DNA of 64,000 bases from Nitrosomonadales bacterium (lineage in GTDB: Bacteria; Pseudomonadota; Gammaproteobacteria; Burkholderiales; Gallionellaceae): the NCBI GenBank assembly GCA_016213335.1, contig JACRAQ010000130.1:1-64000 (forward strand). The letters are read 5' to 3'. Shown here piece after piece: positions 1 through 64,000 of the stretch; the first letter of the stretch is position 1; the number at the start of each line of letters is the position of its first letter. The translations under genes and the position numbers were made by a program. A model generated the notes under the pieces. It worked only from the letters and a program-made list of their open reading frames with translations, was not told the DNA's origin and did not search any database.

Positions 1-721
1 CGAAGGCGTCCTGCACGTATTTCTCCAGCGTCCCGAGGTTGGAATACACGTAGCCGATCGGGTTGTTGATCTCGTGCGCCACCCCAGCCGCCAGCTGGCC
101 GATCGAGGCCATTTTGTCCGCCTGCATCAACTGGTTCTGCGCTTCCTCCAGCCTCCGGTTTACTCGTTGCAATTCCTCGAACCGCTGCTTCTGATCAATA
201 TGCAGTTGCATGTTGACCAGGGCCAGGCTGGCCATGCTCAGCAGTGCCGTGCCCTGCACCACGTCATCTTTGGTAAACGGCATCATGCCGCCGGAGCGGT
301 TCACGCTGATCGCGCCGATGACGCGGCTTTCTATTTCCAGCGGCCAGCAAATGGCCGAGTTGAGCGCTTTGGATCCGCCGCCCTCCTTGTGCTGCAACTG
401 GAAGCGCGGATCGTTGGGAACATCGCCGTTCAGCAGCAGCGCCTTGGCTTCCTCCGCCACCCAGCCCAGCACGCCTTCGCCCATTTCCACCTTGCTGCCG
501 ACAACACCGACCGGTAAATCTATGCCGGCAATGATGGTGAGGAGATTGCTGCCGTCGTTGTCGCGCAATACCAGCGACCCGCTTTTCGCGTTGAACCCGT
601 CCACGATGTGGGTGAGAATCTGTTGGTAAACGGCTGCCGTATTTTTGTCCTGAACCGCAGCCTGGCCAAGGCGGTACAGGTCGTAAATCCAGGAAAGCCG
701 GTTTGTTGTGTCCAATGACAT
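1..721 (-). CDS. GAF-domain sensor histidine kinase, partial (C-terminus beyond window)
   Basis: From the ATG at 721 (AAAGGG ribosome site just upstream) the minus frame stays open to the window edge, giving 240 residues of an unfinished protein. The first ~170 residues resemble a GAF domain ending in a VIGAISVNR-type strand. A short helical linker then leads into a HisKA phosphoacceptor box, [18 protein letters not shown], whose His is the likely autophosphorylation site. The ATP-binding domain would lie outside the window. No transmembrane segment is seen, so it is probably a cytoplasmic sensor. It lies downstream of, and in line with, the HDOD and response regulator genes and may share their transcript across a ~100-base gap that holds a palindrome. 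The input signal is unknown. Confidence 0.85.
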
Positions 722-775
722 GATATTTCCCTTTGATTAGCCACGAAGTTCAGTAGCTTGCAGGCAACCGTTCTG

Positions 776-814
776 CTCCCTTCTCCCGCAGGCGGGAGAA
801 GGGCTGGGGATGAT
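776..814. repeat. GGGAGAAGGG palindromic repeat
   Basis: A 12-bp arm beginning CCCTTCTCCC at 778 pairs perfectly with GGGAGAAGGG ending at 803, followed by CTGGGGATGA. It resembles the GGGAGAGGG-TTGGGGAGAGGG repeats found later inside murC and murD. It fills the spacer between the HDOD gene and the partial kinase, where it could act as an mRNA-stabilising or weak terminating hairpin. There is no T run. Confidence 0.7.
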
Positions 815-822
815 GGGCTAGC

Positions 823-1650
823 CTATTCCGCCAGCATCAGGCCGGACACGGCATCGAGCTGATCCCGCTCGGGCAGGCGAAGCCCGATACGCTCCCAGCT
901 TATGTTCAAACGGTCGCGCAAGGCGCCCGGCAGCCGCCCTATCAATGCCTCGCCCTCCAACCCGCCTTCGAGCAACGCCGCCACATGCACGATCCCGGTA
1001 ACTGGCTCGAATGGCTCGTTCACAGGCGTGCGCCAATAGCGGATGGCATGCTCGATTTCCGGCGGGAAATTCCAGAGCTTGGCCACATCGGCGCCGATCA
1101 GGGCATGATCAAAACCGAGCCCGGATTGTTCGGCCTCGATCAGGCTCTGCCCCGAGATTTTTTGCTGCTCCAGGATTTCCGAGAGCTGCTCCGGTATGCA
1201 CACGTCCAGTACCAACTGGCCGATGTCGTGAAACATACCAGCGGTGAAAGCCATTTGCTGACCCTGCCGCAGGCAATCCGCCAGCGCCATTGCATAGCCG
1301 GCCACGTGGAAGCTGCGCCGCCAGTAGGCGTTCCGGTCAAACAGGCTGCCGGGCAGGGACGGGAAGCCCTGGATCACGCCTGCAGACATGACCAAAGAAC
1401 GGATCGCATCAAACCCCAGCACGACGACGGCATCCTGTATGGAGCCAACCTTGCGCTGCAAACCATAAAAGGAGGAGTTCGCCACCCGCAATACCCTGGC
1501 GCTCAACCCCTGGTCTTGCGTGATCTTGCGCGCCAGCGATGCGGTATCCAGGTCGGGGTCGCTGAAGCTGGCAATTACCGCCTGCACCGCGAGCGGCAGA
1601 CTGGGGAGCCGGTGCAGCCTGGCGATGATTTCCTTCTGGCTGGCTGTCAT
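823..1650 (-). CDS. HDOD-domain protein
   Basis: The 275-residue product is one HDOD domain over most of its length, with the typical opening LPSLPLAVQAVIA and segments like ITQDQGLSARVLRVANSS and GMFHDIGQLVL. HDOD proteins are catalytically impaired relatives of HD phosphohydrolases that act as signalling adaptors, often beside c-di-GMP and chemotaxis genes. The start overlaps the stop of the upstream response regulator by ATGA, indicating translational coupling. Its partner is unknown, though the fused-operon context suggests it works with that regulator. Confidence 0.85.
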   Translation of the reverse strand: MTASQKEIIARLHRLPSLPLAVQAVIASFSDPDLDTASLARKITQDQGLSARVLRVANSSFYGLQRKVGSIQDAVVVLGFDAIRSLVMSAGVIQGFPSLPGSLFDRNAYWRRSFHVAGYAMALADCLRQGQQMAFTAGMFHDIGQLVLDVCIPEQLSEILEQQKISGQSLIEAEQSGLGFDHALIGADVAKLWNFPPEIEHAIRYWRTPVNEPFEPVTGIVHVAALLEGGLEGEALIGRLPGALRDRLNISWERIGLRLPERDQLDAVSGLMLAE

Positions 1651-2513
1651 GGCTGGCCCTCCTGTGATACGGACAGCCAGTTTTCAAAAAGCTCGGTCTG
1701 CATATCGGCCTCGATGATCAGCAACACGCCGGACGACTTCGAGAATTCACCCATTGAACGGCATCTGCAGGCGATATCGCGTTCGCCCAGAAAAAATGGT
1801 TTTGCCCCCTCGCCTTCCTGATGCGTTCCGGACAGCGCCCAATTCAACAGATCAGCTGGCAAGACATCGCTGGCCGCTTCGCCGATCACCACCTTCGTGC
1901 CGTCCGCCGAGAGCAGCCGGTGGGCCACCCGGTTGGCGATAGCGATCCATCCATCCTCTTCAATGCCGATGATGGCAACCGGCAAATGTTCGAGTATCTC
2001 CTGCGAAACCCGCAGCACATTCAGGTTGCGCACAACCTCGTTGGCCTTCAATTCGACGCGCTGCTCAAGCTCCCGGTTGATGGCGCGCAACTCATCGTTT
2101 GCTTGCTGGAGCTCGCGTGTCAGCCGCGCGTTCTCGATCTTCATTTCGTACCGCTGGAAGGCTTCCTCCACATTGGCGCGCAACAAATCGTCCTCCCACG
2201 GCTTGGTGAGGAATTTATAGACCGCGCCGCGATTGATCGCATCCGTTACCGAATTCAGCTCGGTATAACCGCTCAGCACGATGCGCACGGTATCCGGGTA
2301 AAGCTCTTTCACCCGGCTCAGAAATTCTGTCCCGGTCATCCCCGGCATGCGCTGGTCGGAAATGATTACGCCAACCTGGTTTTGCGCCAGCACCGCCAGC
2401 CCCTCCTGGCCGCTGTTCGCGCGCAGGATGTGGTAGCCATCCCGCCGCAACAGTCTGACCAAGGCGGAGGTGATATTCTCCTCGTCGTCAACCAGCAGAA
2501 TCGTCCTGTCCAT
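1647..2513 (-). CDS. Response regulator with REC domain and PAS-like C-terminus
   Basis: The 288-residue product begins MDRTILLVDDEEN. A receiver domain spans residues 1-120, with phosphoacceptor Asp53 in IISDQRMPG and a conserved KPW motif. A coiled-coil (about 125-165) follows, then a PAS-like region (about 170-280) but no DNA-binding domain. The ATG at 2513 is chosen because it overlaps the upstream stop by one base (TGATG) and starts exactly at the REC domain; an earlier in-frame start would run into the upstream gene. The REC part is close to that of the next gene upstream, suggesting a duplication. Confidence 0.85.
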   Translation of the reverse strand: MDRTILLVDDEENITSALVRLLRRDGYHILRANSGQEGLAVLAQNQVGVIISDQRMPGMTGTEFLSRVKELYPDTVRIVLSGYTELNSVTDAINRGAVYKFLTKPWEDDLLRANVEEAFQRYEMKIENARLTRELQQANDELRAINRELEQRVELKANEVVRNLNVLRVSQEILEHLPVAIIGIEEDGWIAIANRVAHRLLSADGTKVVIGEAASDVLPADLLNWALSGTHQEGEGAKPFFLGERDIACRCRSMGEFSKSSGVLLIIEADMQTELFENWLSVSQEGQP

Positions 2514-4321
2514 CACTCCTCCGCAGATAGACTCAAACAGACACCGTTTTGCAGCAGGCGCGTCATTTCCCCGGCAGGAACCGGGCGGCTGAACAGGTAC
2601 CCCTGCATCTCGTCGCAACGCGCTTTGCGCAGGTAGCCAAGCTGCTCCACGGTTTCCACCCCCTCCGCTACGACCTGCAACCCGAGGCTGTGGCCGAGGG
2701 CGATAATGGCACCTGCTATCGCCCCTTCATCGCGGCCGCTCGAAATATCGCGCACAAAAGACTGGTCAATCTTGAGGCTGTTTATCGGGAAGCGTTTCAA
2801 GTAGCTCAGGCTGGAATAGCCGGTGCCAAAATCGTCAATGGAGATATGCACGCCCATTTCCCGCAGCCCGCTCAGCGTGGCAATTGCCCCCTCCACATTT
2901 CTTACGAGCAGGCTTTCGGTCAGTTCCAGCTCGAGTGATCCCGGCATGGGATCCAGATCGCCCCTCCCTAGGATATCCAGTATCGTGCCGGCAAGATCCG
3001 GCTGCCTGAACTGTAGCGCCGACAAATTGACCGCAACGCGGGTAGCGGGGAAACCGGCTTTTTGCCATGCGCGCGCCTGCTCGCACGCCGCGCGGAGAAC
3101 CCAGTTCCCCACCGGCAGGATGAGCCCGGTTTCTTCCAGCAACGGGATGAATTCGCCCGGCGCCACCAGCCCGCGCTCCGCGCTTTGCCAGCGCAGCAGG
3201 GCTTCCATGCCGGCTATCTTGCCGCTGGCAAGATTAACCTTTGGCTGGTAATACAGCACGAATTCCTCCCGCTCCAGCGCCCGGCGCAGCTCGGTCTCCA
3301 GTATCAGGCGCTGCCGTGCCGTAGCGTTCATCTGCGCGGCGTAGTACTGGAAATTGTTGCGCCCTTCATTCTTGGCGTGATACAGCGCCGCATCCGCATT
3401 TTTAATCAGCTCGGTCGTGTCCTGCCCATCGGCAGGATAAATGCTGATGCCGATGCTGGCAGCGGCAAAAACCTCGTTATCGCCCGCCATCAGGGGGTGG
3501 CGCGCCAAGGAATCGAGAATTTCCCGCGCGATCTCGCCGGCATCCTTCGCGTCCTTGATGCCCGCCAGCACGAAGGCAAACTCGTCCCCGCCCATGCGCG
3601 CCACGGTGTCGCTTGCGCGCACGAGGCTCTTCAATCTTTCCGCCACCGCCTGGAGCAGCCGGTCGGCAACGGCATGGCCGAACGAATCGTTGACTTGCTG
3701 GAAACGGTCCAGGTCAACGAACATGACCGCCACCATCCGCTGTTCCCGCAGCGCGCGAACCAGTTCCCGCTCCAGCCGGTCGAGAAACAGCTGCCGGTTA
3801 GGCAAACTGGTGAGCGGATCGTAATGGGAGATGCGCTCGATCTGGGTATCTTTTTGCGCGACCAGCCTGGCCAGCTCCAGGCTGATATCTGCCATCGCCG
3901 CGTTTGCGGCCTGTATTTCCAGCGCCAACTGCTCTTTCCTCTGCATCAGCTCATAGTGTTCGAATGCCTCGTGCACATTGGCGCACAGCACCTCTTCGTC
4001 CCACGGCTTGGTGATGTATTTGTATATGGCGCCGCGGTTGATCGCTTCTTTCACCGAATCGAGGTCGGCGTAGCCGCTCAGCACCATGCGCAAGGTTCTC
4101 GGGTAAAGCTCTTTTAACTTGCTGAGAAATTCCACGCCCGTCATTTCCGGCATGCGCTGATCCGAAATAATGACGCCGACCTGGTGGCTGGCCAGCAGCT
4201 CCAAGCCCTGCCTGCCGCTGCTGGCCCTGAGGATGGTATAGCCGCTCCCGCGCAGCAGCCGGGCCAAAGCAGAAGTTATGTTTTCCTCGTCGTCAACTAG
4301 CAACAGCGTACGTTCCATCAT
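2513..4321 (-). CDS. REC-GGDEF-EAL c-di-GMP signalling protein
   Basis: The 602-residue product has a receiver domain (1-120, Asp54 in IISDQRMPE), a helical linker, a diguanylate cyclase domain with an intact GGDEF at 244-248 and an EAL phosphodiesterase domain with EAL at 373-375. The RASD tetrapeptide five residues before GGDEF fits an RxxD product-inhibition site. DDFGTGYSSLSYL and AEGVET motifs indicate an intact EAL fold. It could make or degrade c-di-GMP under phosphorylation control. Two ATGs are adjacent, so the start may be one codon later. A sigma-28-like promoter lies about 40 bases upstream, so it may be expressed with flagellar genes. Confidence 0.92.
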   Translation of the reverse strand: MMERTLLLVDDEENITSALARLLRGSGYTILRASSGRQGLELLASHQVGVIISDQRMPEMTGVEFLSKLKELYPRTLRMVLSGYADLDSVKEAINRGAIYKYITKPWDEEVLCANVHEAFEHYELMQRKEQLALEIQAANAAMADISLELARLVAQKDTQIERISHYDPLTSLPNRQLFLDRLERELVRALREQRMVAVMFVDLDRFQQVNDSFGHAVADRLLQAVAERLKSLVRASDTVARMGGDEFAFVLAGIKDAKDAGEIAREILDSLARHPLMAGDNEVFAAASIGISIYPADGQDTTELIKNADAALYHAKNEGRNNFQYYAAQMNATARQRLILETELRRALEREEFVLYYQPKVNLASGKIAGMEALLRWQSAERGLVAPGEFIPLLEETGLILPVGNWVLRAACEQARAWQKAGFPATRVAVNLSALQFRQPDLAGTILDILGRGDLDPMPGSLELELTESLLVRNVEGAIATLSGLREMGVHISIDDFGTGYSSLSYLKRFPINSLKIDQSFVRDISSGRDEGAIAGAIIALGHSLGLQVVAEGVETVEQLGYLRKARCDEMQGYLFSRPVPAGEMTRLLQNGVCLSLSAEE

Positions 4322-4359
4322 TCCTCCAGCCCTAGATCATTGCGACGCGCATCGAGTCA

Positions 4360-4386
4360 ATATCGGCCGGAGCCGGCAAAACATTA
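4360..4386 (-). promoter_or_regulatory. Sigma-28 (FliA)-like promoter before REC-GGDEF-EAL gene
   Basis: On the minus strand TAATGTTT is followed after exactly 11 bases by GCCGATAT, one mismatch in each box from the FliA consensus TAAAGTTT-N11-GCCGATAA. It lies about 40 bases before the start codon at 4321. This is inferred from sequence only. Confidence 0.6.
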
Positions 4387-4676
4387 ATCCCGGATTGTTC
4401 GCCGGAGCTGCGCTGCCCCATTCCCCTGCAAGAGGCGGGGGCGTGGGAAAAGGGTCGCGCATTGTTGCCGCAATACAGGCTAGAATGGAACGGGGTGGCG
4501 CGCGGCGCCGGTGCTGGGTGGCAGGGCCTTATTGCGCCAAAACAGGGTAAACCGGAAAAATACCGAACGCGCATGAATAACCCCGCTAACGAGTAAGATT
4601 GCAACGGGGTTTGGGTTGCGCAGTTTGAAATTATCAAAGCACAACAGTCGAAGTCAAGCAATAACCAGCAATAGCC
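4387..4676. other. Divergent intergenic region
   Basis: The non-coding stretch between the divergent REC-GGDEF-EAL and PAS-kinase genes. Apart from the sigma-28-like site at its left edge and a GC-rich imperfect palindrome near 4428-4455, nothing recognisable is seen. No confident promoter for the rightward kinase gene could be picked. Confidence 0.5.
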
Positions 4677-6788
4677 ATGGCAAACGAAAACACGGACAGG
4701 CTGGCGGCGGATGTTTACCGGCAGCTTTTTGAGTATGCTGCCGATCCCATTTTCATCCTGGATACGGAGGGAAATTTCATCGAGGTCAACCGGGCCGCCT
4801 GCGACCATGTCGGCTACAGCCGCAACGAGCTGTTGCGCATGCGGCCGGAGCACATTGACGACGACGCCTCGCGCGCGCGAATTCCCGAGCGGATGGCCCA
4901 GCTGAAAAGGGAGCGTCAGGCCACGTTCGAAGCCGTTCACGTCCACCGCAACGGCACGCATATCCCGGTCGAGATGCACATCCGCTGGATCGAGTGCGGC
5001 GGAAAAACCCTTTCCCTGAACATTTGCAGGAATATCGCCGAACGCAAACAGCGGGAGATCGAGTACCGGACGATAGTAGAAACCGCGACGGACGGCTTCT
5101 GGGTGGTGAGGGCGAGCGATGCCCGCATCCTGGAAGTGAACGAGGCTTACTGCAGGATGTTCGGCTATACCCGCGACGAGCTGCTGTCCATGCACGTCTC
5201 CGACCTGGAAGCCGTCGAATCACCGGAGGAGGTCGAGGCGCATATCCGGAAAGTCATGGAAACGGGCCATGATTTTTTCGAGACGGCACACCGGCACAAG
5301 GACGGACATCTCGTCGAAATCGAGACCAGCGTCAGCTATTCCAGCCTGCGCGGCGGAATATTTTTTTCATTCATGCGCGACATCTCCGCGCGCAAGCGCT
5401 GGATCGCGGAAATCGTGCGATCCCGGAACGAAATCGAAAGCCTGTACAACAACGCCCCCTGCGGCTACCACTCCCTGGACTGGCAAGGGCGGATCATACG
5501 GGTCAACCAGACGGAGGCAGACTGGCTGGGCTACCAGCGCGATGAGATGATAGGCCGGAAGATCACGGAGTTCCAGACACCTCCCAGCGCCGGACAGTTC
5601 GCACGGGATTTTCCCCGCTTCAAATGCGAGGGGCACGTCAAGAACATCGAGGTTGACATGGTCAGGAAGGACGGCTCCATTCTCACCGCCCTGCTATCTT
5701 CGGCGGCAGTGTATGACGCCAGGGGGAACTATGTCATGAACCGCACCACCATGCTGGACATCACCGAGCGCAAACTGGCGGAGATCAAGTTGTGCGACAG
5801 CGAAGAGCGGTTCCGGGCACTGTTCGAAAAATCGCCCATCGGCATCGGCATATCGGCTGAAGACAAGAAGATAGAACTCGCCAACCCGGCGCTCTGCAGG
5901 CTGTTCGGATACACGCCGGAGGAGCTGCGGCACCTGACCGTCATCGAGCTGACGCACCCGGACTACCTCCACGAAACCCGGCAAAACGTAGATGCCTTGT
6001 TTGGCGGCTTGATGCCTTCCTACTCCGTGGAAAAGAAATACCTGAGAAAGGGGGGCGAGCCGTTCTGGGGGCGGGCAATCGCCACCGAGATCATGAGCAG
6101 CATACCGGGGAAGCGCTATGCCATGGCGCTGGTCGAGGATATCACCGTAAGAGTCGAGCAGGAAGAGCGCCGCCTGGCCGAGATACAGGAACAGAAAAAC
6201 GTCCTCGTGCGCGAGGTGCACCATCGCATCAAGAACAACCTGCAGGGCGTCGTCGGCCTGCTCAGGCAATATGCGGCCAGCCATCCGGAATTGGCCGGCG
6301 CGATTGATGCCGCAGCCGGAAAAATCTACTCGATTGCCGCGATTCACGGCCTGCAGGCCCGCGTGCTGTCGGAAGAGGTCAACCTCGCTCTCCTGGTGGA
6401 GCAGATTATCGGGGCTCTGGAATGCCCCATCGAGCTGTCGGATGATCTGCTCTGCCCCGCCGTGTTGAACAAGGACGAAGCGGTCCCGATTGCCCTGATC
6501 CTGAACGAGCTTGTCACCAACGCGTGCAAGCACTCCGCTACACGCGAGTGCAGCGCGGCCTGCCGCCCCATAACCGTCCGCTTGAGCGGCGACGGAACCG
6601 GGGTGGCAGTCGCTATTGCCAACTCTTTTGACGGCAGCGGCGGCGAAAATGCGCACCGTGGCTCCGGGTTGAACCTGGTCAACTCGCTGTTGCCCAAGGA
6701 ATCCGCCCATCTTGAAATCAAGCGGTGCGACGGGATTTTCTTGGTTGAGCTGGAGCTTTTTCCACCTATTGTGGCTTCAAAGAAATGA
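4677..6788 (+). CDS. Multi-PAS sensor histidine kinase (HisKA_2 family)
   Basis: The 703-residue soluble product has four successive PAS domains (about 10-125, 130-245, 250-365 and 375-500). A HisKA_2-type phosphoacceptor region follows, VREVHHRIKNNLQGVVGLL, then an HATPase domain with the N-box ALILNELVTNACKHS. This kinase family normally autophosphorylates on the HHRIKNN histidine and passes phosphate to a separate regulator. The stop overlaps the start of an ANTAR response regulator by ATGA, so the two form a coupled pair. The third PAS (NAPCGYHSLD) closely resembles the PAS in the GGDEF-EAL protein at 9.8-12.7 kb. The ribosome site before the start is weak. Ligands are unknown. Confidence 0.9.
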   Translation: MANENTDRLAADVYRQLFEYAADPIFILDTEGNFIEVNRAACDHVGYSRNELLRMRPEHIDDDASRARIPERMAQLKRERQATFEAVHVHRNGTHIPVEMHIRWIECGGKTLSLNICRNIAERKQREIEYRTIVETATDGFWVVRASDARILEVNEAYCRMFGYTRDELLSMHVSDLEAVESPEEVEAHIRKVMETGHDFFETAHRHKDGHLVEIETSVSYSSLRGGIFFSFMRDISARKRWIAEIVRSRNEIESLYNNAPCGYHSLDWQGRIIRVNQTEADWLGYQRDEMIGRKITEFQTPPSAGQFARDFPRFKCEGHVKNIEVDMVRKDGSILTALLSSAAVYDARGNYVMNRTTMLDITERKLAEIKLCDSEERFRALFEKSPIGIGISAEDKKIELANPALCRLFGYTPEELRHLTVIELTHPDYLHETRQNVDALFGGLMPSYSVEKKYLRKGGEPFWGRAIATEIMSSIPGKRYAMALVEDITVRVEQEERRLAEIQEQKNVLVREVHHRIKNNLQGVVGLLRQYAASHPELAGAIDAAAGKIYSIAAIHGLQARVLSEEVNLALLVEQIIGALECPIELSDDLLCPAVLNKDEAVPIALILNELVTNACKHSATRECSAACRPITVRLSGDGTGVAVAIANSFDGSGGENAHRGSGLNLVNSLLPKESAHLEIKRCDGIFLVELELFPPIVASKK

Positions 6789-7399
6789 GCGGCTCCCGGA
6801 TACCTCCCGCAATATTGCTGGTCGAAGACGACCGGCTGATCCTGCACACTCTCGCTGCCGGGCTGCGCGATGCGGGCTACTGCATCCTGCAAGCCGATTC
6901 CGCCGAAAGCGCCATGCGCGCCTGCATGGAAACCCGGCCGGATCTGGCGCTGCTGGACATGCGGCTGCCGGGCATGCCTGGCACCGATTTCGCCCGGTGG
7001 CTGAAGAATACGCTCGATGTCCCGTTCCTGTTCCTCTCCGCATACAGCGACCCCGAAACCGTCCGCGAGGCGGTGGAGCTCGGCGCACTGGGGTATCTGG
7101 TGAAGCCGCTGGACATCCCGCAGATCATCCCCTCCATCGAAACCGCGCTGCTGCGCGGCGAGGAAATTCAAAGGCTGCATCAGGCCGAGATCAACTTGAG
7201 CATCGCGCTGAAAACCAGCCGCAACATCAGCATCGCCGTGGGGCTGTGCATGGAAAAATATGGCATCGGCGCCGATGAAAGCTTCGAGGCATTGCGCGCG
7301 TACTGCCGCAGCAACCGCAAGAAGATGCCCGATACAGCAGACCGGATTATCCGAGACAGCGGGGAAATTGATCTGTCGCCATACCTCGGGAACCGCTGA
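6785..7399 (+). CDS. Response regulator with ANTAR RNA-binding domain
   Basis: The 204-residue product has a receiver domain (about 10-125; ALLDMRLPG contains the phosphoacceptor Asp) with a KPLD loop, then a helical ANTAR-like domain (about 140-195; NISIAVGLCMEKYGIGADES). ANTAR regulators bind paired hairpins in nascent RNA and prevent termination, and AmiR/NasR are the best-known family members. It overlaps the kinase gene by four bases and is its likely phosphate acceptor. The RNA target is not evident nearby. Confidence 0.85.
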   Translation: MSGSRIPPAILLVEDDRLILHTLAAGLRDAGYCILQADSAESAMRACMETRPDLALLDMRLPGMPGTDFARWLKNTLDVPFLFLSAYSDPETVREAVELGALGYLVKPLDIPQIIPSIETALLRGEEIQRLHQAEINLSIALKTSRNISIAVGLCMEKYGIGADESFEALRAYCRSNRKKMPDTADRIIRDSGEIDLSPYLGNR

Positions 7400-7436
7400 G
7401 GTAAACCCGGATTGTTTACCCTGCCATTCCTTCTTC

Positions 7437-7531
7437 TCGTTCCCGCAGTCTCCGTGGGAACGCATCAGGGCGCTCCGCATCCCTGCCGCAGAGCGGCACA
7501 GCTAGCATTCCCACGCAGAGCGCGGGAACGA
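7437..7531. repeat. REP-like paired palindrome (TTCCCACGC / GCGGGAACGA type)
   Basis: Two related units face each other. TCGTTCCCGC...GTGGGAACGCA lies at 7437-7464 and CATTCCCACGC...CGGGAACGA at 7506-7531, with a GC-rich hairpin between. This type of element is dispersed in many proteobacterial genomes. It lies downstream of the ANTAR regulator, where it could stabilise or end the transcript. Confidence 0.75.
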
Positions 7532-7794
7532 CGCACTCCTTCCGGGCCGAAGGCGCACAATTGTTTGACCCTGCTTGCCGCTTTTTGGTACATTGCCGGC
7601 AGTGCGCAACCCAAACCCCGTTGCCAGCCATTCGCTGTTTGTTTACTGGTTATGAGGCGGGTTTGTGTACGCACTTGATATTTCCCCATACGAGCATCAA
7701 ACCGGTTTGCGGCCATCCGTGATTGCGCTGCCCGCAAGCCGCACTGCCGCAGTCCGCCTCAATTTTCTGCGCGGCAGCAACGCATAGCCCGGCC
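7532..7794. other. Non-coding stretch before CHASE-GGDEF gene
   Basis: No RNA gene, repeat or convincing promoter was recognised here. The downstream frame can be extended leftward to a TTG at 7723, so part of this stretch may be coding if that start is used. Confidence 0.4.
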
Positions 7795-9798
7795 ATGCTT
7801 CAACGCGCCACCCCCCTTTCCGCTTCGCCGCAACCCGCACCGGGCGGATGGCGGTCCCGCGTCGCATATTTACTGCCCTGGCTGGTGCTGGCCGCCATCC
7901 TCTCCGCCACGCACCACCTGTGGCGCAATGCGCAGCATGATGCCTTGCAGGCGCTGCAAACCCAGTTTGATTACCGCGAGCGCGATGCCGTTGACAAGGT
8001 CGAGAAACGCATGAAAGCTTACGAGCAGGTCATGCGCGGGGTGGACGGGCTGTTTGCCCACGCCAGGATTGTCGGACGCGGCGAGTTCCGCGACTATGTC
8101 GCCAGGTTGCGGCTGGAAGAAAGCTACCCCGGCATCCAGGGCTTGTGCTTTGCGGAAATCATCCCGCCGGAGCAGAAAAACCGCCACATCGCCGCCGTGC
8201 GCAAGGAGGGCTTTCCGGGCTATGCCATCCGGCCGGAGGGGGAGCGGGACATTTACACTTCGGCCGTTTACCTGGAGCCGTTTTCCGGGCGCAACCTGCG
8301 CGCCTTCGGTTTCGACAATTACACCGACGCGGTGCGCCGCGCCGCCATGGAACAGGCGCGCGATTCCGGCCAGGCCGCCATTTCCGGCAAGGTGGCGCTG
8401 CTGCACGAGGACAAGGACAACCTGCAAGCCGGTTTCCGCATGTACCTGCCGGTCTACCGGCACGGCGCGGCGCGCGACACCCTCGCCGCGCGCCGCGCCA
8501 ATATCATCGGCTGGATCTATGCGCCTTTCTCCATGGACGACCTGATGGGCGGCATCCTCGGCGAACGCTCGGTTGATGTTGACATCGAAATCTATGACGG
8601 CGAGGAATTGTCGGACCGGAGCCTGATTTACGACGCTGACGGCTTCCGCCGCGCCGCCAGCAGCGGCTCGCCGGATGCGCGCTTCCGGGCCATCCGGCGT
8701 ATCCGGGCGGACGGCCATGCCTGGACTATTCTCACCTACTCCCAGCCCGGTTTCGAGGCGCAACTGGATGAAAGCAAGCCGCGGCTCATCGCCCTGGGCG
8801 GCGCCGTTACCGGCGTGTTGCTCGCGCTGCTCACCTGGCTGCTGGCGCACGGCCGCGAGCGCGCCCTGCAGGAAGCCCGGAACATGAACCGGGAACTGAT
8901 CGAGCGCGAGGACAGGCTGCGGCTTGCCGCCACCGTATTCGATGCCGTGGACGAAGCGGTGATGGTGACCGGCCCGGACAACCGCATCGTCGCGGTCAAC
9001 CCGTCATTCACCCGCATCACCGGCTACCCCGCCAGCGAGGCGATCGGCAACGACCCGCGCATGCTTTCCTCCGGCAAGCACGGGCCGGAATTTTTCCGGG
9101 AACTATGGACGACATTGGCTGCCGGCGGCGGCTGGCAGGGCGAAATATGGAACCGCCGGAAAAATGGCGAGCTGTATATCGAGTGGCTCTCCATCAACTT
9201 CGTGTACGACGAACAGGGGCGCCCGGCCTACCACGTTGCGGTGTTTTCCGACATCAGCGAGCGCAAGGCCGCCGAGGAGCGCATTCACCGCATGGCACAC
9301 TATGACCTGCTCACCAACCTGCCCAACCGGGTGCTGCTGACCGACCGCCTCCTGCAGGCGATCACGCAGGCGAAGCGGGACAGGGCTTGCATGGCCCTGA
9401 TGTTTCTCGATCTCGACAAGTTCAAACCGGTCAACGACACGCACGGCCACAATGTTGGCGACCTGCTGCTGATCGAGGTGGCAAAACGCCTGCAGGAATG
9501 CGTGCGCGGATCGGACACCGTAGCACGGATCGGCGGCGACGAGTTCGTCGTGCTGTTGCCGCACCTCGAAGCGGGCCGGGATGCCTTGCCGGTAGCCGAA
9601 AAAATGCTGCATTCCCTCCGCCAGCCCTTCGCGGTGGCGAGCCTCAGCCTGCATATTTCCTCCAGCATCGGCATCGCCGTCTACCCCGATCACGGCAGCG
9701 ACGGGGAACAACTGATGAAAAACGCCGACGCCGCCATGTACCTGGCAAAGGAAGACGGGCACAACATAGCCGTATTTTTCCGGCCGGAGACGGCATAA
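7795..9798 (+). CDS. CHASE-PAS-GGDEF membrane diguanylate cyclase
   Basis: The 667-residue product has one transmembrane helix near residues 22-42 and a periplasmic CHASE domain (about 70-270, with RGEFRDYV and YPGIQGLCFAEI). A second membrane helix near 332-354 is followed by a PAS domain (about 370-490) and a GGDEF domain with intact IGGDEFVVLLP. RGSD five residues earlier fits the inhibitory RxxD site. It should make c-di-GMP in response to a small extracytoplasmic ligand. The ATG at 7795 puts the first helix at the usual distance, although its ribosome site is poor. A TTG at 7723 would add 24 residues of low-complexity sequence. Confidence 0.88.
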   Translation: MLQRATPLSASPQPAPGGWRSRVAYLLPWLVLAAILSATHHLWRNAQHDALQALQTQFDYRERDAVDKVEKRMKAYEQVMRGVDGLFAHARIVGRGEFRDYVARLRLEESYPGIQGLCFAEIIPPEQKNRHIAAVRKEGFPGYAIRPEGERDIYTSAVYLEPFSGRNLRAFGFDNYTDAVRRAAMEQARDSGQAAISGKVALLHEDKDNLQAGFRMYLPVYRHGAARDTLAARRANIIGWIYAPFSMDDLMGGILGERSVDVDIEIYDGEELSDRSLIYDADGFRRAASSGSPDARFRAIRRIRADGHAWTILTYSQPGFEAQLDESKPRLIALGGAVTGVLLALLTWLLAHGRERALQEARNMNRELIEREDRLRLAATVFDAVDEAVMVTGPDNRIVAVNPSFTRITGYPASEAIGNDPRMLSSGKHGPEFFRELWTTLAAGGGWQGEIWNRRKNGELYIEWLSINFVYDEQGRPAYHVAVFSDISERKAAEERIHRMAHYDLLTNLPNRVLLTDRLLQAITQAKRDRACMALMFLDLDKFKPVNDTHGHNVGDLLLIEVAKRLQECVRGSDTVARIGGDEFVVLLPHLEAGRDALPVAEKMLHSLRQPFAVASLSLHISSSIGIAVYPDHGSDGEQLMKNADAAMYLAKEDGHNIAVFFRPETA

Positions 9799-9827
9799 GT
9801 GCAATTTTTGAGGCGCCCATAAAACCC

Positions 9828-12716
9828 ATGCGACTGCTTTTTTATCCCGCCATCGCCCTGATGAAACGCGTGGGCTATACCCGGAAATTCATCCTCATGG
9901 GAGCGGTGACCTCGATCGCGTTCCTGCTGATCGCATCCAGCCTGTTCGTCCACCTGAACAAGGAAATCCACAACTCGCAGCGGGAACTGGAGGGCATCGT
10001 GCTGGCATCGCCGGTCTCCCGCGTCATCCAGTTGCTGCAGCAGCACCGCGGGCTCTCGACCGCAGTGCTGAGCAACCACGAGAGCCTGCGGCAAGCCCGC
10101 GCCGCCAAGGAACTGGAGGTTGCCGAAGCATTCGCCGCGCTGGAGGGAAGGCTGCCCGCCAACCTGGTTGTCAGCGAAGACTGGCAACGCATCAGGAGAA
10201 ACTGGGAGGAGCTGCGGAAAGCGGGCCTCGGCTGGACGGTGGCGAAGAACTTCACCGTGCACACCCAGACGATAGACTGGATGCTGATTTTCAAGGTAGT
10301 GGTCAGCGGCGAATACGTGCTGCCGCTCGATCCCCAGATAGACACCTCCTACCTGATAGATGTCGCCGTCAACCGGCTGCCGATGGCGCTCGAACACCTT
10401 GGGCAGGTGCGCGCTTACGGCCTTGAAGCGCTGGGGAAAAAAGAGATCGGCGATCCGCAGCGGCTGGCGCTGCGCACCCTGGTCGCCGAATTCAACGGCG
10501 AGGCCAAATTTATCGGGATTGATTTCGACCGGGTCGCCCGCTACAACCCGGCCCTGCGGGAACGGCTTTCGTCAGCCGCCGCAAATATCGCCGTTTCGGC
10601 GCGGCAAATTACCGAGCTGGTGGAATCCGACATTCTCACCCGGCGTTTTTCCTCTTCCCCGGAAGATTTTTACATCAAAGCCAGCACCGTGATAGACAAC
10701 GGCTACATGCAATTGCACGGCCTGCTGCTGCCGATGATTGAAACACTCATCAAAGAACGGATCGCCCGCGCCGGGGAAATGCTGCGCACCAGCATCGGTA
10801 TCGCCTTCCTGCTGCTTTTGACCGTGGCCTATTTCGCTATCGGCACGTACTACGCCGTTGCCGGCAGCATCCAGTCGCTGAGCCGCTCCGCGCGCGCTTT
10901 CGCCGCCGGCGACCTGAGCCAGCGGGTGGACCTCGGCACGCGCGACGAGCTCAAGCTGGTCGGCGACAGCTTCAACGAGATGGCCGACAGCTTCTGCGCC
11001 TTGCTGGAAGCCCGCAAGCAGGCGGAAGCGCTGGCGCGCCGGGCGGCAGAAGAAACCGGCGACCTGTACAACCTCGCCCCCTGCGGCTATCACTCGCTGG
11101 ATAATAATGGAACCATCCTGAGAATGAACGACACCGAGCTCGCCTGGCTGGGCTACACGCGGGACGAAGTAGCCGGAAAAATGAAATGTACCGACGTGCT
11201 TGCGCCGGAGGGCGTTCAGGTATTCCGCGAAAATTTCCAGAAACTCAAGGATGGCGGCGTCTTGCGCGATGTAGAGCTGGAAATAATCCGCAAGGACGGC
11301 ACGAAGTTTATCGGGCTGATCAACGCGACAGCGGTTTACGATTCCGGCGGCAACTTCCTGATGAGCCGCACGACGGTGCTGGACATCACCGAGCGCAAGC
11401 GGGCCGAAAACAGGATGCTCCACATGGCGCACTACGACGGGCTCACCGGCCTGCCCAACCGGGCGCTGTTTTACGACCGGCTGGCGCAGGAAATCAAGAA
11501 GGCGCACCGCGGCGGCCTGAAAATGGCGCTGCTGTTCATTGACCTGGACCGCTTCAAGGAAGTCAACGACACGCTCGGGCACAACAAGGGCGACCTCCTG
11601 CTGGTGGAGGCGGCACACCGCATCGGCGGCTGCGTGCGCGAAACCGACACCGTGGCGCGCCTGGGCGGAGACGAGTTCACCGTCATCCTGCCGGAAATCG
11701 AAACCCACGGCAGCATCGAGCGGGTGGCCGACAACGTCCTCCGCCAGCTGGCCGAGCCGTTCCGGCTGGAAGACGAAGTGGTGTACGTATCGGCCAGCAT
11801 CGGCATCACGCTGTACCCCGATGATGCCACCGATGTGGAAGATCTGCTCAAGGATGCCGACCAGGCGATGTACGTCGCCAAGAGCGGGGGGCGCAACCGC
11901 TTCGACTATTTCACCCGCTCCATGCAGCAGACGGCGCAGGCCCGCCTGCGGCTGCTCGGCGATTTGCGCGGCGCACTGGCCGCCGGCCAGTTCCGGGCCC
12001 ACTACCAGCCCATCGTGGAGCTGGCCACGGGCCGCATCCGCAAGGCGGAGGCCCTGATCCGCTGGGAGCACCCGGAACGCGGCACGATCAGCCCGGCGGA
12101 ATTCATTACGCTGGCGGAGGAAACCGGGCTGATCACGGGAATCGGCGACTGGATGTTCCGGGAAGCGGCCCGGCAGGCCGTGCGCTGGAGAGCGTTATAC
12201 GACCCCGGGTTCCAGATCAGCGTCAACAAGTCGCCCGCGCAGTTTCACGACACCGCCAGCCCGAGCCAGGCATGGGCGGATTATTTGCAGGAACTCGGGC
12301 TGCCGGGGGAAAGCATGGCCATCGAAATCACTGAAGGGCTGCTGCTCGAAGCGGAGTCCGGCGTAAAAAACAAGCTGCTGCTGTTCCATGACGCGGGCAT
12401 TCAAATATCGCTGGACGATTTCGGCACCGGCTATTCTTCGCTGTCTTACTTGCGGAAGTTCGATATTGATTACCTGAAGATAGACAAATCCTTCGTCCAT
12501 GACCTGGCGCCCGGCACCAGCAGCATGGCGCTGTCCGAAGCCATCATCGTGATGGCGCACAAGCTCGGCCTCAAGGTGGTGGCCGAAGGGGTGGAAACGG
12601 AGGCGCAACGCAAGTTGCTGGCCGATGCCGGGTGCGACTACGCGCAGGGCTACCTGTTCTCCAGGCCGGTGCCAGCCATGGCGTTTGAAGGGAATTGGCC
12701 GCCCCCCGTTTCCTGA
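9828..12716 (+). CDS. NIT-like/HAMP/PAS/GGDEF/EAL c-di-GMP signalling protein
   Basis: The 962-residue product has a membrane helix (about 22-42), a large periplasmic helical region with LLQQHRGLSTAV that resembles the nitrate/nitrite-sensing NIT domain (about 60-315), and a second membrane helix (about 322-348). HAMP, PAS (about 410-525), GGDEF (613-617, preceded by RETD) and EAL (741-743) domains follow. Both catalytic motifs look intact, so it may be bifunctional. The nitrate/nitrite assignment rests only on the helical pattern and is tentative. The frame is open further upstream, but the ATG at 9828 avoids overlap with the previous gene and starts just before the first helix. Its 3' end overlaps the convergent HATPase gene by 67 bases. 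Confidence 0.88.
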   Translation: MRLLFYPAIALMKRVGYTRKFILMGAVTSIAFLLIASSLFVHLNKEIHNSQRELEGIVLASPVSRVIQLLQQHRGLSTAVLSNHESLRQARAAKELEVAEAFAALEGRLPANLVVSEDWQRIRRNWEELRKAGLGWTVAKNFTVHTQTIDWMLIFKVVVSGEYVLPLDPQIDTSYLIDVAVNRLPMALEHLGQVRAYGLEALGKKEIGDPQRLALRTLVAEFNGEAKFIGIDFDRVARYNPALRERLSSAAANIAVSARQITELVESDILTRRFSSSPEDFYIKASTVIDNGYMQLHGLLLPMIETLIKERIARAGEMLRTSIGIAFLLLLTVAYFAIGTYYAVAGSIQSLSRSARAFAAGDLSQRVDLGTRDELKLVGDSFNEMADSFCALLEARKQAEALARRAAEETGDLYNLAPCGYHSLDNNGTILRMNDTELAWLGYTRDEVAGKMKCTDVLAPEGVQVFRENFQKLKDGGVLRDVELEIIRKDGTKFIGLINATAVYDSGGNFLMSRTTVLDITERKRAENRMLHMAHYDGLTGLPNRALFYDRLAQEIKKAHRGGLKMALLFIDLDRFKEVNDTLGHNKGDLLLVEAAHRIGGCVRETDTVARLGGDEFTVILPEIETHGSIERVADNVLRQLAEPFRLEDEVVYVSASIGITLYPDDATDVEDLLKDADQAMYVAKSGGRNRFDYFTRSMQQTAQARLRLLGDLRGALAAGQFRAHYQPIVELATGRIRKAEALIRWEHPERGTISPAEFITLAEETGLITGIGDWMFREAARQAVRWRALYDPGFQISVNKSPAQFHDTASPSQAWADYLQELGLPGESMAIEITEGLLLEAESGVKNKLLLFHDAGIQISLDDFGTGYSSLSYLRKFDIDYLKIDKSFVHDLAPGTSSMALSEAIIVMAHKLGLKVVAEGVETEAQRKLLADAGCDYAQGYLFSRPVPAMAFEGNWPPPVS

Positions 12717-13309
12717 CCGTACGGGCAATTGCACGGTACGCCGCCAACCGGCAAGCACACGTGAACTTCCGAGCCGGTGCCGTTATAGCGCATGGCGCCG
12801 CTCATGCTTTTGACCAGGGCAATGCCGCGACCGTGCCGCGCCATGCTCGCCTCACCGCCGCCACAGGGCAGCATCTCGGCATGATTGAACCCGCCCCCGC
12901 TGTCATGCACGTCAATTTTCAGGCACTGCCGCGCCGGACCCGCGAGCTTGCACACCCGGAGCCGTATCTCGCCCTGTTCCAGGAGCGCGAGGCGCGCCGC
13001 GCGCTCCTCGAAATAATGCTCGAAGCCTTGCCGGGAATGCTTCAGCGCGGAGTCCAGCTTGAGCAAGCCGTGGTCCAGCGCATTGTTTACCAGTTCCGAC
13101 AGCACCATGAACAGCCGGGCGGACAGCTTGTTGTCATCCATTTCGATCTGGTCCACCACATGCAACAATAGCGCAACCGCATCGGTGTGTTTTAGCTGCC
13201 GCGCGGTCAGGGTCAGGCAGAATTCCCACTCAACCTGCTCCGGTGGAAAATCGGCCTGCGAAACCGCGCAGAGGTTTGGGTTTCCGGAGACCAATTCAGG
13301 AAGTGGCAA
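12650..13309 (-). CDS. Anti-sigma-factor-type serine kinase / HATPase protein
   Basis: The 219-residue product has a single GHKL ATPase fold: N-box VLSELVNNALDHG, G1 box DVHDSGGGF and G2 box GRGIALVKSM. There is no phosphoacceptor His domain or membrane segment, which fits the RsbW/SpoIIAB anti-sigma kinase group rather than a two-component kinase. Its start overlaps the upstream STAS-protein gene by 14 bases, the classic arrangement for a kinase and its antagonist substrate. The ~45 residues after the ATPase core look like an unstructured tail reading into the convergent neighbour. The controlled target is unknown. Confidence 0.82.
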   Translation of the reverse strand: MPLPELVSGNPNLCAVSQADFPPEQVEWEFCLTLTARQLKHTDAVALLLHVVDQIEMDDNKLSARLFMVLSELVNNALDHGLLKLDSALKHSRQGFEHYFEERAARLALLEQGEIRLRVCKLAGPARQCLKIDVHDSGGGFNHAEMLPCGGGEASMARHGRGIALVKSMSGAMRYNGTGSEVHVCLPVGGVPCNCPYGQETGGGQFPSNAMAGTGLENR

Positions 13310-13607
13310 TCGTGAACAGTTTATGGAAATTGGCGATATCGAGGATCTGGGCCACGATCTCGTTCGGGTTGCGCAACACCACCTGTTTGTTCGCGCCCTC
13401 GCCGCGCTCGCGCAGCATCAGCAGCATGCCCAGCGCCGAGCTGTCCAGGTAAACCACGCTGGCGAGATTGATTTCCAGAGTCTTCACTTCGGGGTCTGTC
13501 AGGAAGAGCGAATACGCCTCCTTGAACGCCCGGTGCGAGTTGAAATCGAACCGCCCGCTCAGAAACAATGTCGCCACATTGCCCGCCTTGATCTGCTTGA
13601 TTTCCAT
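13296..13607 (-). CDS. STAS-domain anti-sigma factor antagonist
   Basis: The 103-residue single STAS domain carries the phosphorylation motif VVYLDSSALGML, with Ser56 or Ser57 as the predicted acceptor. Such proteins cycle between free and phosphorylated forms to sequester a partner kinase. The gene is directly before the matching HATPase gene, which it overlaps, and directly after cheB on the same strand. A PP2C phosphatase that would complete the switch is not in the window. Confidence 0.9.
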   Translation of the reverse strand: MEIKQIKAGNVATLFLSGRFDFNSHRAFKEAYSLFLTDPEVKTLEINLASVVYLDSSALGMLLMLRERGEGANKQVVLRNPNEIVAQILDIANFHKLFTIATS

Positions 13608-13621
13608 TTTCCTTGCCCCTG

Positions 13622-14707
13622 TTAAACCCGGTTACCCGCGCTCCCGCTGCTGACCAGCCGTTGCAGCACCCGTTTTGCCATTTCCTGTACCGGAACCACT
13701 TCGTCTACCGCACCCACCGCAATCGCCTCGCGCGGCATGCCGAACACCACGCAGGTAGCTTCATCCTGCGCCAGGTTATACGCTCCCGCCCGGCGCATCT
13801 CCAGCATGCCGATTGCACCATCTTTGCCCATTCCGGTCAACATCACGCCGATGACATTCTTGCCGCCATGCAGGGCAGCGGAGCGGAACAGCACTTCCAC
13901 CGAAGGCCGGTGGCGGTTGACCGGGTCGGCCTGGCTCAGCTCGGTCATGTAGTTCGCCCCGCTGCGCTTGAGCAGCAGGTGTGAATGCCCCGGCGCGATG
14001 TAGGCATGGCCGGGCAGCACACGCTCGTTGCCCTGCGCTTCCGTGACATTGATCTTGCACAGGCCATCCAGGCGGCTGGCGAAGGATTTGGTGAACGCTT
14101 CCGGCATGTGTTGCGCGATCAATATGCCGGGCGCATCGGCCGGCATCCTGACAAGGAATTCCCTGACTGCCTCGGTGCCGCCGGTGGATGCGCCCACCAC
14201 GATGATTTTTTCGGTGGTGATGAAGCGGTTGGCCAGCACCGGCAACTCGCCCTGCGCAACAGGAGCCGCAACGGTGCGCCTGGCCGGCCTGGAGGCAAAC
14301 GCCGTGCGGATTTTGTCCGCGATCTCGTCGGCATATCCCTGCAAGCCGTTGGCAACACCGATTCCGGGTTTGGCCACAAAATCAATCGCCCCCAGCTCGA
14401 GCGCGCGCAACGCCACTTCCGACCCCTGTCGGGTCAGGCTGGAAACCATCAGCACAGGCATGGGGTGCAGGCGCATCAGTTTGTCCAGGAAAGTCAGCCC
14501 GTCCATCTCCGGCATTTCCACATCCAGCGTCAGCACGTCAGGGTTGAAAGTCTTGATCATTTCGCGCGCCTGCAACGGATTCGAGGCCGCGCCTACCGCC
14601 TCCATGTCCGGATAGCTATTGATGATCTCCCGCAACACGCTACGGATCAGCGCCGAATCGTCAACGATCAGCACCCTGATTTTGTGCGCGGGGGCAGTAT
14701 TGTTCAT
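13622..14707 (-). CDS. cheB: Chemotaxis protein-glutamate methylesterase/glutamine deamidase CheB
   Basis: The 361-residue protein has an N-terminal receiver domain (Asp62 in [12 protein letters not shown]) and a C-terminal methylesterase with the expected triad: Ser174 in GASTGG, His200 in AQHMP and Asp296 in GMGKDGA. It removes methyl groups from MCPs after CheA phosphorylation, opposing CheR. cheD and cheR are adjacent upstream. Its ribosome site (AGAGG) lies inside the end of a mobile-looking repeat that separates it from cheD. Confidence 0.97.
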
Positions 14708-14709
14708 TT

Positions 14710-14909
14710 TGGCGCCTCTAAAAATTCACATTTCGTCATTCCGGCGGAAGCCGGAATCCAGTATTTTGCGAGCATCCGCTTCGCGGATTGCCTGCTTACT
14801 CCGCTTCAATGGGCTGGACACCGGCCTTCACCAAAGGTAGGCAACCCACTATCCGCTAAAGCGGATGTGGAATTGTCATCGCCGGTGTGACAAATTTTTA
14901 GAGGTGCCC
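14710..14909. repeat. MITE-like element with terminal inverted repeats between cheD and cheB
   Basis: The left end TGGCGCCTCTAAAAATT and right end AATTTTTAGAGGTGCCCA are near-perfect inverted repeats bounding about 200 bp. Inside are the common CGTCATTCCGGC/GCCGGAATCCAG palindrome and its partner CTGGACACCGGCC...GCCGGTGTGAC, interrupted by about 50 bases. No transposase gene is present. A solitary copy of one end (CAATTTTTGAGGCGCCCAT) occurs at 9803-9821 before another gene. Confidence 0.75.
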
Positions 14910-14957
14910 ATTTGCCGCTCCACATTGAGTTACCTTCTCATGCAAGAGCAGGGGGCG

Positions 14958-15566
14958 TTAAAACAACTCCACCTCGCCCTGCACGTCTGCCAGCTTGATG
15001 CGCGACTTGTATTCCTGCTCGCGCTCGACGATGGTGTCGTTATGCACATTGCGCAACTGCTTCACCTTCACCTTGCCGCTGCTCGGGAAAAAATAGACTT
15101 TGCGCGGATAAATATCGAGCAAATCCTGTGCCACGACCGAAATTTTTTCGTTGCGCAGATAGCCGATGGCGAAATTGGCGTTGCGCTCCCCCACATTCGC
15201 CACAGTGAAGCCGCGCAGCACGTTGCCGCCCCCGAACAGCTTGGCTTCCAGATTGCCGCGCCTGGCGCCCATCTTGAGCAGCTCGTTGATCAGCTTCTCC
15301 ATGGCGTACACGCCGTAGCGCGCCGAACTGCTCAGCAGATCACCGCTTTCGCCGGGCAGCATGAAATGGTTCATGCCGCCGATGCCGTTGGTGCGGTCGC
15401 GGATGCACGCCGCGACACACGATCCCAGCACCGTCACCAGCACCATGTCGCGCGCCGTCACGTAATATTCTCCGGGCAACAGCTTGGCCGCCTCAATATC
15501 GAAGTATTTGTCGTAATACAGGTTGGGGGACAGGACTTCTTCGTAGTCCGCATCGTTTTTTGTCAT
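14958..15566 (-). CDS. cheD: Chemoreceptor glutamine deamidase CheD
   Basis: The 202-residue product carries the CheD core with catalytic Cys50 in VLGSCVAAC and His67 in GGMNHFML. CheD deamidates specific glutamines of MCPs and in several species interacts with CheC. No cheC is seen here. The protein ends in GEVELF, the same six residues that end the MCP-like protein at 23.5-24.7 kb. Only six bases separate it from cheR upstream. Confidence 0.95.
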   Translation of the reverse strand: MTKNDADYEEVLSPNLYYDKYFDIEAAKLLPGEYYVTARDMVLVTVLGSCVAACIRDRTNGIGGMNHFMLPGESGDLLSSSARYGVYAMEKLINELLKMGARRGNLEAKLFGGGNVLRGFTVANVGERNANFAIGYLRNEKISVVAQDLLDIYPRKVYFFPSSGKVKVKQLRNVHNDTIVEREQEYKSRIKLADVQGEVELF

Positions 15567-15572
15567 GTCGTC

Positions 15573-16442
15573 TTATCGCGCCACTTTCTGTTTGGCCTGC
15601 GGGGATAGCTGATACACCGTCTTGCCGCGCAGCCTGAAATATTCCTCCGCATGGAAAAAACTTTCCGAGTGGCCGGCGAACAGCAGGCCGTTGTCGCGCA
15701 ACAGCGGGACGAATTTTTTCAATATCGCAAGCTGCGTGGCCTTGTCGAAATAGATCATCACGTTACGGCAGAATATGGCGTCGAAAGGCGGCCGTAACGG
15801 CCAGCTTCCATCCAGCAGGTTCAACTGGCGAAAAACAATCATCTTGCGCAGGTCCTCGCGCACCCTGACCAGCCCGGACTGGCTGCCGGTGCCGCGCAGG
15901 AAAAAGCGCTTGACCAGGTCCTGATCCAGCTTGGCCACCCGGTCCTCCTGGTAGATGCCCGCTTTGGCCGTTTCCAGCACGGCGGTATCGAGGTCAGTGG
16001 CAATAATGGTCACCGGCGGGGTGAAGCTGCCGAAGGCGTCCACCGCCGTCATCGCCAGGGAATACGGCTCCTCACCCGTGGAAGAAGCCGAGCACCACAG
16101 CGCGATCGGCTCCCTGCCCTTGTGCTGGCGCATGTGCTCGGCAAGGATGGGGAAATGATGCTGCTCGCGGAAAAACGATGTCAGGTTGGTGGTCAGCGAA
16201 TTGGTGAACGCCTCCCACTCCGCCGCATCGTTGCGCTCCAGCAGGTTGAGATATTCCTCGAACGAGCGGATGCCGGTAACACGCAAACGCCGCGACAGGC
16301 GGCTATATACCAATTCCTGCTTGTTGTCGCTCAGGGAAATTCCGGCGTGATCGTAAATCAGCTTGCGCACGCGCTCGAAATCCTTGGCGGTAAAGTGGAA
16401 TTCGCGCCCGCTTTTATCTCTGAATGTTTCTTCGCTTGCCAT
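15573..16442 (-). CDS. cheR: Chemotaxis protein methyltransferase CheR
   Basis: The 289-residue protein has the N-terminal helical CheR domain (RKLIYDHAGISLSDNK) and the SAM-binding domain with LWCSASSTGEEPYSLAM and IFCRNVMIYFD. It methylates glutamates on MCPs using S-adenosylmethionine. It lies immediately downstream of an MCP gene whose product ends in a WxxF-type CheR-docking peptide, so that receptor is a likely tethering partner. Confidence 0.96.
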   Translation of the reverse strand: MASEETFRDKSGREFHFTAKDFERVRKLIYDHAGISLSDNKQELVYSRLSRRLRVTGIRSFEEYLNLLERNDAAEWEAFTNSLTTNLTSFFREQHHFPILAEHMRQHKGREPIALWCSASSTGEEPYSLAMTAVDAFGSFTPPVTIIATDLDTAVLETAKAGIYQEDRVAKLDQDLVKRFFLRGTGSQSGLVRVREDLRKMIVFRQLNLLDGSWPLRPPFDAIFCRNVMIYFDKATQLAILKKFVPLLRDNGLLFAGHSESFFHAEEYFRLRGKTVYQLSPQAKQKVAR

Positions 16443-16502
16443 ATAAACCTTACCCGATGCCGAGTACCCATTACAGAGGGCTGAGCGCTCAACCCTCCCC
16501 CG

Positions 16503-18212
16503 TCAAAACTCCTTCCACTCCTCGTCATCTTCTTTCGCGGCAGGCAGCGCCTTGGGTTTGCCCGGCGCCTTCCTGGCCGGCGCCGCCGGTTTGGCCGCTT
16601 TGCGCGCGGGGGCCGCCTGGGGAGTGGCGCGCAAGGCAGGCCGCCCCTGCTGCTGTCCACCCGCCGAGCTGTCCAGCTTGAACGCGCTCACCGCCTGCGA
16701 CAGGTTCTGCGCCTCGTCTTCCAGCGATTCGGCCGCCGCCGCCGCTTCTTCCACCAATGCCGCGTTCTGCTGGGTCACGTCGTCCATCTGGGTAATCGCC
16801 TGGTTCACCTGCTCGATCCCGGCGCTCTGCTCCGCCGAGGCGGCGGAGATTTCCGCCATGATGTCGGTCACCCGTTTCACCGCGCCGACGATCTCTTCCA
16901 TGGTCTTTCCTGCCTCGTCCACGAGCACCGTGCCGTCTTCCACCTTGTTCACCGAGTCCCCGATCAGCGCCTTGATTTCCTTCGCCGCCGCCGCGCTCCG
17001 CTGCGCCAGGCTGCGCACCTCGGAGGCCACCACCGCGAAGCCACGTCCCTGCTCCCCGGCGCGCGCCGCTTCCACTGCGGCATTCAGGGCGAGGATGTTG
17101 GTCTGGAAGGCGATGCCTTCTATCACGCTGATGATGTCCACGATCTTCTTGGAGGATTCGTTGATCGAGGCCATGGTGGTGACCACCTTGCCCACCACTT
17201 CGCCGCCCTTCACCGCGATGCCGCTGGCGCCTTTCGCCAACTGGTTTGCCTGCTTGGCATTTTCCGCGTTCTGCCTCACCGTGGAGGTCAGTTCTTCCAT
17301 GCTGGAGGCCGTCTCTTCCAGGCTCGATGCCTGTTCCTCGGTGCGTTGCGACAGGTCGCTGTTGCCGCTGGCGATCTCCCCGCTACCGGTAGTGATCGAG
17401 TCCGCGCTGGCGCGCACGCTGCCGACCAGCTTGACCAGGTTGTCGTTCATCGACTTCAGGGCCTGCATCAACTTGCCGACCTCGTCCTGGCTGGTAATTT
17501 CGATCCTGCTGGTCAAGTCGCCGGATGCAACAGCGTTGGAAATCCTTACCGCCTCGTCCAGCGGGCGGACGATGGCGCGGATCAGCAAAAAACCGACCCA
17601 TGCAGCCAGCGCCAGGCCGACAATGATCGAGGCGATGGAAAGGTTGCGCGTGCTGGCATAGCGCTTTTGCGCTTCCTCGAATTCCTGCCTGGCAACGTCG
17701 AGCTGCAATTCGCCCAGCTTGTCAATTCCCTCACCGACCTGCGCATACAAGGGGCGGATTTTTTCGACGACCACTCTTTCGGTTTCCTTGAGATTGCCGG
17801 CACGCAGGGCCGCGATGGCCGGCCTCAACCCTTCAGCGACAAATTTCTTGCGATCCTCGGCAAATTTGTCGGCCAGCTTTTTCTCATCCGGCGTCAGGAA
17901 GGTGGCCATGTAGGCTTCCCACGTTTTGGTAACTTCCGCGATGTTTTTCTCGACCTCCCCGGTTTGCCGGGCGACGAACTCGGGCGTGGGCGTGGCCTGG
18001 GCAACGGCAATGGCGAGCCGATTCTTCAGCAACAGGGATTCAATGTGGCCAATCTGGCCAAGCGCAACCGTGCGGTCTTCATAGACGCTCCTCAGCCCTT
18101 CGTTGGACTTGCTCATGCCGGAAAGCCCGAATGCACCGACTACCACCAGCAGCAATGCCAGGAAGGCAATGATGAAAATCAGGCGGGATTTGATGGTCAG
18201 GTTCTTGAACAT
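16503..18212 (-). CDS. Methyl-accepting chemotaxis protein with C-terminal CheR-docking pentapeptide
   Basis: The 569-residue transducer has a membrane helix (about 10-30), a periplasmic four-helix-bundle-like sensor (about 35-190), a second helix, HAMP, and an MCP signalling domain with an intact hairpin tip ([20 protein letters not shown]). After a long Lys/Ala/Pro linker it ends in EWKEF, which matches the W-x-x-F CheR/CheB tethering motif. The ATG at 18212 follows AAGGAGAG and opens MFKNLTIK, the same N-terminus as the MCP at 29.9-31.5 kb, suggesting paralogues. The ligand is unknown. Confidence 0.95.
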
Positions 18213-18272
18213 GTTTACTCTCCTTTTAAGTCGCTTGCTGGTGTATCCAGTGCTCTGGTAATGCAAATTTGC

Positions 18273-18761
18273 TCAAGCTGCAACGCCATCCACCAGCTCC
18301 ATATCGCGGCTGCTCATCAGCCGCTCGATGTCCACCAGGATGATCATGCGCGCATCCACCGTGCCCAGGCCGGTAAGGTAGCGGGTGTCCAGGGTGGCGC
18401 CAAACTCCGGCGCGGGCTTGATCTGCTCCGGCGCGAGCGTGATGACGTCGGAAACTCCGTCCACCACCATCCCCACCACCCGCCCGGCAATGTTGAGGAT
18501 AATCACCACCGTTTGTGGGCCGTAGGTGACGTTGCCCAGCCGGAACTTGATGCGCATGTCCACGATCGGCACGATGATGCCGCGCAGGTTGACCACGCCC
18601 TTGATGAACTCCGGCGTGTTGGCGATGGCCGTAACCGCGTCGTAGCCGCGTATCTCCTGCACCCGCAGGATGTCTATGCCGTACTCTTCATTACCCAATG
18701 TAAAGGTGAGGAATTCGTTGTTGGTGATGCCACCCGCTGCCGCCATGTTTTCGTTTGCCAT
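18273..18761 (-). CDS. cheW: Chemotaxis coupling protein CheW
   Basis: The 162-residue protein is a single CheW domain ([22 protein letters not shown]...[15 protein letters not shown]), which links MCP hairpins to CheA. The ATG at 18761 is selected because AAAGGAG precedes it; an upstream in-frame ATG has none. It is the only stand-alone CheW in the window, beside two CheA and two CheV proteins. Confidence 0.96.
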
Positions 18762-18958
18762 TGCTGCTCCTTTCCGCAGATGCCTTTTGATTGATTGCCA
18801 ATTCGACCGCCACATATGTCATTTCGGCTGCCAGGGGAAATCATTTAGCCCCGCGACAAAAAACCCCTGCCTCCTGCCGGAATGTCTACACTGCAACCTG
18901 GGATCAGGAAGAAGCCGCCGCAAGGACAGGGAAGCTGCGTTTGTTCTTCCTCGCGCGG

Positions 18959-20866
18959 TTACGCTTCGTGGCTTGCCCGCACCAGGGCGGCCGCGTCCAG
19001 TATCAGCGCCACCTTGCCGTCCCCCATGATGGTCGCGCCGGAAATGTAGGGGACTTTGCGATAATTCGATTCCAGGCTCTTGAGCACGACCTGGTGCTGG
19101 CCCATCAGCTCGTCCACGAACAGCGCGATTTTCTTGCTATCCGCTTCCAGCAGCACCAGAATGCCCCGCTCCGGCTGCTGGATCGCGCCCTCAATGCCGA
19201 ACATCTTGTGCAGCGCAATGATCGTCAGATATTGGCCGCGCACGTGCAGCAGGTGTTCCTCCCCGCCGCTCGCCGTTTTGATATCGGCGGCAGCGCCCGG
19301 CAACGACTCGATGATTGCATTCAGCGGGATGATATAAGTCTGATGGCCGGACGTAACCGAAAGCCCGTCCAGGATCGCCAGCGTCAACGGCAGGCGCACG
19401 ATGACGCGCGTGCCGCAGCCTTCCACCGAGTCAAGCTCGACGCGGCCTCCAAGCTCGGTAATGTTGCGCCTGACCACGTCCATGCCCACGCCGCGCCCGG
19501 AAACATCGGTTACCACCTCGGCGGTGGAAAAGCCCGGTTCCATGATCAGCGCCCAGACTTCCTGGTCGGACATGTCGTCGCGTACCGGCATGCCGCGCTC
19601 TTTTGCTTTTTGCAGAATCTTGCCGCGATTCAAGCCGCCGCCATCGTCAGACACTTCGATCACCACGTTGCCGCCCTGATGATAGGCCTTGAGGGTGAGC
19701 GTGCCGCATGGGCTCTTGCCTGCCTCAATGCGCTTCTCGGGCGACTCGATGCCATGATCCAGGCTGTTGCGCACCAGGTGCGTCATCGGGTCGGAAATCT
19801 TCTCGATCAGGCTCTTGTCCAGCTCGGTGGTTTCGCCTATCGTCTTCATCTCCACCTGTTTTCCCAGCTTGCCCGCGAGATCGCGCACCATGCGCGGGAA
19901 ACGGCTGAACACGAAGGAAATCGGCATCATGCGGATGGACATCACCGCTTCCTGCATGTCGCGCGTGTTGCGCTCGAGCTGGTACAGGCTGCGTTGCAGG
20001 CTTTCGTTGCCCGCGCACTCCGCTCCCTGCGCGGCTTGCGCCAGCATGGCCTGGGTAATGACCAGCTCGCCCATGAGGTTGATCAACTGATCAACTTTTT
20101 CGACCCCCACCCGTATGGATGATGCCTCCGCCTGCGATGTGCTCGCTTTGTCGCTGGCCCGCCTTCCTCCGCTGTCGCTGGCGCGCCTGCCCGTATCCGC
20201 AGCCGGAATAGCTTGAAGGCTGGATGCGGTGCGCTCCGGCGCCTGCGCGAGTGGCTGCGCCAGCGCCCCATCAAAAAAACCGTACCCCTGCTCTTGCTCG
20301 CGCTGCGCCTGCTCCACGGGAGTTTCGGTAAAGAATCCGTATCCTGGATCAGCCTCCTCGCTTCCGGCAGGAGCAGATTGAAGACTGGGAGATGGGGCAG
20401 GCACGTCATCGAAAAACCCATAGCCGGGGTCTTCTGTAACAACAGCTTGTGCCTGGGCGTGATCTTCGGCCACTTGCTGTGCTGAAGTCAGCCGCTCCAG
20501 TTTCTCGCACACCTCGCGCACCACCTCTGCATCCACTTCGCCCTCGCCGCGGTGTACGGCCAGTTGCATGGAAATGACATCACCCGCTTCGAGGAAGGTG
20601 TTGACCATTTCATCGGTCAGGGTCATTTCCTGCTTGCGCAGCTTGTCGAGCAGCGTTTCGAGGATGTGCGTCACTTCGGTCATGTCACCGAAACCGAAGG
20701 TCCCCGCCCCACCCTTGACGGAATGGGCCGCGCGAAAAATCGCATTGAGGTCGTCCATGGCGGGAGCGGCAACATCCAGCCCGAGCAGCAATGCCTCCAT
20801 CTCTCTGAGATGCTCGGCGGCTTCCTCGAAGAAAATTTGGTGAAACTGGCTCAGGTCTATGCTCAT
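18959..20866 (-). CDS. cheA: Chemotaxis histidine kinase CheA (first copy)
   Basis: The 635-residue kinase has an HPt domain with His48 in AAHSVKGGAGTFGFG, a ~110-residue linker, a dimerisation domain, an HATPase domain (LVRNSLDHGIESP, GRGVGMDVV) and a CheW-like domain at the end. The linker has no recognisable CheY-binding P2 domain. Instead it carries three GYGFF motifs at residues 148-152, 175-179 and 194-198, plus a doubled RRASD. It should phosphorylate CheY and CheB. It sits between cheY and cheW, with a palindromic repeat in the cheA-cheY spacer. Confidence 0.96.
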   Translation of the reverse strand: MSIDLSQFHQIFFEEAAEHLREMEALLLGLDVAAPAMDDLNAIFRAAHSVKGGAGTFGFGDMTEVTHILETLLDKLRKQEMTLTDEMVNTFLEAGDVISMQLAVHRGEGEVDAEVVREVCEKLERLTSAQQVAEDHAQAQAVVTEDPGYGFFDDVPAPSPSLQSAPAGSEEADPGYGFFTETPVEQAQREQEQGYGFFDGALAQPLAQAPERTASSLQAIPAADTGRRASDSGGRRASDKASTSQAEASSIRVGVEKVDQLINLMGELVITQAMLAQAAQGAECAGNESLQRSLYQLERNTRDMQEAVMSIRMMPISFVFSRFPRMVRDLAGKLGKQVEMKTIGETTELDKSLIEKISDPMTHLVRNSLDHGIESPEKRIEAGKSPCGTLTLKAYHQGGNVVIEVSDDGGGLNRGKILQKAKERGMPVRDDMSDQEVWALIMEPGFSTAEVVTDVSGRGVGMDVVRRNITELGGRVELDSVEGCGTRVIVRLPLTLAILDGLSVTSGHQTYIIPLNAIIESLPGAAADIKTASGGEEHLLHVRGQYLTIIALHKMFGIEGAIQQPERGILVLLEADSKKIALFVDELMGQHQVVLKSLESNYRKVPYISGATIMGDGKVALILDAAALVRASHEA

Positions 20867-20872
20867 GATATT

Positions 20873-20971
20873 AGCTCGTAGCCTGTAGCTGTTAGCATGT
20901 GGCTTTCCAAGGTGCGCGCTTCGCGCGCGGCATCAAAAAGCAACGAGCCACAGGCTACCCGCCGCTGGCTA
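20873..20971. repeat. GTAGC-type palindromic repeat between cheA and cheY
   Basis: Arms built from short tandem units (AGCTCGTAGCCTGTAGC... and ...GCCACAGGCTACC) flank a central hairpin. Its 23-base core, containing GCGCGCTTCGCGCGC, is identical to that of the repeat at 50901-51002. The right arm overlaps the cheY stop codon. It could modulate expression across the operon. Confidence 0.75.
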
Positions 20972-21334
20972 TCCAATCACTTTCTTCGTTACTTCCAGCA
21001 GCTTCTGCGGATCGAACGGTTTGACCAGCCAGCCGGTCGCACCCGCCGCCTTGCCCTGCGCCTTCATGGCATCGCCGGATTCGGTGGTCAGCATCAGGAT
21101 CGGCACGCTCCGGTAAGCGGGAAGGGCGCGCAGGTTCTTGATGAGGGTCAGCCCGTCCATGCGCGGCATATTCTGGTCAGTCAGCACCATATCCACCGTC
21201 TTGGCCTTGGCTTTTTCCAACCCTTCCTGGCCGTCCGCTGCCTCGATAACTTCATACCCCGCGCCCTTGAGGGTAAAGGACACCATCTGCCGGATGGAGC
21301 TGGAGTCATCCACGCTGAGAATAGTTTTTGCCAT
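20969..21334 (-). CDS. cheY: Chemotaxis response regulator CheY (first copy)
   Basis: The 121-residue stand-alone receiver domain carries phosphoacceptor Asp53 in LTDQNMPRMDG and the conserved Lys in VKPFD. The pattern MAKTILSVDDSSSIRQ is typical of CheY proteins encoded next to cheA in betaproteobacteria. It differs clearly from the enterobacterial-type CheY at 27.4 kb and may bind a different target or act as a phosphate sink. Confidence 0.93.
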   Translation of the reverse strand: MAKTILSVDDSSSIRQMVSFTLKGAGYEVIEAADGQEGLEKAKAKTVDMVLTDQNMPRMDGLTLIKNLRALPAYRSVPILMLTTESGDAMKAQGKAAGATGWLVKPFDPQKLLEVTKKVIG

Positions 21335-21403
21335 TTGTCACCTCAACCATAATGGATGGAAAATGTTGCTTGCACGCACGTTAATTCATTCCGGCACAAC
21401 GCT

Positions 21404-22891
21404 CTAATTTTCGCCATGTTTCTCCGTTATCATCGCATCAATCAGGTTGATCACTTCGCTGCTGGCTTGCTCGCTCTTTTCCAGCTCGCTCACCAGCTCG
21501 TTGCGCAGATCCGCATTTTTCTCCCAGTCCCCCCTGGAAAGCTGCACGGAACGGTGAACGCAGGAGTGAACTCCGGCATGGGATTTTTCCAGCCGCACAT
21601 AAGCCGCCGTCTTGCCGAATAGCTCTTTCCCGGCGCCCTCGTACCACTTGCCGAGCCGGCAGTTGTGGTGGTCGGATTTGACCGCCGCCGCTTCTTCGCC
21701 GCCCCCGGCTTTTTCCACCGCCATGTAGGCGTTTTGCATGTAAACAATGTGATCCATCTTGACCAGCGAGCCGAAAGAGCGGTCTTTGGTTCGGGATACC
21801 CGGTGGATGGTTTTTTCCGCCGACTGCGCGAATTCCGAAAAGCTTGCCCGGAAACTGTTCATCTGCGCGTTCACGTTGACTGTCAGGTCATTGGCCACAC
21901 CGGTTTCCTTGACCATGAGCTCCACCTGGTTTTTGAAGCGCCCGACGGTTGCCTCGATATCCACCGTGGCGGTCTTGGTGCGTTCCGCGAGCTTGCGCAC
22001 TTCGTCCGCCACCACGGCGAACCCGCGCCCGGACTCGCCCGCCCGCGCAGCCTCGATGGCGGCATTTAACGCGAGCAGGTTGGTCTGGTCGGCAATCTCG
22101 GCGATGATGTGAACCGCTGCGTTGATCTCCGCGCTTTCGCTTCCCAGCGCCTGTGCTGCCTGCGCCATCTCCTGGACGCGGCCGGTCATGACAGTAAGGT
22201 CTTCGCTGATGCGGTTTGCCGCCACCAGGCTAGTTTCGGCGCCTTCCCGGTTCGACTGGGCAATCTGTTCCACCCCGTCCATTTCGCCGCTGATGCTCAC
22301 CAGGTCCTGCTGGTTCAACTTGAGCTTGTTCAGGAGATTCTTGGTATTCATTGAATGGAGGCGGAAAGCCAGCTCGTTCCGGGTAATGAACTGGCTGTTT
22401 TCCTCCATCGCCTGGATGGACAGGTTGACCTTTTCCAGCGACTCCGCGAACTGGCCGGGCAAACCACCCGGGATGGCGCGCCGGTAATACTTGCCTTCCG
22501 ATACCAGCCGGAAGCAGGTGTTGACCTCCTTGAAATACATTTCGATCATGTCGAGAAACTCGTTTAACTCCCAAGCCGCCAGGCCCACCTCGCCCAGCCC
22601 GACCGTATCCGTGACGCGATGATGGAGCTGGCCTTTGCAGGAATCCCGCAACACGCCTTGCATGCGCATTACCGTTTCGAGCGGCCTGCGGAAACTGGCC
22701 CAGGCAAAATAAGAAAAAGCGGCTGCCATCAAAGGAAACACCCAATCCGACCACTCGAAACCGTGCTGGTAGGTGACCAGGCCCGCCAGCAAGCAGGTGA
22801 TAAGCGGGAACACCACATAAACCGCAACCAGCTGGCTGCTGATGGACGGGATATGGCGGCTGACGTTGCTGCGCATTATTGGAGTAAGCAT
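21404..22891 (-). CDS. MCP with C-terminal zinc-binding CZB domain (Aer-like, no PAS)
   Basis: The 495-residue transducer has two membrane helices (about 18-40 and 48-67) with almost no periplasmic loop, a HAMP-like region, the MCP hairpin ([17 protein letters not shown]) and a C-terminal CZB domain. The likely Zn ligands are His381, Cys411, His438 and His442, with the signature [15 protein letters not shown] chemoreceptors are known to sense oxidants or zinc. The ATG at 22891 follows GAGGTGCGG and lies 10 bases after the stop of a PAS-protein gene. The two genes together look like one aerotaxis receptor split in two. Confidence 0.92.
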
Positions 22892-22901
22892 GATCCGCAC
22901 C

Positions 22902-23420
22902 TCACAGCCCAAGGATGAAACGATCATAGGTGGTCCCCAGGCTTTTCAGCTTGCCCGTGAGCAGAGCGACGGACACCTCCACCGCCTTGGCCGGCCCCGC
23001 CTGGCGCTCTGCTTCCAGCATCTCCCGGTAAATGGGCTGGATCGCCGCCACGGCGGAAGGTTTGGGTTTGCGCCTGACCGAGAAATAGCCCACCACCTGG
23101 CCTCGCTCGTCCATGTCGGGCGTGACATTGGCGAATACCCAGTAGAAGTGGCCCTCGGAGGTCATGTTTTTCACGTAAGCGAAGAATTCCTGCTTGGCCC
23201 CGATCGTGTCCCACAGCAACTTGAATGCACCGCGTGGCATGTCCGGGTGGCGGACGATGTTGTGTTGCTGGTGCAGCAAGCCTTTTTCCGGATAGTTCGC
23301 AATCCTCATGAACACCCGGTTCGCGTAAGTGATACGGCCTTTCAGATCGGTTTTCGAGACGATGATATCGCCGTCATCCAATATGACCTCTTGCTGGGTC
23401 GGTGTTATTTTTGCTTTCAT
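22902..23420 (-). CDS. Stand-alone Aer-like PAS sensor protein
   Basis: The 172-residue soluble protein is a PAS domain with the Aer hallmark [20 protein letters not shown] and [11 protein letters not shown], then ~50 helical residues. In Aer the equivalent domain binds FAD and reports redox state to a HAMP-MCP unit. Here no HAMP or signalling domain follows. Those parts are encoded by the next gene, whose start is 10 bases away. Non-covalent interaction of the two products is inferred. Confidence 0.92.
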
Positions 23421-23451
23421 GAATCACTTCTCCCTTGTTGGTATTACGCTA

Positions 23452-24663
23452 TCAAAACAGCTCGACCTCACCGCTGCTCATTTTTTCCTGCCGTACCGGG
23501 TTGCGCTGGCTGACCTGATCTATGCGGCCGAACAAGTTTGAGATTTCCTGGCGCACCACCGCAGTTTCACCGGCCGATGCAAACCTGCCTTGCTGCTCTT
23601 CCTGAGCCAGCTCGCCTATCCGCCGCCACGCGTCCTGAATGCTGGAAAGGCGCAGCTTGGAGTGCTGCAGCAACTGGTTGACCATGTCCTGGAATTGCAG
23701 CGAAGTGACGGCGTTGCCAACCACTTCGTCCACCTTGCCGGAGATCTCGTCCTGCTTGGCGATCACTTCGGCCATGCTCCGGTTGGCTTGCTGGATGCGG
23801 TTCATGACCGCATCGAGGCGGTTCTTGGATTGCAGGGCAAAATTCATGTCCAGCGAAGCCATCAGGCTGATGGATTGCTCCATGTTCCTGATGGAGCTAT
23901 ATGCCTGATTGATATTGCTGCGGATCAGCTCGCTGAAATGCCCGGAACGCATGGACAGCTTGCGCACCTCGTCCGCCACCACCGCGAAGCCGCGCCCCTG
24001 CTCCCCCGCGCGAGCAGCCTCGATGGCCGCATTGAGGGCCAGCAGGTTGGTTTGCTTGGAAATGGCCTCCATCTCTCCCAGCACATTCAGGATGCCTGCC
24101 ACCTGCCTGCTGATCTCATCCACTTTCTCGACCAGCTCCATACCCACCTTGCTGTTGTCAACCACGCCGCTCACCATGTCCCTCAAGGACCCGGAGGCTT
24201 CGCTCAGGGAAAACTCGATGGAAAAACTATCTTCCTCATCGCGCTTGCGCGATACCGACATGGCCGTATCGCGCTGTTCCTGTATCAGGCGATGCATGCC
24301 GTCAAAACTGGCGAGCAGCTTCCCGATCGCATCGTTCAGCAGGGATTGCGCCTGCCCGAGATCATCGCTTGCGCCGTCAAAATGGGTGGAAAATTCCGGG
24401 TGGGTTTGCAGCAGAATGCTGTCTACGCCGTGCTCTACTCCGGTGGCGGATGGCCCGGAAGAAGCGGCTGGCTCCGTCCGCGCGGCGCGCTGCTGGCCGG
24501 AACAGGCCAGCCATACCAGGAAGGCCGCCGCTGCCGTGATGGCGGCATGCAGCCCGGAAGCCAGCCAGCCCGGCCCCAGCGCGGACGCGCCCCAGTGCAA
24601 TGCAATTGCACCCAGCAACGTGCCGGTCAGGAACAATGCGACAGGTGTGCCATGTTTATTCAT
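23452..24663 (-). CDS. MCP-like protein with CheZ-type D-x3-Q motif and GEVELF tail
   Basis: The 403-residue product has two N-terminal membrane helices (about 8-28 and 37-55) and no periplasmic sensor. Its MCP signalling hairpin ([19 protein letters not shown], 200-218) continues as [16 protein letters not shown] helical region with [14 protein letters not shown] at 321-334 follows. Asp326-x3-Gln330 matches the spacing of the CheZ active-site pair in DFQDLTGQ. The last residues GEVELF repeat the tail of CheD. It may couple receptor signalling to CheY-P dephosphorylation, but this is inference. The ATG at 24663 follows GAGGA. Confidence 0.8.
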
Positions 24664-24693
24664 TGCTTGTCCTCGGCACCCGGTGCGCACGGG

Positions 24694-26541
24694 TCATCCG
24701 CGCAGATCGCTCAACAGTTCCTTGATGTCCAGGATCAGCACGATATCGCCTTCGCTGGACATGGTGGCGCCCGCCACTCCCTTGGGCCGGAAGGTGTCCA
24801 GCGACTTGATCACCACGTCGTCGTGGCCGACAAAACCGTCCACGGAAAGGATGAAGCTGTTTGCGCCCACCTGCATCAGCACACCGACTTCCGGCGGCTG
24901 CGGCTGCTCCCACCCGATCAGCCCGGACAGCGGCAACACCGGCAGCACCTCGCCGCGCACGACCATGGTGGCCTTACCGGAAATCTGCTGCAGCTCGCTC
25001 GTCGTGATCGAGAGGATTTCGCGCACCATGGAAAGCGGCACGGCAAACGACTGGCTGCCGAGGCGCAGCAGCAACACCGGGAGAATGGCCAAGGTGAGCG
25101 GCAGCGCCATGGTGAATTCGCTGCCCTTGCCTGGGATGGAGACGATGCCGATGGTGCCGTTCAGTTTCTGGATGTTGGTCTTCACCACGTCCATGCCGAC
25201 GCCGCGCCCGGAAACGCTGGAAATCTGGTCGCTGGTCGAAAACCCCGGCAGCATGATGAGCTCCAGGCTTTGTTCGTCGTTCAGGCTGCTCGCCGCCTCC
25301 TTGCTGATGATCCCTTTCTCGACGGCCTTGTTGCGAATCACTTCCGGGCGCATGCCCTTGCCGTCGTCGCTGATGCTGATAATGACGTGGTCGCCCTCCT
25401 GACGCGCCCCGAGATGCACCGTGCTCTTCGCCGGTTTGCCTGCCGCCGCGCGCTGCCCCGGGTTTTCCACACCGTGGTCCACCGCATTACGGATCAGGTG
25501 CACCAGCGGATCGTTCAGGTCCTCGATCATGGTCTTGTCAATTTCGGTTTCTTCGCCGGACAGCACCAGTTCCACATCCTTGCCGAGCTGGCGCGCCAGG
25601 TCGCGCGCCAGGCGCGGGTACTTGTTGAACAACCGCCCGATGGGCTGCATGCGCGTTTTCATCACGGCGTTTTGCAGGTTCACCACCAGCATATCGAGCT
25701 GGCTGACCGACTCGTCCAGCGCCCGCAGCGTGGAAGCCTCCTGGCGCCCTTGCAGAATGTCGGTGCGCAACTGGGTCAGGCGGTTCTTGGTCAGCCCGAT
25801 TTCGCCGGAAAGGTTGAGCACCTGGTCCAGCCGGTCGGTATCCACCCGTATGGTATTGTCCTTGCCTCCGTCGCTATCGCGACGAGTGGCGGGCGGTGCC
25901 TTGCTGCCGGGAACATCGGTGCTGCGGCGCCCGAAGGCGCTGGCCTTGAGCTTTTCCTCGTCAATCAGCTTCGCGGCATCACCTTCCGGTGCGTCCGGAG
26001 GAGCGGCAGCAGGAGCAACCGGTGCAGCGGAGGCAGGATTTTCGCCCACGATGGCCTGATACAATGCGTTCCAATCCGGGCCGGATCCCGGGTTCCGGAG
26101 TGCGGGTTCTGGCTTTGCCGATGGCTGGCTCACGGCTCCCGGTCCCTGCTTGCCTTCCAGCGCGGCGTGCAGCGCAGCGATCAGGTGTGGCGGGGCGGCA
26201 GTCGGCTGCCGGTTTTGTGCCAGCGAACCGAACATGCGCTGCACTTCGCCGGTCGCGGCAAAAATCGTATCCATGATTTCCGTATCGAGAACCAGCTCGC
26301 CGTTGCGCAGCTTGTCGAACAGGTTTTCAGTGAGATGGCAGAGCGTGACCAGTTCCGTGGCATTGAGGAATCCGGCACCGCCCTTGATGGTATGAAAGCC
26401 ACGAAATATGACGTTGAGCAGATCGCGGTCGCCGGGCGACTTCTCCAAATCCATCAGCTTGCTGTCCACATCGGACAGCAGGTCGGTGGCTTCCGTCAGG
26501 AAGTCCTGCATCAATTCTTCCATGCCCGCAAAATCGTTCAT
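24694..26541 (-). CDS. cheA: Chemotaxis histidine kinase CheA (second copy)
   Basis: The 615-residue kinase has an HPt domain with His50 in FRGFHTIKGGAGFLN, a proline- and alanine-rich linker (about 125-265), dimerisation, HATPase (LIRNAVDHGVENP, GRGVGMDVVK) and CheW-like domains. It lacks the GYGFF linker repeats of the other CheA. The ATG at 26541 follows GGAG; the longer frame upstream would run into a repeat. Its neighbours are cheZ and the enterobacterial-type cheY, so it is the better candidate for direct motor control. Confidence 0.95.
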   Translation of the reverse strand: MNDFAGMEELMQDFLTEATDLLSDVDSKLMDLEKSPGDRDLLNVIFRGFHTIKGGAGFLNATELVTLCHLTENLFDKLRNGELVLDTEIMDTIFAATGEVQRMFGSLAQNRQPTAAPPHLIAALHAALEGKQGPGAVSQPSAKPEPALRNPGSGPDWNALYQAIVGENPASAAPVAPAAAPPDAPEGDAAKLIDEEKLKASAFGRRSTDVPGSKAPPATRRDSDGGKDNTIRVDTDRLDQVLNLSGEIGLTKNRLTQLRTDILQGRQEASTLRALDESVSQLDMLVVNLQNAVMKTRMQPIGRLFNKYPRLARDLARQLGKDVELVLSGEETEIDKTMIEDLNDPLVHLIRNAVDHGVENPGQRAAAGKPAKSTVHLGARQEGDHVIISISDDGKGMRPEVIRNKAVEKGIISKEAASSLNDEQSLELIMLPGFSTSDQISSVSGRGVGMDVVKTNIQKLNGTIGIVSIPGKGSEFTMALPLTLAILPVLLLRLGSQSFAVPLSMVREILSITTSELQQISGKATMVVRGEVLPVLPLSGLIGWEQPQPPEVGVLMQVGANSFILSVDGFVGHDDVVIKSLDTFRPKGVAGATMSSEGDIVLILDIKELLSDLRG

Positions 26542-26551
26542 GTTCAACTCC

Positions 26552-26649
26552 AGTCGTAAGTCATGAGACGTAAGACGTAAGCTGGTAGTTGGCGTTGTCG
26601 CTGCGCGGCCTTGGCGGGCAACTGACAACTTACGTCTTACGTCTAAAAA
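26552..26649. repeat. GACGTAAG-type palindromic repeat between cheZ and cheA
   Basis: The left arm (GTCGTAAGTCATGAGACGTAAGA..., period ~8) is complementary to the right arm ACAACTTACGTCTTACGTC, around a GC-rich centre. It has the same layout as the repeats at 20873, 27810 and 50901: short tandem units mirrored about a hairpin. Confidence 0.7.
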
Positions 26650-26655
26650 CTGCCT

Positions 26656-27381
26656 TTAAAACCCCAAACTCTCCAGCAGCTCGTCCACCTGATCCTGGCT
26701 GGTCACCACATCGCTACGCCCCGCCGCATTGACCACCGGCCCGTTCAGCAGCCCGGCAAAAGTATCCGGGTTGGCGGTGGAAGGCGGGTTCTCGACCAGC
26801 AGGTCAACCAATTGTTTTTCCATCTGCTGCGTCACATCCACAATTTTCTTGATGACCTGGCCGGTGAGGTCCTGAAAATCCTGGGCCATCATGATTTCCA
26901 TCAGGTAGGCGTTGGTGGCCTTGGCCTGCTTGGGGACTTCCGCCAGGAAAGCCTGTGTCTGCGCCGCCAGGTTTTTGAACTGCTCGACATCGAGCTGCTT
27001 ATCAAACAGCTTCTGCCATTCTCTGGACAGCCGCTGCGACTCGATTTCGATTTTCTCCACCACCGGCTGAGCCGCATCGGTGGCGTTCAGCACCCGCTCG
27101 GCAGCCTTCTCGGTCAGCGTGGCGATATAATTCAGGCGGTCGCGGGCATCGGGTATCGTGGACGCCGCCTTTTCCAGGTTCTTGTCGTACCCCAGCTCGC
27201 GCAGGGCATCATGCAGCGTGCGCGTCATCTGTCCGATCTTGTTGATCACCTTGTCCGCCGCCTTGTCTCCCTCTTCGGCAGGCCTGGCGAGCGCCGCTTC
27301 GTCGTTGCTCGCCGCAACGATGCTGTCGAACAGTGCTTCCAGGTCTTCTGAATCCTGCGTTGCATCCGCTTTGTTAGCCAT
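26656..27381 (-). CDS. cheZ: Protein phosphatase CheZ
   Basis: The 241-residue, almost wholly helical protein carries the CheZ active site AQDFQDLTGQVIKK, with Asp171 and Gln175 matching the E. coli catalytic pair. It also has the C-terminal CheY-binding peptide VDELLESLGF. It dephosphorylates CheY-P to reset the motor signal. The ATG at 27381 follows AGGAGAGG. Its stop lies seven bases before the repeat in the cheZ-cheA spacer. Confidence 0.96.
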   Translation of the reverse strand: MANKADATQDSEDLEALFDSIVAASNDEAALARPAEEGDKAADKVINKIGQMTRTLHDALRELGYDKNLEKAASTIPDARDRLNYIATLTEKAAERVLNATDAAQPVVEKIEIESQRLSREWQKLFDKQLDVEQFKNLAAQTQAFLAEVPKQAKATNAYLMEIMMAQDFQDLTGQVIKKIVDVTQQMEKQLVDLLVENPPSTANPDTFAGLLNGPVVNAAGRSDVVTSQDQVDELLESLGF

Positions 27382-27404
27382 GGCATCCCTCTCCTGGACA
27401 AGCC

Positions 27405-27794
27405 TCACTTGGGCATTTTTTCAAAAATTTTCTTCAGCTTCTCATCCAGCGTGGCGGCGGTGAATGGCTTGACGATATAGCCGCTGGCACCTGCCTGCGC
27501 CGCCTCGATGATGTTTTCTTTCTTCGCTTCGGCCGTCACCATCAGCACCGGCAGATGCTTGAGCGCGGCATCCGCGCGTATCGCCTTGAGCAGCTCGATG
27601 CCGGTCATGTTGGGCATGTTCCAGTCCGTCACCACAAACTCGAAAGCCTCGCCGCGCAGCTTGTTCAGGGCATCCACGCCGTCTTCCGCCTCCTGCACGT
27701 TGGCAAAGCCCAATTCCTTGAGCAGGTTGCGCACGATGCGCCGCATGGTGGAAAAATCATCCACCACCAGAAATTTCATGTTTGTGTCTGCCAC
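27405..27794 (-). CDS. cheY: Chemotaxis response regulator CheY (enterobacterial type)
   Basis: The 129-residue product matches E. coli CheY in length and in segments such as [16 protein letters not shown] and VTDWNMPNM, with Asp57 as the acceptor. A GTG start at 27794 is chosen because GGAGG sits five bases upstream and it gives MADTNMKF, the usual CheY N-terminus. An internal ATG at 27779 has no ribosome site at proper distance. Phosphorylated CheY should bind FliM. The adjacent cheZ supports motor control. Confidence 0.96.
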
Positions 27795-27809
27795 AATAAC
27801 CTCCAAAAT

Positions 27810-27892
27810 CAGTCGTTAGTCGTTAGCTGGTAGCAGGTGTTGTCCGCTACGCGGTTTTTAACTAACAATTAACGATTAGCGGCTAACGACTG
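27810..27892. repeat. GTCGTTAG-type palindromic repeat between cheV and cheY
   Basis: It begins CAGTCGTTAGTCGTTAGC and ends GCGGCTAACGACTG, with perfect terminal complementarity and a small hairpin TCCGCTACGCGG in the middle. It occupies the entire spacer between cheV and cheY, so transcripts of the operon would fold here. Confidence 0.75.
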
Positions 27893-27894
27893 CA

Positions 27895-28866
27895 TTAAAC
27901 CAGCAGCGGCCGCAAGGTACCCGCCAGCATCCCGCCATCGAACTTCGGCACATAGTGGTCTACCCCCACGCGCTTGCCCATTGCCCGGTTGGCCTCCGAC
28001 GACAGGGACGAGTGCATGACCACCGGTATGCCATCGAAGCGCCGATCCGCCTTGATGTTCTGCGTCAGCACATAGCCGTCCATTTCCGGCATCTCCGCAT
28101 CGAGCAGCACAACCTGGATCTGGTCGTGCAGGCTGGCTCCGCTGTTCTGCGCCGCATCCGCCAGCGCCCTCAGCCGCTCCCAGCCTTCCATGCCGTTGTT
28201 CGCATGCATGTGCTTGACCCCCATCTTGTCCAGCACCTCGCTTATTTTCTTGCGCGCCACGACAGAGTCATCCACGAAAAAGACGCACATTTCATGCCCT
28301 CTTTCCACCTTCTCGACATTGCCCACCACCACTTCGCCAAAAGCGTTGGTGAGTATCTGCTCGACATCCAGTATCGAAACCAGCTTGCCGCTCGGCAATT
28401 CCGTGATGGCGGTGATCACACCCTTGCTGTTCGACAGCATGTCGTCCGCCGAGCGTACCTTGTCCCAGTCCACCCGGATGATGCGATCCACACCCTGCAC
28501 CATGAAGCCCAGGATGTGGCGGCTGTATTCCGTCACCATCATGGTGCTTTCCGAATCCGCCCTTCCGCCGTCCATGTCCAGAAACCTGGCCAGGGACAGC
28601 ACCGGGAGAATGTGGCCACGCAGCGATACGAGCCCCTCCACGCCGCCTGGCATGTTGGGCGTCTTGGTGATCGGCATCGCACGGCACACTTCCCTGACCT
28701 TGAATACATTGATACCAAACGTTTCCTGTGTGCCCAGGGAGAACAACAGGATCTCCATCTTGTTGGAACCGGCCAAACCGGTTCTCGCATCCACCGTATC
28801 AAGCAGGTCGCCGCCATTTTCTTCTGCCGCGCCGTCTTGCGGGGATTGATGTTCTGCAAATGACAT
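27895..28866 (-). CDS. cheV: Chemotaxis protein CheV (first copy)
   Basis: The 323-residue protein joins a CheW-like domain (ILLFSLGTQETFGINVFKVREV, about 35-175) to a receiver domain (about 190-323, acceptor Asp in VLLDAEMPEMDG). CheV proteins couple particular receptors to CheA and dampen signalling when phosphorylated. It lies next to a second cheV, 31 bases downstream of it. Confidence 0.95.
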   Translation of the reverse strand: MSFAEHQSPQDGAAEENGGDLLDTVDARTGLAGSNKMEILLFSLGTQETFGINVFKVREVCRAMPITKTPNMPGGVEGLVSLRGHILPVLSLARFLDMDGGRADSESTMMVTEYSRHILGFMVQGVDRIIRVDWDKVRSADDMLSNSKGVITAITELPSGKLVSILDVEQILTNAFGEVVVGNVEKVERGHEMCVFFVDDSVVARKKISEVLDKMGVKHMHANNGMEGWERLRALADAAQNSGASLHDQIQVVLLDAEMPEMDGYVLTQNIKADRRFDGIPVVMHSSLSSEANRAMGKRVGVDHYVPKFDGGMLAGTLRPLLV

Positions 28867-28897
28867 GATTGCTTCCTTTCCCGGTTCCGTGCGGATT

Positions 28898-29863
28898 TCA
28901 GCCCGCTGCGGGCTGCGCGCTGGCCGCCAGCAGGCGGCCTATGGTCTTCGCCAGTTTCTGCGGCTCGAACTTGGATACGTATTCATCCACGCCGACGGCC
29001 TTGCCTAGCTGCTGGTTGGAGGTGCTGGAAAGCGATGAATGCATCAGTACCGGAATCCCGGCAAAACGCTTGTCCTCCTTGATCTTGCGGGTGAGCATAT
29101 AGCCGTCCATTTCGGGCATTTCGACATCGGTCAGGATGACCTGGATCATGTCGCTCACCCTGGTTCCGGCCGACTCGGCATAGTCGGCTATCCTCCGCAA
29201 TTCCTCCCATGCCTGGCGTCCGTTGATGGCGGAAATATGTTTCACCTGCATCGCCTCCAGGGTGCCGACGATTTGTTTGCGCGCAACCGAGGAATCGTCC
29301 GCAAAAAATACCGTGCGGCCGGAAATGCCGAGCGGCCTGACGCTTTTTATCGCGAGATCATCGTAAAACTGCCCGGTTTCGGCCAGTACCTTTTCCACGT
29401 CCATCATCATTACCAGGCTGCCGTTGGCCAGCTCGGTGACCGCAGTCACCAGTCCGCCCATCTGGGCGTTGAGCATGTCCGGCGGCACCTTCATGGCGGA
29501 CCAGTCGAGGCGCAAAATGGTATCCACCGCCTCGACCAGGAATCCCTGGGTATGGCCGTTGTATTCGGTGACGATCATGATTTCCGGTTTGGCGTCAGTC
29601 TCCACCCCGGTGTATTTCGCCAGATCAATCACCGGCACCAGTATCTTGCGCAGGCTCACCATGCCTTCCACCGCAGCAGGCATTTCCGGCGCGTGGGTAA
29701 TGGGCGGGATGCGCATGACCTCGCGCACCTTGAATACGTTGATCCCGAAAATTTCGCGCCGTCCGCTGCGTTTATCCAGGCCGAGGGTAAACATCAGGAT
29801 TTCCAGCTTGTTGGTTCCCGCCAGCTTGGTGCGCTCGTCTATGTTTCTGAGCAGATCGGACAT
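28898..29863 (-). CDS. cheV: Chemotaxis protein CheV (second copy)
   Basis: The 321-residue CheW-REC protein ([31 protein letters not shown]) is paralogous to the neighbour at 27.9 kb. An eight-residue insertion, DKRSGRRE, lies in the first CheW-like strand region. It sits 18 bases downstream of an MCP gene and may be dedicated to that receptor. Confidence 0.95.
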   Translation of the reverse strand: MSDLLRNIDERTKLAGTNKLEILMFTLGLDKRSGRREIFGINVFKVREVMRIPPITHAPEMPAAVEGMVSLRKILVPVIDLAKYTGVETDAKPEIMIVTEYNGHTQGFLVEAVDTILRLDWSAMKVPPDMLNAQMGGLVTAVTELANGSLVMMMDVEKVLAETGQFYDDLAIKSVRPLGISGRTVFFADDSSVARKQIVGTLEAMQVKHISAINGRQAWEELRRIADYAESAGTRVSDMIQVILTDVEMPEMDGYMLTRKIKEDKRFAGIPVLMHSSLSSTSNQQLGKAVGVDEYVSKFEPQKLAKTIGRLLAASAQPAAG

Positions 29864-29881
29864 TGCGCCCTCCTTGAAATT

Positions 29882-31522
29882 TTATGCGCCCGCAGGCTGC
29901 ACCTTGAAGCGCGCCACCACCGCCTGCATCTCTCCCGCCAGCCGCTCCAGCCGCTCGATGTTTTGCCCGACATGCTCGATGGCGGCGTGGTTTTCCTCCG
30001 CCATTTGCGCGATGCTTTCGACATGGCGCGCGATCTCGGTGCTGGCTTTGCTCTGCTCGCCCACCGATGCGGCAATGTCGCTCACCCCGCCGCTGGCACT
30101 GGATACCGATGCGCCTGCCTGGGCCAGCACGCCGGACACCCGCTTGACGTGCTGCTGGGTAGATTGCAGCGACTGCAGGCCCTGCTCGATGGCTTTCTCC
30201 ACGCTGCCGGACTGGGCATCCAGGGTGCTGGTGACCTTGTCTATCTCGCTGGCCGATTGCGCCGATTTCTCGGCCAGCTTGCGCACCTCGTCCGCCACCA
30301 CCGCGAAGCCGCGCCCCTGCTCTCCGGCGCGCGCCGCTTCGATGGCCGCATTCAGCGCCAGCAGGTTGGTCTGTTCGGCGATGTCCTTCACCTGCTTGGT
30401 CATGCTGGCAATGCTGCGTGCGCTCTGCACGAATTCGCCGACTGATGCCGCGATTTGCTTCACCGCATTTTCGACGCTGGTGATTTCGCCGGCCATCACC
30501 CCGGCGCTTTCATCTCCCTGCCGGGTTTGTTGCAGGCTCTGCTCGGAAAGCTTGCGCACTTCTTCGGCGCTGTCCGCCACGGAAGTGATGCTTACTGTCA
30601 TCTGTTCCACTGCCGCCGCAGTAGAAGCCGCCGCCTCGCTCTGCGCCTGCGAACTCTGCGTGATCTGGCCGGATGCGCTGGCCAGCTGGGTGGCCGTACC
30701 CGCCACATCCCTGGCCCCGGCACAAACCTGGCCGATGCTGCTGGAGAAACTGGCCAGTAGGGAATTGAATGCTTCCGCCGCCTGCCCGATCTCATCGCCG
30801 CTCCTCACGCTGACGCGGCGCGTCAGATCGCCATCCGTCGCCGTGCGGGTCATGACATCGCGCATTTCGGCCACTGGCGCGACCACGCTGCGCACCAGCA
30901 GGAAACCGAGTACGGCCGACAGGGCAATGCCCCCCAGAATGATGGCGAGGGTGGTATTGCGGGTGGCGGCGTAACTCGCTTGCGACTTATCGAAATTTAC
31001 CTTGGCATCCGGCCCCTGGAAATCCAGAATCTGCGACAGGGTCTGGTACGCCGTTTCAAATTTTGGGCCGGCATCCCTGGCGGCATTTTCCTTGGAGGCA
31101 TTGAAATCGCCAGCCATCGCGAACCTGAAGGTGATGTCACGCGAATCGCGGTACGCTTTCAGTTGCGCGGTGAAGGCATCCACTTTCTGCCTTTCTTCCG
31201 CCGGGTGCTCCCCTGCCGCATGTTCGCCCCAGTGCTTGTCCAGCACGGCATCCACCGCCTTGGCATCGGCATAAGCCTTTTCCGCAATTTCTGGTTTGCC
31301 GGCATTGGCAGCCTGCAGCGCCAGCATCCGCACCCGGACCAGCAAGCCATAAACCGACCCCAGGTTGACGGCTGCAACGGTGTTATCTTCATACATGGCC
31401 TGCAACGCCTCGTTGGACTGGCGCAAAGCGTTTACGGCCACGCCTCCTGTGACAGCGAGCATCAAGGACATGGCGGCAATGACAATAGTCATGCGCAACT
31501 TGATCGTAAGGTTCTTGAACAT
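29882..31522 (-). CDS. Methyl-accepting chemotaxis protein (four-helix-bundle sensor)
   Basis: The 546-residue transducer has an N-terminal helix (about 10-32), a helical periplasmic sensor (about 35-190), a second membrane helix (about 192-214), HAMP and an MCP domain with tip [20 protein letters not shown]. It ends KVQPAGA and so lacks the CheR-docking peptide of its paralogue at 16.5 kb. GAGGAG lies before the ATG, and a near-perfect sigma-28 promoter lies 68 bases upstream. It heads the long chemotaxis gene run. Confidence 0.95.
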
Positions 31523-31589
31523 CGCTTTCTCCTCTGAATAACTCTGTTGCCAGATTTATTTATTGGGGCAACTTCGTCCCGGTTTTTGC

Positions 31590-31616
31590 ATAACGGCAGA
31601 GCGGCCAAAAACTTTA
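31590..31616 (-). promoter_or_regulatory. Sigma-28 (FliA) promoter for the MCP-cheV chemotaxis operon
   Basis: TAAAGTTT-N11-GCCGTTAT on the minus strand: a perfect -35 box, and a -10 box differing at two positions from GCCGATAA. The -35 box overlaps the motB stop codon. Transcription would start shortly before the MCP gene at 31522. Confidence 0.8.
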
Positions 31617-32567
31617 ATTTTTCGCCTCCGGCGGCGGTATTGCCACACCATCCAGAGCCGGTTTCACGGCATTGCCGTTTCCTGCTTCCATTTCAACTGT
31701 GCCCCCGTCGTTGCGCGCGGATTCTTCCGCCTTTTTGTTCATCACGATGATGCTGATGCGCCGGTTGATCGGGTTGAGCGGGTCGTTCTTGTCGAACAGC
31801 ACGGCGGACGACAGGCCCACCACGCGCACGATCTTGTCTTCGCTCATGCCGCCCACGACCAGTTCGCGCCGCGATGCGTTGGCGCGGTCCGCCGATAATT
31901 CCCAGTTGCTGTACCCCTTCCCTCCGGAAGAATAGGCCTGCGCGTCGGTGTGCCCGGACAGGCTCACCTTGTTCGGCATCTGGTTGAGGGTTTTGCCGAT
32001 TTCGTGCAGGATTTCTCTGGTGTGCGGCTCCAGCTCCGCGCGTCCGCTCTGGAACATCGGGCGGTTCAGCTCGTCCACGATCTGGATACGCAGGCCCTCG
32101 CTGGTGATGTCCAGCAGGATCTGCTTCTTGAAAGGTTGCAGCTTGGCATTGGCGTCAATCGCCTGCTCGATGCTCGACTTCAGCGCAAGGAGCTGCTCGC
32201 GCTCCTTGCGCAGAAACTCTTCCTGCGCGGCCTTGAGGTTGATGGTTTTCTTGACGGTAGGCAGTTCGCCTTGCTTGACTTGCCCCTCGCTACGCGTCAG
32301 GTCCTTACCGCCCCCCTTGACCACGCTGGAGCTGTCGCCGCTGCCCGAGCCGCCAGCCAACGCCACCTTGAGCGGGGTCTTGAAATATTCCGCGATTCCC
32401 ATCAGATCACCCTTGGTGGTCGAACCCAGCAGCCACATCAGCAGGAAGAATGCCATCATCGCGGTAACGAAATCGGCGTAGGCAATTTTCCAGGCGCCGC
32501 CGTGATGGCCGGGCGCCACTTTTTTGATGCGCTTGATTACGATGGGCCGTCTTTCGTCGTTCGACAT
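31614..32567 (-). CDS. motB: Flagellar motor stator protein MotB
   Basis: The 317-residue protein has the MotB plug/TM region with the proton-carrying Asp32 in IAYADFVTAMMAFFLLMW and a C-terminal OmpA-like peptidoglycan-binding domain (SGHTDAQAY, NWELSADRANASR). Asp32 together with the MotA sequence suggests a proton-driven stator. It follows motA by 22 bases. Its last codons form part of the next operon's sigma-28 promoter. Confidence 0.96.
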   Translation of the reverse strand: MSNDERRPIVIKRIKKVAPGHHGGAWKIAYADFVTAMMAFFLLMWLLGSTTKGDLMGIAEYFKTPLKVALAGGSGSGDSSSVVKGGGKDLTRSEGQVKQGELPTVKKTINLKAAQEEFLRKEREQLLALKSSIEQAIDANAKLQPFKKQILLDITSEGLRIQIVDELNRPMFQSGRAELEPHTREILHEIGKTLNQMPNKVSLSGHTDAQAYSSGGKGYSNWELSADRANASRRELVVGGMSEDKIVRVVGLSSAVLFDKNDPLNPINRRISIIVMNKKAEESARNDGGTVEMEAGNGNAVKPALDGVAIPPPEAKN

Positions 32568-32589
32568 GGTGGCGTACCAACTGCCTGGC

Positions 32590-33444
32590 TCAGCGTTTCT
32601 GCTTGACGTACTCTTCCAGCTCGAGGAAGCCGGGACGCTCGGTGGAATACAGCGCTTTGCGCCCGAACTCCACCGCCATCGCCGGGGCGTAGCCGTTCAG
32701 GTTGGCGAGCAGGGTGACCTTGACGGTCTGGAACATTTTGCTGGACTCTTCGGCCTTCTGCTCCAGCAGGGTCGCCAGCGGACCGACAAAACCGTAGGCC
32801 AGCAGGATGCCAAGAAAAGTGCCCACCAGCGCATGTGCGATCAATATTCCCAGCTCGGCAGGGGGAAGCCCGACCGATTCCATGGTATGCACCACGCCCA
32901 TCACCGCCGCAACGATGCCGAAAGCCGGCATGGCGTCACCCATTTTTGCAACCACGTGCGCAGGCACCAGCGCCTCGTGGTGGTGGGTTTCGATTTCCAC
33001 ATCCATCAGGTTTTCAATTTCCATGGCGTTGAGGTTGCCGCTTACCATGATGCGCAAGTAATCGGTCATGAACTCGACCACGTGGTGATCGGCAAGCACT
33101 TTCGGATACTTGGCGAAGATGGGGCTTTCTTCCGGCTTCTCGATGTCGCCTTCGATGGACATCAGCCCTTCCTTGCGAACTTTCCCCAGCAACTCGTAGA
33201 GCAGCGCCATGAGTTCCATGTAGCTGTCCTTGGTGTATTTGGCACCCTTCAATACCGAAGGCAGCGCCTTGAGGGTGGCCTTGATGGTCTTGCCGCTGTT
33301 CCCCACGAAGAAAGCGCCAACGGCCGCACCGCCGATCATCAGCAGTTCGATCGGCTGGAACAGCGCCCCCATGTGCCCCCCGGCAAGAGCAAAGCCGCCA
33401 AATACCGAGGCAGCCACTACTACGTACCCGATTATTACCAACAT
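32590..33444 (-). CDS. motA: Flagellar motor stator protein MotA
   Basis: The 284-residue protein has four membrane helices (about 1-20, 30-50, 170-195 and 200-222) and the cytoplasmic loop that contacts FliG. The ATG at 33444 gives the usual MLVIIGYVVVAASVFGG start and follows GAGGGAAGCAGG. An earlier in-frame start would add 52 residues of unrelated sequence. A sigma-28 promoter lies ~85 bases upstream. Confidence 0.96.
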   Translation of the reverse strand: MLVIIGYVVVAASVFGGFALAGGHMGALFQPIELLMIGGAAVGAFFVGNSGKTIKATLKALPSVLKGAKYTKDSYMELMALLYELLGKVRKEGLMSIEGDIEKPEESPIFAKYPKVLADHHVVEFMTDYLRIMVSGNLNAMEIENLMDVEIETHHHEALVPAHVVAKMGDAMPAFGIVAAVMGVVHTMESVGLPPAELGILIAHALVGTFLGILLAYGFVGPLATLLEQKAEESSKMFQTVKVTLLANLNGYAPAMAVEFGRKALYSTERPGFLELEEYVKQKR

Positions 33445-33529
33445 GACCTGCTTCCCTCGAGGTTGCGTTGCCACCAGTTCGGTTGGGTGGCACCTCCGCG
33501 CGATGCTCACCGCGACAGCATACAAAACG

Positions 33530-33556
33530 ATAACGGCAGGGAAGAAAAAAACTTTA
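33530..33556 (-). promoter_or_regulatory. Sigma-28 (FliA) promoter for motAB
   Basis: TAAAGTTT-N11-GCCGTTAT on the minus strand, identical in both boxes to the site at 31590-31616 and ending ~85 bases before the motA ATG. This matches the class-3 flagellar promoter consensus. Confidence 0.85.
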
Positions 33557-33613
33557 GCGGAGTGTCGAAAAACTGCTGCGGAGCGAGAGTGCCGCGCCAA
33601 GGGCCTGGGCTCA

Positions 33614-34168
33614 TCAGCCTCCGACTTGGCCTAATGCGGCAACGGTGCGTATTTTTGGTTTTGTTTTCCCGGCACGGGAAGGGGGGTGGCAAATGCCGCA
33701 GACATAGTCGCCATACAGCTCGTTGGTATGCACGACAAACTGCCCGCCGCATTCGGTGCAGACAGCCAGTTGCAGCATATTTGCATTGCAGAAGCGCACC
33801 AGAAACCACGCGCGCGTGATGCTCAGCACGGGCTCGTCGCCGCTGACACCGATTTGCTCGAGATACAGGCGATAGCTCTTGACCAGCGCCTCAACTTCGG
33901 AAAGGCTGGAATTTTTCACCAAAAACCGGTAAATACCCATGAACAGCGAGGAATGGATATTGGGCGACCAGCTCATGAACCAGTCCGTCGAGTACGGTAG
34001 CATCCCCTTGGACGGCGAAACGCCCTTTATTTCCTTGTAGAGTTTGAGCAGGCGCTCGCGGCTTAAAGACGTTTCTTCCTGCAATAACTGCAACCGGGCG
34101 CCCAGCTCGATCAACTCTGCGGCGACCCGGATTTGGTAAGCCTCGGTAACTACACTTTTGTTGCGCAT
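33614..34168 (-). CDS. flhC: Flagellar master transcriptional activator subunit FlhC
   Basis: The 184-residue protein has the FlhC helical body (STDWFMSWSPNIHSS) and the zinc site formed by Cys137, Cys140, Cys157 and Cys160 (CTEC...CGIC). With FlhD it forms the hetero-hexamer that activates class-2 flagellar promoters. It lies 28 bases after flhD on the same strand. Confidence 0.96.
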   Translation of the reverse strand: MRNKSVVTEAYQIRVAAELIELGARLQLLQEETSLSRERLLKLYKEIKGVSPSKGMLPYSTDWFMSWSPNIHSSLFMGIYRFLVKNSSLSEVEALVKSYRLYLEQIGVSGDEPVLSITRAWFLVRFCNANMLQLAVCTECGGQFVVHTNELYGDYVCGICHPPSRAGKTKPKIRTVAALGQVGG

Positions 34169-34196
34169 GGAAATCGCTTTCCGGCGACAACCCGGA

Positions 34197-34517
34197 TCAG
34201 GCCGCCAGCGCTTCGACTGGCCTGCCCGCCATAAGGATAGCGGTATGCGCCTGCGACATCATCCGGTCCTTGCTGTAATCGGTAACCATGTTGAGCAGCA
34301 GCTTCTCATCGAAGCGGAAACGGCATAGCAACATGTTGGACGATGCCATCTTGAGCAGCTGTGCCGTGCTCAAACCGGCGATCAGTTCGGCCATTTCCTC
34401 GCTGATGCCAAGGCGAAACAGGGATGCCGCCTTGTCTTCCTGGATCATCTGCTTCGCCAGCAGCATGTAAGACAGGTTGGCTTCTTTGATTTCTTCATGC
34501 AATTGCACTGAATTCAT
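34197..34517 (-). CDS. flhD: Flagellar master regulator subunit FlhD
   Basis: The 106-residue all-helical protein (HEEIKEANLSYMLLAKQMI, SEEMAELIAGLS) has the size and pattern of FlhD. AGAGGA precedes the ATG. It is first in the flhDC operon, preceded by an unusually long leader holding a perfect hairpin and a sigma-28-like promoter. Confidence 0.96.
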   Translation of the reverse strand: MNSVQLHEEIKEANLSYMLLAKQMIQEDKAASLFRLGISEEMAELIAGLSTAQLLKMASSNMLLCRFRFDEKLLLNMVTDYSKDRMMSQAHTAILMAGRPVEALAA

Positions 34518-34583
34518 GATTCGTCCTCTCGCAAGTTAACTGTCTTTTCCGACGGTTGAATCTTGCTGCATGAACGAGAAGGA

Positions 34584-34608
34584 AGAAATCGGAAGTATTC
34601 CGATTTCT
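34584..34608 (-). promoter_or_regulatory. Perfect 11-bp inverted repeat in flhDC leader
   Basis: AGAAATCGGAA and TTCCGATTTCT are exact complements separated by three bases, about 70 bases before the flhD ATG. In RNA it would form an 11-bp stem with a tight loop; in DNA it could be an operator. Its regulator is not identifiable. Confidence 0.6.
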
Positions 34609-34717
34609 TTGTAGGAATTTTCCTTACACAAGCAGGAACGCCTTCCCGTATGGTTCGGAAAGGTTGAACGAAGCCAATTCTGACGAGAATCTGCTCAGAG
34701 TGGCAGATTTGAAATAG

Positions 34718-34744
34718 TTATCGTCAATATTGGGGAAAACTTTA
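34718..34744 (-). promoter_or_regulatory. Sigma-28 (FliA)-like promoter upstream of flhDC
   Basis: TAAAGTTT-N11-GACGATAA on the minus strand, with a single mismatch in 16 positions from the FliA consensus. It would give a leader of ~195 bases before flhD. It implies that FliA feeds back on the master regulator. Confidence 0.7.
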
Positions 34745-34928
34745 GGGGAAACTTCAAATATTTTTCAAAACCCGAAAGTCACATTAAACACAATACAAAA
34801 CAAAAGGCTGAACGAGCACGCGTAGCCGATCCTGAAACTCGGGCAGGCTTGAGCAAGCCCGCCGAACAGAGTTATTGCACGAACCGGGGCAAAATTCTCT
34901 TTGCCCATATGCTGGCTCAGGCAGCCTC
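34745..34928. other. Non-coding remainder between rplI and flhD
   Basis: This stretch holds AT-rich sequence and two short stem-loops, GGCTTG/CAAGCC near 34846-34859 and GGGCAAA/TTTGCCC at 34887-34906. Either could follow rplI transcription, but neither has a T run, so no terminator is claimed. Confidence 0.4.
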
Positions 34929-35378
34929 TCAGTGCTCTCCCAGCACCGATACGGTAATCGTAGCCACCACATCGGTAAACAGGCCGAGGCTGACCGGATA
35001 ATCCCCGATTTGCTTGAGGTGCCCCGACGGCATGCGCACTTGAGATTTTTCTACGGTAAACCCCATTTGCGCCAGCGCCGCAACAATGTCTGCATTCGTC
35101 ACGGAGCCAAACAGCTTGCCGTCCACGCCGGCCTTCTGCGCGATTTGCACAGTCAGGCCGTTGAGCTTCTCGGCGCGCACCTGTGCGTCGGCCTGCTTGG
35201 CCCGCTCTGCAGCTTCCAGCTCAGCACGGCGCGCCGCAAATTCGGCCTTGTTGCTTTCCGTCGCGCGCTTGGCCTTGCCTTGCGGGATCAGGAAGTTGCG
35301 CGCATAACCGTTTTTCACTTTGACCACGTCGCCCAGTTGGCCGAGGTTGGTCATTTTTTCCATCAGTATCACTTGCAT
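34929..35378 (-). CDS. rplI: 50S ribosomal protein L9
   Basis: The 149-residue protein has the L9 N-terminal domain ([36 protein letters not shown]), the long connecting helix and the C-terminal domain ending in [11 protein letters not shown]. It binds 23S rRNA at the base of the L1 stalk. It is last in the rpsF-priB-rpsR-rplI operon, nine bases after rpsR. Confidence 0.98.
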
Positions 35379-35387
35379 GTCAGCTCC

Positions 35388-35657
35388 TTAATGCAGATCG
35401 GTGTATGGCAGCAGCGCCAGGAAGCGGGCGCGCTTGACCGCCGTACTCAACTGGCGCTGATAGCGCGACTTGGTGCCGGTGATGCGCGCCGGGATCAACT
35501 TTCCGTTTTCGCTGATGAATTCCTTGAGGATGTTCAGATCCTTGTAATCCACTTCTGCAATCTTCTCCGCCGTAAAACGGCAGAACTTGCGGCGCTTGAA
35601 CAGCGAACGTGACGAACCGCCCTTCTTGTCATCTTTTTTCTTTACGATACGAGCCAT
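35388..35657 (-). CDS. rpsR: 30S ribosomal protein S18
   Basis: The 89-residue basic protein has the S18 core [20 protein letters not shown] and [20 protein letters not shown]. It pairs with S6 on the small-subunit platform. The N-terminal [13 protein letters not shown] extension is typical of betaproteobacterial S18. Confidence 0.98.
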
Positions 35658-35667
35658 GCTTTGCTCC

Positions 35668-35976
35668 TTATTCCAGTGTCATAATGTTTTCGATGTGCAT
35701 AACCAGTTGTGCTGAACGCAAACTGCGCTGCGCCATAAATCCTTCCGCTCTCACCCGCTGCCCGGTTTGCAGGGCGCTTGCCCGCTTCGCGGCCGCCCCG
35801 AGAGCCAAGGCCGGAATTTCGCACCTTACCTGGCGCGGCATCCCGGCTTCGAGGCGGGTTGAAGCATGGCGGATTTTCAATGCAACTCGCTCCAGCCCTG
35901 CAGGCGTGTAGCGCAAACCTTCAATTTCAGCCAGCTCTCCATCAACCGCAAAACGGTTGCAGCCGGTTTCGATCAA
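35668..35976 (-). CDS. priB: Primosomal replication protein N (PriB)
   Basis: The 102-residue single OB-fold protein lies between rpsF and rpsR, the standard place for priB. It helps PriA reload DnaB at stalled forks by binding single-stranded DNA. The start is a TTG that overlaps the rpsF stop (TTGA), so translation is probably coupled. Confidence 0.9.
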
Positions 35977-36371
35977 GCTGCCTCGGCTTCGACCGGCGCA
36001 TCCGGCAAGTCGGGAGCGGGTGTCGGCGCATCTCCGGCCAGCGAGCGCGACTTCTCTTCCCGCATCATCGCGGAAGGGGCTGTTACCGCCGCCTTGGTCT
36101 TGATAACCAGGTGGCGCAGCACGGCATCGTTGAACTTGAAGGCATGCTCCAGATCATCCAGCGTTTCCTGATCGCACTCGATGTTCATCAGCACGTAATG
36201 CGCCTTGTGGATTTTCTGGATCGGGTAAGCCAGTTGGCGGCGCCCCCAGTCTTCGAGGCGGTGGATCAGGCCTTTCTTGGCCGTCACCATGGTGCGGTAA
36301 CGCTCGACCATCGCGGGCACCTGCTCGCTCTGGTCGGGATGTACGATGAATACAACCTCGTAATGTCGCAT
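35973..36371 (-). CDS. rpsF: 30S ribosomal protein S6
   Basis: The 132-residue protein has the S6 fold ([36 protein letters not shown]) and an acidic, Ala/Pro-rich C-terminal tail of ~30 residues. It is first in the operon, downstream of a strong promoter at 36437-36464. Confidence 0.98.
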
Positions 36372-36436
36372 TTGATCTCCTTTTGGATATGGCCCCCCGT
36401 CATGCGCAACGGTGGAGCAAGGTTTTGGGAGCGCGG

Positions 36437-36464
36437 ATTATAGCGAAATACGCGGCCCGGTCAA
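36437..36464 (-). promoter_or_regulatory. Sigma-70 promoter of the rpsF operon
   Basis: On the minus strand TTGACC (-35) and a perfect TATAAT (-10) are separated by 16 bases and lie about 65 bases before the rpsF ATG. The following GCGC-rich start region fits a ribosomal discriminator. Confidence 0.85.
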
Positions 36465-36521
36465 GCTGATTTTCCGCATCATTTATCGCCATTACTCAGC
36501 ATCCGGCTGTTTGCCTGACGC

Positions 36522-36546
36522 AAAAAAGGCGGGCTCCGCCCGCCTT
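36522..36546 (-). terminator. Rho-independent terminator of ompA-family gene
   Basis: On the minus strand GGCGGG and CCCGCC form a stem with a short loop, followed directly by TTTTTT. It lies ~17 bases after the stop of the OmpA-family gene. Confidence 0.9.
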
Positions 36547-36562
36547 CCCGGAAATGCAGCGC

Positions 36563-37690
36563 TTATTCCACCACGCGCACTTTCTTTTCTTCCTTCAGCA
36601 AGTAGCGCACTTCGACCCGGCGGTTGGCGGCCCGCCCTTCCTTGGTATGATTGCCGGCGACAGGCTGCTCATCGGCATATCCGGCGGTAACAATGCGGCC
36701 TTCCGCCACCCCCTTTGATACCAGATATTTCTTCACCGCAGCGGCGCGATCTTCGGACAGTTTCTGGTTGAACGCCTTCTTGCCCTGGTTATCGGTATGG
36801 CCGCTGACATCCAGTTTCACATCCGGATACTGCCTGGCTGCCTCTACCACCTCATTAAGCTTCACGTCGGCGCTGGGCAATAGTTTTGCCGAGCCGGTCG
36901 CAAAATTGGCCCCTTCCAAACGTACCAATTTTTCGGTCAGCGTGGTTTTCCATGTTTCCCTGGGCGCAGGAGCCGGAGCGGGCACAGGAGCTGGCGCCGG
37001 CGCAGGCGCGGGCTCTACTTTTGGCACCGGTTTGGGCTCGGGCAAGGGCTCCGGCCTGGGCGCGGCGACCGGTGCGGCAACAGCAACGGGGACAGCCTTG
37101 GGCGCCCTGAAATAGTAATTCACCCCGACGGTGAAATTGTTGTTGTTTAACTTCGTGCCGGTACTTTCGGCGGCATGAGTTGACAGCTCGCCAACCAGGC
37201 TCCACTGCGGGGAAAACTTGTATTCAATACCCAAGCCGGCATGCGCTCCATTACCGCCAGCGCTAAAGTCGCCATTCGCCTTGCCTCTTCCGTAGCCCAG
37301 TTTCGCATAGGGCATCCAGTAGCCCTTGGGCAAACCGAACTTCAAATCCGCCCCATACACGGTGCTGCCGAAATCCGTGGTGCCGGCAACCCCGGTTTTG
37401 CTGACCGGGTGCGTAACTTTTCCGTTGGCATCAACGAAAAAATCCACACCGAGCAGATAGCTGCTCATATCCCAGTTGCGCCCCCCCTCCAAACCAAAAG
37501 TGGCGGCGTCTTTGCCACCCATATCCGAGAGGTTCGTGGCAATGCCGTTCTCCACGGCAGGGCCGCTGAAGCTCGAGCGGTTTCCGCCCAATTTGCCCCC
37601 CAGGTAGCTGCCGGCAAATTCGCTTGCACCGGCGCTGGATATGGCCAGCAAGATGGCTGACAAAGTCAGGCTGATTACATGTTTGTTCAT
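36563..37690 (-). CDS. OmpA-family outer membrane protein with beta-barrel and peptidoglycan-binding domain
   Basis: The 375-residue precursor has a signal peptide cleaved near ISSAGAS, an eight-strand barrel region (about 25-195) ending in FTVGVNYYFRA, a Pro/Ala/Glu-Pro hinge (about 200-245) and an OmpA-like C-terminal domain (SGHTDNQGKKAFNQKLSEDRA, GRAANRRVEVRY). It should tether the outer membrane to peptidoglycan. It is monocistronic, with its own terminator. The barrel pattern resembles the small OmpA/OmpX porins. Which molecules it passes, if any, is unknown. Confidence 0.93.
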   Translation of the reverse strand: MNKHVISLTLSAILLAISSAGASEFAGSYLGGKLGGNRSSFSGPAVENGIATNLSDMGGKDAATFGLEGGRNWDMSSYLLGVDFFVDANGKVTHPVSKTGVAGTTDFGSTVYGADLKFGLPKGYWMPYAKLGYGRGKANGDFSAGGNGAHAGLGIEYKFSPQWSLVGELSTHAAESTGTKLNNNNFTVGVNYYFRAPKAVPVAVAAPVAAPRPEPLPEPKPVPKVEPAPAPAPAPVPAPAPAPRETWKTTLTEKLVRLEGANFATGSAKLLPSADVKLNEVVEAARQYPDVKLDVSGHTDNQGKKAFNQKLSEDRAAAVKKYLVSKGVAEGRIVTAGYADEQPVAGNHTKEGRAANRRVEVRYLLKEEKKVRVVE

Positions 37691-37943
37691 GGCAGTCCCC
37701 TGGTTCGTTTATGTACAAAATCAAATCAGCATCAACGTCGCAGACGGCATTTTAACTGGTTCGCGCCTTCCGCAGAAACCGCTCCCGGGAATTTTCACAG
37801 CGCCATACGCCAATTCGTTTTTTGCGAGTCAGCCGGCGACCTGTTGCGCGGGCATATGATGCCGGCTCCAAATTGAATGCGAACAAGGCAGCGACAGGCG
37901 AGCGTAAAAACCAATGCAGTATAATGGATAAGTGGATCCGGCA

Positions 37944-38354
37944 TTACTTGCGGGCAAGCTCTACCGCATTGGCCAGGGTATACTTGTCCATGACCTTGAT
38001 GAACCCCCGGTGCGCCTCACGGAATATGGATTTCAGGCCGCAAGAAGGGGTGATAACGCAGCAATTGCTTGAAGGATTGAAGCATTCGGCAATGTCAAAG
38101 TTGGGCTCGGTGTTTCGCACCACATCGCCCAGGTTGATCTCTGATGGCGGGCGGGACAGCATCATCCCGCCATTCCTGCCGCGTGTGGTCAGAATAAAGC
38201 CTTTGCTGGCAAGGTTGTGGATGACCTTGACCAGGTGATTGCGCGAAATGCCGTGATATTCGGCGATCTCGGAAACGGTGGTCAATCCATTGTTCTTTTC
38301 TGCGAGATAAATCAACACCCGCAAGGAATAATCTGTGTATTGGGTTAGCTGCAT
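37944..38354 (-). CDS. nsrR: Rrf2-family regulator, NsrR-like
   Basis: The 136-residue protein has an Rrf2 winged helix (MQLTQYTDYSLRVLIYLA, SRNHLVKVIHNL) and three groups of Fe-S ligating Cys in CFNPSSNCCVITPSCGL (Cys91, Cys98/99 and Cys105), the pattern of the NO-sensing repressor NsrR. The ATG at 38354 gives the standard N-terminus; a TTG seven codons earlier is possible. No denitrification or flavohaemoglobin gene is adjacent, so its targets lie elsewhere. Confidence 0.87.
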   Translation of the reverse strand: MQLTQYTDYSLRVLIYLAEKNNGLTTVSEIAEYHGISRNHLVKVIHNLASKGFILTTRGRNGGMMLSRPPSEINLGDVVRNTEPNFDIAECFNPSSNCCVITPSCGLKSIFREAHRGFIKVMDKYTLANAVELARK

Positions 38355-38395
38355 AACGTCGTAATTTCGGGTCAAAAACCGGATGTGCTGACAGC

Positions 38396-38423
38396 AAAAG
38401 GGGCGGCTGACGCCGCCCCTTTT
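38396..38423. terminator. Bidirectional hairpin terminator
   Basis: An AAAAGGGGCGGC arm pairs perfectly with GCCGCCCCTTTT around a 4-base loop. On the minus strand it ends in TTTT after the carbonic anhydrase gene. It separates that gene from nsrR. Confidence 0.85.
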
Positions 38424-38452
38424 ATACCCTATGCCATCAGGCCGCTCAAACC

Positions 38453-39163
38453 CTAGTGGCGATGCGAAGAATGCGAATCGCCACCCTTGCCTGACAAGGC
38501 TTGCTCCACTTTGGCGGGATCGGTTTCGCCATTCACGTTGATGACATTGAGCTTGCCCGCGCCTTGCTTCATGTCGTCGGCAAAATCGTATACCGCCCCC
38601 ACCACCAGCAGGTGACCCGCTTTCACTTTGTCGGCAAATTCCTTGGCTGCGGTGGCGACCTGGTTGTTCACGTTAGCTTTCACGCCGTCAATGTTGGCAA
38701 CGCCCTTGCCAATCTTGATGGTGTCCAGCTCGCGCTTGATGGCGGGCTCCAGACTGGAGTAGTCGCCGCTGGCCGCGCCGATGGCTCCGCACTTGGAGTG
38801 GCCGATGATCAGCAGCAGCGAGGAAGCCAGGTGGTTGACGCCGTATTCCACCGAGCCCAGAGCGGTATCCATCTGGTTGCCGATGTTGCGCACCATGAAC
38901 AGGTCGCCTTCCGGGGTTCTGTCCAGCGTGTTGGTATGCACCCGCGAATCGGAGCAGGTGACCACGGTCGCACGTGGGTGCTGGCCTTTGGCCAGCTCCT
39001 GGAAAAATGCCGCCTTGTGCGCACCGATATGGGCTGAATTGTCGGCCCGGATTTCTTTAATGAACGCTTGCGCAACCGCAGCGTCGCCGTGCTCATGCTC
39101 GCCCGCAAAAGCGGGTGCGGCGGCAAAGGCCGCAGCCAACATCAATGCCAATAGTTTCTTCAT
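38453..39163 (-). CDS. Exported beta-class carbonic anhydrase
   Basis: The 236-residue protein starts with a clear signal peptide (MKKLLALMLAAAFAAAPAFA), so it should act in the periplasm. The beta-CA zinc ligands Cys70, His122 and Cys125 and the Asp72/Arg74 pair (TCSDSRV; GHSKCGAIG) are present. It interconverts CO2 and bicarbonate. The C-terminus is rich in His and Ser (SHSSHRH), and the mature N-terminus begins GEHEHG, both potential metal-binding ends. The second ATG is preferred because AGGGGAG lies seven bases before it. It may aid inorganic carbon supply. Confidence 0.93.
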   Translation of the reverse strand: MKKLLALMLAAAFAAAPAFAGEHEHGDAAVAQAFIKEIRADNSAHIGAHKAAFFQELAKGQHPRATVVTCSDSRVHTNTLDRTPEGDLFMVRNIGNQMDTALGSVEYGVNHLASSLLLIIGHSKCGAIGAASGDYSSLEPAIKRELDTIKIGKGVANIDGVKANVNNQVATAAKEFADKVKAGHLLVVGAVYDFADDMKQGAGKLNVINVNGETDPAKVEQALSGKGGDSHSSHRH

Positions 39164-39493
39164 CAACATCTCCCCTGAGTTTTAGTTTAGCCAGCAAAAA
39201 CCGCGTAACCGAAATACGGCGCAAAGTGTAGCAAAGTTTTGCTGTAAATGAAATGTCACATTAGGATCTTGTTAAGAGCAAAGTGTAGTTAAGCCGCGAA
39301 TGGCAACAAGTGCCATGATGGGGTCTGGTCATTTCATCAACACCGCGAAATGGGAAGTACATGATCAAAACGTCAGCGGCTCAGATTCATTATCTCGCTG
39401 GAAATGCGCTCAGGCTTCAGACTCATTTCGTATTGGAAGAGGCTAGAATTTGACCGGCATGCTTGCAGTATGATTCAATTCGCGCCCTCGATT
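39164..39493. other. Intergenic region before tRNA-Val
   Basis: About 330 bases of lower-GC sequence between the leftward carbonic anhydrase gene and the rightward tRNA. GCAAAGTGTAG occurs twice (39220s and 39270s). A TTGACC near 39451 could be a -35 for the tRNA, but no well-spaced -10 was found. Confidence 0.4.
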
Positions 39494-39568
39494 GGGCGGT
39501 TAGCTCAGCGGTAGAGCACTGCCTTCACACGGCAGGGGCCACTGGTTCGATCCCAGTACCGCCCACCA
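39494..39568 (+). tRNA. tRNA-Val (anticodon CAC)
   Basis: The 75-base cloverleaf has acceptor GGGCGGT/ACCGCCC, D-arm GCTC...GAGC, anticodon stem CTGCC/GGCAG with loop TTCACAC (anticodon CAC, reading GUG), T-arm ACTGG-TTCGATC-CCAGT and an encoded CCA end. Confidence 0.96.
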
Positions 39569-39599
39569 TTCGTGCGCGGACGGCAGCAACCCGGCACGC

Positions 39600-40328
39600 T
39601 CAGGCTTTTTGCAGATCCTTGATCAGCTCCCGGGTATGCAGCAGCTTGCCTTCCAGATAGTGGTTCAGCAATGCGCGCATCAGGTGCTTGCCCTGTTGCG
39701 CGCTGAGCGGGTCGCGGTAGTCGTCGGCGGCCATGTCCTGCAAGGTTTTCCCCCGCACAACCAGACCGTCTGCCCCGCCCTCCGAGAGCGGTACGGCGCC
39801 GTGCTCGATCACGTAGCGGTACTGCGCATGGGGGTCTATCGGTTTGCCGCCGCCCGCCTCTTGCTCCAGCAGTATCGCGTAACCGAGCTCTTGCAGCATA
39901 AGTTTTTCGAAGCAGCGCAGGGTGGCGGCGTGATCTTCTTCGCCAGCGAGGCGCTGCAAGGTGAGCCGGTAATGATCGAACAGCCGCTCGTGCGGGTCGT
40001 CGCGCACTGTCAGGTTGAGCAGCAGCTCGTTCAGGTAGAAACCGCACAGCAGTGCCGTCCCCCGCAACTGCGGCTGGCCACCCTGCCATTCGGCGTGTTG
40101 CAGGGTGCGCAGCTCGTGCTTGCCGAACCAGCTCAGCGCCAGCGGCTGGAAGCCCATCAACAGCCCGCGCAAGGCCGACCTTGGACGCCGCGCGCCGCGC
40201 GCCATCAGCGCCACACGCCCATGCTCGCGGCTGAACACCTCCAGCACCAGGCTGGTTTCGCGATACGGATAGCTGTGCAGCACGAAGGCGGGCGCATCCT
40301 GGATACGCTGTTTACTCCCCGGACTCAT
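39600..40328 (-). CDS. recO: DNA repair protein RecO
   Basis: The 242-residue protein has the RecO N-terminal OB domain (AFVLHSYPYRETSLVLEVFSR, GRVALMARGARRPRS) and the helical C-terminal part (LLCGFYLNELLLNL). It loads RecA onto SSB-covered DNA with RecR. It lacks the zinc-finger cysteines of Gram-positive RecO. The ATG at 40328 is chosen over a TTG two codons earlier. It lies downstream of ftsZ on the same strand, beyond a strong hairpin. Confidence 0.94.
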   Translation of the reverse strand: MSPGSKQRIQDAPAFVLHSYPYRETSLVLEVFSREHGRVALMARGARRPRSALRGLLMGFQPLALSWFGKHELRTLQHAEWQGGQPQLRGTALLCGFYLNELLLNLTVRDDPHERLFDHYRLTLQRLAGEEDHAATLRCFEKLMLQELGYAILLEQEAGGGKPIDPHAQYRYVIEHGAVPLSEGGADGLVVRGKTLQDMAADDYRDPLSAQQGKHLMRALLNHYLEGKLLHTRELIKDLQKA

Positions 40329-40364
40329 TGCCAAGCACCAGCCGATCTGCCTCAGTATTTCCTT

Positions 40365-40389
40365 GGGCGCGCCCCGAACCGGGGCGCCC
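40365..40389 (-). terminator. Strong GC hairpin after ftsZ
   Basis: CGGGG/CCCCG and CGCCC/GGGCG arms with a two-base bulge form a ten-pair stem five bases after the ftsZ stop. It lacks a T run, so it may attenuate, protect the 3' end, or work with Rho. Confidence 0.45.
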
Positions 40390-40393
40390 GCGA

Positions 40394-41557
40394 TCAGTCC
40401 GCCTGCTTGCGCAGGAAGGACGGAATATCCAGCATGTCCACGCCGGACTGGCGCATCGCCTCGACCGCTTCGCGGTGGCGTCCGCTGCGGATCACCGCCG
40501 GAATTTTCTCGAGCTCACTGTAATTGACCGCTGGCGCCGGCTCGTCGTGCGTGCCGGTGCGCAAGCCGTAAACCAGCTCCGGCTTGGGTTGCTTGCGCGC
40601 CACCGGGGAACCCAGTCCTGTCGCCACGATGGTCACGCGCAGCTCGTCGCCCATGCCCTCATCGAACACCGAACCGACGATCACGGTGGCATCCTCGATG
40701 GCAAACTGGATGCTGTTGGTTACCTCCCGGTATTCTTTCAGCGTCAGGCTGCTGTTGGAGCTGATATTCACCAGCACGCCGCGCGCGCCCGCCAGGTCCA
40801 CGTCTTCCAGCAAGGGGCTGGACATGGCGCGCTCCGCCGCGATCTTGGCGCGCTCTGGGCCCGAGGCCGTGGCCGAGCCCATCATCGCCATGCCGTTTTC
40901 CGACATCAGGGTACGCACGTCGGCAAAATCCACGTTCACCAGCCCGGGGACGTTGATCACTTCGGCGATTCCCGCCACCGCGCCCTGCAGCACGCCGTTG
41001 GAGGAACGGAAGGCATCCAGCAAGGTCGTATCCTCTCCCAGCACGCTCATCAGCTTTTCGTTCGGCACGATAATGAGCGAATCCACGAATTCGGACAGCG
41101 CCTCGATGCCGGCATGCGCCAGGCGCATGCGCTTGCCCTCGTGTGCAAACGGCTTGGTTACTACTGCCACGGTGAGGATTTCCATTTCTTTCGCCACCTG
41201 GGCCACCACGGGTGCTGCACCGGTGCCGGTGCCGCCGCCCATGCCGGCGGTGATGAACACCATGTTGGCACCCTTGATCAGCTCGACAATGCGCTCCCGG
41301 TCTTCTTCGGCGGCGGCGCGCCCGACATCCGGAATCGCCCCGGCACCCAGCCCCTTGGTGATCGAGGCGCCGATCTGCAGCTGGGTGCGCGCCTTGTTGC
41401 GCTTGAGCGCCTGGGCATCGGTGTTGATGGCGATGAATTCCACCCCCTGCACCCCCTGCTCGATCATGTGGTCCACCGCGTTGCCGCCGCAGCCACCGAC
41501 CCCTACCACCTTGATGACCGCATCCTGAAGTTGCGCATCCATGATTTCAAATTTCAT
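40394..41557 (-). CDS. ftsZ: Cell division protein FtsZ
   Basis: The 387-residue tubulin homologue carries the G-box GGGTGTGAAPV, the T7-loop region and the start KVVGVGGCGGNAVDHM. The end DMLDIPSFLRKQAD is the conserved tail that binds FtsA/ZipA/MinC. It polymerises with GTP to form the Z ring. Three ATGs stand in a row after AGGAGGAG (41563, 41560 and 41557); the last gives MKFEIMDAQ and the best spacing. It is the final gene of the division cluster. Confidence 0.98.
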   Translation of the reverse strand: MKFEIMDAQLQDAVIKVVGVGGCGGNAVDHMIEQGVQGVEFIAINTDAQALKRNKARTQLQIGASITKGLGAGAIPDVGRAAAEEDRERIVELIKGANMVFITAGMGGGTGTGAAPVVAQVAKEMEILTVAVVTKPFAHEGKRMRLAHAGIEALSEFVDSLIIVPNEKLMSVLGEDTTLLDAFRSSNGVLQGAVAGIAEVINVPGLVNVDFADVRTLMSENGMAMMGSATASGPERAKIAAERAMSSPLLEDVDLAGARGVLVNISSNSSLTLKEYREVTNSIQFAIEDATVIVGSVFDEGMGDELRVTIVATGLGSPVARKQPKPELVYGLRTGTHDEPAPAVNYSELEKIPAVIRSGRHREAVEAMRQSGVDMLDIPSFLRKQAD

Positions 41558-41616
41558 CATCATCTCCTCCTGCTCGCTGATTAAACTACCCGATACATCC
41601 AACCCAAAACCAACCC

Positions 41617-42852
41617 TCAAAAATTGACCTGGAACCAGGCTTTCATCCGGCCCAGCACATCACTGAAAGAGCTCGAGCCCATGCGCTCCACCTGATGGCG
41701 CTGGTGCCGCTCCAGCCCGTAGAGCAGCAAGCCGACCCCGGTGGAAAAACGCGGCGCCTTCACCACGTCCGACAATCCCCCGACGTAATGCGGCAACCCC
41801 AGCCGCACCGGCAAATGGAAGATTTCCTCGCCCAGCTCCACCATGCCCTGCATGGCGCTGCTGCCGCCGGTAATCACGATGCCTGAAGACAGCAGATCCT
41901 CGAAGCCGCTGCGGCGCAATTCGGTCTGCACCAGCGAATACAGCTCTTCGACGCGCGGCTCGATGACTTCCGCCAGGGTCTGCCGCGACAGCATGCGCGC
42001 CCCGCGATCCCCCACGCCCGGCACCTCGATTGGCCCATCGCCAGACAACTGGCGCAAGGCGCAGCCGTATTTGATCTTGATATCCTCCGCATCCCTGGTC
42101 GGGGTGCGCAGGGCCATGGCGATATCGTTGGTGATCTGGTCGCCCGCGATGGGGATCACGGCGGTATGGCGGATTGCCCCGCCGGTAAAAACGGCCACAT
42201 CAGTGGTGCCACCGCCGATGTCCACCAGGCACACGCCCAGCTCTTTCTCGTCTTCGGCCAGCACCGCCTTGCTCGACGCCAGCGGCTGCAGGATCATCTC
42301 GCGCACCTCCAGCCCGCAGCGGTGCAGGCACTTCATGATGTTTTGCGCCGCCGCCACCGCGCCGGTGACAATATGCACTTCCACCTCCAGGCGTTTGCCG
42401 CTCATGCCCAGAGGCTTCTTGATCCCACCCTGCCCATCTATGCTGAACTCCTGTTCAAGGACGTGCAGCATCTGCTGGTCGCTCGGCAGGCTGACCGAGC
42501 TGGCGGTTTCCAGCACGCGATCTATGTCAGCCTGCGCCACTTCCTTATCCTTGATCTTGACCATGCCGTTGGCGTTAGAGCTTTTGATGTGGCTGCCCGC
42601 AATGCCGGTGTAGACCTCGCGGATCTTGCAGTCGGCCATCAGTTCGGCCTCGCCCAGCGCGCGCTGGATCGCCTCCACGGTCGCGTCAATGTTGACCACC
42701 ATGCCCTTCTTCATGCCTGACGACTCGTGCATCCCGACGCCGACCACTTCCAGCGAGCCTTCCGGCTTGATTTCTCCGACGATGGTGACAATTTTGGAAG
42801 TCCCGATGTCGAGGCCGACAACCAGATTCTTGGCTTCCCTGTTTTTGCTCAT
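41617..42852 (-). CDS. ftsA: Cell division protein FtsA
   Basis: The 411-residue actin-like ATPase has motifs NLVVGLDIGTSKI, VCLVDIGGGTTDVAVF and SGIVITGGSSAMQGM, with a C-terminal amphipathic segment (FSDVLGRMKAWFQVNF) that would hold it to the membrane. It anchors FtsZ and recruits later division proteins. GGGGAGAT precedes its ATG. Confidence 0.98.
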   Translation of the reverse strand: MSKNREAKNLVVGLDIGTSKIVTIVGEIKPEGSLEVVGVGMHESSGMKKGMVVNIDATVEAIQRALGEAELMADCKIREVYTGIAGSHIKSSNANGMVKIKDKEVAQADIDRVLETASSVSLPSDQQMLHVLEQEFSIDGQGGIKKPLGMSGKRLEVEVHIVTGAVAAAQNIMKCLHRCGLEVREMILQPLASSKAVLAEDEKELGVCLVDIGGGTTDVAVFTGGAIRHTAVIPIAGDQITNDIAMALRTPTRDAEDIKIKYGCALRQLSGDGPIEVPGVGDRGARMLSRQTLAEVIEPRVEELYSLVQTELRRSGFEDLLSSGIVITGGSSAMQGMVELGEEIFHLPVRLGLPHYVGGLSDVVKAPRFSTGVGLLLYGLERHQRHQVERMGSSSFSDVLGRMKAWFQVNF

Positions 42853-42863
42853 TGCATCTCCCC

Positions 42864-43781
42864 CTAACCCCTGCCGCCCTGGCCCCGCTTGTCCTGCCCC
42901 TCTGTCTCTCCGCCGGCGAGGGAAACGGCAAATCCATTGCGGTAGCGCAAATCAACCAGCCTGACCGTCTGCCCATGGCCGGCTTCATGCGCGCTCCTGT
43001 CTGCAGCGGCGCTGTCGCGGCCTTGCAGCAGGGATGCCAGGCTGTACGGGTAAACCGCCACAAAGCGCGCGAGGCGCTGCTGCGGCTGCCCGCTCCCCAG
43101 CTCCAGCACCATGCCGTCATCAAGGCGCAATTGCCAGGCGCGGCGCGGAGACAAGCTGACTTGCACAATTACCCGGCCAAGCGGCGCGAGCTGTTCGCCA
43201 AACACCTTGTACATCTGCGCCACCTCGGCAGCGGTGCCGGGCTGTCCGGAAAACTTCGGCAGCGCACCGCTTGCTTTGCCGGATATTGCGCCGCAAGGAG
43301 AAGGCCGCCGGGAACCCGGCACACCCGCAAGAGATGCGCCGCCGGCCCCCCGGGCTTCGCCCGGTCTTGGCACACCCTCCGCCATCTCCCTCTCGCACCC
43401 TGCGGCAAACACTTCCCCGTGGGTGTTCACCAGCCCGGAACCGTTCCACTGCGCCAGCACTTCATGTTCCTCCAGACTCACTTCGAGGCGCCACGGGAAA
43501 TGGCGCCGCACGCTCACCCTGCGTACCCAAGGCAGTTTCTCGAAAGCCTGCCTGGCCCGCTCCAGATCAACGGTGAAGAAATTGCCCCTCACCGCTTCGC
43601 GCGCCACGGCTTCGATCTGCGCCGGGTCAACGCGCTGCGGCGCGGCGCTCAATTGCAGCACGCGCAACGGAAACACCGGCAAATGCAGCGTGTAGTGCAA
43701 TGCGCCTGCCAGCGCCAGCAACAGGCTGAAGGCAAGCAGCGCGCCGGAGAACCGGTTCAGCGAGTGCGGTTTATCCCACAT
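42864..43781 (-). CDS. ftsQ: Cell division protein FtsQ (with internal insertion)
   Basis: The 305-residue bitopic protein has one membrane helix (about 12-32), a POTRA domain (about 35-105) and the beta domain that contacts FtsB/FtsL. Residues ~128-173, rich in Gly, Pro, Arg and Ala, interrupt the normal flow from GEVFAA to [18 protein letters not shown]. They are encoded by a palindrome-rich DNA segment, so this looks like an in-frame insertion in a surface loop. The start overlaps the ddl end by 11 bases. Confidence 0.93.
43263..43400. repeat. Palindrome-rich in-frame insertion inside ftsQ
   Basis: The segment contains two perfect hairpins, GCCGGG-AA-CCCGGC at 43307-43320 and CCGGGC-TTC-GCCCGG at 43350-43364. 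It encodes ~46 residues absent from the usual FtsQ pattern. Its length is a multiple of three, so the reading frame is preserved. Confidence 0.6.
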
Positions 43782-44691
43782 GGGCCGACTCTAATATCCG
43801 CAGCACCAGCTGCCCAAAGCTCATTCCGGCCTGGCGCGCCGCCATCGGCACCAGGCTGTGGTCGGTCATGCCGGGCGCAGTGTTGACTTCCAGCAGATAG
43901 GGTTTGCCCGCCGCATCAAGCAGAAAATCCACCCTGCCCCACCCTTTGCCGCCCAGCAGCTCGAAACCCTGTTGCGCCAGCCGCTTCATCTCCGTTTCCC
44001 GCTCCGGCTCCAGGCCGCACGGGCACAGGTAGCGCGTATCGTCACGCAGGTATTTCGCCTCGTAGTCGTAAAACTCGCTGGCCGGCTCGATCTTGATTAC
44101 CGGCAACTGCTGCTCGCCGAGAATGGCGACGGTATATTCGCCGCCGCCGACGAATTGCTCCGCCAGCACCAGCTTGTCGTGGCGCGCCGCCTTCTCGTAT
44201 GCCGCGCGCAACCCGGCCTCTTGCTTCACCTTGCTGACTCCCACGCTGGAGCCTTCGTTCGCCGGCTTGACGAACAGCGGCAGCCCGAGCCGGCGCACCA
44301 CTGCGCCCCAATCGCTGCGCGCCGACAGCATTTCGTAGGCAGGCGTCGGCAGCCCGGCCGCCTGCCACACCAGCTTGGTGCGCCACTTGTCCATCGCCAG
44401 GGCGCTGGCCAGCACCCCGCTGCCGGTGTAGGGAATGTCCATCAGTTCCAGCGCGCCCTGCACCGTGCCGTCTTCGCCGTAGCGCCCGTGCAGCGCGATG
44501 AAGGCGCGCTGGTAGCCCTCGTCCCGCAACGCCTGCAGATCCTGTGCTGCGGGGTCGAAGGCATACGCGTCCACCCCGTTTTCCCGTAGCGCTGCCAGCA
44601 CCGCCGCACCGCTTTTCAGCGATACCTCGCGCTCGGCGGAGCGTCCGCCCAGCAGCACCGCTACTTTCCCAAATTTCTGTACTTGATCCAT
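43771..44691 (-). CDS. ddl: D-alanine--D-alanine ligase
   Basis: The 306-residue ATP-grasp enzyme ([51 protein letters not shown]) is DdlB-type by length and position between murB and ftsQ. It joins two D-Ala for MurF. A 75-base spacer with a palindromic repeat separates it from murB. Confidence 0.97.
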
Positions 44692-44706
44692 TTAAAACCT
44701 CAATCA

Positions 44707-44769
44707 AGCCACAGAGGACACAGAGAAAACCGGCGCACTCTCTCTGTGATCTCTGTGTGCTCTGTGGCT
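44707..44769. repeat. CACAGAG palindromic repeat between murB and ddl
   Basis: AGCCACAGAGGACACAGAGA at the left is mirrored by TCTCTGTG...TGCTCTGTGGCT at the right, with tandem CACAGAG units in each arm. The right arm covers the murB stop codon (44768-44770). Similar CCACAGAGGACACAGAG repeats are dispersed in other proteobacteria. Confidence 0.75.
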
Positions 44770-45756
44770 AAACAAGTTTCTCTCCAATAATATTTACATC
44801 CGGTTGCAGCTTGATACCAGTTTGTTGCTGCACCACAGCCTGCACTTCGTTGATCAAGTTTTCGATATCCGTTGCCGTGGCGCCGCCCATGTTCACGATG
44901 AAATTGGCGTGTTTCTCCGACACACGCGCCCCACCGATCTGGCGCCCTTTCAGCCCGCACTGCTCGATCAGCCGCGCAGCATAATCTCCAGGCGGATTGC
45001 GGAACACCGAGCCTGCGTTCGGCAAGTTCAGCGGCTGGCTGGCGATACGCTTCTCGAGCAGCGCCCTGATCTTCCCGCGTGCCACCGCGCCATCGCCTTT
45101 TTCAAACTTCAGCCATGCGGCAACGAAAAACTCCTTGGGAAGGGAGAAGAGGGAAAGGGGAAGGGTAAAACCTTCTGGCGCTGCGCCACCCTTCTCCCTT
45201 CTCACTTCCCCCTTCTCTCTCAACACGACATGCCGGTATCCGATCTCATATTCCTCTGGCACACGTTCCAGCAGCTCCCCGCCTCGCGTCATCACTTGCA
45301 CCCGTGCCACCTTCTCCCAGATCTCGCTGCCGTAACAGCCCGCATTCATCGCCAGCATGCCGCCTACCGTGCCGGGTATCCCGGCGAAAAATTCCGCCCC
45401 TGCAAGATTGTGCAAAGCGGCAAAACGCGCCAGCTTCGCGCCGGGCACACCCGCTTGCGCGTAGAGCGTTCCTGCTGGTTCCTGCCGCAACTCGCCCAGC
45501 GCCGCATGCAGCAGCAACACGGTGCCGCGCAGGCCGCCATCGCGCACCAGCAGATTGCTGCCCAGGCCCAGCGCGAGCAGCGGCTCATTGGCGGGCAGGA
45601 CACGCAGGAACGCTGCGAGATCATTCAGATCAGCGGGGCGATACATGCGCTCCGCGCGCCCGCCCGCGCGCCAGGTGGTATGACGGCGCATATCCACATC
45701 GCGGAGCAGCGTCCCGCGCAAGCCTCCAGCAACGAACTGTTCCGGTTCCATCATGT

Positions 45757-45760
<4 letters not shown>
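44768..45760 (-). CDS. murB: UDP-N-acetylenolpyruvoylglucosamine reductase MurB (with insertion)
   Basis: The 330-residue FAD enzyme has [34 protein letters not shown] and [12 protein letters not shown]. It reduces the enolpyruvyl group to give UDP-MurNAc. Residues ~182-209 (after YRHVVLR, before EFFVAAW) are a Lys/Glu/Arg then Leu/Ser-rich stretch coded by a purine-rich palindrome, normally absent at this point. The start overlaps the murC stop by ATGA. Confidence 0.95.
45134..45217. repeat. AGGGAGAAG palindromic repeat inserted in murB
   Basis: Arms rich in AGGGAGAAGAGGGAAAGGGG and CTTCTCCCTTCTCACTTCC face each other around TGGCGCTGCGCCA. The segment is 84 bases, a multiple of three, and is read through in frame. 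The same purine-rich family forms the murF tail at 52124-52212. Confidence 0.7.
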
Positions 45761-47234
<1,474 letters not shown>

Positions 47235-47238
<4 letters not shown>

Positions 47239-48302
47239 GCTCCCGCCAATTCCGCGCACACGTCCGCTACCCGCTGCGCCGCCGCAGGCTGCGCTACCGC
47301 GCGCGCGGCCTGCGCCATCTCCAGCGCGCGCGCGCGCGTCATCTCCCGCAACAGGCCTGCCAGCGCCTGCGGATTCATTTCGCCCTGCGGCAATAAAATT
47401 GCCGCGCCGCGCTCGCTCAGAAAGCGGGCATTGCCGCTCTGGTGGTCGTCCACCGCAAACGGGAATGGCACCAGGATGCTGGCCACGCCGGCGGCCGCCA
47501 GTTCGGCGATGGTGAGTGCCCCGGCGCGGCAGATCACCACGTCGGCCCAGCCGTAGTAGCGCGCCATATCATCGAGAAACGGCTTGACCTCGGCATCCAC
47601 GCCCGCCTGCTGATAAGCTGCCCGCACCGCCTCGAAGTGCTGCTTGCCGCTCTGGTGAATAACGGTGGGGCGTACACCCTTCCGCAACAAAGCCAGCGCC
47701 TGGGGCACGCAGTCGTTGAGCGCTTTTGCACCCAGGCTACCGCCCAGCACCAGCACATTCAACGCTCCGCTGCGTTCGCCATAGCGCGCCTGCGGCACTG
47801 CCAGTGCCGCGATGCTTTCGCGCACCGGATTGCCGCACCACTCCGCCTTGGGCAGCACGTCTGGGAAACCGCTCAGCACGCGCGCGGCCAGCCGCGCCAG
47901 CGCCTTGTTGCTCAAGCCGGCGATGGAGTTCTGCTCGTGGATCAGCAAGGGGCGGCGCAATAGTGCGGCCATGATTCCTCCGGGAAACGTAATGTAGCCG
48001 CCCATGCCCAGCACCACGTCGGGGCGGTGGCGCAGCAACGCGGCCGCGCTCTGCCCCAGCGCCACCAGCAGGTTCAGCGGCAGCAGCAGCTTGCGCAGCA
48101 ATCCCTTGCCGCGCAGCCCGGAAAAACGCACCGGCGCCATCGGGTAACCGTGCCTGGGCACCAGCTCGGCTTCCATGCTCTCCGGCGCGCCCATCCATGT
48201 GACCAGCCAGCCCCGCTCGCGCAGCACATCGGCCACCGCAAGCGCCGGGAATATGTGGCCGCCGGTTCCACCCGCCATGATTAAAATGTTGCGTGCGCTC
48301 AT
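47235..48302 (-). CDS. murG: Lipid II synthase MurG
   Basis: The 355-residue GT-B glycosyltransferase has the first motif [17 protein letters not shown] and the donor-binding [21 protein letters not shown]. It transfers GlcNAc from UDP-GlcNAc to lipid I at the inner membrane face. It overlaps ftsW and murC by four bases each. Confidence 0.98.
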
Positions 48303-49462
48303 ATCGCCTGCCCCCGCATCATGCGGCGGCTCTCGTAATCAATGCGCAGCAGTATCGCCACGGCGATGCAGTTCACCACCACACCGCTGCCGCCGAAGCT
48401 GAGGAAGGGCAGGGTCAGGCCCTTGGTAGGCAGCACGCCCATGTTCACTCCGCAGTTGATCATCGCCTGCACCCCCAGCCACACCGCGATTCCCTGCGCG
48501 GCCAGTGCCGCGAACTGACGATCCAGAAAGGCCGCCTGGCGGCCGATGGCGAATGCGCGAACCAGCAGCGCGGAAAACAGCATGATGACGGCGCACACGC
48601 CCGCAAAACCCAGCTCCTCGGCAATGACTGCAAGCAGGAAATCGGTGTGCGCTTCCGGCAGGTAAAACAGTTTCTCCACGCTCGCGCCGAGCCCCACGCC
48701 AAGCCACTCGCCGCGGCCGAACGCGATCAGCGCATGGCTCAACTGATAGCCCTTGTCGAACGGATCCGCCCACGGATCCATGAAGCTGGTCACACGCTGG
48801 AGCCGGTAAGGCGCGGCGACAACCAGCACCGCAAATGCCGCCGGCAAGGCAAAGAGCAGCGCGCCGAACACCTTGATATTGAAGCCGCCCAGCCACAGGA
48901 TGCACAGCGCGATGGCGCAGATCACCACCAATGCGCCCATATCCGGTTCCAGCAGCAACAGCCCCCCGACCAGCGCCATCACCGCAAACATCGGCAGAAA
49001 CGCTTTGCGGAAAGTGTGCTTGACCAAGCCTTTGCGCACCGTGTAATCGGCCGCATACAGCACGGCAAACAGCTTCATCAGCTCGGACGGTTGCAGGTTG
49101 ACGACGAGCAGCGGCAGCCAGCGGCGGCTGCCGTTTACCGCGCGGCCCACGCCGGGAATCAGCACCAGCACCAGCAACACCACTCCCAGCAGAAACAGGT
49201 ACGGCGCCAGTTTTTGCCAGGTCTCCACCTTCACCTGAAATGCTGCCATCCCCGCCACGATGCCGACGCCTACATACAGGCTGTGCCTCACCAGGTAATA
49301 TGCGGAGCGGAAACCGGTGAACTTGCTGGCCTCGGCGGTGGCGATGGAGGCGGAATACACCATCACCAGGCCGATCGCCAGCAGCGCGAGTACGGTCCAC
49401 ACCAGCATCTCGTCATACTCCGCCAAGATCCGGCGCGGGGCGCTCAGGCTCGCGGCGCGCAT
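48299..49462 (-). CDS. ftsW: SEDS-family peptidoglycan polymerase FtsW
   Basis: The 387-residue membrane protein has about ten helices and SEDS signatures ([30 protein letters not shown]). It polymerises lipid II at the septum with FtsI. GGAGGAGG stands before the ATG. The start overlaps the murD end by 19 bases. Confidence 0.97.
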
Positions 49463-50886
49463 GATGCCTCCTCCTGCAAAGCATGCACCGCAGCGACAAA
49501 AACCTCGGCGCGATGCGCGTAGTTACGGAACATGTCAAAACTGGCGCAGGCTGGCGACAGCAGCACTGCATCGCCCGGTTTTGCCAGCGCGGCACCCTGC
49601 CGCACTGCCTCGGCCATGTCCGGGGCGCGCATCACGGCAACCCCGCAACCCTTCAGTGCGGCCGCGATCCTGTCCGCGTCGCGCCCGATCAGCACCACGG
49701 CGCGCGCATGCCTGGCCACGGCAGGATGGAGCGGCGAAAAATCCTGCTCTTTGCCCTCCCCGCCCGCAATCAGCACGGCGGGCCGCCCCAAGCCTTCCAG
49801 TGCGGCCACGGTCGCCCCCACGTTGGTGCCCTTGGAGTCATCGTAGTAAGCCACCCCGCCTATTTCCGCCACTGGCTCCATGCGGTGCGGCAAACCCTCG
49901 AAATCACGCAGGGCGCCCAGCAACGGGGACAGCGGCAAGCCAACCGCACGACACAGCGCCAGCGCGGCGAGCGCGTTCGCCACATTGTGCAAACCGGCCA
50001 CCCGCAATTCCTTCGCGTTCAGCAAGCGGCGCCCCCCCTCAACCAGCCAGATGCCGCCGCTATCGCACACGATGCCCCAATCGCTTTCTGCGGGCGGCGC
50101 ATTCAGGCCGAAAGTGGTTTGCGCGCGCCCGGGCAAACCCATGCCCAGACTGCGCGCATCATCGCGGTTGAGCACCTGTGTCCCGCTTCCCCTGAAAATG
50201 CGCGCCTTGGCGGCGGCGTATTCGGCCATGCCGGGGTAACGATCCAGATGGTCTTCGCTGATATTCAGCACCGTCGCCGCATCGGCATTCAGCGTTACCG
50301 TGCTTTCCAGCTGGAAGCTGGACAACTCCAGCACCCATACCTCCGGCTGCCGCCCCCCGCGCTCCAGCGCCACATCCAGCACGGCGGGCGAAATGTTGCC
50401 GGCCACCGCCGTATCCAGACCCGCCCTGCGGCACATCGCGCCGACCATGCTGGTCACCGTGGTCTTGCCGTTGGAGCCGGTGATGGCGAGGATCAAAGGG
50501 CGCTCTTCTCGTTTGTCCCCTCTCCCCTCGCGGGAGAGGGTTGGGGAGAGGGGGAGCGGCGAGTTATTGATATGTTGTGCAAACAGCTCGATATCCCCAA
50601 GCACCGGGATGCCGCGAGCGGCGGCCTGTGCCACGAGCGGATCGGCAAGGGGAACGCCGGGACTGATGGCAATCAAGTCAACGCCCGCCAGCAGCTCGGC
50701 GCGAAATGCGCCACAGCACACTTCGACTTGCGGCAACTGCGCGCGCAACACAGCCAGCGACGGCGGCTGCTCGCGGCTGTCGGCGACGCGCACGCGAGCA
50801 CCCTGCGCGCTCAGCCAGCGCGCAAGCGACAGCCCGGTTTCGCAGAGACCGAGTACCAGCACTTTTTTGTCAGACCATTCAGTCAC
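49444..50886 (-). CDS. murD: UDP-N-acetylmuramoylalanine--D-glutamate ligase MurD (with insertion)
   Basis: The 480-residue enzyme has the N-terminal [18 protein letters not shown], the ATP loop [17 protein letters not shown] and [17 protein letters not shown]. It adds D-Glu. A segment of about 20 residues ([20 protein letters not shown]) between FAQHI and [10 protein letters not shown] is coded by a palindromic repeat. A GTG start at 50886 fits GGGAGA five bases upstream; a TTG at 50898 is the alternative. It is separated from mraY by a long palindrome. Confidence 0.94.
50517..50556. repeat. GGGAGAGGG palindromic repeat inserted in murD
   Basis: CCCTCTCCC-CTCGC-GGGAGAGGG followed by TTGGGGAGAGGGGGAG, the same unit and orientation as inside murC. 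It is translated in frame just before the MurD ATP-binding loop. Confidence 0.75.
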
Positions 50887-50900
50887 TTTGTCTCCCAAGC

Positions 50901-51002
50901 TTGTAGCTCGTAGCCTGTAGCTAGTAGCTTTAAGGTGCGCGCTTCGCGCGCGGCATTTTAAAAGCTACAAGCTACCGGCTACCCGCTACGAGCTACAGGC
51001 TA
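50901..51002. repeat. GTAGC-type palindromic repeat between mraY and murD
   Basis: TTGTAGCTCGTAGCCTGTAGC and GCTACGAGCTACAGGCTA form long complementary arms around the same 23-base core (with GCGCGCTTCGCGCGC) as the repeat at 20873-20971. It fills the only sizeable gap in the mraY-murD part of the cluster. Confidence 0.8.
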
Positions 51003-52106
51003 TTACCTCAACTTCAACGTCGCCAGCCCCAGCAGCACCAGCAGCATGGTGATGATCCAGAAGCGCACCACGACCTGGGTCTCCTTCCAGCCCTTCTGCT
51101 CGAAATGATGATGCAGCGGCGCCATCAGCAGAATGCGCTTCCCCTCGCCATAAAATTTTTTGGTGTACTTGAAATAGCCCACCTGCAGCATCACCGATAC
51201 CGCCTCGACCACAAATACGCCACCCATGATGAACAGCACCAGTTCCTGGCGCACGATCACGGCCACCGTTCCGAGCGCCGCACCCAGCGCCAGCGCGCCG
51301 ACATCGCCCATGAATACCTCCGCCGGGTAGGCGTTGAACCACAGGAAGGCCAGTCCTGCACCGGAAATGGCGCCGCAGAACACCGCCAGCTCGCTCGCGC
51401 CCGGAACGTGCGGGATACCGAGATATTTGGCGAACACCGCATGGCCGGCCACATAGGCAAAAATTGCCAGCGCGCCGCTCACCATCACCGTGGGCATGAT
51501 GGCCAGGCCATCCAGACCATCGGTCAGGTTCACCGCATTGCTGCTGCCGACGATGACCAGATAGACCAGCACGATGAACGCGGCAGCGCCCAGCGGAAAT
51601 ACCAGGTATTTGAAAAATGGAACAATCAGCTCGGTATGCACAGGCAGGCTGGCATGCCGCCACAGGTATATCGCGGCAGCCAGGGCAATGAGGGATTGCC
51701 AGAACATCTTGGCCTTCGCCGACAGCCCCTTGGGGTTGCGGTACACCACCTTGCGGTAGTCATCCACCCAGCCGATGGCGCCGAAGCCCAGGGTAGTAAG
51801 CAGCACCAGCCACACGTACGGATTGCGCAGATCACTCCACAGCAGCGTGGTAATGGCGACTGATACCAGGATCAGCGCGCCGCCCATGGTCGGTGTCCCG
51901 GCCTTCACCAGATGGCTCTGCGGGCCGTCATCGCGCACCGACTGGCCTATTTTGTACGCGGTCAGCTTGCGGATCATCGCCGGCCCCACCATGAAGGAAA
52001 TAATCAGTGAAGTCATCGCTGCCAGCACGGCGCGCAACGTGATGTAACTGAAGACGTTGAACGTCCTGATGTCCTGCGCCAGCCATTGAGTGAGGGCTAA
52101 CAGCAT
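51003..52106 (-). CDS. mraY: Phospho-N-acetylmuramoyl-pentapeptide-transferase MraY
   Basis: The 367-residue protein with about ten membrane helices has the family motifs [36 protein letters not shown] and [11 protein letters not shown]. It makes lipid I from UDP-MurNAc-pentapeptide and undecaprenyl phosphate. Its AAGGAGAG ribosome site and start lie inside the extended tail of murF. Confidence 0.98.
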
Positions 52107-53563
52107 TTGCTCTCCTTGCAGTCGCGAGAAGTGGGAAGGGATAAGGGAGAAGGGGAAACACCGCTCGCCGCCTCACCCTTCCCTCTTCCCTCTTCACCCT
52201 TCCCCTCTCCCGCACAGTGCTGCACCACCCGCTCCATGCTCATGAAGCGCGACCCTTTCACCAGCACCGTGTCGCCTGCGCCGAGATCCTTGCCCAGCGC
52301 GGCGAGCAAATCTTCGATGCGCTCGAAGTGCCGCGCTCCCGCACCGAACGCTCGTGCAGCGAAAGCCGACAGCTCCCCCAGCGCCAGCATCTCGTCCACA
52401 CCCAGCCTGCGCGCCTCCGCTCCGGCCTCGGTGTGCAGCCGCACGGCAGCAGGCCCCAGCTCGCCCATGTCGCCCAGCACCAGGATTTTCTTTCCCTCCG
52501 CCTGCGCCAGCACCTTGAGCGCAACATGTACCGAAGCGGGGTTGGCGTTATAGCTGTCGTCTATCAGCAGCGCGCCATGCAGCGACGGCTTGCGCTGCAA
52601 ACGCCCGGCCACGCCGGAAAACTTTTCCAGCCCGGCCGCGATGGCAGGCAGCCCGGCGCCCAGCACCAGTGCGGCGGCAGTGGCAGCCAGCGCATTGCGC
52701 ACGTTGTGCGCGCCCGGCACCTGCAACACCGCTGTGAAATTCCCTTGCGGCGTGCTTGCTTCAATCGCGGCGCCGTTTCCTTGCGAGCGCCATTGCGCGT
52801 GCACCGCCGCATGTTTTTCCAGACCGAATTCGATGACGGCATGGCTGCCAGCCAACTCGCGCCATAGCGGGGCGTGAGCGTCATCGCCGTTGATCACCGC
52901 GATGCCGTGCTCCGGCAAGCCCTCCAGGATTTCGCCCTTGGCGCGCGCTACCGCCTCCACCGAACCGAGCCCGGCCAGATGAGCACTGGCCGCATTGTTG
53001 ATGACGGCCACATCGGGGCGCGCCAGGCGGGTCAGGTAAGCAATTTCGCCGGGGTGGTTCATCCCCATCTCGATCACCGCGTAGCGGTGTCCGGCGCGCA
53101 GTTTCAGCAAGGTGAGCGGCATGCCGATGTCGTTGTTCAGGTTGCCTTGCGTTGCGAGAACTGCATCGGCGCTGCCTGCCGCTTCACGCAATATGGCAGC
53201 GAGCATTTCCTTCACCGTGGTCTTGCCATTGCTGCCGGTCACCGCCACCACGGAAACCGCAAACTGGGCGCGCCAGTACGCCGCCAGCTGCCCGAGGGCG
53301 AGACGCGTATCTTCAACCCGCAGCACCGGAAACCCTGGTTCCTGGCTCCTGGCTCCTGACTCCCGGTTGACCAGCGCCGCCACTGCGCCAGCCTGCGCGG
53401 CGCTGGCAACAAATTCCGCGCCGTCAAAATTTTCTCCGCGCAACGCCACGAACAGGTCGCCCGCCGCAATGGCGCGGCTGTCGCTGGACACGGCCGCAAA
53501 CTCGACATCCGGCCCCGCCAGCTGGCCACCCAGCATCTGCGCAGCTTGTGACAGGCGCATCAT
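52097..53563 (-). CDS. murF: UDP-N-acetylmuramoyl-tripeptide--D-alanyl-D-alanine ligase MurF (altered C-terminus)
   Basis: The 488-residue ligase has [18 protein letters not shown], the [13 protein letters not shown] motif and [15 protein letters not shown]. It adds D-Ala-D-Ala. The last ~35 residues after MERVVQHC are unusual, Gly/Glu/Lys then Ser/Pro-rich, and coded by a purine-rich palindrome. The frame then runs 10 bases into mraY. A shorter insertion ([11 protein letters not shown]) occurs near residue 70. Overlaps murE by four bases. Confidence 0.94.
52124..52212. repeat. Purine-rich palindromic repeat forming the murF 3' end
   Basis: GCGAGAAGTGGGAAGGG and TTCACCCTTCCCCTCTCCCGC form complementary arms, with further AAGGGAGAAGGGG units facing CCTTCCCTCTTCCC. 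It is the same family as the murB insertion. It lies just before the mraY ribosome site. Confidence 0.65.
53333..53371. repeat. Short GGAGCCAGGA tandem repeat inside murF
   Basis: CCTGGTTCCTGGCTCCTGGC followed by TCCTGACTCC is a ~7-base-period tandem coding for [10 protein letters not shown]. This stretch is not expected between the substrate-binding strands of MurF. Confidence 0.5.
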
Positions 53564-55086
53564 GGTTTGCCGCTCCGTGCGCCCTGATCCTGGAGCAGGA
53601 GCCAGGACTGCAATGCGCGCTCCACCGCATCGGCATCGCTGAACGGGTATTTCACGCCGTTTATTTCCTGGTAGTCCTCGTGCCCCTTACCCGCCACCAG
53701 CACGGTGTCTGCCGCGCGCGCGCCGCATATCGCCTGCTCGATCGCTTCGGCCCGGTTTTCGATGGCCCGGTGTGCGCCGCTCATGCCTGCCGCGATGCCG
53801 GCCATGATGTCGCGCGGAGATTCACTGCGCGGGTTATCGCTGGTGACGAAGCAGATATCCGCCAGCTTGTCCGCAATGACGCCCATAATCGGGCGCTTGC
53901 CACGGTCGCGGTCGCCGCCGCAGCCAAACACGCAAATCAGCTTCCCGCCCCGCGCTTGCGCCACCTCGCGCAGTGACAGCAACACTTTTTCCAGGGCATC
54001 CGGCGTATGCGCGTAATCCACCACCACGGCTGGCCGACCGCCGCCGCCCAGAGCCTGCATGCGCCCGCGCACCGCCTGCACCCGCCCCAGCTCGCGCAAT
54101 GCATCGGCGAGTGCCACCCCGCTCACCAGCAGCACCGCCAGCACCCCGAGCAGGTTGGCGGAATTGAAACGTCCGACCAGCGCACTGTGCACTGTGCCCC
54201 CCCCCCAGCTCGAGCGCACTTGCAGATCGAATCCCCGTTGTGCATCCATGCGCAAGCCGGCGCCGTACACCATGCGCAGGCCGAGCCGCTCCGCCGCCGC
54301 CAGCGCCACCGGGGTCAAGCCGTAAGCGATCACTTCCGGCCCGGCGTCCTGCAGTTGCTCCGCGAGTTCGAGGCCGAATGCATCGTCCAGATTAAGCACG
54401 GCGTAACCGAGCTGCTGCCAGCCGAACAGGCGGCGCTTGGTCGCCGCATAGACGCTCATGTTGCCGTGATAATCGAGGTGGTCGCGGCTCAGGTTGGTGA
54501 GCAGCGCCACATCGTAGTGGGCGCCATTCACGCGGCCCTGATCCAGCGCATGGGACGATACCTCCATCGCCGCCGCCTGCGCGCCCTGTGCCAGATAATC
54601 CGCCAGCAACCCGTGCAGGCGGATGGCGTCGGGCGTGGTGTTCAGCGCGGGCTGCAGGCCGCCCAAGAAACCGTTGCCCAGAGTGCCAAGCAGCGCGGGT
54701 TTTTTGCCCAGCGCGCCGAGTGCCTGCGCGACCCAGTGGCTGCACGATGTCTTGCCGTTGGTTCCGGTGACACCCACCATCCACAGCTTTCTCGAAGGGC
54801 TGCCATAAACCTGATCCGCTATTTCGCCCGCATGGTGGTGCAGGTTGCTGACCGCCAGATTGGGTATCTGCCAAGCTTGGTTCCAGATGAAATCGCGCGC
54901 CTCCCAGATCACCGAGCTGGCGCCGCTGGCGACGGCCTGCGCGATAAACTGGCGCCCGTCAACCCGGCTGCCGGGATAAGCGACAAAGGTGTCGCCCGCT
55001 TTCACTTCGCGGCTGTCCGTCACCAGCCGCGAAACGGTCACACCAAGCGACGCGAGCAGATCCAGGCGGAAGATTGGGGCGCTCAA
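53560..55086 (-). CDS. murE: UDP-MurNAc-tripeptide synthetase MurE (meso-diaminopimelate adding)
   Basis: The 508-residue ligase has GVTGTNGKTSCSHWVAQAL, the DAP-specific motif DNPRSESP and VAGKGHEDYQ. The DNPR motif indicates meso-DAP rather than Lys as substrate, fitting Gram-negative peptidoglycan. It overlaps ftsI and murF by four bases each. Confidence 0.97.
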   Translation of the reverse strand: MSAPIFRLDLLASLGVTVSRLVTDSREVKAGDTFVAYPGSRVDGRQFIAQAVASGASSVIWEARDFIWNQAWQIPNLAVSNLHHHAGEIADQVYGSPSRKLWMVGVTGTNGKTSCSHWVAQALGALGKKPALLGTLGNGFLGGLQPALNTTPDAIRLHGLLADYLAQGAQAAAMEVSSHALDQGRVNGAHYDVALLTNLSRDHLDYHGNMSVYAATKRRLFGWQQLGYAVLNLDDAFGLELAEQLQDAGPEVIAYGLTPVALAAAERLGLRMVYGAGLRMDAQRGFDLQVRSSWGGGTVHSALVGRFNSANLLGVLAVLLVSGVALADALRELGRVQAVRGRMQALGGGGRPAVVVDYAHTPDALEKVLLSLREVAQARGGKLICVFGCGGDRDRGKRPIMGVIADKLADICFVTSDNPRSESPRDIMAGIAAGMSGAHRAIENRAEAIEQAICGARAADTVLVAGKGHEDYQEINGVKYPFSDADAVERALQSWLLLQDQGARSGKP

Positions 55087-56813
55087 GCTTCTTCCTTCAC
55101 AATTTCATCTGGCGGCATCATCACGTTGCCGAGCGGCGCATCGTTGGGGACATTAAGCTGGCGCAGCGCAGCACCCATGACGTTACTGAACACCGGCGCG
55201 GCAACCTGCCCACCGTAATATTGCTCTCCGCCCGGCTCGTCCACCATCACCGCCACAATCAGGCGCGGACTGGATGCGGGCGCCAGGCCGACAAACGAAG
55301 CGATGTAGCGGCTGACGTAACGCCCGCCTTCCAGCTTGTGCGCGGTGCCGGTCTTGCCGGCCACCCGGTAACCGGCGATTTGCGCGAGCGGTGCGGTGCC
55401 GCCGGGCTTGACCACCAGCTCCAGCATGTCGCGCACGGCCAGCGCCGTTGCCTGGGAATACACGCTCCTGCCGGCTGCTGGCGCGTTCTGCCTGAGCAGG
55501 GTCACCGGCTTCAGTTCGCCATCGTTGGCAAACACGGTGTAGGCGCGCGCCAGTTGCAGCAGGTTGACCGAAATGCCGTTGCCGTACGACATGGTGGCCT
55601 GCTCGATGGGCCGCCACTTCCGGTAATCGCGCAGCCTGCCCGCTGCTTCGCCGGGGAACGCGCTACCGGTCTGCTCGCCGAAACCGGTTTCGGCGAGGCT
55701 GCGCCAGAATGTTTCCGGCGGCAGCATAAGCGCGATCTTGGCCGCCCCCACATTGCTCGACTTCTGGATCACCTGCCCCACGGTCAGCGCCGTTTCCGGG
55801 TGCGTATCGTGGATTTTGCGCCCGCCGACGGAAAATTCTCCGCCCTCGGTGCGGATGATCGCTTCCGCTGTCACTTTGCCCGCATCCAGCGCGGCCGCTA
55901 CCGTGAACGGCTTCATGGTGGAGCCGGGCTCGAACAGGTCGGTCGCGGCGCGGTTGCGCATTACTCTGGTGTCGGGCCTGGCTCGGTTGTTAGGGTTGTA
56001 GCTCGGCCAGTTGGCCAGCGCCAGCACCTCGCCGCTCTTCGCATCCAGCACCACGATGGAACCCGCCTTGGCGCGGTGCTGCTCGACCGCCAGCTTGATC
56101 TCGCGGTGGGCCAGGTACTGCATTTTGCTGTCCAGGCTCAACGCCAGATCGCTGCCCGGCTTGGGCGCGCGGATGCTGGCCACGTCTTCGACAATATGCC
56201 CGCGCCGGTCTTTGATCACGCGCTGGCTGCCCGCCTTGCCGCCCAATTGCTCCTGCATTGCCAGCTCTACCCCCTCCTGGCCGTTGTCATCCACATCGGT
56301 AAAGCCCAGCAGGTGCGCCGTCACCTCCGCATCGGGATAGTAGCGGCGGTACTCGCGCCGCAGCGACACGCCCGGCACCCCCAGCCTGACGATTTTTTCA
56401 GCCTGTTCGGGAGGCAGCTGGCGCTTGAGATAAACGAAATCGCGCGTCGTATCGGACAAGCGGTTTTTTACTTCCTCGACAGGCATCCCCAAGGCTTGCG
56501 CCAGCTGTCTGAGCTGTTGCGGAGTCGCTTCCACATCCTGCGGGCTGGCCCAGACGGACTCCACCGGCGTACTGATGGCGAGGGGCTCGCCGTGGCGGTC
56601 GGTGATCATGCCGCGGTGCGCGTTGATATCAACGACGCGGCCGTAGCGGGCGTCGCCCTTCTGTTGCAGGAAGTCGTTATGAATGCCCTGCAGATATACC
56701 GCGCGCACCAGCAGGGCGCACAAACCGAGCAGGAGCAGCACAAACAGCAGGCGCGACCGCCATGGCGGCAGCGCCGCAAGCCCTGGCGTCTGTATGCTGC
56801 TGGCATAGTTCAT
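55083..56813 (-). CDS. ftsI: Septal transpeptidase FtsI (PBP3)
   Basis: The 576-residue class B penicillin-binding protein has one membrane helix (about 20-42) and a pedestal domain. Its transpeptidase motifs are GSTMK (catalytic Ser298), SSN (352-354) and KTGT (Lys487). It crosslinks septal peptidoglycan with FtsW. It overlaps ftsL and murE by four bases each. Confidence 0.97.
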   Translation of the reverse strand: MNYASSIQTPGLAALPPWRSRLLFVLLLLGLCALLVRAVYLQGIHNDFLQQKGDARYGRVVDINAHRGMITDRHGEPLAISTPVESVWASPQDVEATPQQLRQLAQALGMPVEEVKNRLSDTTRDFVYLKRQLPPEQAEKIVRLGVPGVSLRREYRRYYPDAEVTAHLLGFTDVDDNGQEGVELAMQEQLGGKAGSQRVIKDRRGHIVEDVASIRAPKPGSDLALSLDSKMQYLAHREIKLAVEQHRAKAGSIVVLDAKSGEVLALANWPSYNPNNRARPDTRVMRNRAATDLFEPGSTMKPFTVAAALDAGKVTAEAIIRTEGGEFSVGGRKIHDTHPETALTVGQVIQKSSNVGAAKIALMLPPETFWRSLAETGFGEQTGSAFPGEAAGRLRDYRKWRPIEQATMSYGNGISVNLLQLARAYTVFANDGELKPVTLLRQNAPAAGRSVYSQATALAVRDMLELVVKPGGTAPLAQIAGYRVAGKTGTAHKLEGGRYVSRYIASFVGLAPASSPRLIVAVMVDEPGGEQYYGGQVAAPVFSNVMGAALRQLNVPNDAPLGNVMMPPDEIVKEEA

Positions 56814-57100
56814 GGTTGTGCGGCAGGCCCTTTCAACTGTTTATCACGAACAAACCGCGTCTGGCCGCTTCCGGGCAATTGCATCTGCAATTTGGCGGCA
56901 GCGATCTTTTCCACCCGCGCCGCCATCGCCCAGGTGCCCTGTTCGAGCTGCAACTGCCCCCACTCCACTTCCATCTGCTGCGCCCGCTCCTTTTCCTTTT
57001 GCAGCTCCACAAACAGCTTGCGCGCCTTGTGCTGCGACGTTACCACCCCCAGGGCGCAGGCGATTGCCAGCAGCAGGAGCAGCACATTCACCCTAGTCAC
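56810..57100 (-). CDS. ftsL: Cell division protein FtsL
   Basis: The 96-residue bitopic protein has a short N-terminus, a membrane helix (about 4-22), then a heptad-rich coiled coil ([22 protein letters not shown]) and a short tail. It is identified by its structure and its place between rsmH and ftsI. It forms the FtsQBL complex. Confidence 0.92.
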
Positions 57101-58034
57101 CCGCAGCTCCCGCCCGCTCGGCCACGCGCATCACCGCGCTACGCGCGCGCGGGTTCACCGCCACTTCCCGCGCCGAGGCGCGCACCGCACGGCCGGCGAG
57201 ACGCAGCCTGCCTGCCGGCAAGTCGGCGGCACGTACCGGCAAGCCGCGCGGCAGCTTGTCGCCCTGTGCCATGTCGCGCAAAAAATGTTTCACCATGCGA
57301 TCTTCCAGCGAATGGAAGCTGATAACCACCATGCGGCCTTCCGGCTTCAGGAAATCCACGCATTGCGGCAACACCCGCGCGAGTTCTTCAAGCTCCTGGT
57401 TGATATAAATCCGTATAGCCTGAAAGGTGCGCGTCGCCGGATTTTTCCCGGGTTCGCGCGTGCGCACTGCCTGGGCAACAATTTCGCCGAGCTGGCGCGT
57501 GGTGGCGACAGGCAGTTTCTGGCGCGCAGCAACAAGCGCTCTTGCAATCTGTTTAGCAAACCGTTCTTCGCCATAGTCGCGTATCACCTCCCCAAGCAAT
57601 CCTTCGTCTACAGTCGCCAGCCACTCCGCCGCAGTCTGCCCGCCGCTGGTATCCATGCGCATGTCCAGCGGCGCATCGGAGCGGAAGCTGAAGCCGCGTT
57701 CTTCGTCGTCCAGTTGCGGCGAGGACACACCCAGATCGAGCAGCACCCCATCCACTTGTTCCACGCGCAACTTGCGCAACACTTCAGCCAGGCGCGCAAA
57801 CCCGCTATGCACCATGACGAAACGCGGGTCGCTGATCGCAAGCCCCGCCGCAACTGCCTCCGGATCCTTGTCGAGCGCGATCAACCTGCCACCTTCGCCC
57901 AGCTTCCCGAGAATCATCCGGCTGTGCCCGCCGCGCCCGAATGTGCCGTCCACGTATACGCCTTCCGGTTTCACCTGCAACGCTTCAACCGCTTCGTGCA
58001 GTAATACCGTGGCGTGCGGCAGACCCGCACTCAC
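57093..58034 (-). CDS. rsmH: 16S rRNA (cytosine-1402-N4)-methyltransferase RsmH
   Basis: The 313-residue SAM methyltransferase (formerly MraW) has [30 protein letters not shown], here split as LLHEAVEAL and [11 protein letters not shown], plus [22 protein letters not shown]. It methylates C1402 in the ribosomal P site. It overlaps mraZ by four bases and ftsL by eight. Confidence 0.97.
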
Positions 58035-58477
58035 AAGGTGAAGCCCTCCAGCTCGGCCGGTAAATTGCCGGCGGTAAATGCGGCCATCTTCTCGTGCTGC
58101 GACTGCCAGCGCGCCTCATCCCACACCTCAAACTTGCTGCCCTGCCCGATCAGCATCACGCGCTTGTCCAGCGTAGCGTAATTGCGCAAAGCCGGAGAAA
58201 TCAGTACGCGGCCTGCGGCATCCATCACCACATCTTCCGCATGCCCGACAAGAAAGCGCTGCAAGGCGCGCGTGCGCGGATCGAAAGCAGAAAGCCGCAT
58301 CAGCTTCTCACGGATAGGCTGCCATTCGGGCTGCGGATAAAGCAGCAGGCACCCGTCAGCATCGGCAGTGAGAACCATCTGTCCTGCGCAATGCGCGAGC
58401 AGCATGTCGCGGTGCCGCGAAGGAATCGCGAGCCTGCCTTTGTTATCCAGATTGAGCTGTGCCGCACCCTGAAACAT
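58031..58477 (-). CDS. mraZ: Transcriptional regulator MraZ
   Basis: The 148-residue protein has two SpoVT/AbrB-like swapped-hairpin units ([31 protein letters not shown]). MraZ represses its own division cluster by binding direct repeats before the gene. The ATG at 58477 follows TCAGGG and gives the standard [14 protein letters not shown] start. An ATG at 58570 would lie upstream of the promoter and is rejected. Confidence 0.95.
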
Positions 58478-58499
58478 CGCTTGACCCTGAGCCGGTTTT

Positions 58500-58534
58500 C
58501 CCACTAAAACCCACTTTTCACCACTTGAACCCAC
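58500..58534 (-). promoter_or_regulatory. MraZ operator: four GTGGG-type boxes at 10-bp spacing
   Basis: On the minus strand the boxes GTGGG, GTGGT, GTGGG and GTGGG occur at 58534, 58524, 58514 and 58504, each separated by exactly five bases. This is the TGGGN5 direct-repeat arrangement bound by MraZ. They overlap the expected transcription start. Confidence 0.88.
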
Positions 58535-58561
58535 TATATTCAAAAAATATGGCTTGGTCAA
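58533..58561 (-). promoter_or_regulatory. Promoter of the division and cell-wall (dcw) cluster
   Basis: TTGACC and TATAGT on the minus strand are separated by an AT-rich 17-base spacer, immediately upstream of the MraZ boxes. This near-consensus sigma-70 promoter should drive mraZ and the genes after it. Confidence 0.85.
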
Positions 58562-58570
58562 GCGATACAT

Positions 58571-58925
58571 CAGGTTTTTTCTTTGTGCGACAAGCAGTTA
58601 GCACAGAAAATTAATGCTGTATATTTTCTCTTTAATAAATAATGGATTGCGCAAACAAGCTGAAGTTGTTTGTAATGTGCAGGCCGGTTGGGAAGTTTTT
58701 GCTGGGGCAGCGGTGATGGCAAATAATAAAGCCTATTTATTGATCCAACAGGCAAATATATAGGGCTATTCAAGCCATGCGATGCCGGCTGGTGCATGCG
58801 CAAACCAGACGCAACAAAACCGGGGGAGATGCAATACGAACTGAGCAAACAAAAGTCAAAATCCGCTCAACCGAAAGAGAAAAAATTTGTTGCTGCGAAC
58901 CAACACTGGCTGGCACCGGCCCGAG
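58571..58925. other. AT-rich intergenic region between ctaE and mraZ
   Basis: About 355 bases, clearly richer in A+T than the flanks. A minus-strand open frame of 92 codons crosses it but covers promoter-like AT tracts, has no homology I recognise and abuts the dcw promoter, so it is not called. No terminator for ctaE is evident. Confidence 0.5.
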
Positions 58926-59780
58926 TTACAGCCAGTAGAAATAAATGAATATCAGCAATCCCGGTATCACCACCACGAAATTCCAGTACCAGGCCACAAG
59001 CTCCAGCCCAACGCTGCTTTCGGCTTTGAAGTGCCCGTGAAAAGCGCGCAGCAGCAGCACCGCCAGCATGATGATTCCCGCCAGCAGGTGTGCGCCATGC
59101 ATACCGGTCAGCATGTAAAAATTTGTGCCGTAAACGCCAGTGGCCAGAGTGATGCCAAGTTCGGCGGCATGACGGTATTCCATCGCCTGCTGGAACAGGA
59201 ACGCCACGCCCAGCGCAAGCGCCATCGCCAGGCCGGCAACCATCTGGCCGCGATTGGCGGTCGAGAGCCCCTTGCGCGCCCACATCATCGACACGGCCGA
59301 TGCCAGGATGAGAATCGCATTGGCTGCGGGAATGCCCCAGGCATTCAGCGGGGTGAATGCCTGCGACTTCGGACCGCCAGATGGCCATGTTCCCCTGAAG
59401 TCCGGCCATAGCGTATAGCGCGGATCCATGGACGCCAGTTCCGGCAGCACAAAGACGCGCACGTACATCAGCGCCAGCAAAAAGGAGGCGAAAAATGCGA
59501 TCTCGGAAAGAATGAAATAGACCATGCCGATGCGGAAGGAGCGGTCCTCCCACGGATGATAATTCCCGCTTTCATCCTCGCAGATGATTTTTCCCAGCCA
59601 GCCGAATGCGCCATAGAACACCACGGCCATTCCCGCCAGGATGGGAACAACGCCGGAAGCGATGGCATTGATTCTCAGCACAAACCCCAGTGCCAGAACG
59701 AAAAGCCCCAGGTTGATCGTCACCGGATAGTGGCTGGGGGGCGGCACATAGTAATGGCTGTCGCTGCGCGTTTCGCTCAT
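58926..59780 (-). CDS. ctaE: Cytochrome c oxidase subunit III
   Basis: The 284-residue membrane protein has seven helices and CoxC signatures (DRSFRIGMVYFILSEIAFFAS; YGTNFYMLTGMHGAHLLAG; AWYWNFVVVIPGLLIF). It belongs to the aa3/caa3-type terminal oxidase. AAGGAGGT precedes its ATG. It is last in the ctaC-ctaD-ctaG-ctaE operon. Confidence 0.97.
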   Translation of the reverse strand: MSETRSDSHYYVPPPSHYPVTINLGLFVLALGFVLRINAIASGVVPILAGMAVVFYGAFGWLGKIICEDESGNYHPWEDRSFRIGMVYFILSEIAFFASFLLALMYVRVFVLPELASMDPRYTLWPDFRGTWPSGGPKSQAFTPLNAWGIPAANAILILASAVSMMWARKGLSTANRGQMVAGLAMALALGVAFLFQQAMEYRHAAELGITLATGVYGTNFYMLTGMHGAHLLAGIIMLAVLLLRAFHGHFKAESSVGLELVAWYWNFVVVIPGLLIFIYFYWL

Positions 59781-59798
59781 GATGACCTCCTTAAGCGC

Positions 59799-60329
59799 TC
59801 ACCCGGAAACAGGGAACAGTGCGTAGGAAAGGCTGATCTCCTGCACCTCGGCAGGCAGCTCCGGGCTGACCTGGAAAACCAGCGGCATTTCCTTCACTTC
59901 TCCCGGCTGCAGTACTTGCCGCTGAAAACAGAAGCATTCGATCTTGTTGAAATGCTGCGCCGCCCAGCCGGGGCTCACGCTTGGCACCGCCTGCCCGGCT
60001 AGCGCCTGGTTGGTCGGATTCCTGGCCAGATAGCTGATTCTGGTGATTTCGCCGGGGTGCACCCGCATCCTGGTTTGTACGGGACGAAATTCCCAGCTCA
60101 TGCCCGGCATCACGGTGCTGGTAAATTCCACCGTCACCCAGCGCGCGGTATCCGCTTGCGATGCCTGCGCAATCTGTACGGCCCCGCCGGTCTTGCCGTT
60201 CAGGCCCGTCACCTTGCACAGCAGGTCGTAGAACGGCACTAGGGCAAACGCGAAGCCGGTCGCGGCGGCCACCAGGAGCAGCAGCTTGATGGTCAACCGC
60301 CGGTTCGCATTTCTGAGCGCTTCATTCAT
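59799..60329 (-). CDS. ctaG: Cytochrome c oxidase assembly protein CtaG/Cox11
   Basis: The 176-residue protein has one N-terminal membrane helix (about 12-32) and a periplasmic domain with the copper-binding motif ECFCFQRQ. It delivers copper to CuB of subunit I. The ATG at 60329 follows AAGGG; a GTG three codons earlier is possible. Confidence 0.95.
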   Translation of the reverse strand: MNEALRNANRRLTIKLLLLVAAATGFAFALVPFYDLLCKVTGLNGKTGGAVQIAQASQADTARWVTVEFTSTVMPGMSWEFRPVQTRMRVHPGEITRISYLARNPTNQALAGQAVPSVSPGWAAQHFNKIECFCFQRQVLQPGEVKEMPLVFQVSPELPAEVQEISLSYALFPVSG

Positions 60330-60341
60330 CGCGGCCACCCT

Positions 60342-60488
60342 TCAATGCAAAGCCGGCAGCCATACCGGCAATCTGGAAAAAGTCAGGGTATAGATAAGCG
60401 CCACGAACAGAGCCAGTGCAACCGCCAGTTGCACCGTGCGCCGCCCACGCTTTACATGTTCATTTATCACGTTGGACTCGCTCATCAT
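60342..60488 (-). CDS. Small single-helix oxidase-associated protein
   Basis: The 48-residue product (MMSESNVINEHVKRGRR then a helix TVQLAVALALFVALIYTL) overlaps the ctaD stop by ATGA and precedes ctaG by 12 bases. Such tiny one-helix proteins commonly sit here in betaproteobacterial cta operons and are annotated as oxidase small assembly proteins. Its function is not established from sequence. Confidence 0.75.
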   Translation of the reverse strand: MMSESNVINEHVKRGRRTVQLAVALALFVALIYTLTFSRLPVWLPALH

Positions 60489-62083
60489 TTGACCGCCGGC
60501 GGTGTTTCGAAGGTGTGGTACGGGGGCGGCGAAGGCAAGGTGAACTCCAGCCCCTGCGCGCCCTCCCACACCTGGCCGGTAGCTTTGGGGCCACTGCGCA
60601 CGCACTTGAACACGATGTAAACCAGCAACAGTTGCGAGAGCCCCAGCAGAAAGGCGCCCACCGAAGAGATGAAGTTCATGGTGGAAAACCTGAGCGCATA
60701 GTCGGCAATATGGCGCGGCATGCCGTCCAACCCGGCAAACCATTGCGGGATGAAGGTCATGTTAAAGGAAATCACCGTCAGCCAGAAATGCAGCCTGCCG
60801 AGCTTCTCGTCGAACATGCGGCCGGTGAACTTGGGCAGCCAGTAGTACAACGCCGCCAGCATGCCGAAGATGCCGCCGCCGAAAAAGGTGTAATGGAAAT
60901 GCGAGACAATCACGTAGCTGTTGTGATACTGCGCATTGACCGCGACGTCCGGCAGGATCAGGCCGGTCAATGCTCCCATGCCGAAATGGGCGACGAAGCC
61001 CAGCGCGAACAGCATCGGCGTCTCGAAGGTCATCGCACCGCGCCAGATGGCGCCCAGCCAGCAGAATACCAGTACCGAGGTGGGGATGGAAATCGCCATG
61101 GTCGAGTACATGAAGTACACCTCTGCGGCAAGCGGCAGGCCGGAAGTCAGCATGTGATGCGACCACACGATGAAGCTGAGGAAGCAGATCGCCCACAGCG
61201 CATAGACCTGCGCCCGATAGCCGTAGACCGGCTTACGCGAAAAAGTCGCCAGGATATGTGGGATCAGCCCCCACACCGGCAGCAGCACGATATACACCTC
61301 CGGGTGGCCGAAGAACCAGATCAGGTGCTGCAGCAGGATCGGGTCGCCGCCGTTGGCGGCATCGAAAAAATGCGTGCCGAAATGCCGGTCGGTCAGCAGC
61401 ATGGTGGCCGCCGCGCTGAATACCGGCATGGCCAGAATCAGCATGAAGGCGGTGATCAGCCAGGCCCAGACGAACAGCGGCATCTTCATCAGCGCCATGC
61501 CCGGCGCGCGCATGTTGAGCACTGTCACCACTACGTTGATCGCGCCGCTGATGGAGGAGAGTCCCAGCAGGTGAATCGCGAAGATCGCAAAATCGACCCC
61601 TATCCCGCCCTGCAGATCCAGCGAGGTGTTGTGCATCACCCAGCCCAAGCCCGAGGCGCCGCTGCCGATGCCGGAGAATTGCAGGAAAAACGGGATCAGC
61701 AGCAAGAGTGCGGCAAACGGCAGGATCCAGAAGCCCCAGTTGTTGACCCGCGGCAGCGCCATGTCGGGCGCGCCTATCATGAGCGGGATGAGGTAATTGT
61801 TGAGGCCGGTGGCGAACGGCATGATCGCGCCGAACACCATGATCAGCGCATGCAGGGTAAACAACTGGTTGTACATGCCGGGCGAAAGCAGTTGCAGGCC
61901 CGGGAAGAGCAGTTCGGCGCGTACCGCCATGATGAGGACGCCACCGATGAAGAACATGATGGCGCCGAAGCTCATGTACAGGATGCCGAGATCCTTGTGG
62001 TTGGTGGTGGTCAGCCAGCGCATGATTCCGGCGGGTGGATGTTCATGCTGGTCATGTGCAACAGCCGTGATAGCTTGAGTCAT
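60485..62083 (-). CDS. ctaD: Cytochrome c oxidase subunit I
   Basis: The 532-residue protein with twelve helices binds low-spin haem, haem a3 and CuB. HPEVYIVLLPVWGLI and HHMLTSG provide the CuB histidines, and HFHYTFFGGGIFGM is near the C-terminal haem ligands. It has the conserved WLTTTNHKDLGILYM start. The ATG at 62083 follows GGGAAGG, part of a repeat fragment; an upstream in-frame ATG reads through that fragment and is rejected. Confidence 0.97.
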   Translation of the reverse strand: MTQAITAVAHDQHEHPPAGIMRWLTTTNHKDLGILYMSFGAIMFFIGGVLIMAVRAELLFPGLQLLSPGMYNQLFTLHALIMVFGAIMPFATGLNNYLIPLMIGAPDMALPRVNNWGFWILPFAALLLLIPFFLQFSGIGSGASGLGWVMHNTSLDLQGGIGVDFAIFAIHLLGLSSISGAINVVVTVLNMRAPGMALMKMPLFVWAWLITAFMLILAMPVFSAAATMLLTDRHFGTHFFDAANGGDPILLQHLIWFFGHPEVYIVLLPVWGLIPHILATFSRKPVYGYRAQVYALWAICFLSFIVWSHHMLTSGLPLAAEVYFMYSTMAISIPTSVLVFCWLGAIWRGAMTFETPMLFALGFVAHFGMGALTGLILPDVAVNAQYHNSYVIVSHFHYTFFGGGIFGMLAALYYWLPKFTGRMFDEKLGRLHFWLTVISFNMTFIPQWFAGLDGMPRHIADYALRFSTMNFISSVGAFLLGLSQLLLVYIVFKCVRSGPKATGQVWEGAQGLEFTLPSPPPYHTFETPPAVK

Positions 62084-62090
62084 ATGCCTT

Positions 62091-62108
62091 CCCTCTCCCC
62101 AACCCTCT
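62091..62108. repeat. Half GGGAGAGGG-type repeat before ctaD
   Basis: On the minus strand this reads AGAGGGTTGGGGAGAGGG, identical to the right half of the repeats inside murC and murD. It lies directly upstream of, and supplies the purine-rich stretch before, the ctaD start. Confidence 0.7.
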
Positions 62109-62215
62109 GAATGAAACAACTAGCCATTCGACTAGGCTGCAAACGCCCCCAGCCAAGTCGCTGGTTATCCCGCAAGCGGGCGAGTGGACAAACGAATCGC
62201 TGCGCGAGTTTCATG

Positions 62216-63493
62216 TTAACGCAAAGCCTTGACCTGCGAAGGCTGCACCATGTCGCCCATGCGGTTGCCGAACGAGTTGCGCTCATAGGTCACGATGGCG
62301 GCGATCTCGACATCGGACAGGGTGTTCTTGAAAGCCTGCATGGCGGTGCCCGGCTTGCCGTTCATGACCCGGTCCAGATGGCCGTCCTTGATCAGCAGGC
62401 CGTTCTTGTCGAGGAGCGGTCCGTTGACGATCTTGCTTCCCGCCAGCGCGGGAAAAGCTCCCGGCACGCCCTTGCCGCCAGCCTGGTGGCAGGCGATGCA
62501 GACCCCGTTATAGATCTCATTCCCTTTGGCCATCAGCTCTTCCCTGCTCCAGACCTTGCCGGCAGCAGCCTCCGCCGCCGAGCCTTCCGCTTTTTTCCTG
62601 GCGAGCCATTCCTTGAATTGCGGCTCCGCCACGGCTTCCACCACGATCGGCATGAAGGCATGCCCGTCGCCGCATAACTGGGCGCACTGGCCGCGGTAGG
62701 TTCCGGGCTTCTCGATATTCACCCACATCTCGCGCAGATAGCCGGGGACGGCATCGCGTTTGACGCCGAAAGAAGGCACCCACCAGGAGTGGATCACATC
62801 GGTGGAGGTCAGGAGAATGCGCACCTTCTTGTTGGTGGGCAGGATAAGCGGGTTGTCCACTTCCTGCAGATAATGCTCGCCCTTGGCTTCCCTGTTGTGA
62901 ATCTGGCCTTGGGTGGTCGCAATGGTGCTGACGAACCTGATATTTTCTTCCGGATATTCGTACTGCCATTTCCACTGGCTGGCCGTCACCTTGACCACCA
63001 TTTCGGCTGCGGCCCTGGTGTCTTCCATTTGCGCGATGGCATGGAAGGCGGGGACGCCCATCCAGATGTAATCGATATAGATCAGCAGCAGAAAAGGAGA
63101 AATCGCCAAGGCCCACTGCCACCTAGTGCCGGGCTTGGTGAAGGTCCCCGGTTGTGCGCCCGAGCTTTTGCGATGTTTGAAGATGGAATAGGCAAAGACG
63201 GCGAAAACGACGACATAGATGCCCATGATGATGCGCAGGAAATCCACGCTCGCCGCTATCGAATCACGTGCAACAGGTGTGACGGGTTCCTGAAAATCCC
63301 AGATTGATTTTGCGCATGACAGGCTGGCAGCAAAAAGGGAAAAAACAGTCACGAGCAACAGCGTCAACCGTTTTTCTATTCTCCCCCACTCGCGGAAATT
63401 TGCAGCCCTATCACTTCTGTTAATACAAAAATGCCGGGCTAACCATTTGTTAACGGCATGACCATCGCGGATTGCTGAATTGTCTGGCTCCAT
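62216..63493 (-). CDS. ctaC: Cytochrome c oxidase subunit II with fused cytochrome c domain
   Basis: The 425-residue protein has a signal/anchor helix (about 42-60), two membrane helices (about 84-106 and 126-146), a CuA domain with His235, Cys270, Cys274, His278 and Met281 (CAQLCGDGHAFM), and a C-terminal mono-haem cytochrome c (CIACH at 332-336). The fusion indicates a caa3-type oxidase taking electrons through its own cytochrome. The ATG at 63493 follows GGAG. The ~40 residues before the first helix are unusual, so a later start is possible. Confidence 0.94.
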   Translation of the reverse strand: MEPDNSAIRDGHAVNKWLARHFCINRSDRAANFREWGRIEKRLTLLLVTVFSLFAASLSCAKSIWDFQEPVTPVARDSIAASVDFLRIIMGIYVVVFAVFAYSIFKHRKSSGAQPGTFTKPGTRWQWALAISPFLLLIYIDYIWMGVPAFHAIAQMEDTRAAAEMVVKVTASQWKWQYEYPEENIRFVSTIATTQGQIHNREAKGEHYLQEVDNPLILPTNKKVRILLTSTDVIHSWWVPSFGVKRDAVPGYLREMWVNIEKPGTYRGQCAQLCGDGHAFMPIVVEAVAEPQFKEWLARKKAEGSAAEAAAGKVWSREELMAKGNEIYNGVCIACHQAGGKGVPGAFPALAGSKIVNGPLLDKNGLLIKDGHLDRVMNGKPGTAMQAFKNTLSDVEIAAIVTYERNSFGNRMGDMVQPSQVKALR

Positions 63494-63756
63494 CGCATAG
63501 TCTCCATCGGGCCATTTCTGTTTCCCGGCTTGCTCAAGTCTCCAGCATCGGCTCAAAAGATACTCGCCGCAATTTTCATCGTCAAGCAAGCCAACAGCAA
63601 ACCAGCAGTACGCTGCGATTCTCCAGACGATTGAGGCTTGACTTTATTGGATAAAGGATGCCAGATATGCACTGTGACCGCGCTTGCTCTGGCGAGGAAG
63701 CATGCCGGCAGCGGGCACAATCGGCCGGAAATACCGCAACCACAGAGGAGACAATC
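63494..63756. other. Divergent intergenic region ctaC / wrbA
   Basis: About 260 bases between divergent genes. TTGACT at ~63638 may be part of a rightward promoter, but no clear -10 was found. CCACAGAGGAG before wrbA resembles part of the CACAGAG repeat and includes its ribosome site. Confidence 0.4.
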
Positions 63757-64000
63757 ATGATTAAAGTTCTTGTTCTCTATTACAGTATGTATGGGCATAT
63801 CGAAGCAATGGCGCGGGCGGCAGCTGAGGGCGTGCGCAAAGTGGATGGTGCGGAAGCAATGGTCAAACGCGTGCCGGAAACCATTCCGGAAGACAAGGCG
63901 AGGGCGATGGGCGTGAAACTGGATCAGCCCGCCCCAGTTGCCGCTACTGATGAGCTTGCGGACTATGACGCGATTATCTTCGGCACGCCGACCCGGTTTG
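63757..64000 (+). CDS. wrbA: WrbA-family NAD(P)H:quinone oxidoreductase, partial (3' end beyond window)
   Basis: The first 81 residues show a flavodoxin-like fold starting [20 protein letters not shown], the FMN phosphate-binding loop, and [13 protein letters not shown], typical of WrbA. It reduces quinones by two electrons, limiting radical formation. GAGGAG lies before the ATG at 63757. The C-terminal half is outside the window. Confidence 0.92.

Follow-up and report, generated by a model that had tools for sequence, protein, structure and literature searches.

Here we present an McpA-like chemotaxis protein, P0001, that is probably a DxxxQ phosphatase dedicated to CheY and carried on a receptor scaffold. 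Its gene lies in a 64,000-nucleotide stretch of DNA from a Nitrosomonadales bacterium (the window), and the reading is drawn from comparison of sequences. The original prediction, made from the window alone, had pictured a receptor-like scaffold that also removes phosphate from CheY. It overlooked that P0001 belongs to a widespread family, the FQD proteins, that some members lack the receptor tip, and that the C-terminal tail is common to CheD. P0001 is probably an enzyme that switches the signal off rather than a sensor, because the Asp-x3-Gln pair persists in the tip-less relatives.

If the phosphatase role is true, it would answer the puzzle of the McpA-like receptors, which are products of F7 clusters, sit in the F6 array, and have no sensor and a conserved tail (PMC7184735). 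It would also supply a phosphatase for F7 and F9 systems, which possess CheY without CheZ, and the auxiliary phosphatases would gain a member borne on a receptor. The tail common to CheD offers a handle on the role of CheD in bacteria without CheC.

The receptor hairpin and the D-x3-Q motif

P0001 is encoded on the minus strand at 23452-24663, from an ATG at 24663 to a last codon at 23455 and a stop at 23452-23454 (403 amino acids plus stop). Its sole Pfam domain is the MCP signalling hairpin at residues 174-316 (PF00015 MCPsignal, E 3e-29; 23716-24144, minus strand), which also gives a receptor-hairpin fold match and whose tip is a 27-residue stretch starting at residue 204. The N-terminus holds two membrane helices in the region of residues 6-62 (24478-24648, minus strand) without a periplasmic domain. 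The AlphaFold model (mean pLDDT 80) shows these as hydrophobic helices at residues 6-27 and 33-62, forms a long hairpin as expected and has receptor hairpins among its best structural matches. The Pfam scan returned no sensor domain, and the model has two membrane helices only. An N-terminal cytoplasmic helix block at residues 86-122 (24298-24408, minus strand) is retained in the tip-less small proteins (hhalign P 5e-5).

Past the hairpin, a 14-residue stretch at exactly residues 321-334 bears QFQDMVNQ (residues 323-330; 23674-23697, minus strand), a CheZ-type D-x3-Q motif formed by Asp326 and Gln330. The layout originally described, a hairpin tip followed by this stretch in a protein with two membrane helices and no periplasmic sensor, is confirmed throughout. 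The protein ends in GEVELF (23455-23472, minus strand), the tail common to CheD. P0001 has no CheR tether of the form xWxxF, as EVELF has Val at the aromatic position, and no Pfam match to a CheC/CheX/FliY-type E-x3-N domain.

Conservation was assessed with a profile of the motif region built to avoid circular selection, reading the aligned residues in all ORFs found; a 188-sequence table chosen by the motif itself was excluded as conservation evidence and replaced by this sample. The sample comprises 123 distinct homologous ORFs, of which 120 retain Asp326, 122 Gln330, and 121 each Gln323 and Phe324. The residue preceding Asp326 is variable (Q, E, H, D, A or G). The original prediction had staked itself on conservation of Asp326 and Gln330 among homologues, and it withstood this test. 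Of the three exceptions, one (L013) is disrupted by stop codons and the other two belong to tandem-duplicated genes. FQDxxxQ is likewise present in 19 of 19 intact P0001 orthologues of relatives, drawn from a whole-protein search of 40 relatives that gave 20 close matches, P0001's own gene included. Gln330 is kept in 74/74 loci chosen by LQFQD, a selection under which Gln330 alone is informative. At two loci, L078 (G143:C52) and L060 (G155:C537), FQD genes stand in tandem or are fused into a double protein, and one copy carries a degenerate motif (HYEEVVTQ, RFEESVVP).

The motif also extends to a second subfamily, B, whose tails are of the DITFF kind and whose post-hairpin region is about 16% identical to that of the P0001 subfamily. 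In the post-hairpin region, the columns that never vary across the two subfamilies are a single Asp, Q-F-Q-D-x3-Q and the final Phe. Ordinary MCPs do not have the D-x3-Q motif. Five members of subfamily B (L021, L022, L023, L025 and L026) share a conserved Y(T/A)(T/M)xE(Q/E)xxxHxG just ahead of the DITFF tail, which may bind a metal or a partner.

That the likeness to CheZ is due to chance is extremely improbable. DxxxQ is short, and LQFxD alone also occurs in WD40 designs, but in the tip-bearing loci measured the motif stands a fixed 118 residues past the tip Asn, and family-wide near-invariance refutes chance as regards conservation. The invariant Gln residues could in principle be targets of CheD deamidation or CheR methylation, a proposal that the strong link of the family to CheD would favour. 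It is very improbable nonetheless: such sites alternate between Q and E, yet Gln330 (122/123) and Gln323 (121/123) are never Glu, the usual receptor Q/E pair is absent, and in the tail Val occupies the position at which the CheR tether requires an aromatic residue. A CheD recognition pattern at the motif was also considered and rejected, as there is no Q/E pair.

Helical phase computed from the sequence puts Asp326 and Gln330 on the outward face of their helix. With a coiled-coil periodicity of 3.5 residues per turn and the direction of the hydrophobic core fitted on the flanking helix, the angle from that direction is 99 degrees for Asp326 and 150 degrees for Gln330, and Gln323, Phe324, Met327, Leu331 and His334 are likewise outward. 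An arrangement in which the pair faces the helix core, named beforehand as counting against a phosphatase, is not what was found.

Tip-less relatives and the likeness to CheZ

The profile of the P0001 region also picked up short ORFs from a different family that belongs to the same order. These small proteins (~150-200 aa) have an N-terminal helix, an FQD (or FHD) helix and a tail reading NPVTQxEMDAGS(I/V)(D/E)LF, with nothing of the MCP hairpin left. Strong matches are found in 36/60 genomes of their family, and the gene usually lies directly 5' of cheY. By profile alignment their helices correspond to P0001 residues 86-168 (P 5e-5) and 286-403 (P 1.9e-18). Asp and Gln are each present in 30/30 small proteins, under a selection that required neither. 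Three small proteins compared with Pfam and NCBIfam gave no credible match, and the small proteins had no match to Pfam CheZ (PF04344) at E<=10. A plasmid search for named relatives returned only three distant Vibrio records, and none for the small protein.

A further tip-less form occurs in family f47, where all 15 genomes with an FQD protein have a version of 330-350 aa without a recognisable tip. It keeps LQFEDxxxQ and the tail, and adjoins cheB and usually cheD. A tree of 62 sequences sets the two tip-less groups apart (small proteins 100/100 support; few columns, deep forks unresolved). Thus at least two losses of the receptor tip took place, with Asp, Gln and the tail retained. This bears on the reading of P0001 as an ordinary McpA-type chemoreceptor, in which the motif would be no more than a structural feature of the lower bundle. 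The MCPsignal domain and receptor hairpin fold would agree with it, as would the association of Shewanella oneidensis McpA with CheA3 (PMC9855816). Repeated loss of the tip with the motif kept, the outward residues, the missing sensor and the lack of the motif in ordinary MCPs all speak against it and make it improbable.

A true CheZ, as originally noted, is encoded in the same cluster with the same motif: it belongs to the F6-type set (26656-27408, minus strand; Pfam CheZ 2.5e-78) and reads AQDFQDLTGQ. In a profile-profile comparison with 31 CheZ sequences, the FQDxxxQ of the family aligns on FQDLTGQ over 65 columns (P 5.7e-5), and the family profile recovers genuine CheZ from other genomes. 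The controls gave P 0.063 with the motif masked, 0.2 for ordinary MCPs and 0.014 for the reversed profile. Because masking the motif removes the CheZ match, the likeness is that of the motif itself. Common descent with CheZ by way of this match was considered and is unproven for the same reason. The whole P0001 protein has no match to Pfam CheZ (PF04344) at E<=1; as judged by sequence, P0001 is not a member of the CheZ family, and its resemblance appears to lie in the active-site motif.

In general build, P0001 and CheZ (PF04344) both carry FQD-x3-Q on a long helix, form a helical hairpin and have a conserved C-terminal tail after a flexible stretch. Unlike CheZ, P0001 has its motif 118 residues from a receptor tip and has membrane helices. 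The tails differ as well, GEVELF in P0001 against DELLESLGF in CheZ, so that the CheZ-type C-terminal CheY-binding peptide (DxLLxxLGF) is absent from P0001. For the small protein, the model shows a simple helical hairpin similar to many unrelated hairpins, with CheZ absent from the list. PDB fold searches with P0001 and with the small protein were uninformative about CheZ, since helical hairpins match everything and CheZ is not listed. Family sequence profiles run against the PDB found no CheZ, only coiled coils and the WD40 designs sharing LQFxD.

The CheY proteins adjoining FQD proteins keep the phosphorylation site Asp57, together with Thr87 and Lys109. The Asp of CheZ pairs with CheY Lys92. 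The CheYs adjoining CheZ have Lys91-Lys92 in 8/8 cases, whereas position 92 is Asp in 27/27 beside small proteins and Glu, Ala or Asp in 9/9 beside type B. Lys95 is present in 27/27 beside small proteins and in 8/9 beside type B. Since Lys92 is mostly absent beside FQD proteins, the contact made by Asp must differ from that in CheZ. The original proposal of a receptor-like CheY-P phosphatase is therefore upheld in part: gene context favours the F7-type CheY as substrate, but the lack of a CheZ-family match beyond the motif and the usual absence of CheY Lys92 count against a phosphatase.

P0001's own genome has neither CheC nor CheX. In other classes of the phylum, genomes with an FQD protein and without CheZ also have CheX or CheC. 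A role for the FQD protein as the only CheY phosphatase wherever CheZ is missing was dropped for that reason.

Gene neighbourhood and the link to CheD

P0001 stands in a long minus-strand run that, followed from motA, reads motA, motB, MCP, cheV, cheV, cheY, cheZ, cheA, P0001. On the 3' side of P0001 it continues with a PAS protein, a CZB-domain MCP, a second cheY, a second cheA, cheW, MCP, cheR, cheD and cheB. The run can be read as the fusion of an F6-type set (cheY, cheZ, cheA) with an F7-type set (cheY, cheA, cheW, MCP, cheR, cheD, cheB). The F6-type cheA (24694-26628, minus strand) is directly upstream of P0001. The F7-type set includes cheA (18959-20866, minus strand) and the cheY that is the proposed substrate, a gene which the original prediction had pointed to at 20.9-21.3 kb and which does exist at 20969-21334 (minus strand). 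Also on the minus strand are the tandem pair of CheV genes (27895-29863), and the genes for the free-standing PAS protein (22902-23420) and the MCP with a zinc-binding CZB domain (21404-22927). The latter pair resembles a single aerotaxis receptor divided between two genes.

P0001 is thus encoded with an F7-type cheY-cheA-cheW-MCP-cheR-cheD-cheB set whose order matches that in PMC7184735. By this neighbourhood P0001 is assigned as McpA-like, of the PA0180 type. Across genomes, A-type clusters follow the order cheY-cheA-cheW-MCP-cheR-cheD-cheB-FQD, or have FQD near the front. B-type clusters follow FQD-cheY-STAS-cheA-MCP-cheW-cheR-cheD-cheB with small variations, and where context is available the type B FQD gene is directly upstream of cheY. 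The inspected F7/F9-type clusters with an FQD protein have their own cheY and no cheZ.

P0001's own genome has a second FQD protein, of type B with the tail AAEITFF (L077, contig C61, 4332-6571, plus strand). Immediately 3' of its gene come two cheY genes, a STAS gene and cheA, and the cluster's own cheR, cheD and cheB follow later. A 205-aa ORF (L077:12587-13201, plus strand) lying between the cheW and cheR of this cluster has a degenerate receptor tip, NLVALNAMLIAKRSGERSRGFA, and its product looks like a tip-only receptor protein.

CheD is present in 84 of the 86 genomes with an FQD protein (among 227 CheA genomes; the count ignores phylogeny). In family f47, CheD occurs in 15/15 genomes with an FQD protein versus 0/31 without. 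This co-occurrence follows in part from operon sharing. The two proteins also share a tail. The cheD of the F7-type set (14958-15566, minus strand) has GEVELF as its end (14958-14978, minus strand), and the codon pattern of the tail occurs just twice in the 2.54 Mb genome, at the ends of P0001 and CheD. A tail of the form (I/V)(D/E)LF is found on CheD in 21/24 A-type clusters versus 0/7 B-type (F9-like) clusters. In the L286 lineage the FQD protein and CheD both end in NIELF, and in the small-protein lineage the small protein and CheD both read GS(V/I)(D/E)LF.

These links lend some weight to a different account, in which the QFxDxxxQ face is a non-catalytic docking site, for example for CheY or CheD, and P0001 is a scaffold or a CheC-like adaptation sink in a CheD-binding role. 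The near-obligate co-occurrence with CheD (84/86 genomes; f47 15/15 versus 0/31) and the common tail favour it, as does the finding that CheC of Bacillus subtilis matters more as a CheD-binding protein than as a phosphatase (PMC3513319). A docking face should, however, allow occasional exchanges of Q to E or D to N; Asp and Gln are near-fixed in very divergent sequences, as expected for catalysis. We regard the docking account as rather unlikely, and a catalytic role for the face is preferred.

Proposed mechanism and comparison with known systems

From the directly established anatomy, conservation, outward phase, gene context, survival of the motif after tip loss and sharing of the tail, we infer the phosphatase activity, dimer geometry, substrate and tail partner as follows. 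P0001 would be a homologue of McpA-like receptors that no longer senses, a receptor hairpin that dimerises and has a CheZ-type active site, Asp326-x3-Gln330, in the part of the bundle close to the membrane. Its receptor tip, together with the membrane helices, would place it at a receptor array. CheY-P of the F7 type would dock on the conserved outer face (Q323, F324, M327, L331, H334), where Asp326 would orient CheY and Gln330 would position the attacking water, as in CheZ. The GEVELF tail may tether a partner common to P0001 and CheD, perhaps CheY-P.

More tentatively, it is possible that in Pseudomonadota a receptor-scaffold D-x3-Q phosphatase (McpA and its kin) replaced CheC as the partner of CheD. 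The single partner bound by the shared tail would then probably be CheY-P, which would create a CheY-P feedback loop in F7 systems, and the phosphatase would have been freed of the tip in two lineages as an unannotated CheZ-like protein.

McpA-like receptors belong to F7 clusters and have a highly conserved C-terminus to which CheR does not bind (Ortega et al. 2020, PMC7184735), although a 2025 review holds that the E-W/V-E-X-F tail may bind CheR3 instead (PMC11940527). F7 sets have cheY, and cheZ is found only in F6 sets (PMC7184735). P0001 resembles CttP/McpA PA0180 (Pseudomonas aeruginosa), VCA1088/Mlp44 (Vibrio cholerae) and McpA (S. oneidensis) in its membrane region and absence of a sensor, and shares with McpA-like receptors a position beside an F7 cluster and a conserved C-terminus with Val in the tether position (PMC7184735, PMC9855816). 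One locus, L292, taken as PA0180 type by gene order only, reads mcpA-cheY-cheA-cheW-PAS MCP-cheR-cheD-cheB, the order described for stage 2 systems. The literature consulted on McpA-like proteins treats them as receptors and mentions no phosphatase motif, and our literature search found no McpA-CheZ link. The P0001 locus also differs from McpA-like systems by combining F6 and F7 genes in a single run. In S. oneidensis, McpA associates with CheA3 of the F6 array and not with its own F7 array, and its deletion has no swimming phenotype (PMC9855816); both findings count against the proposed role. Its overproduction raises swimming (PMC9855816), a gain that would fit a phosphatase and is not proof of one.

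Subfamily B resembles the VC1394-type 24H receptor, going by the published description, in its membrane region and in sharing an F9-like cluster with cheY and cheA (PMC7534058). VC1394 itself, from the F9 cluster of V. cholerae, has a topology similar to McpA-like receptors (PMC7534058). Subfamily B differs from P0001 in its DITFF tail and in that CheD of B clusters lacks the tail. In Comamonas testosteroni one CheY, encoded beside cheA, behaves like a phosphate sink (PMC6391922), and a small protein probably adjoins this sink-like CheY. The pairing of P0001 with CheD recalls the CheC-CheD systems of B. subtilis and Thermotoga maritima, where a CheY phosphatase is likewise paired with CheD. 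The fold of CheC and its E-x3-N motif are unrelated, and on the P0001 side it is a D-x3-Q protein with which CheD pairs.
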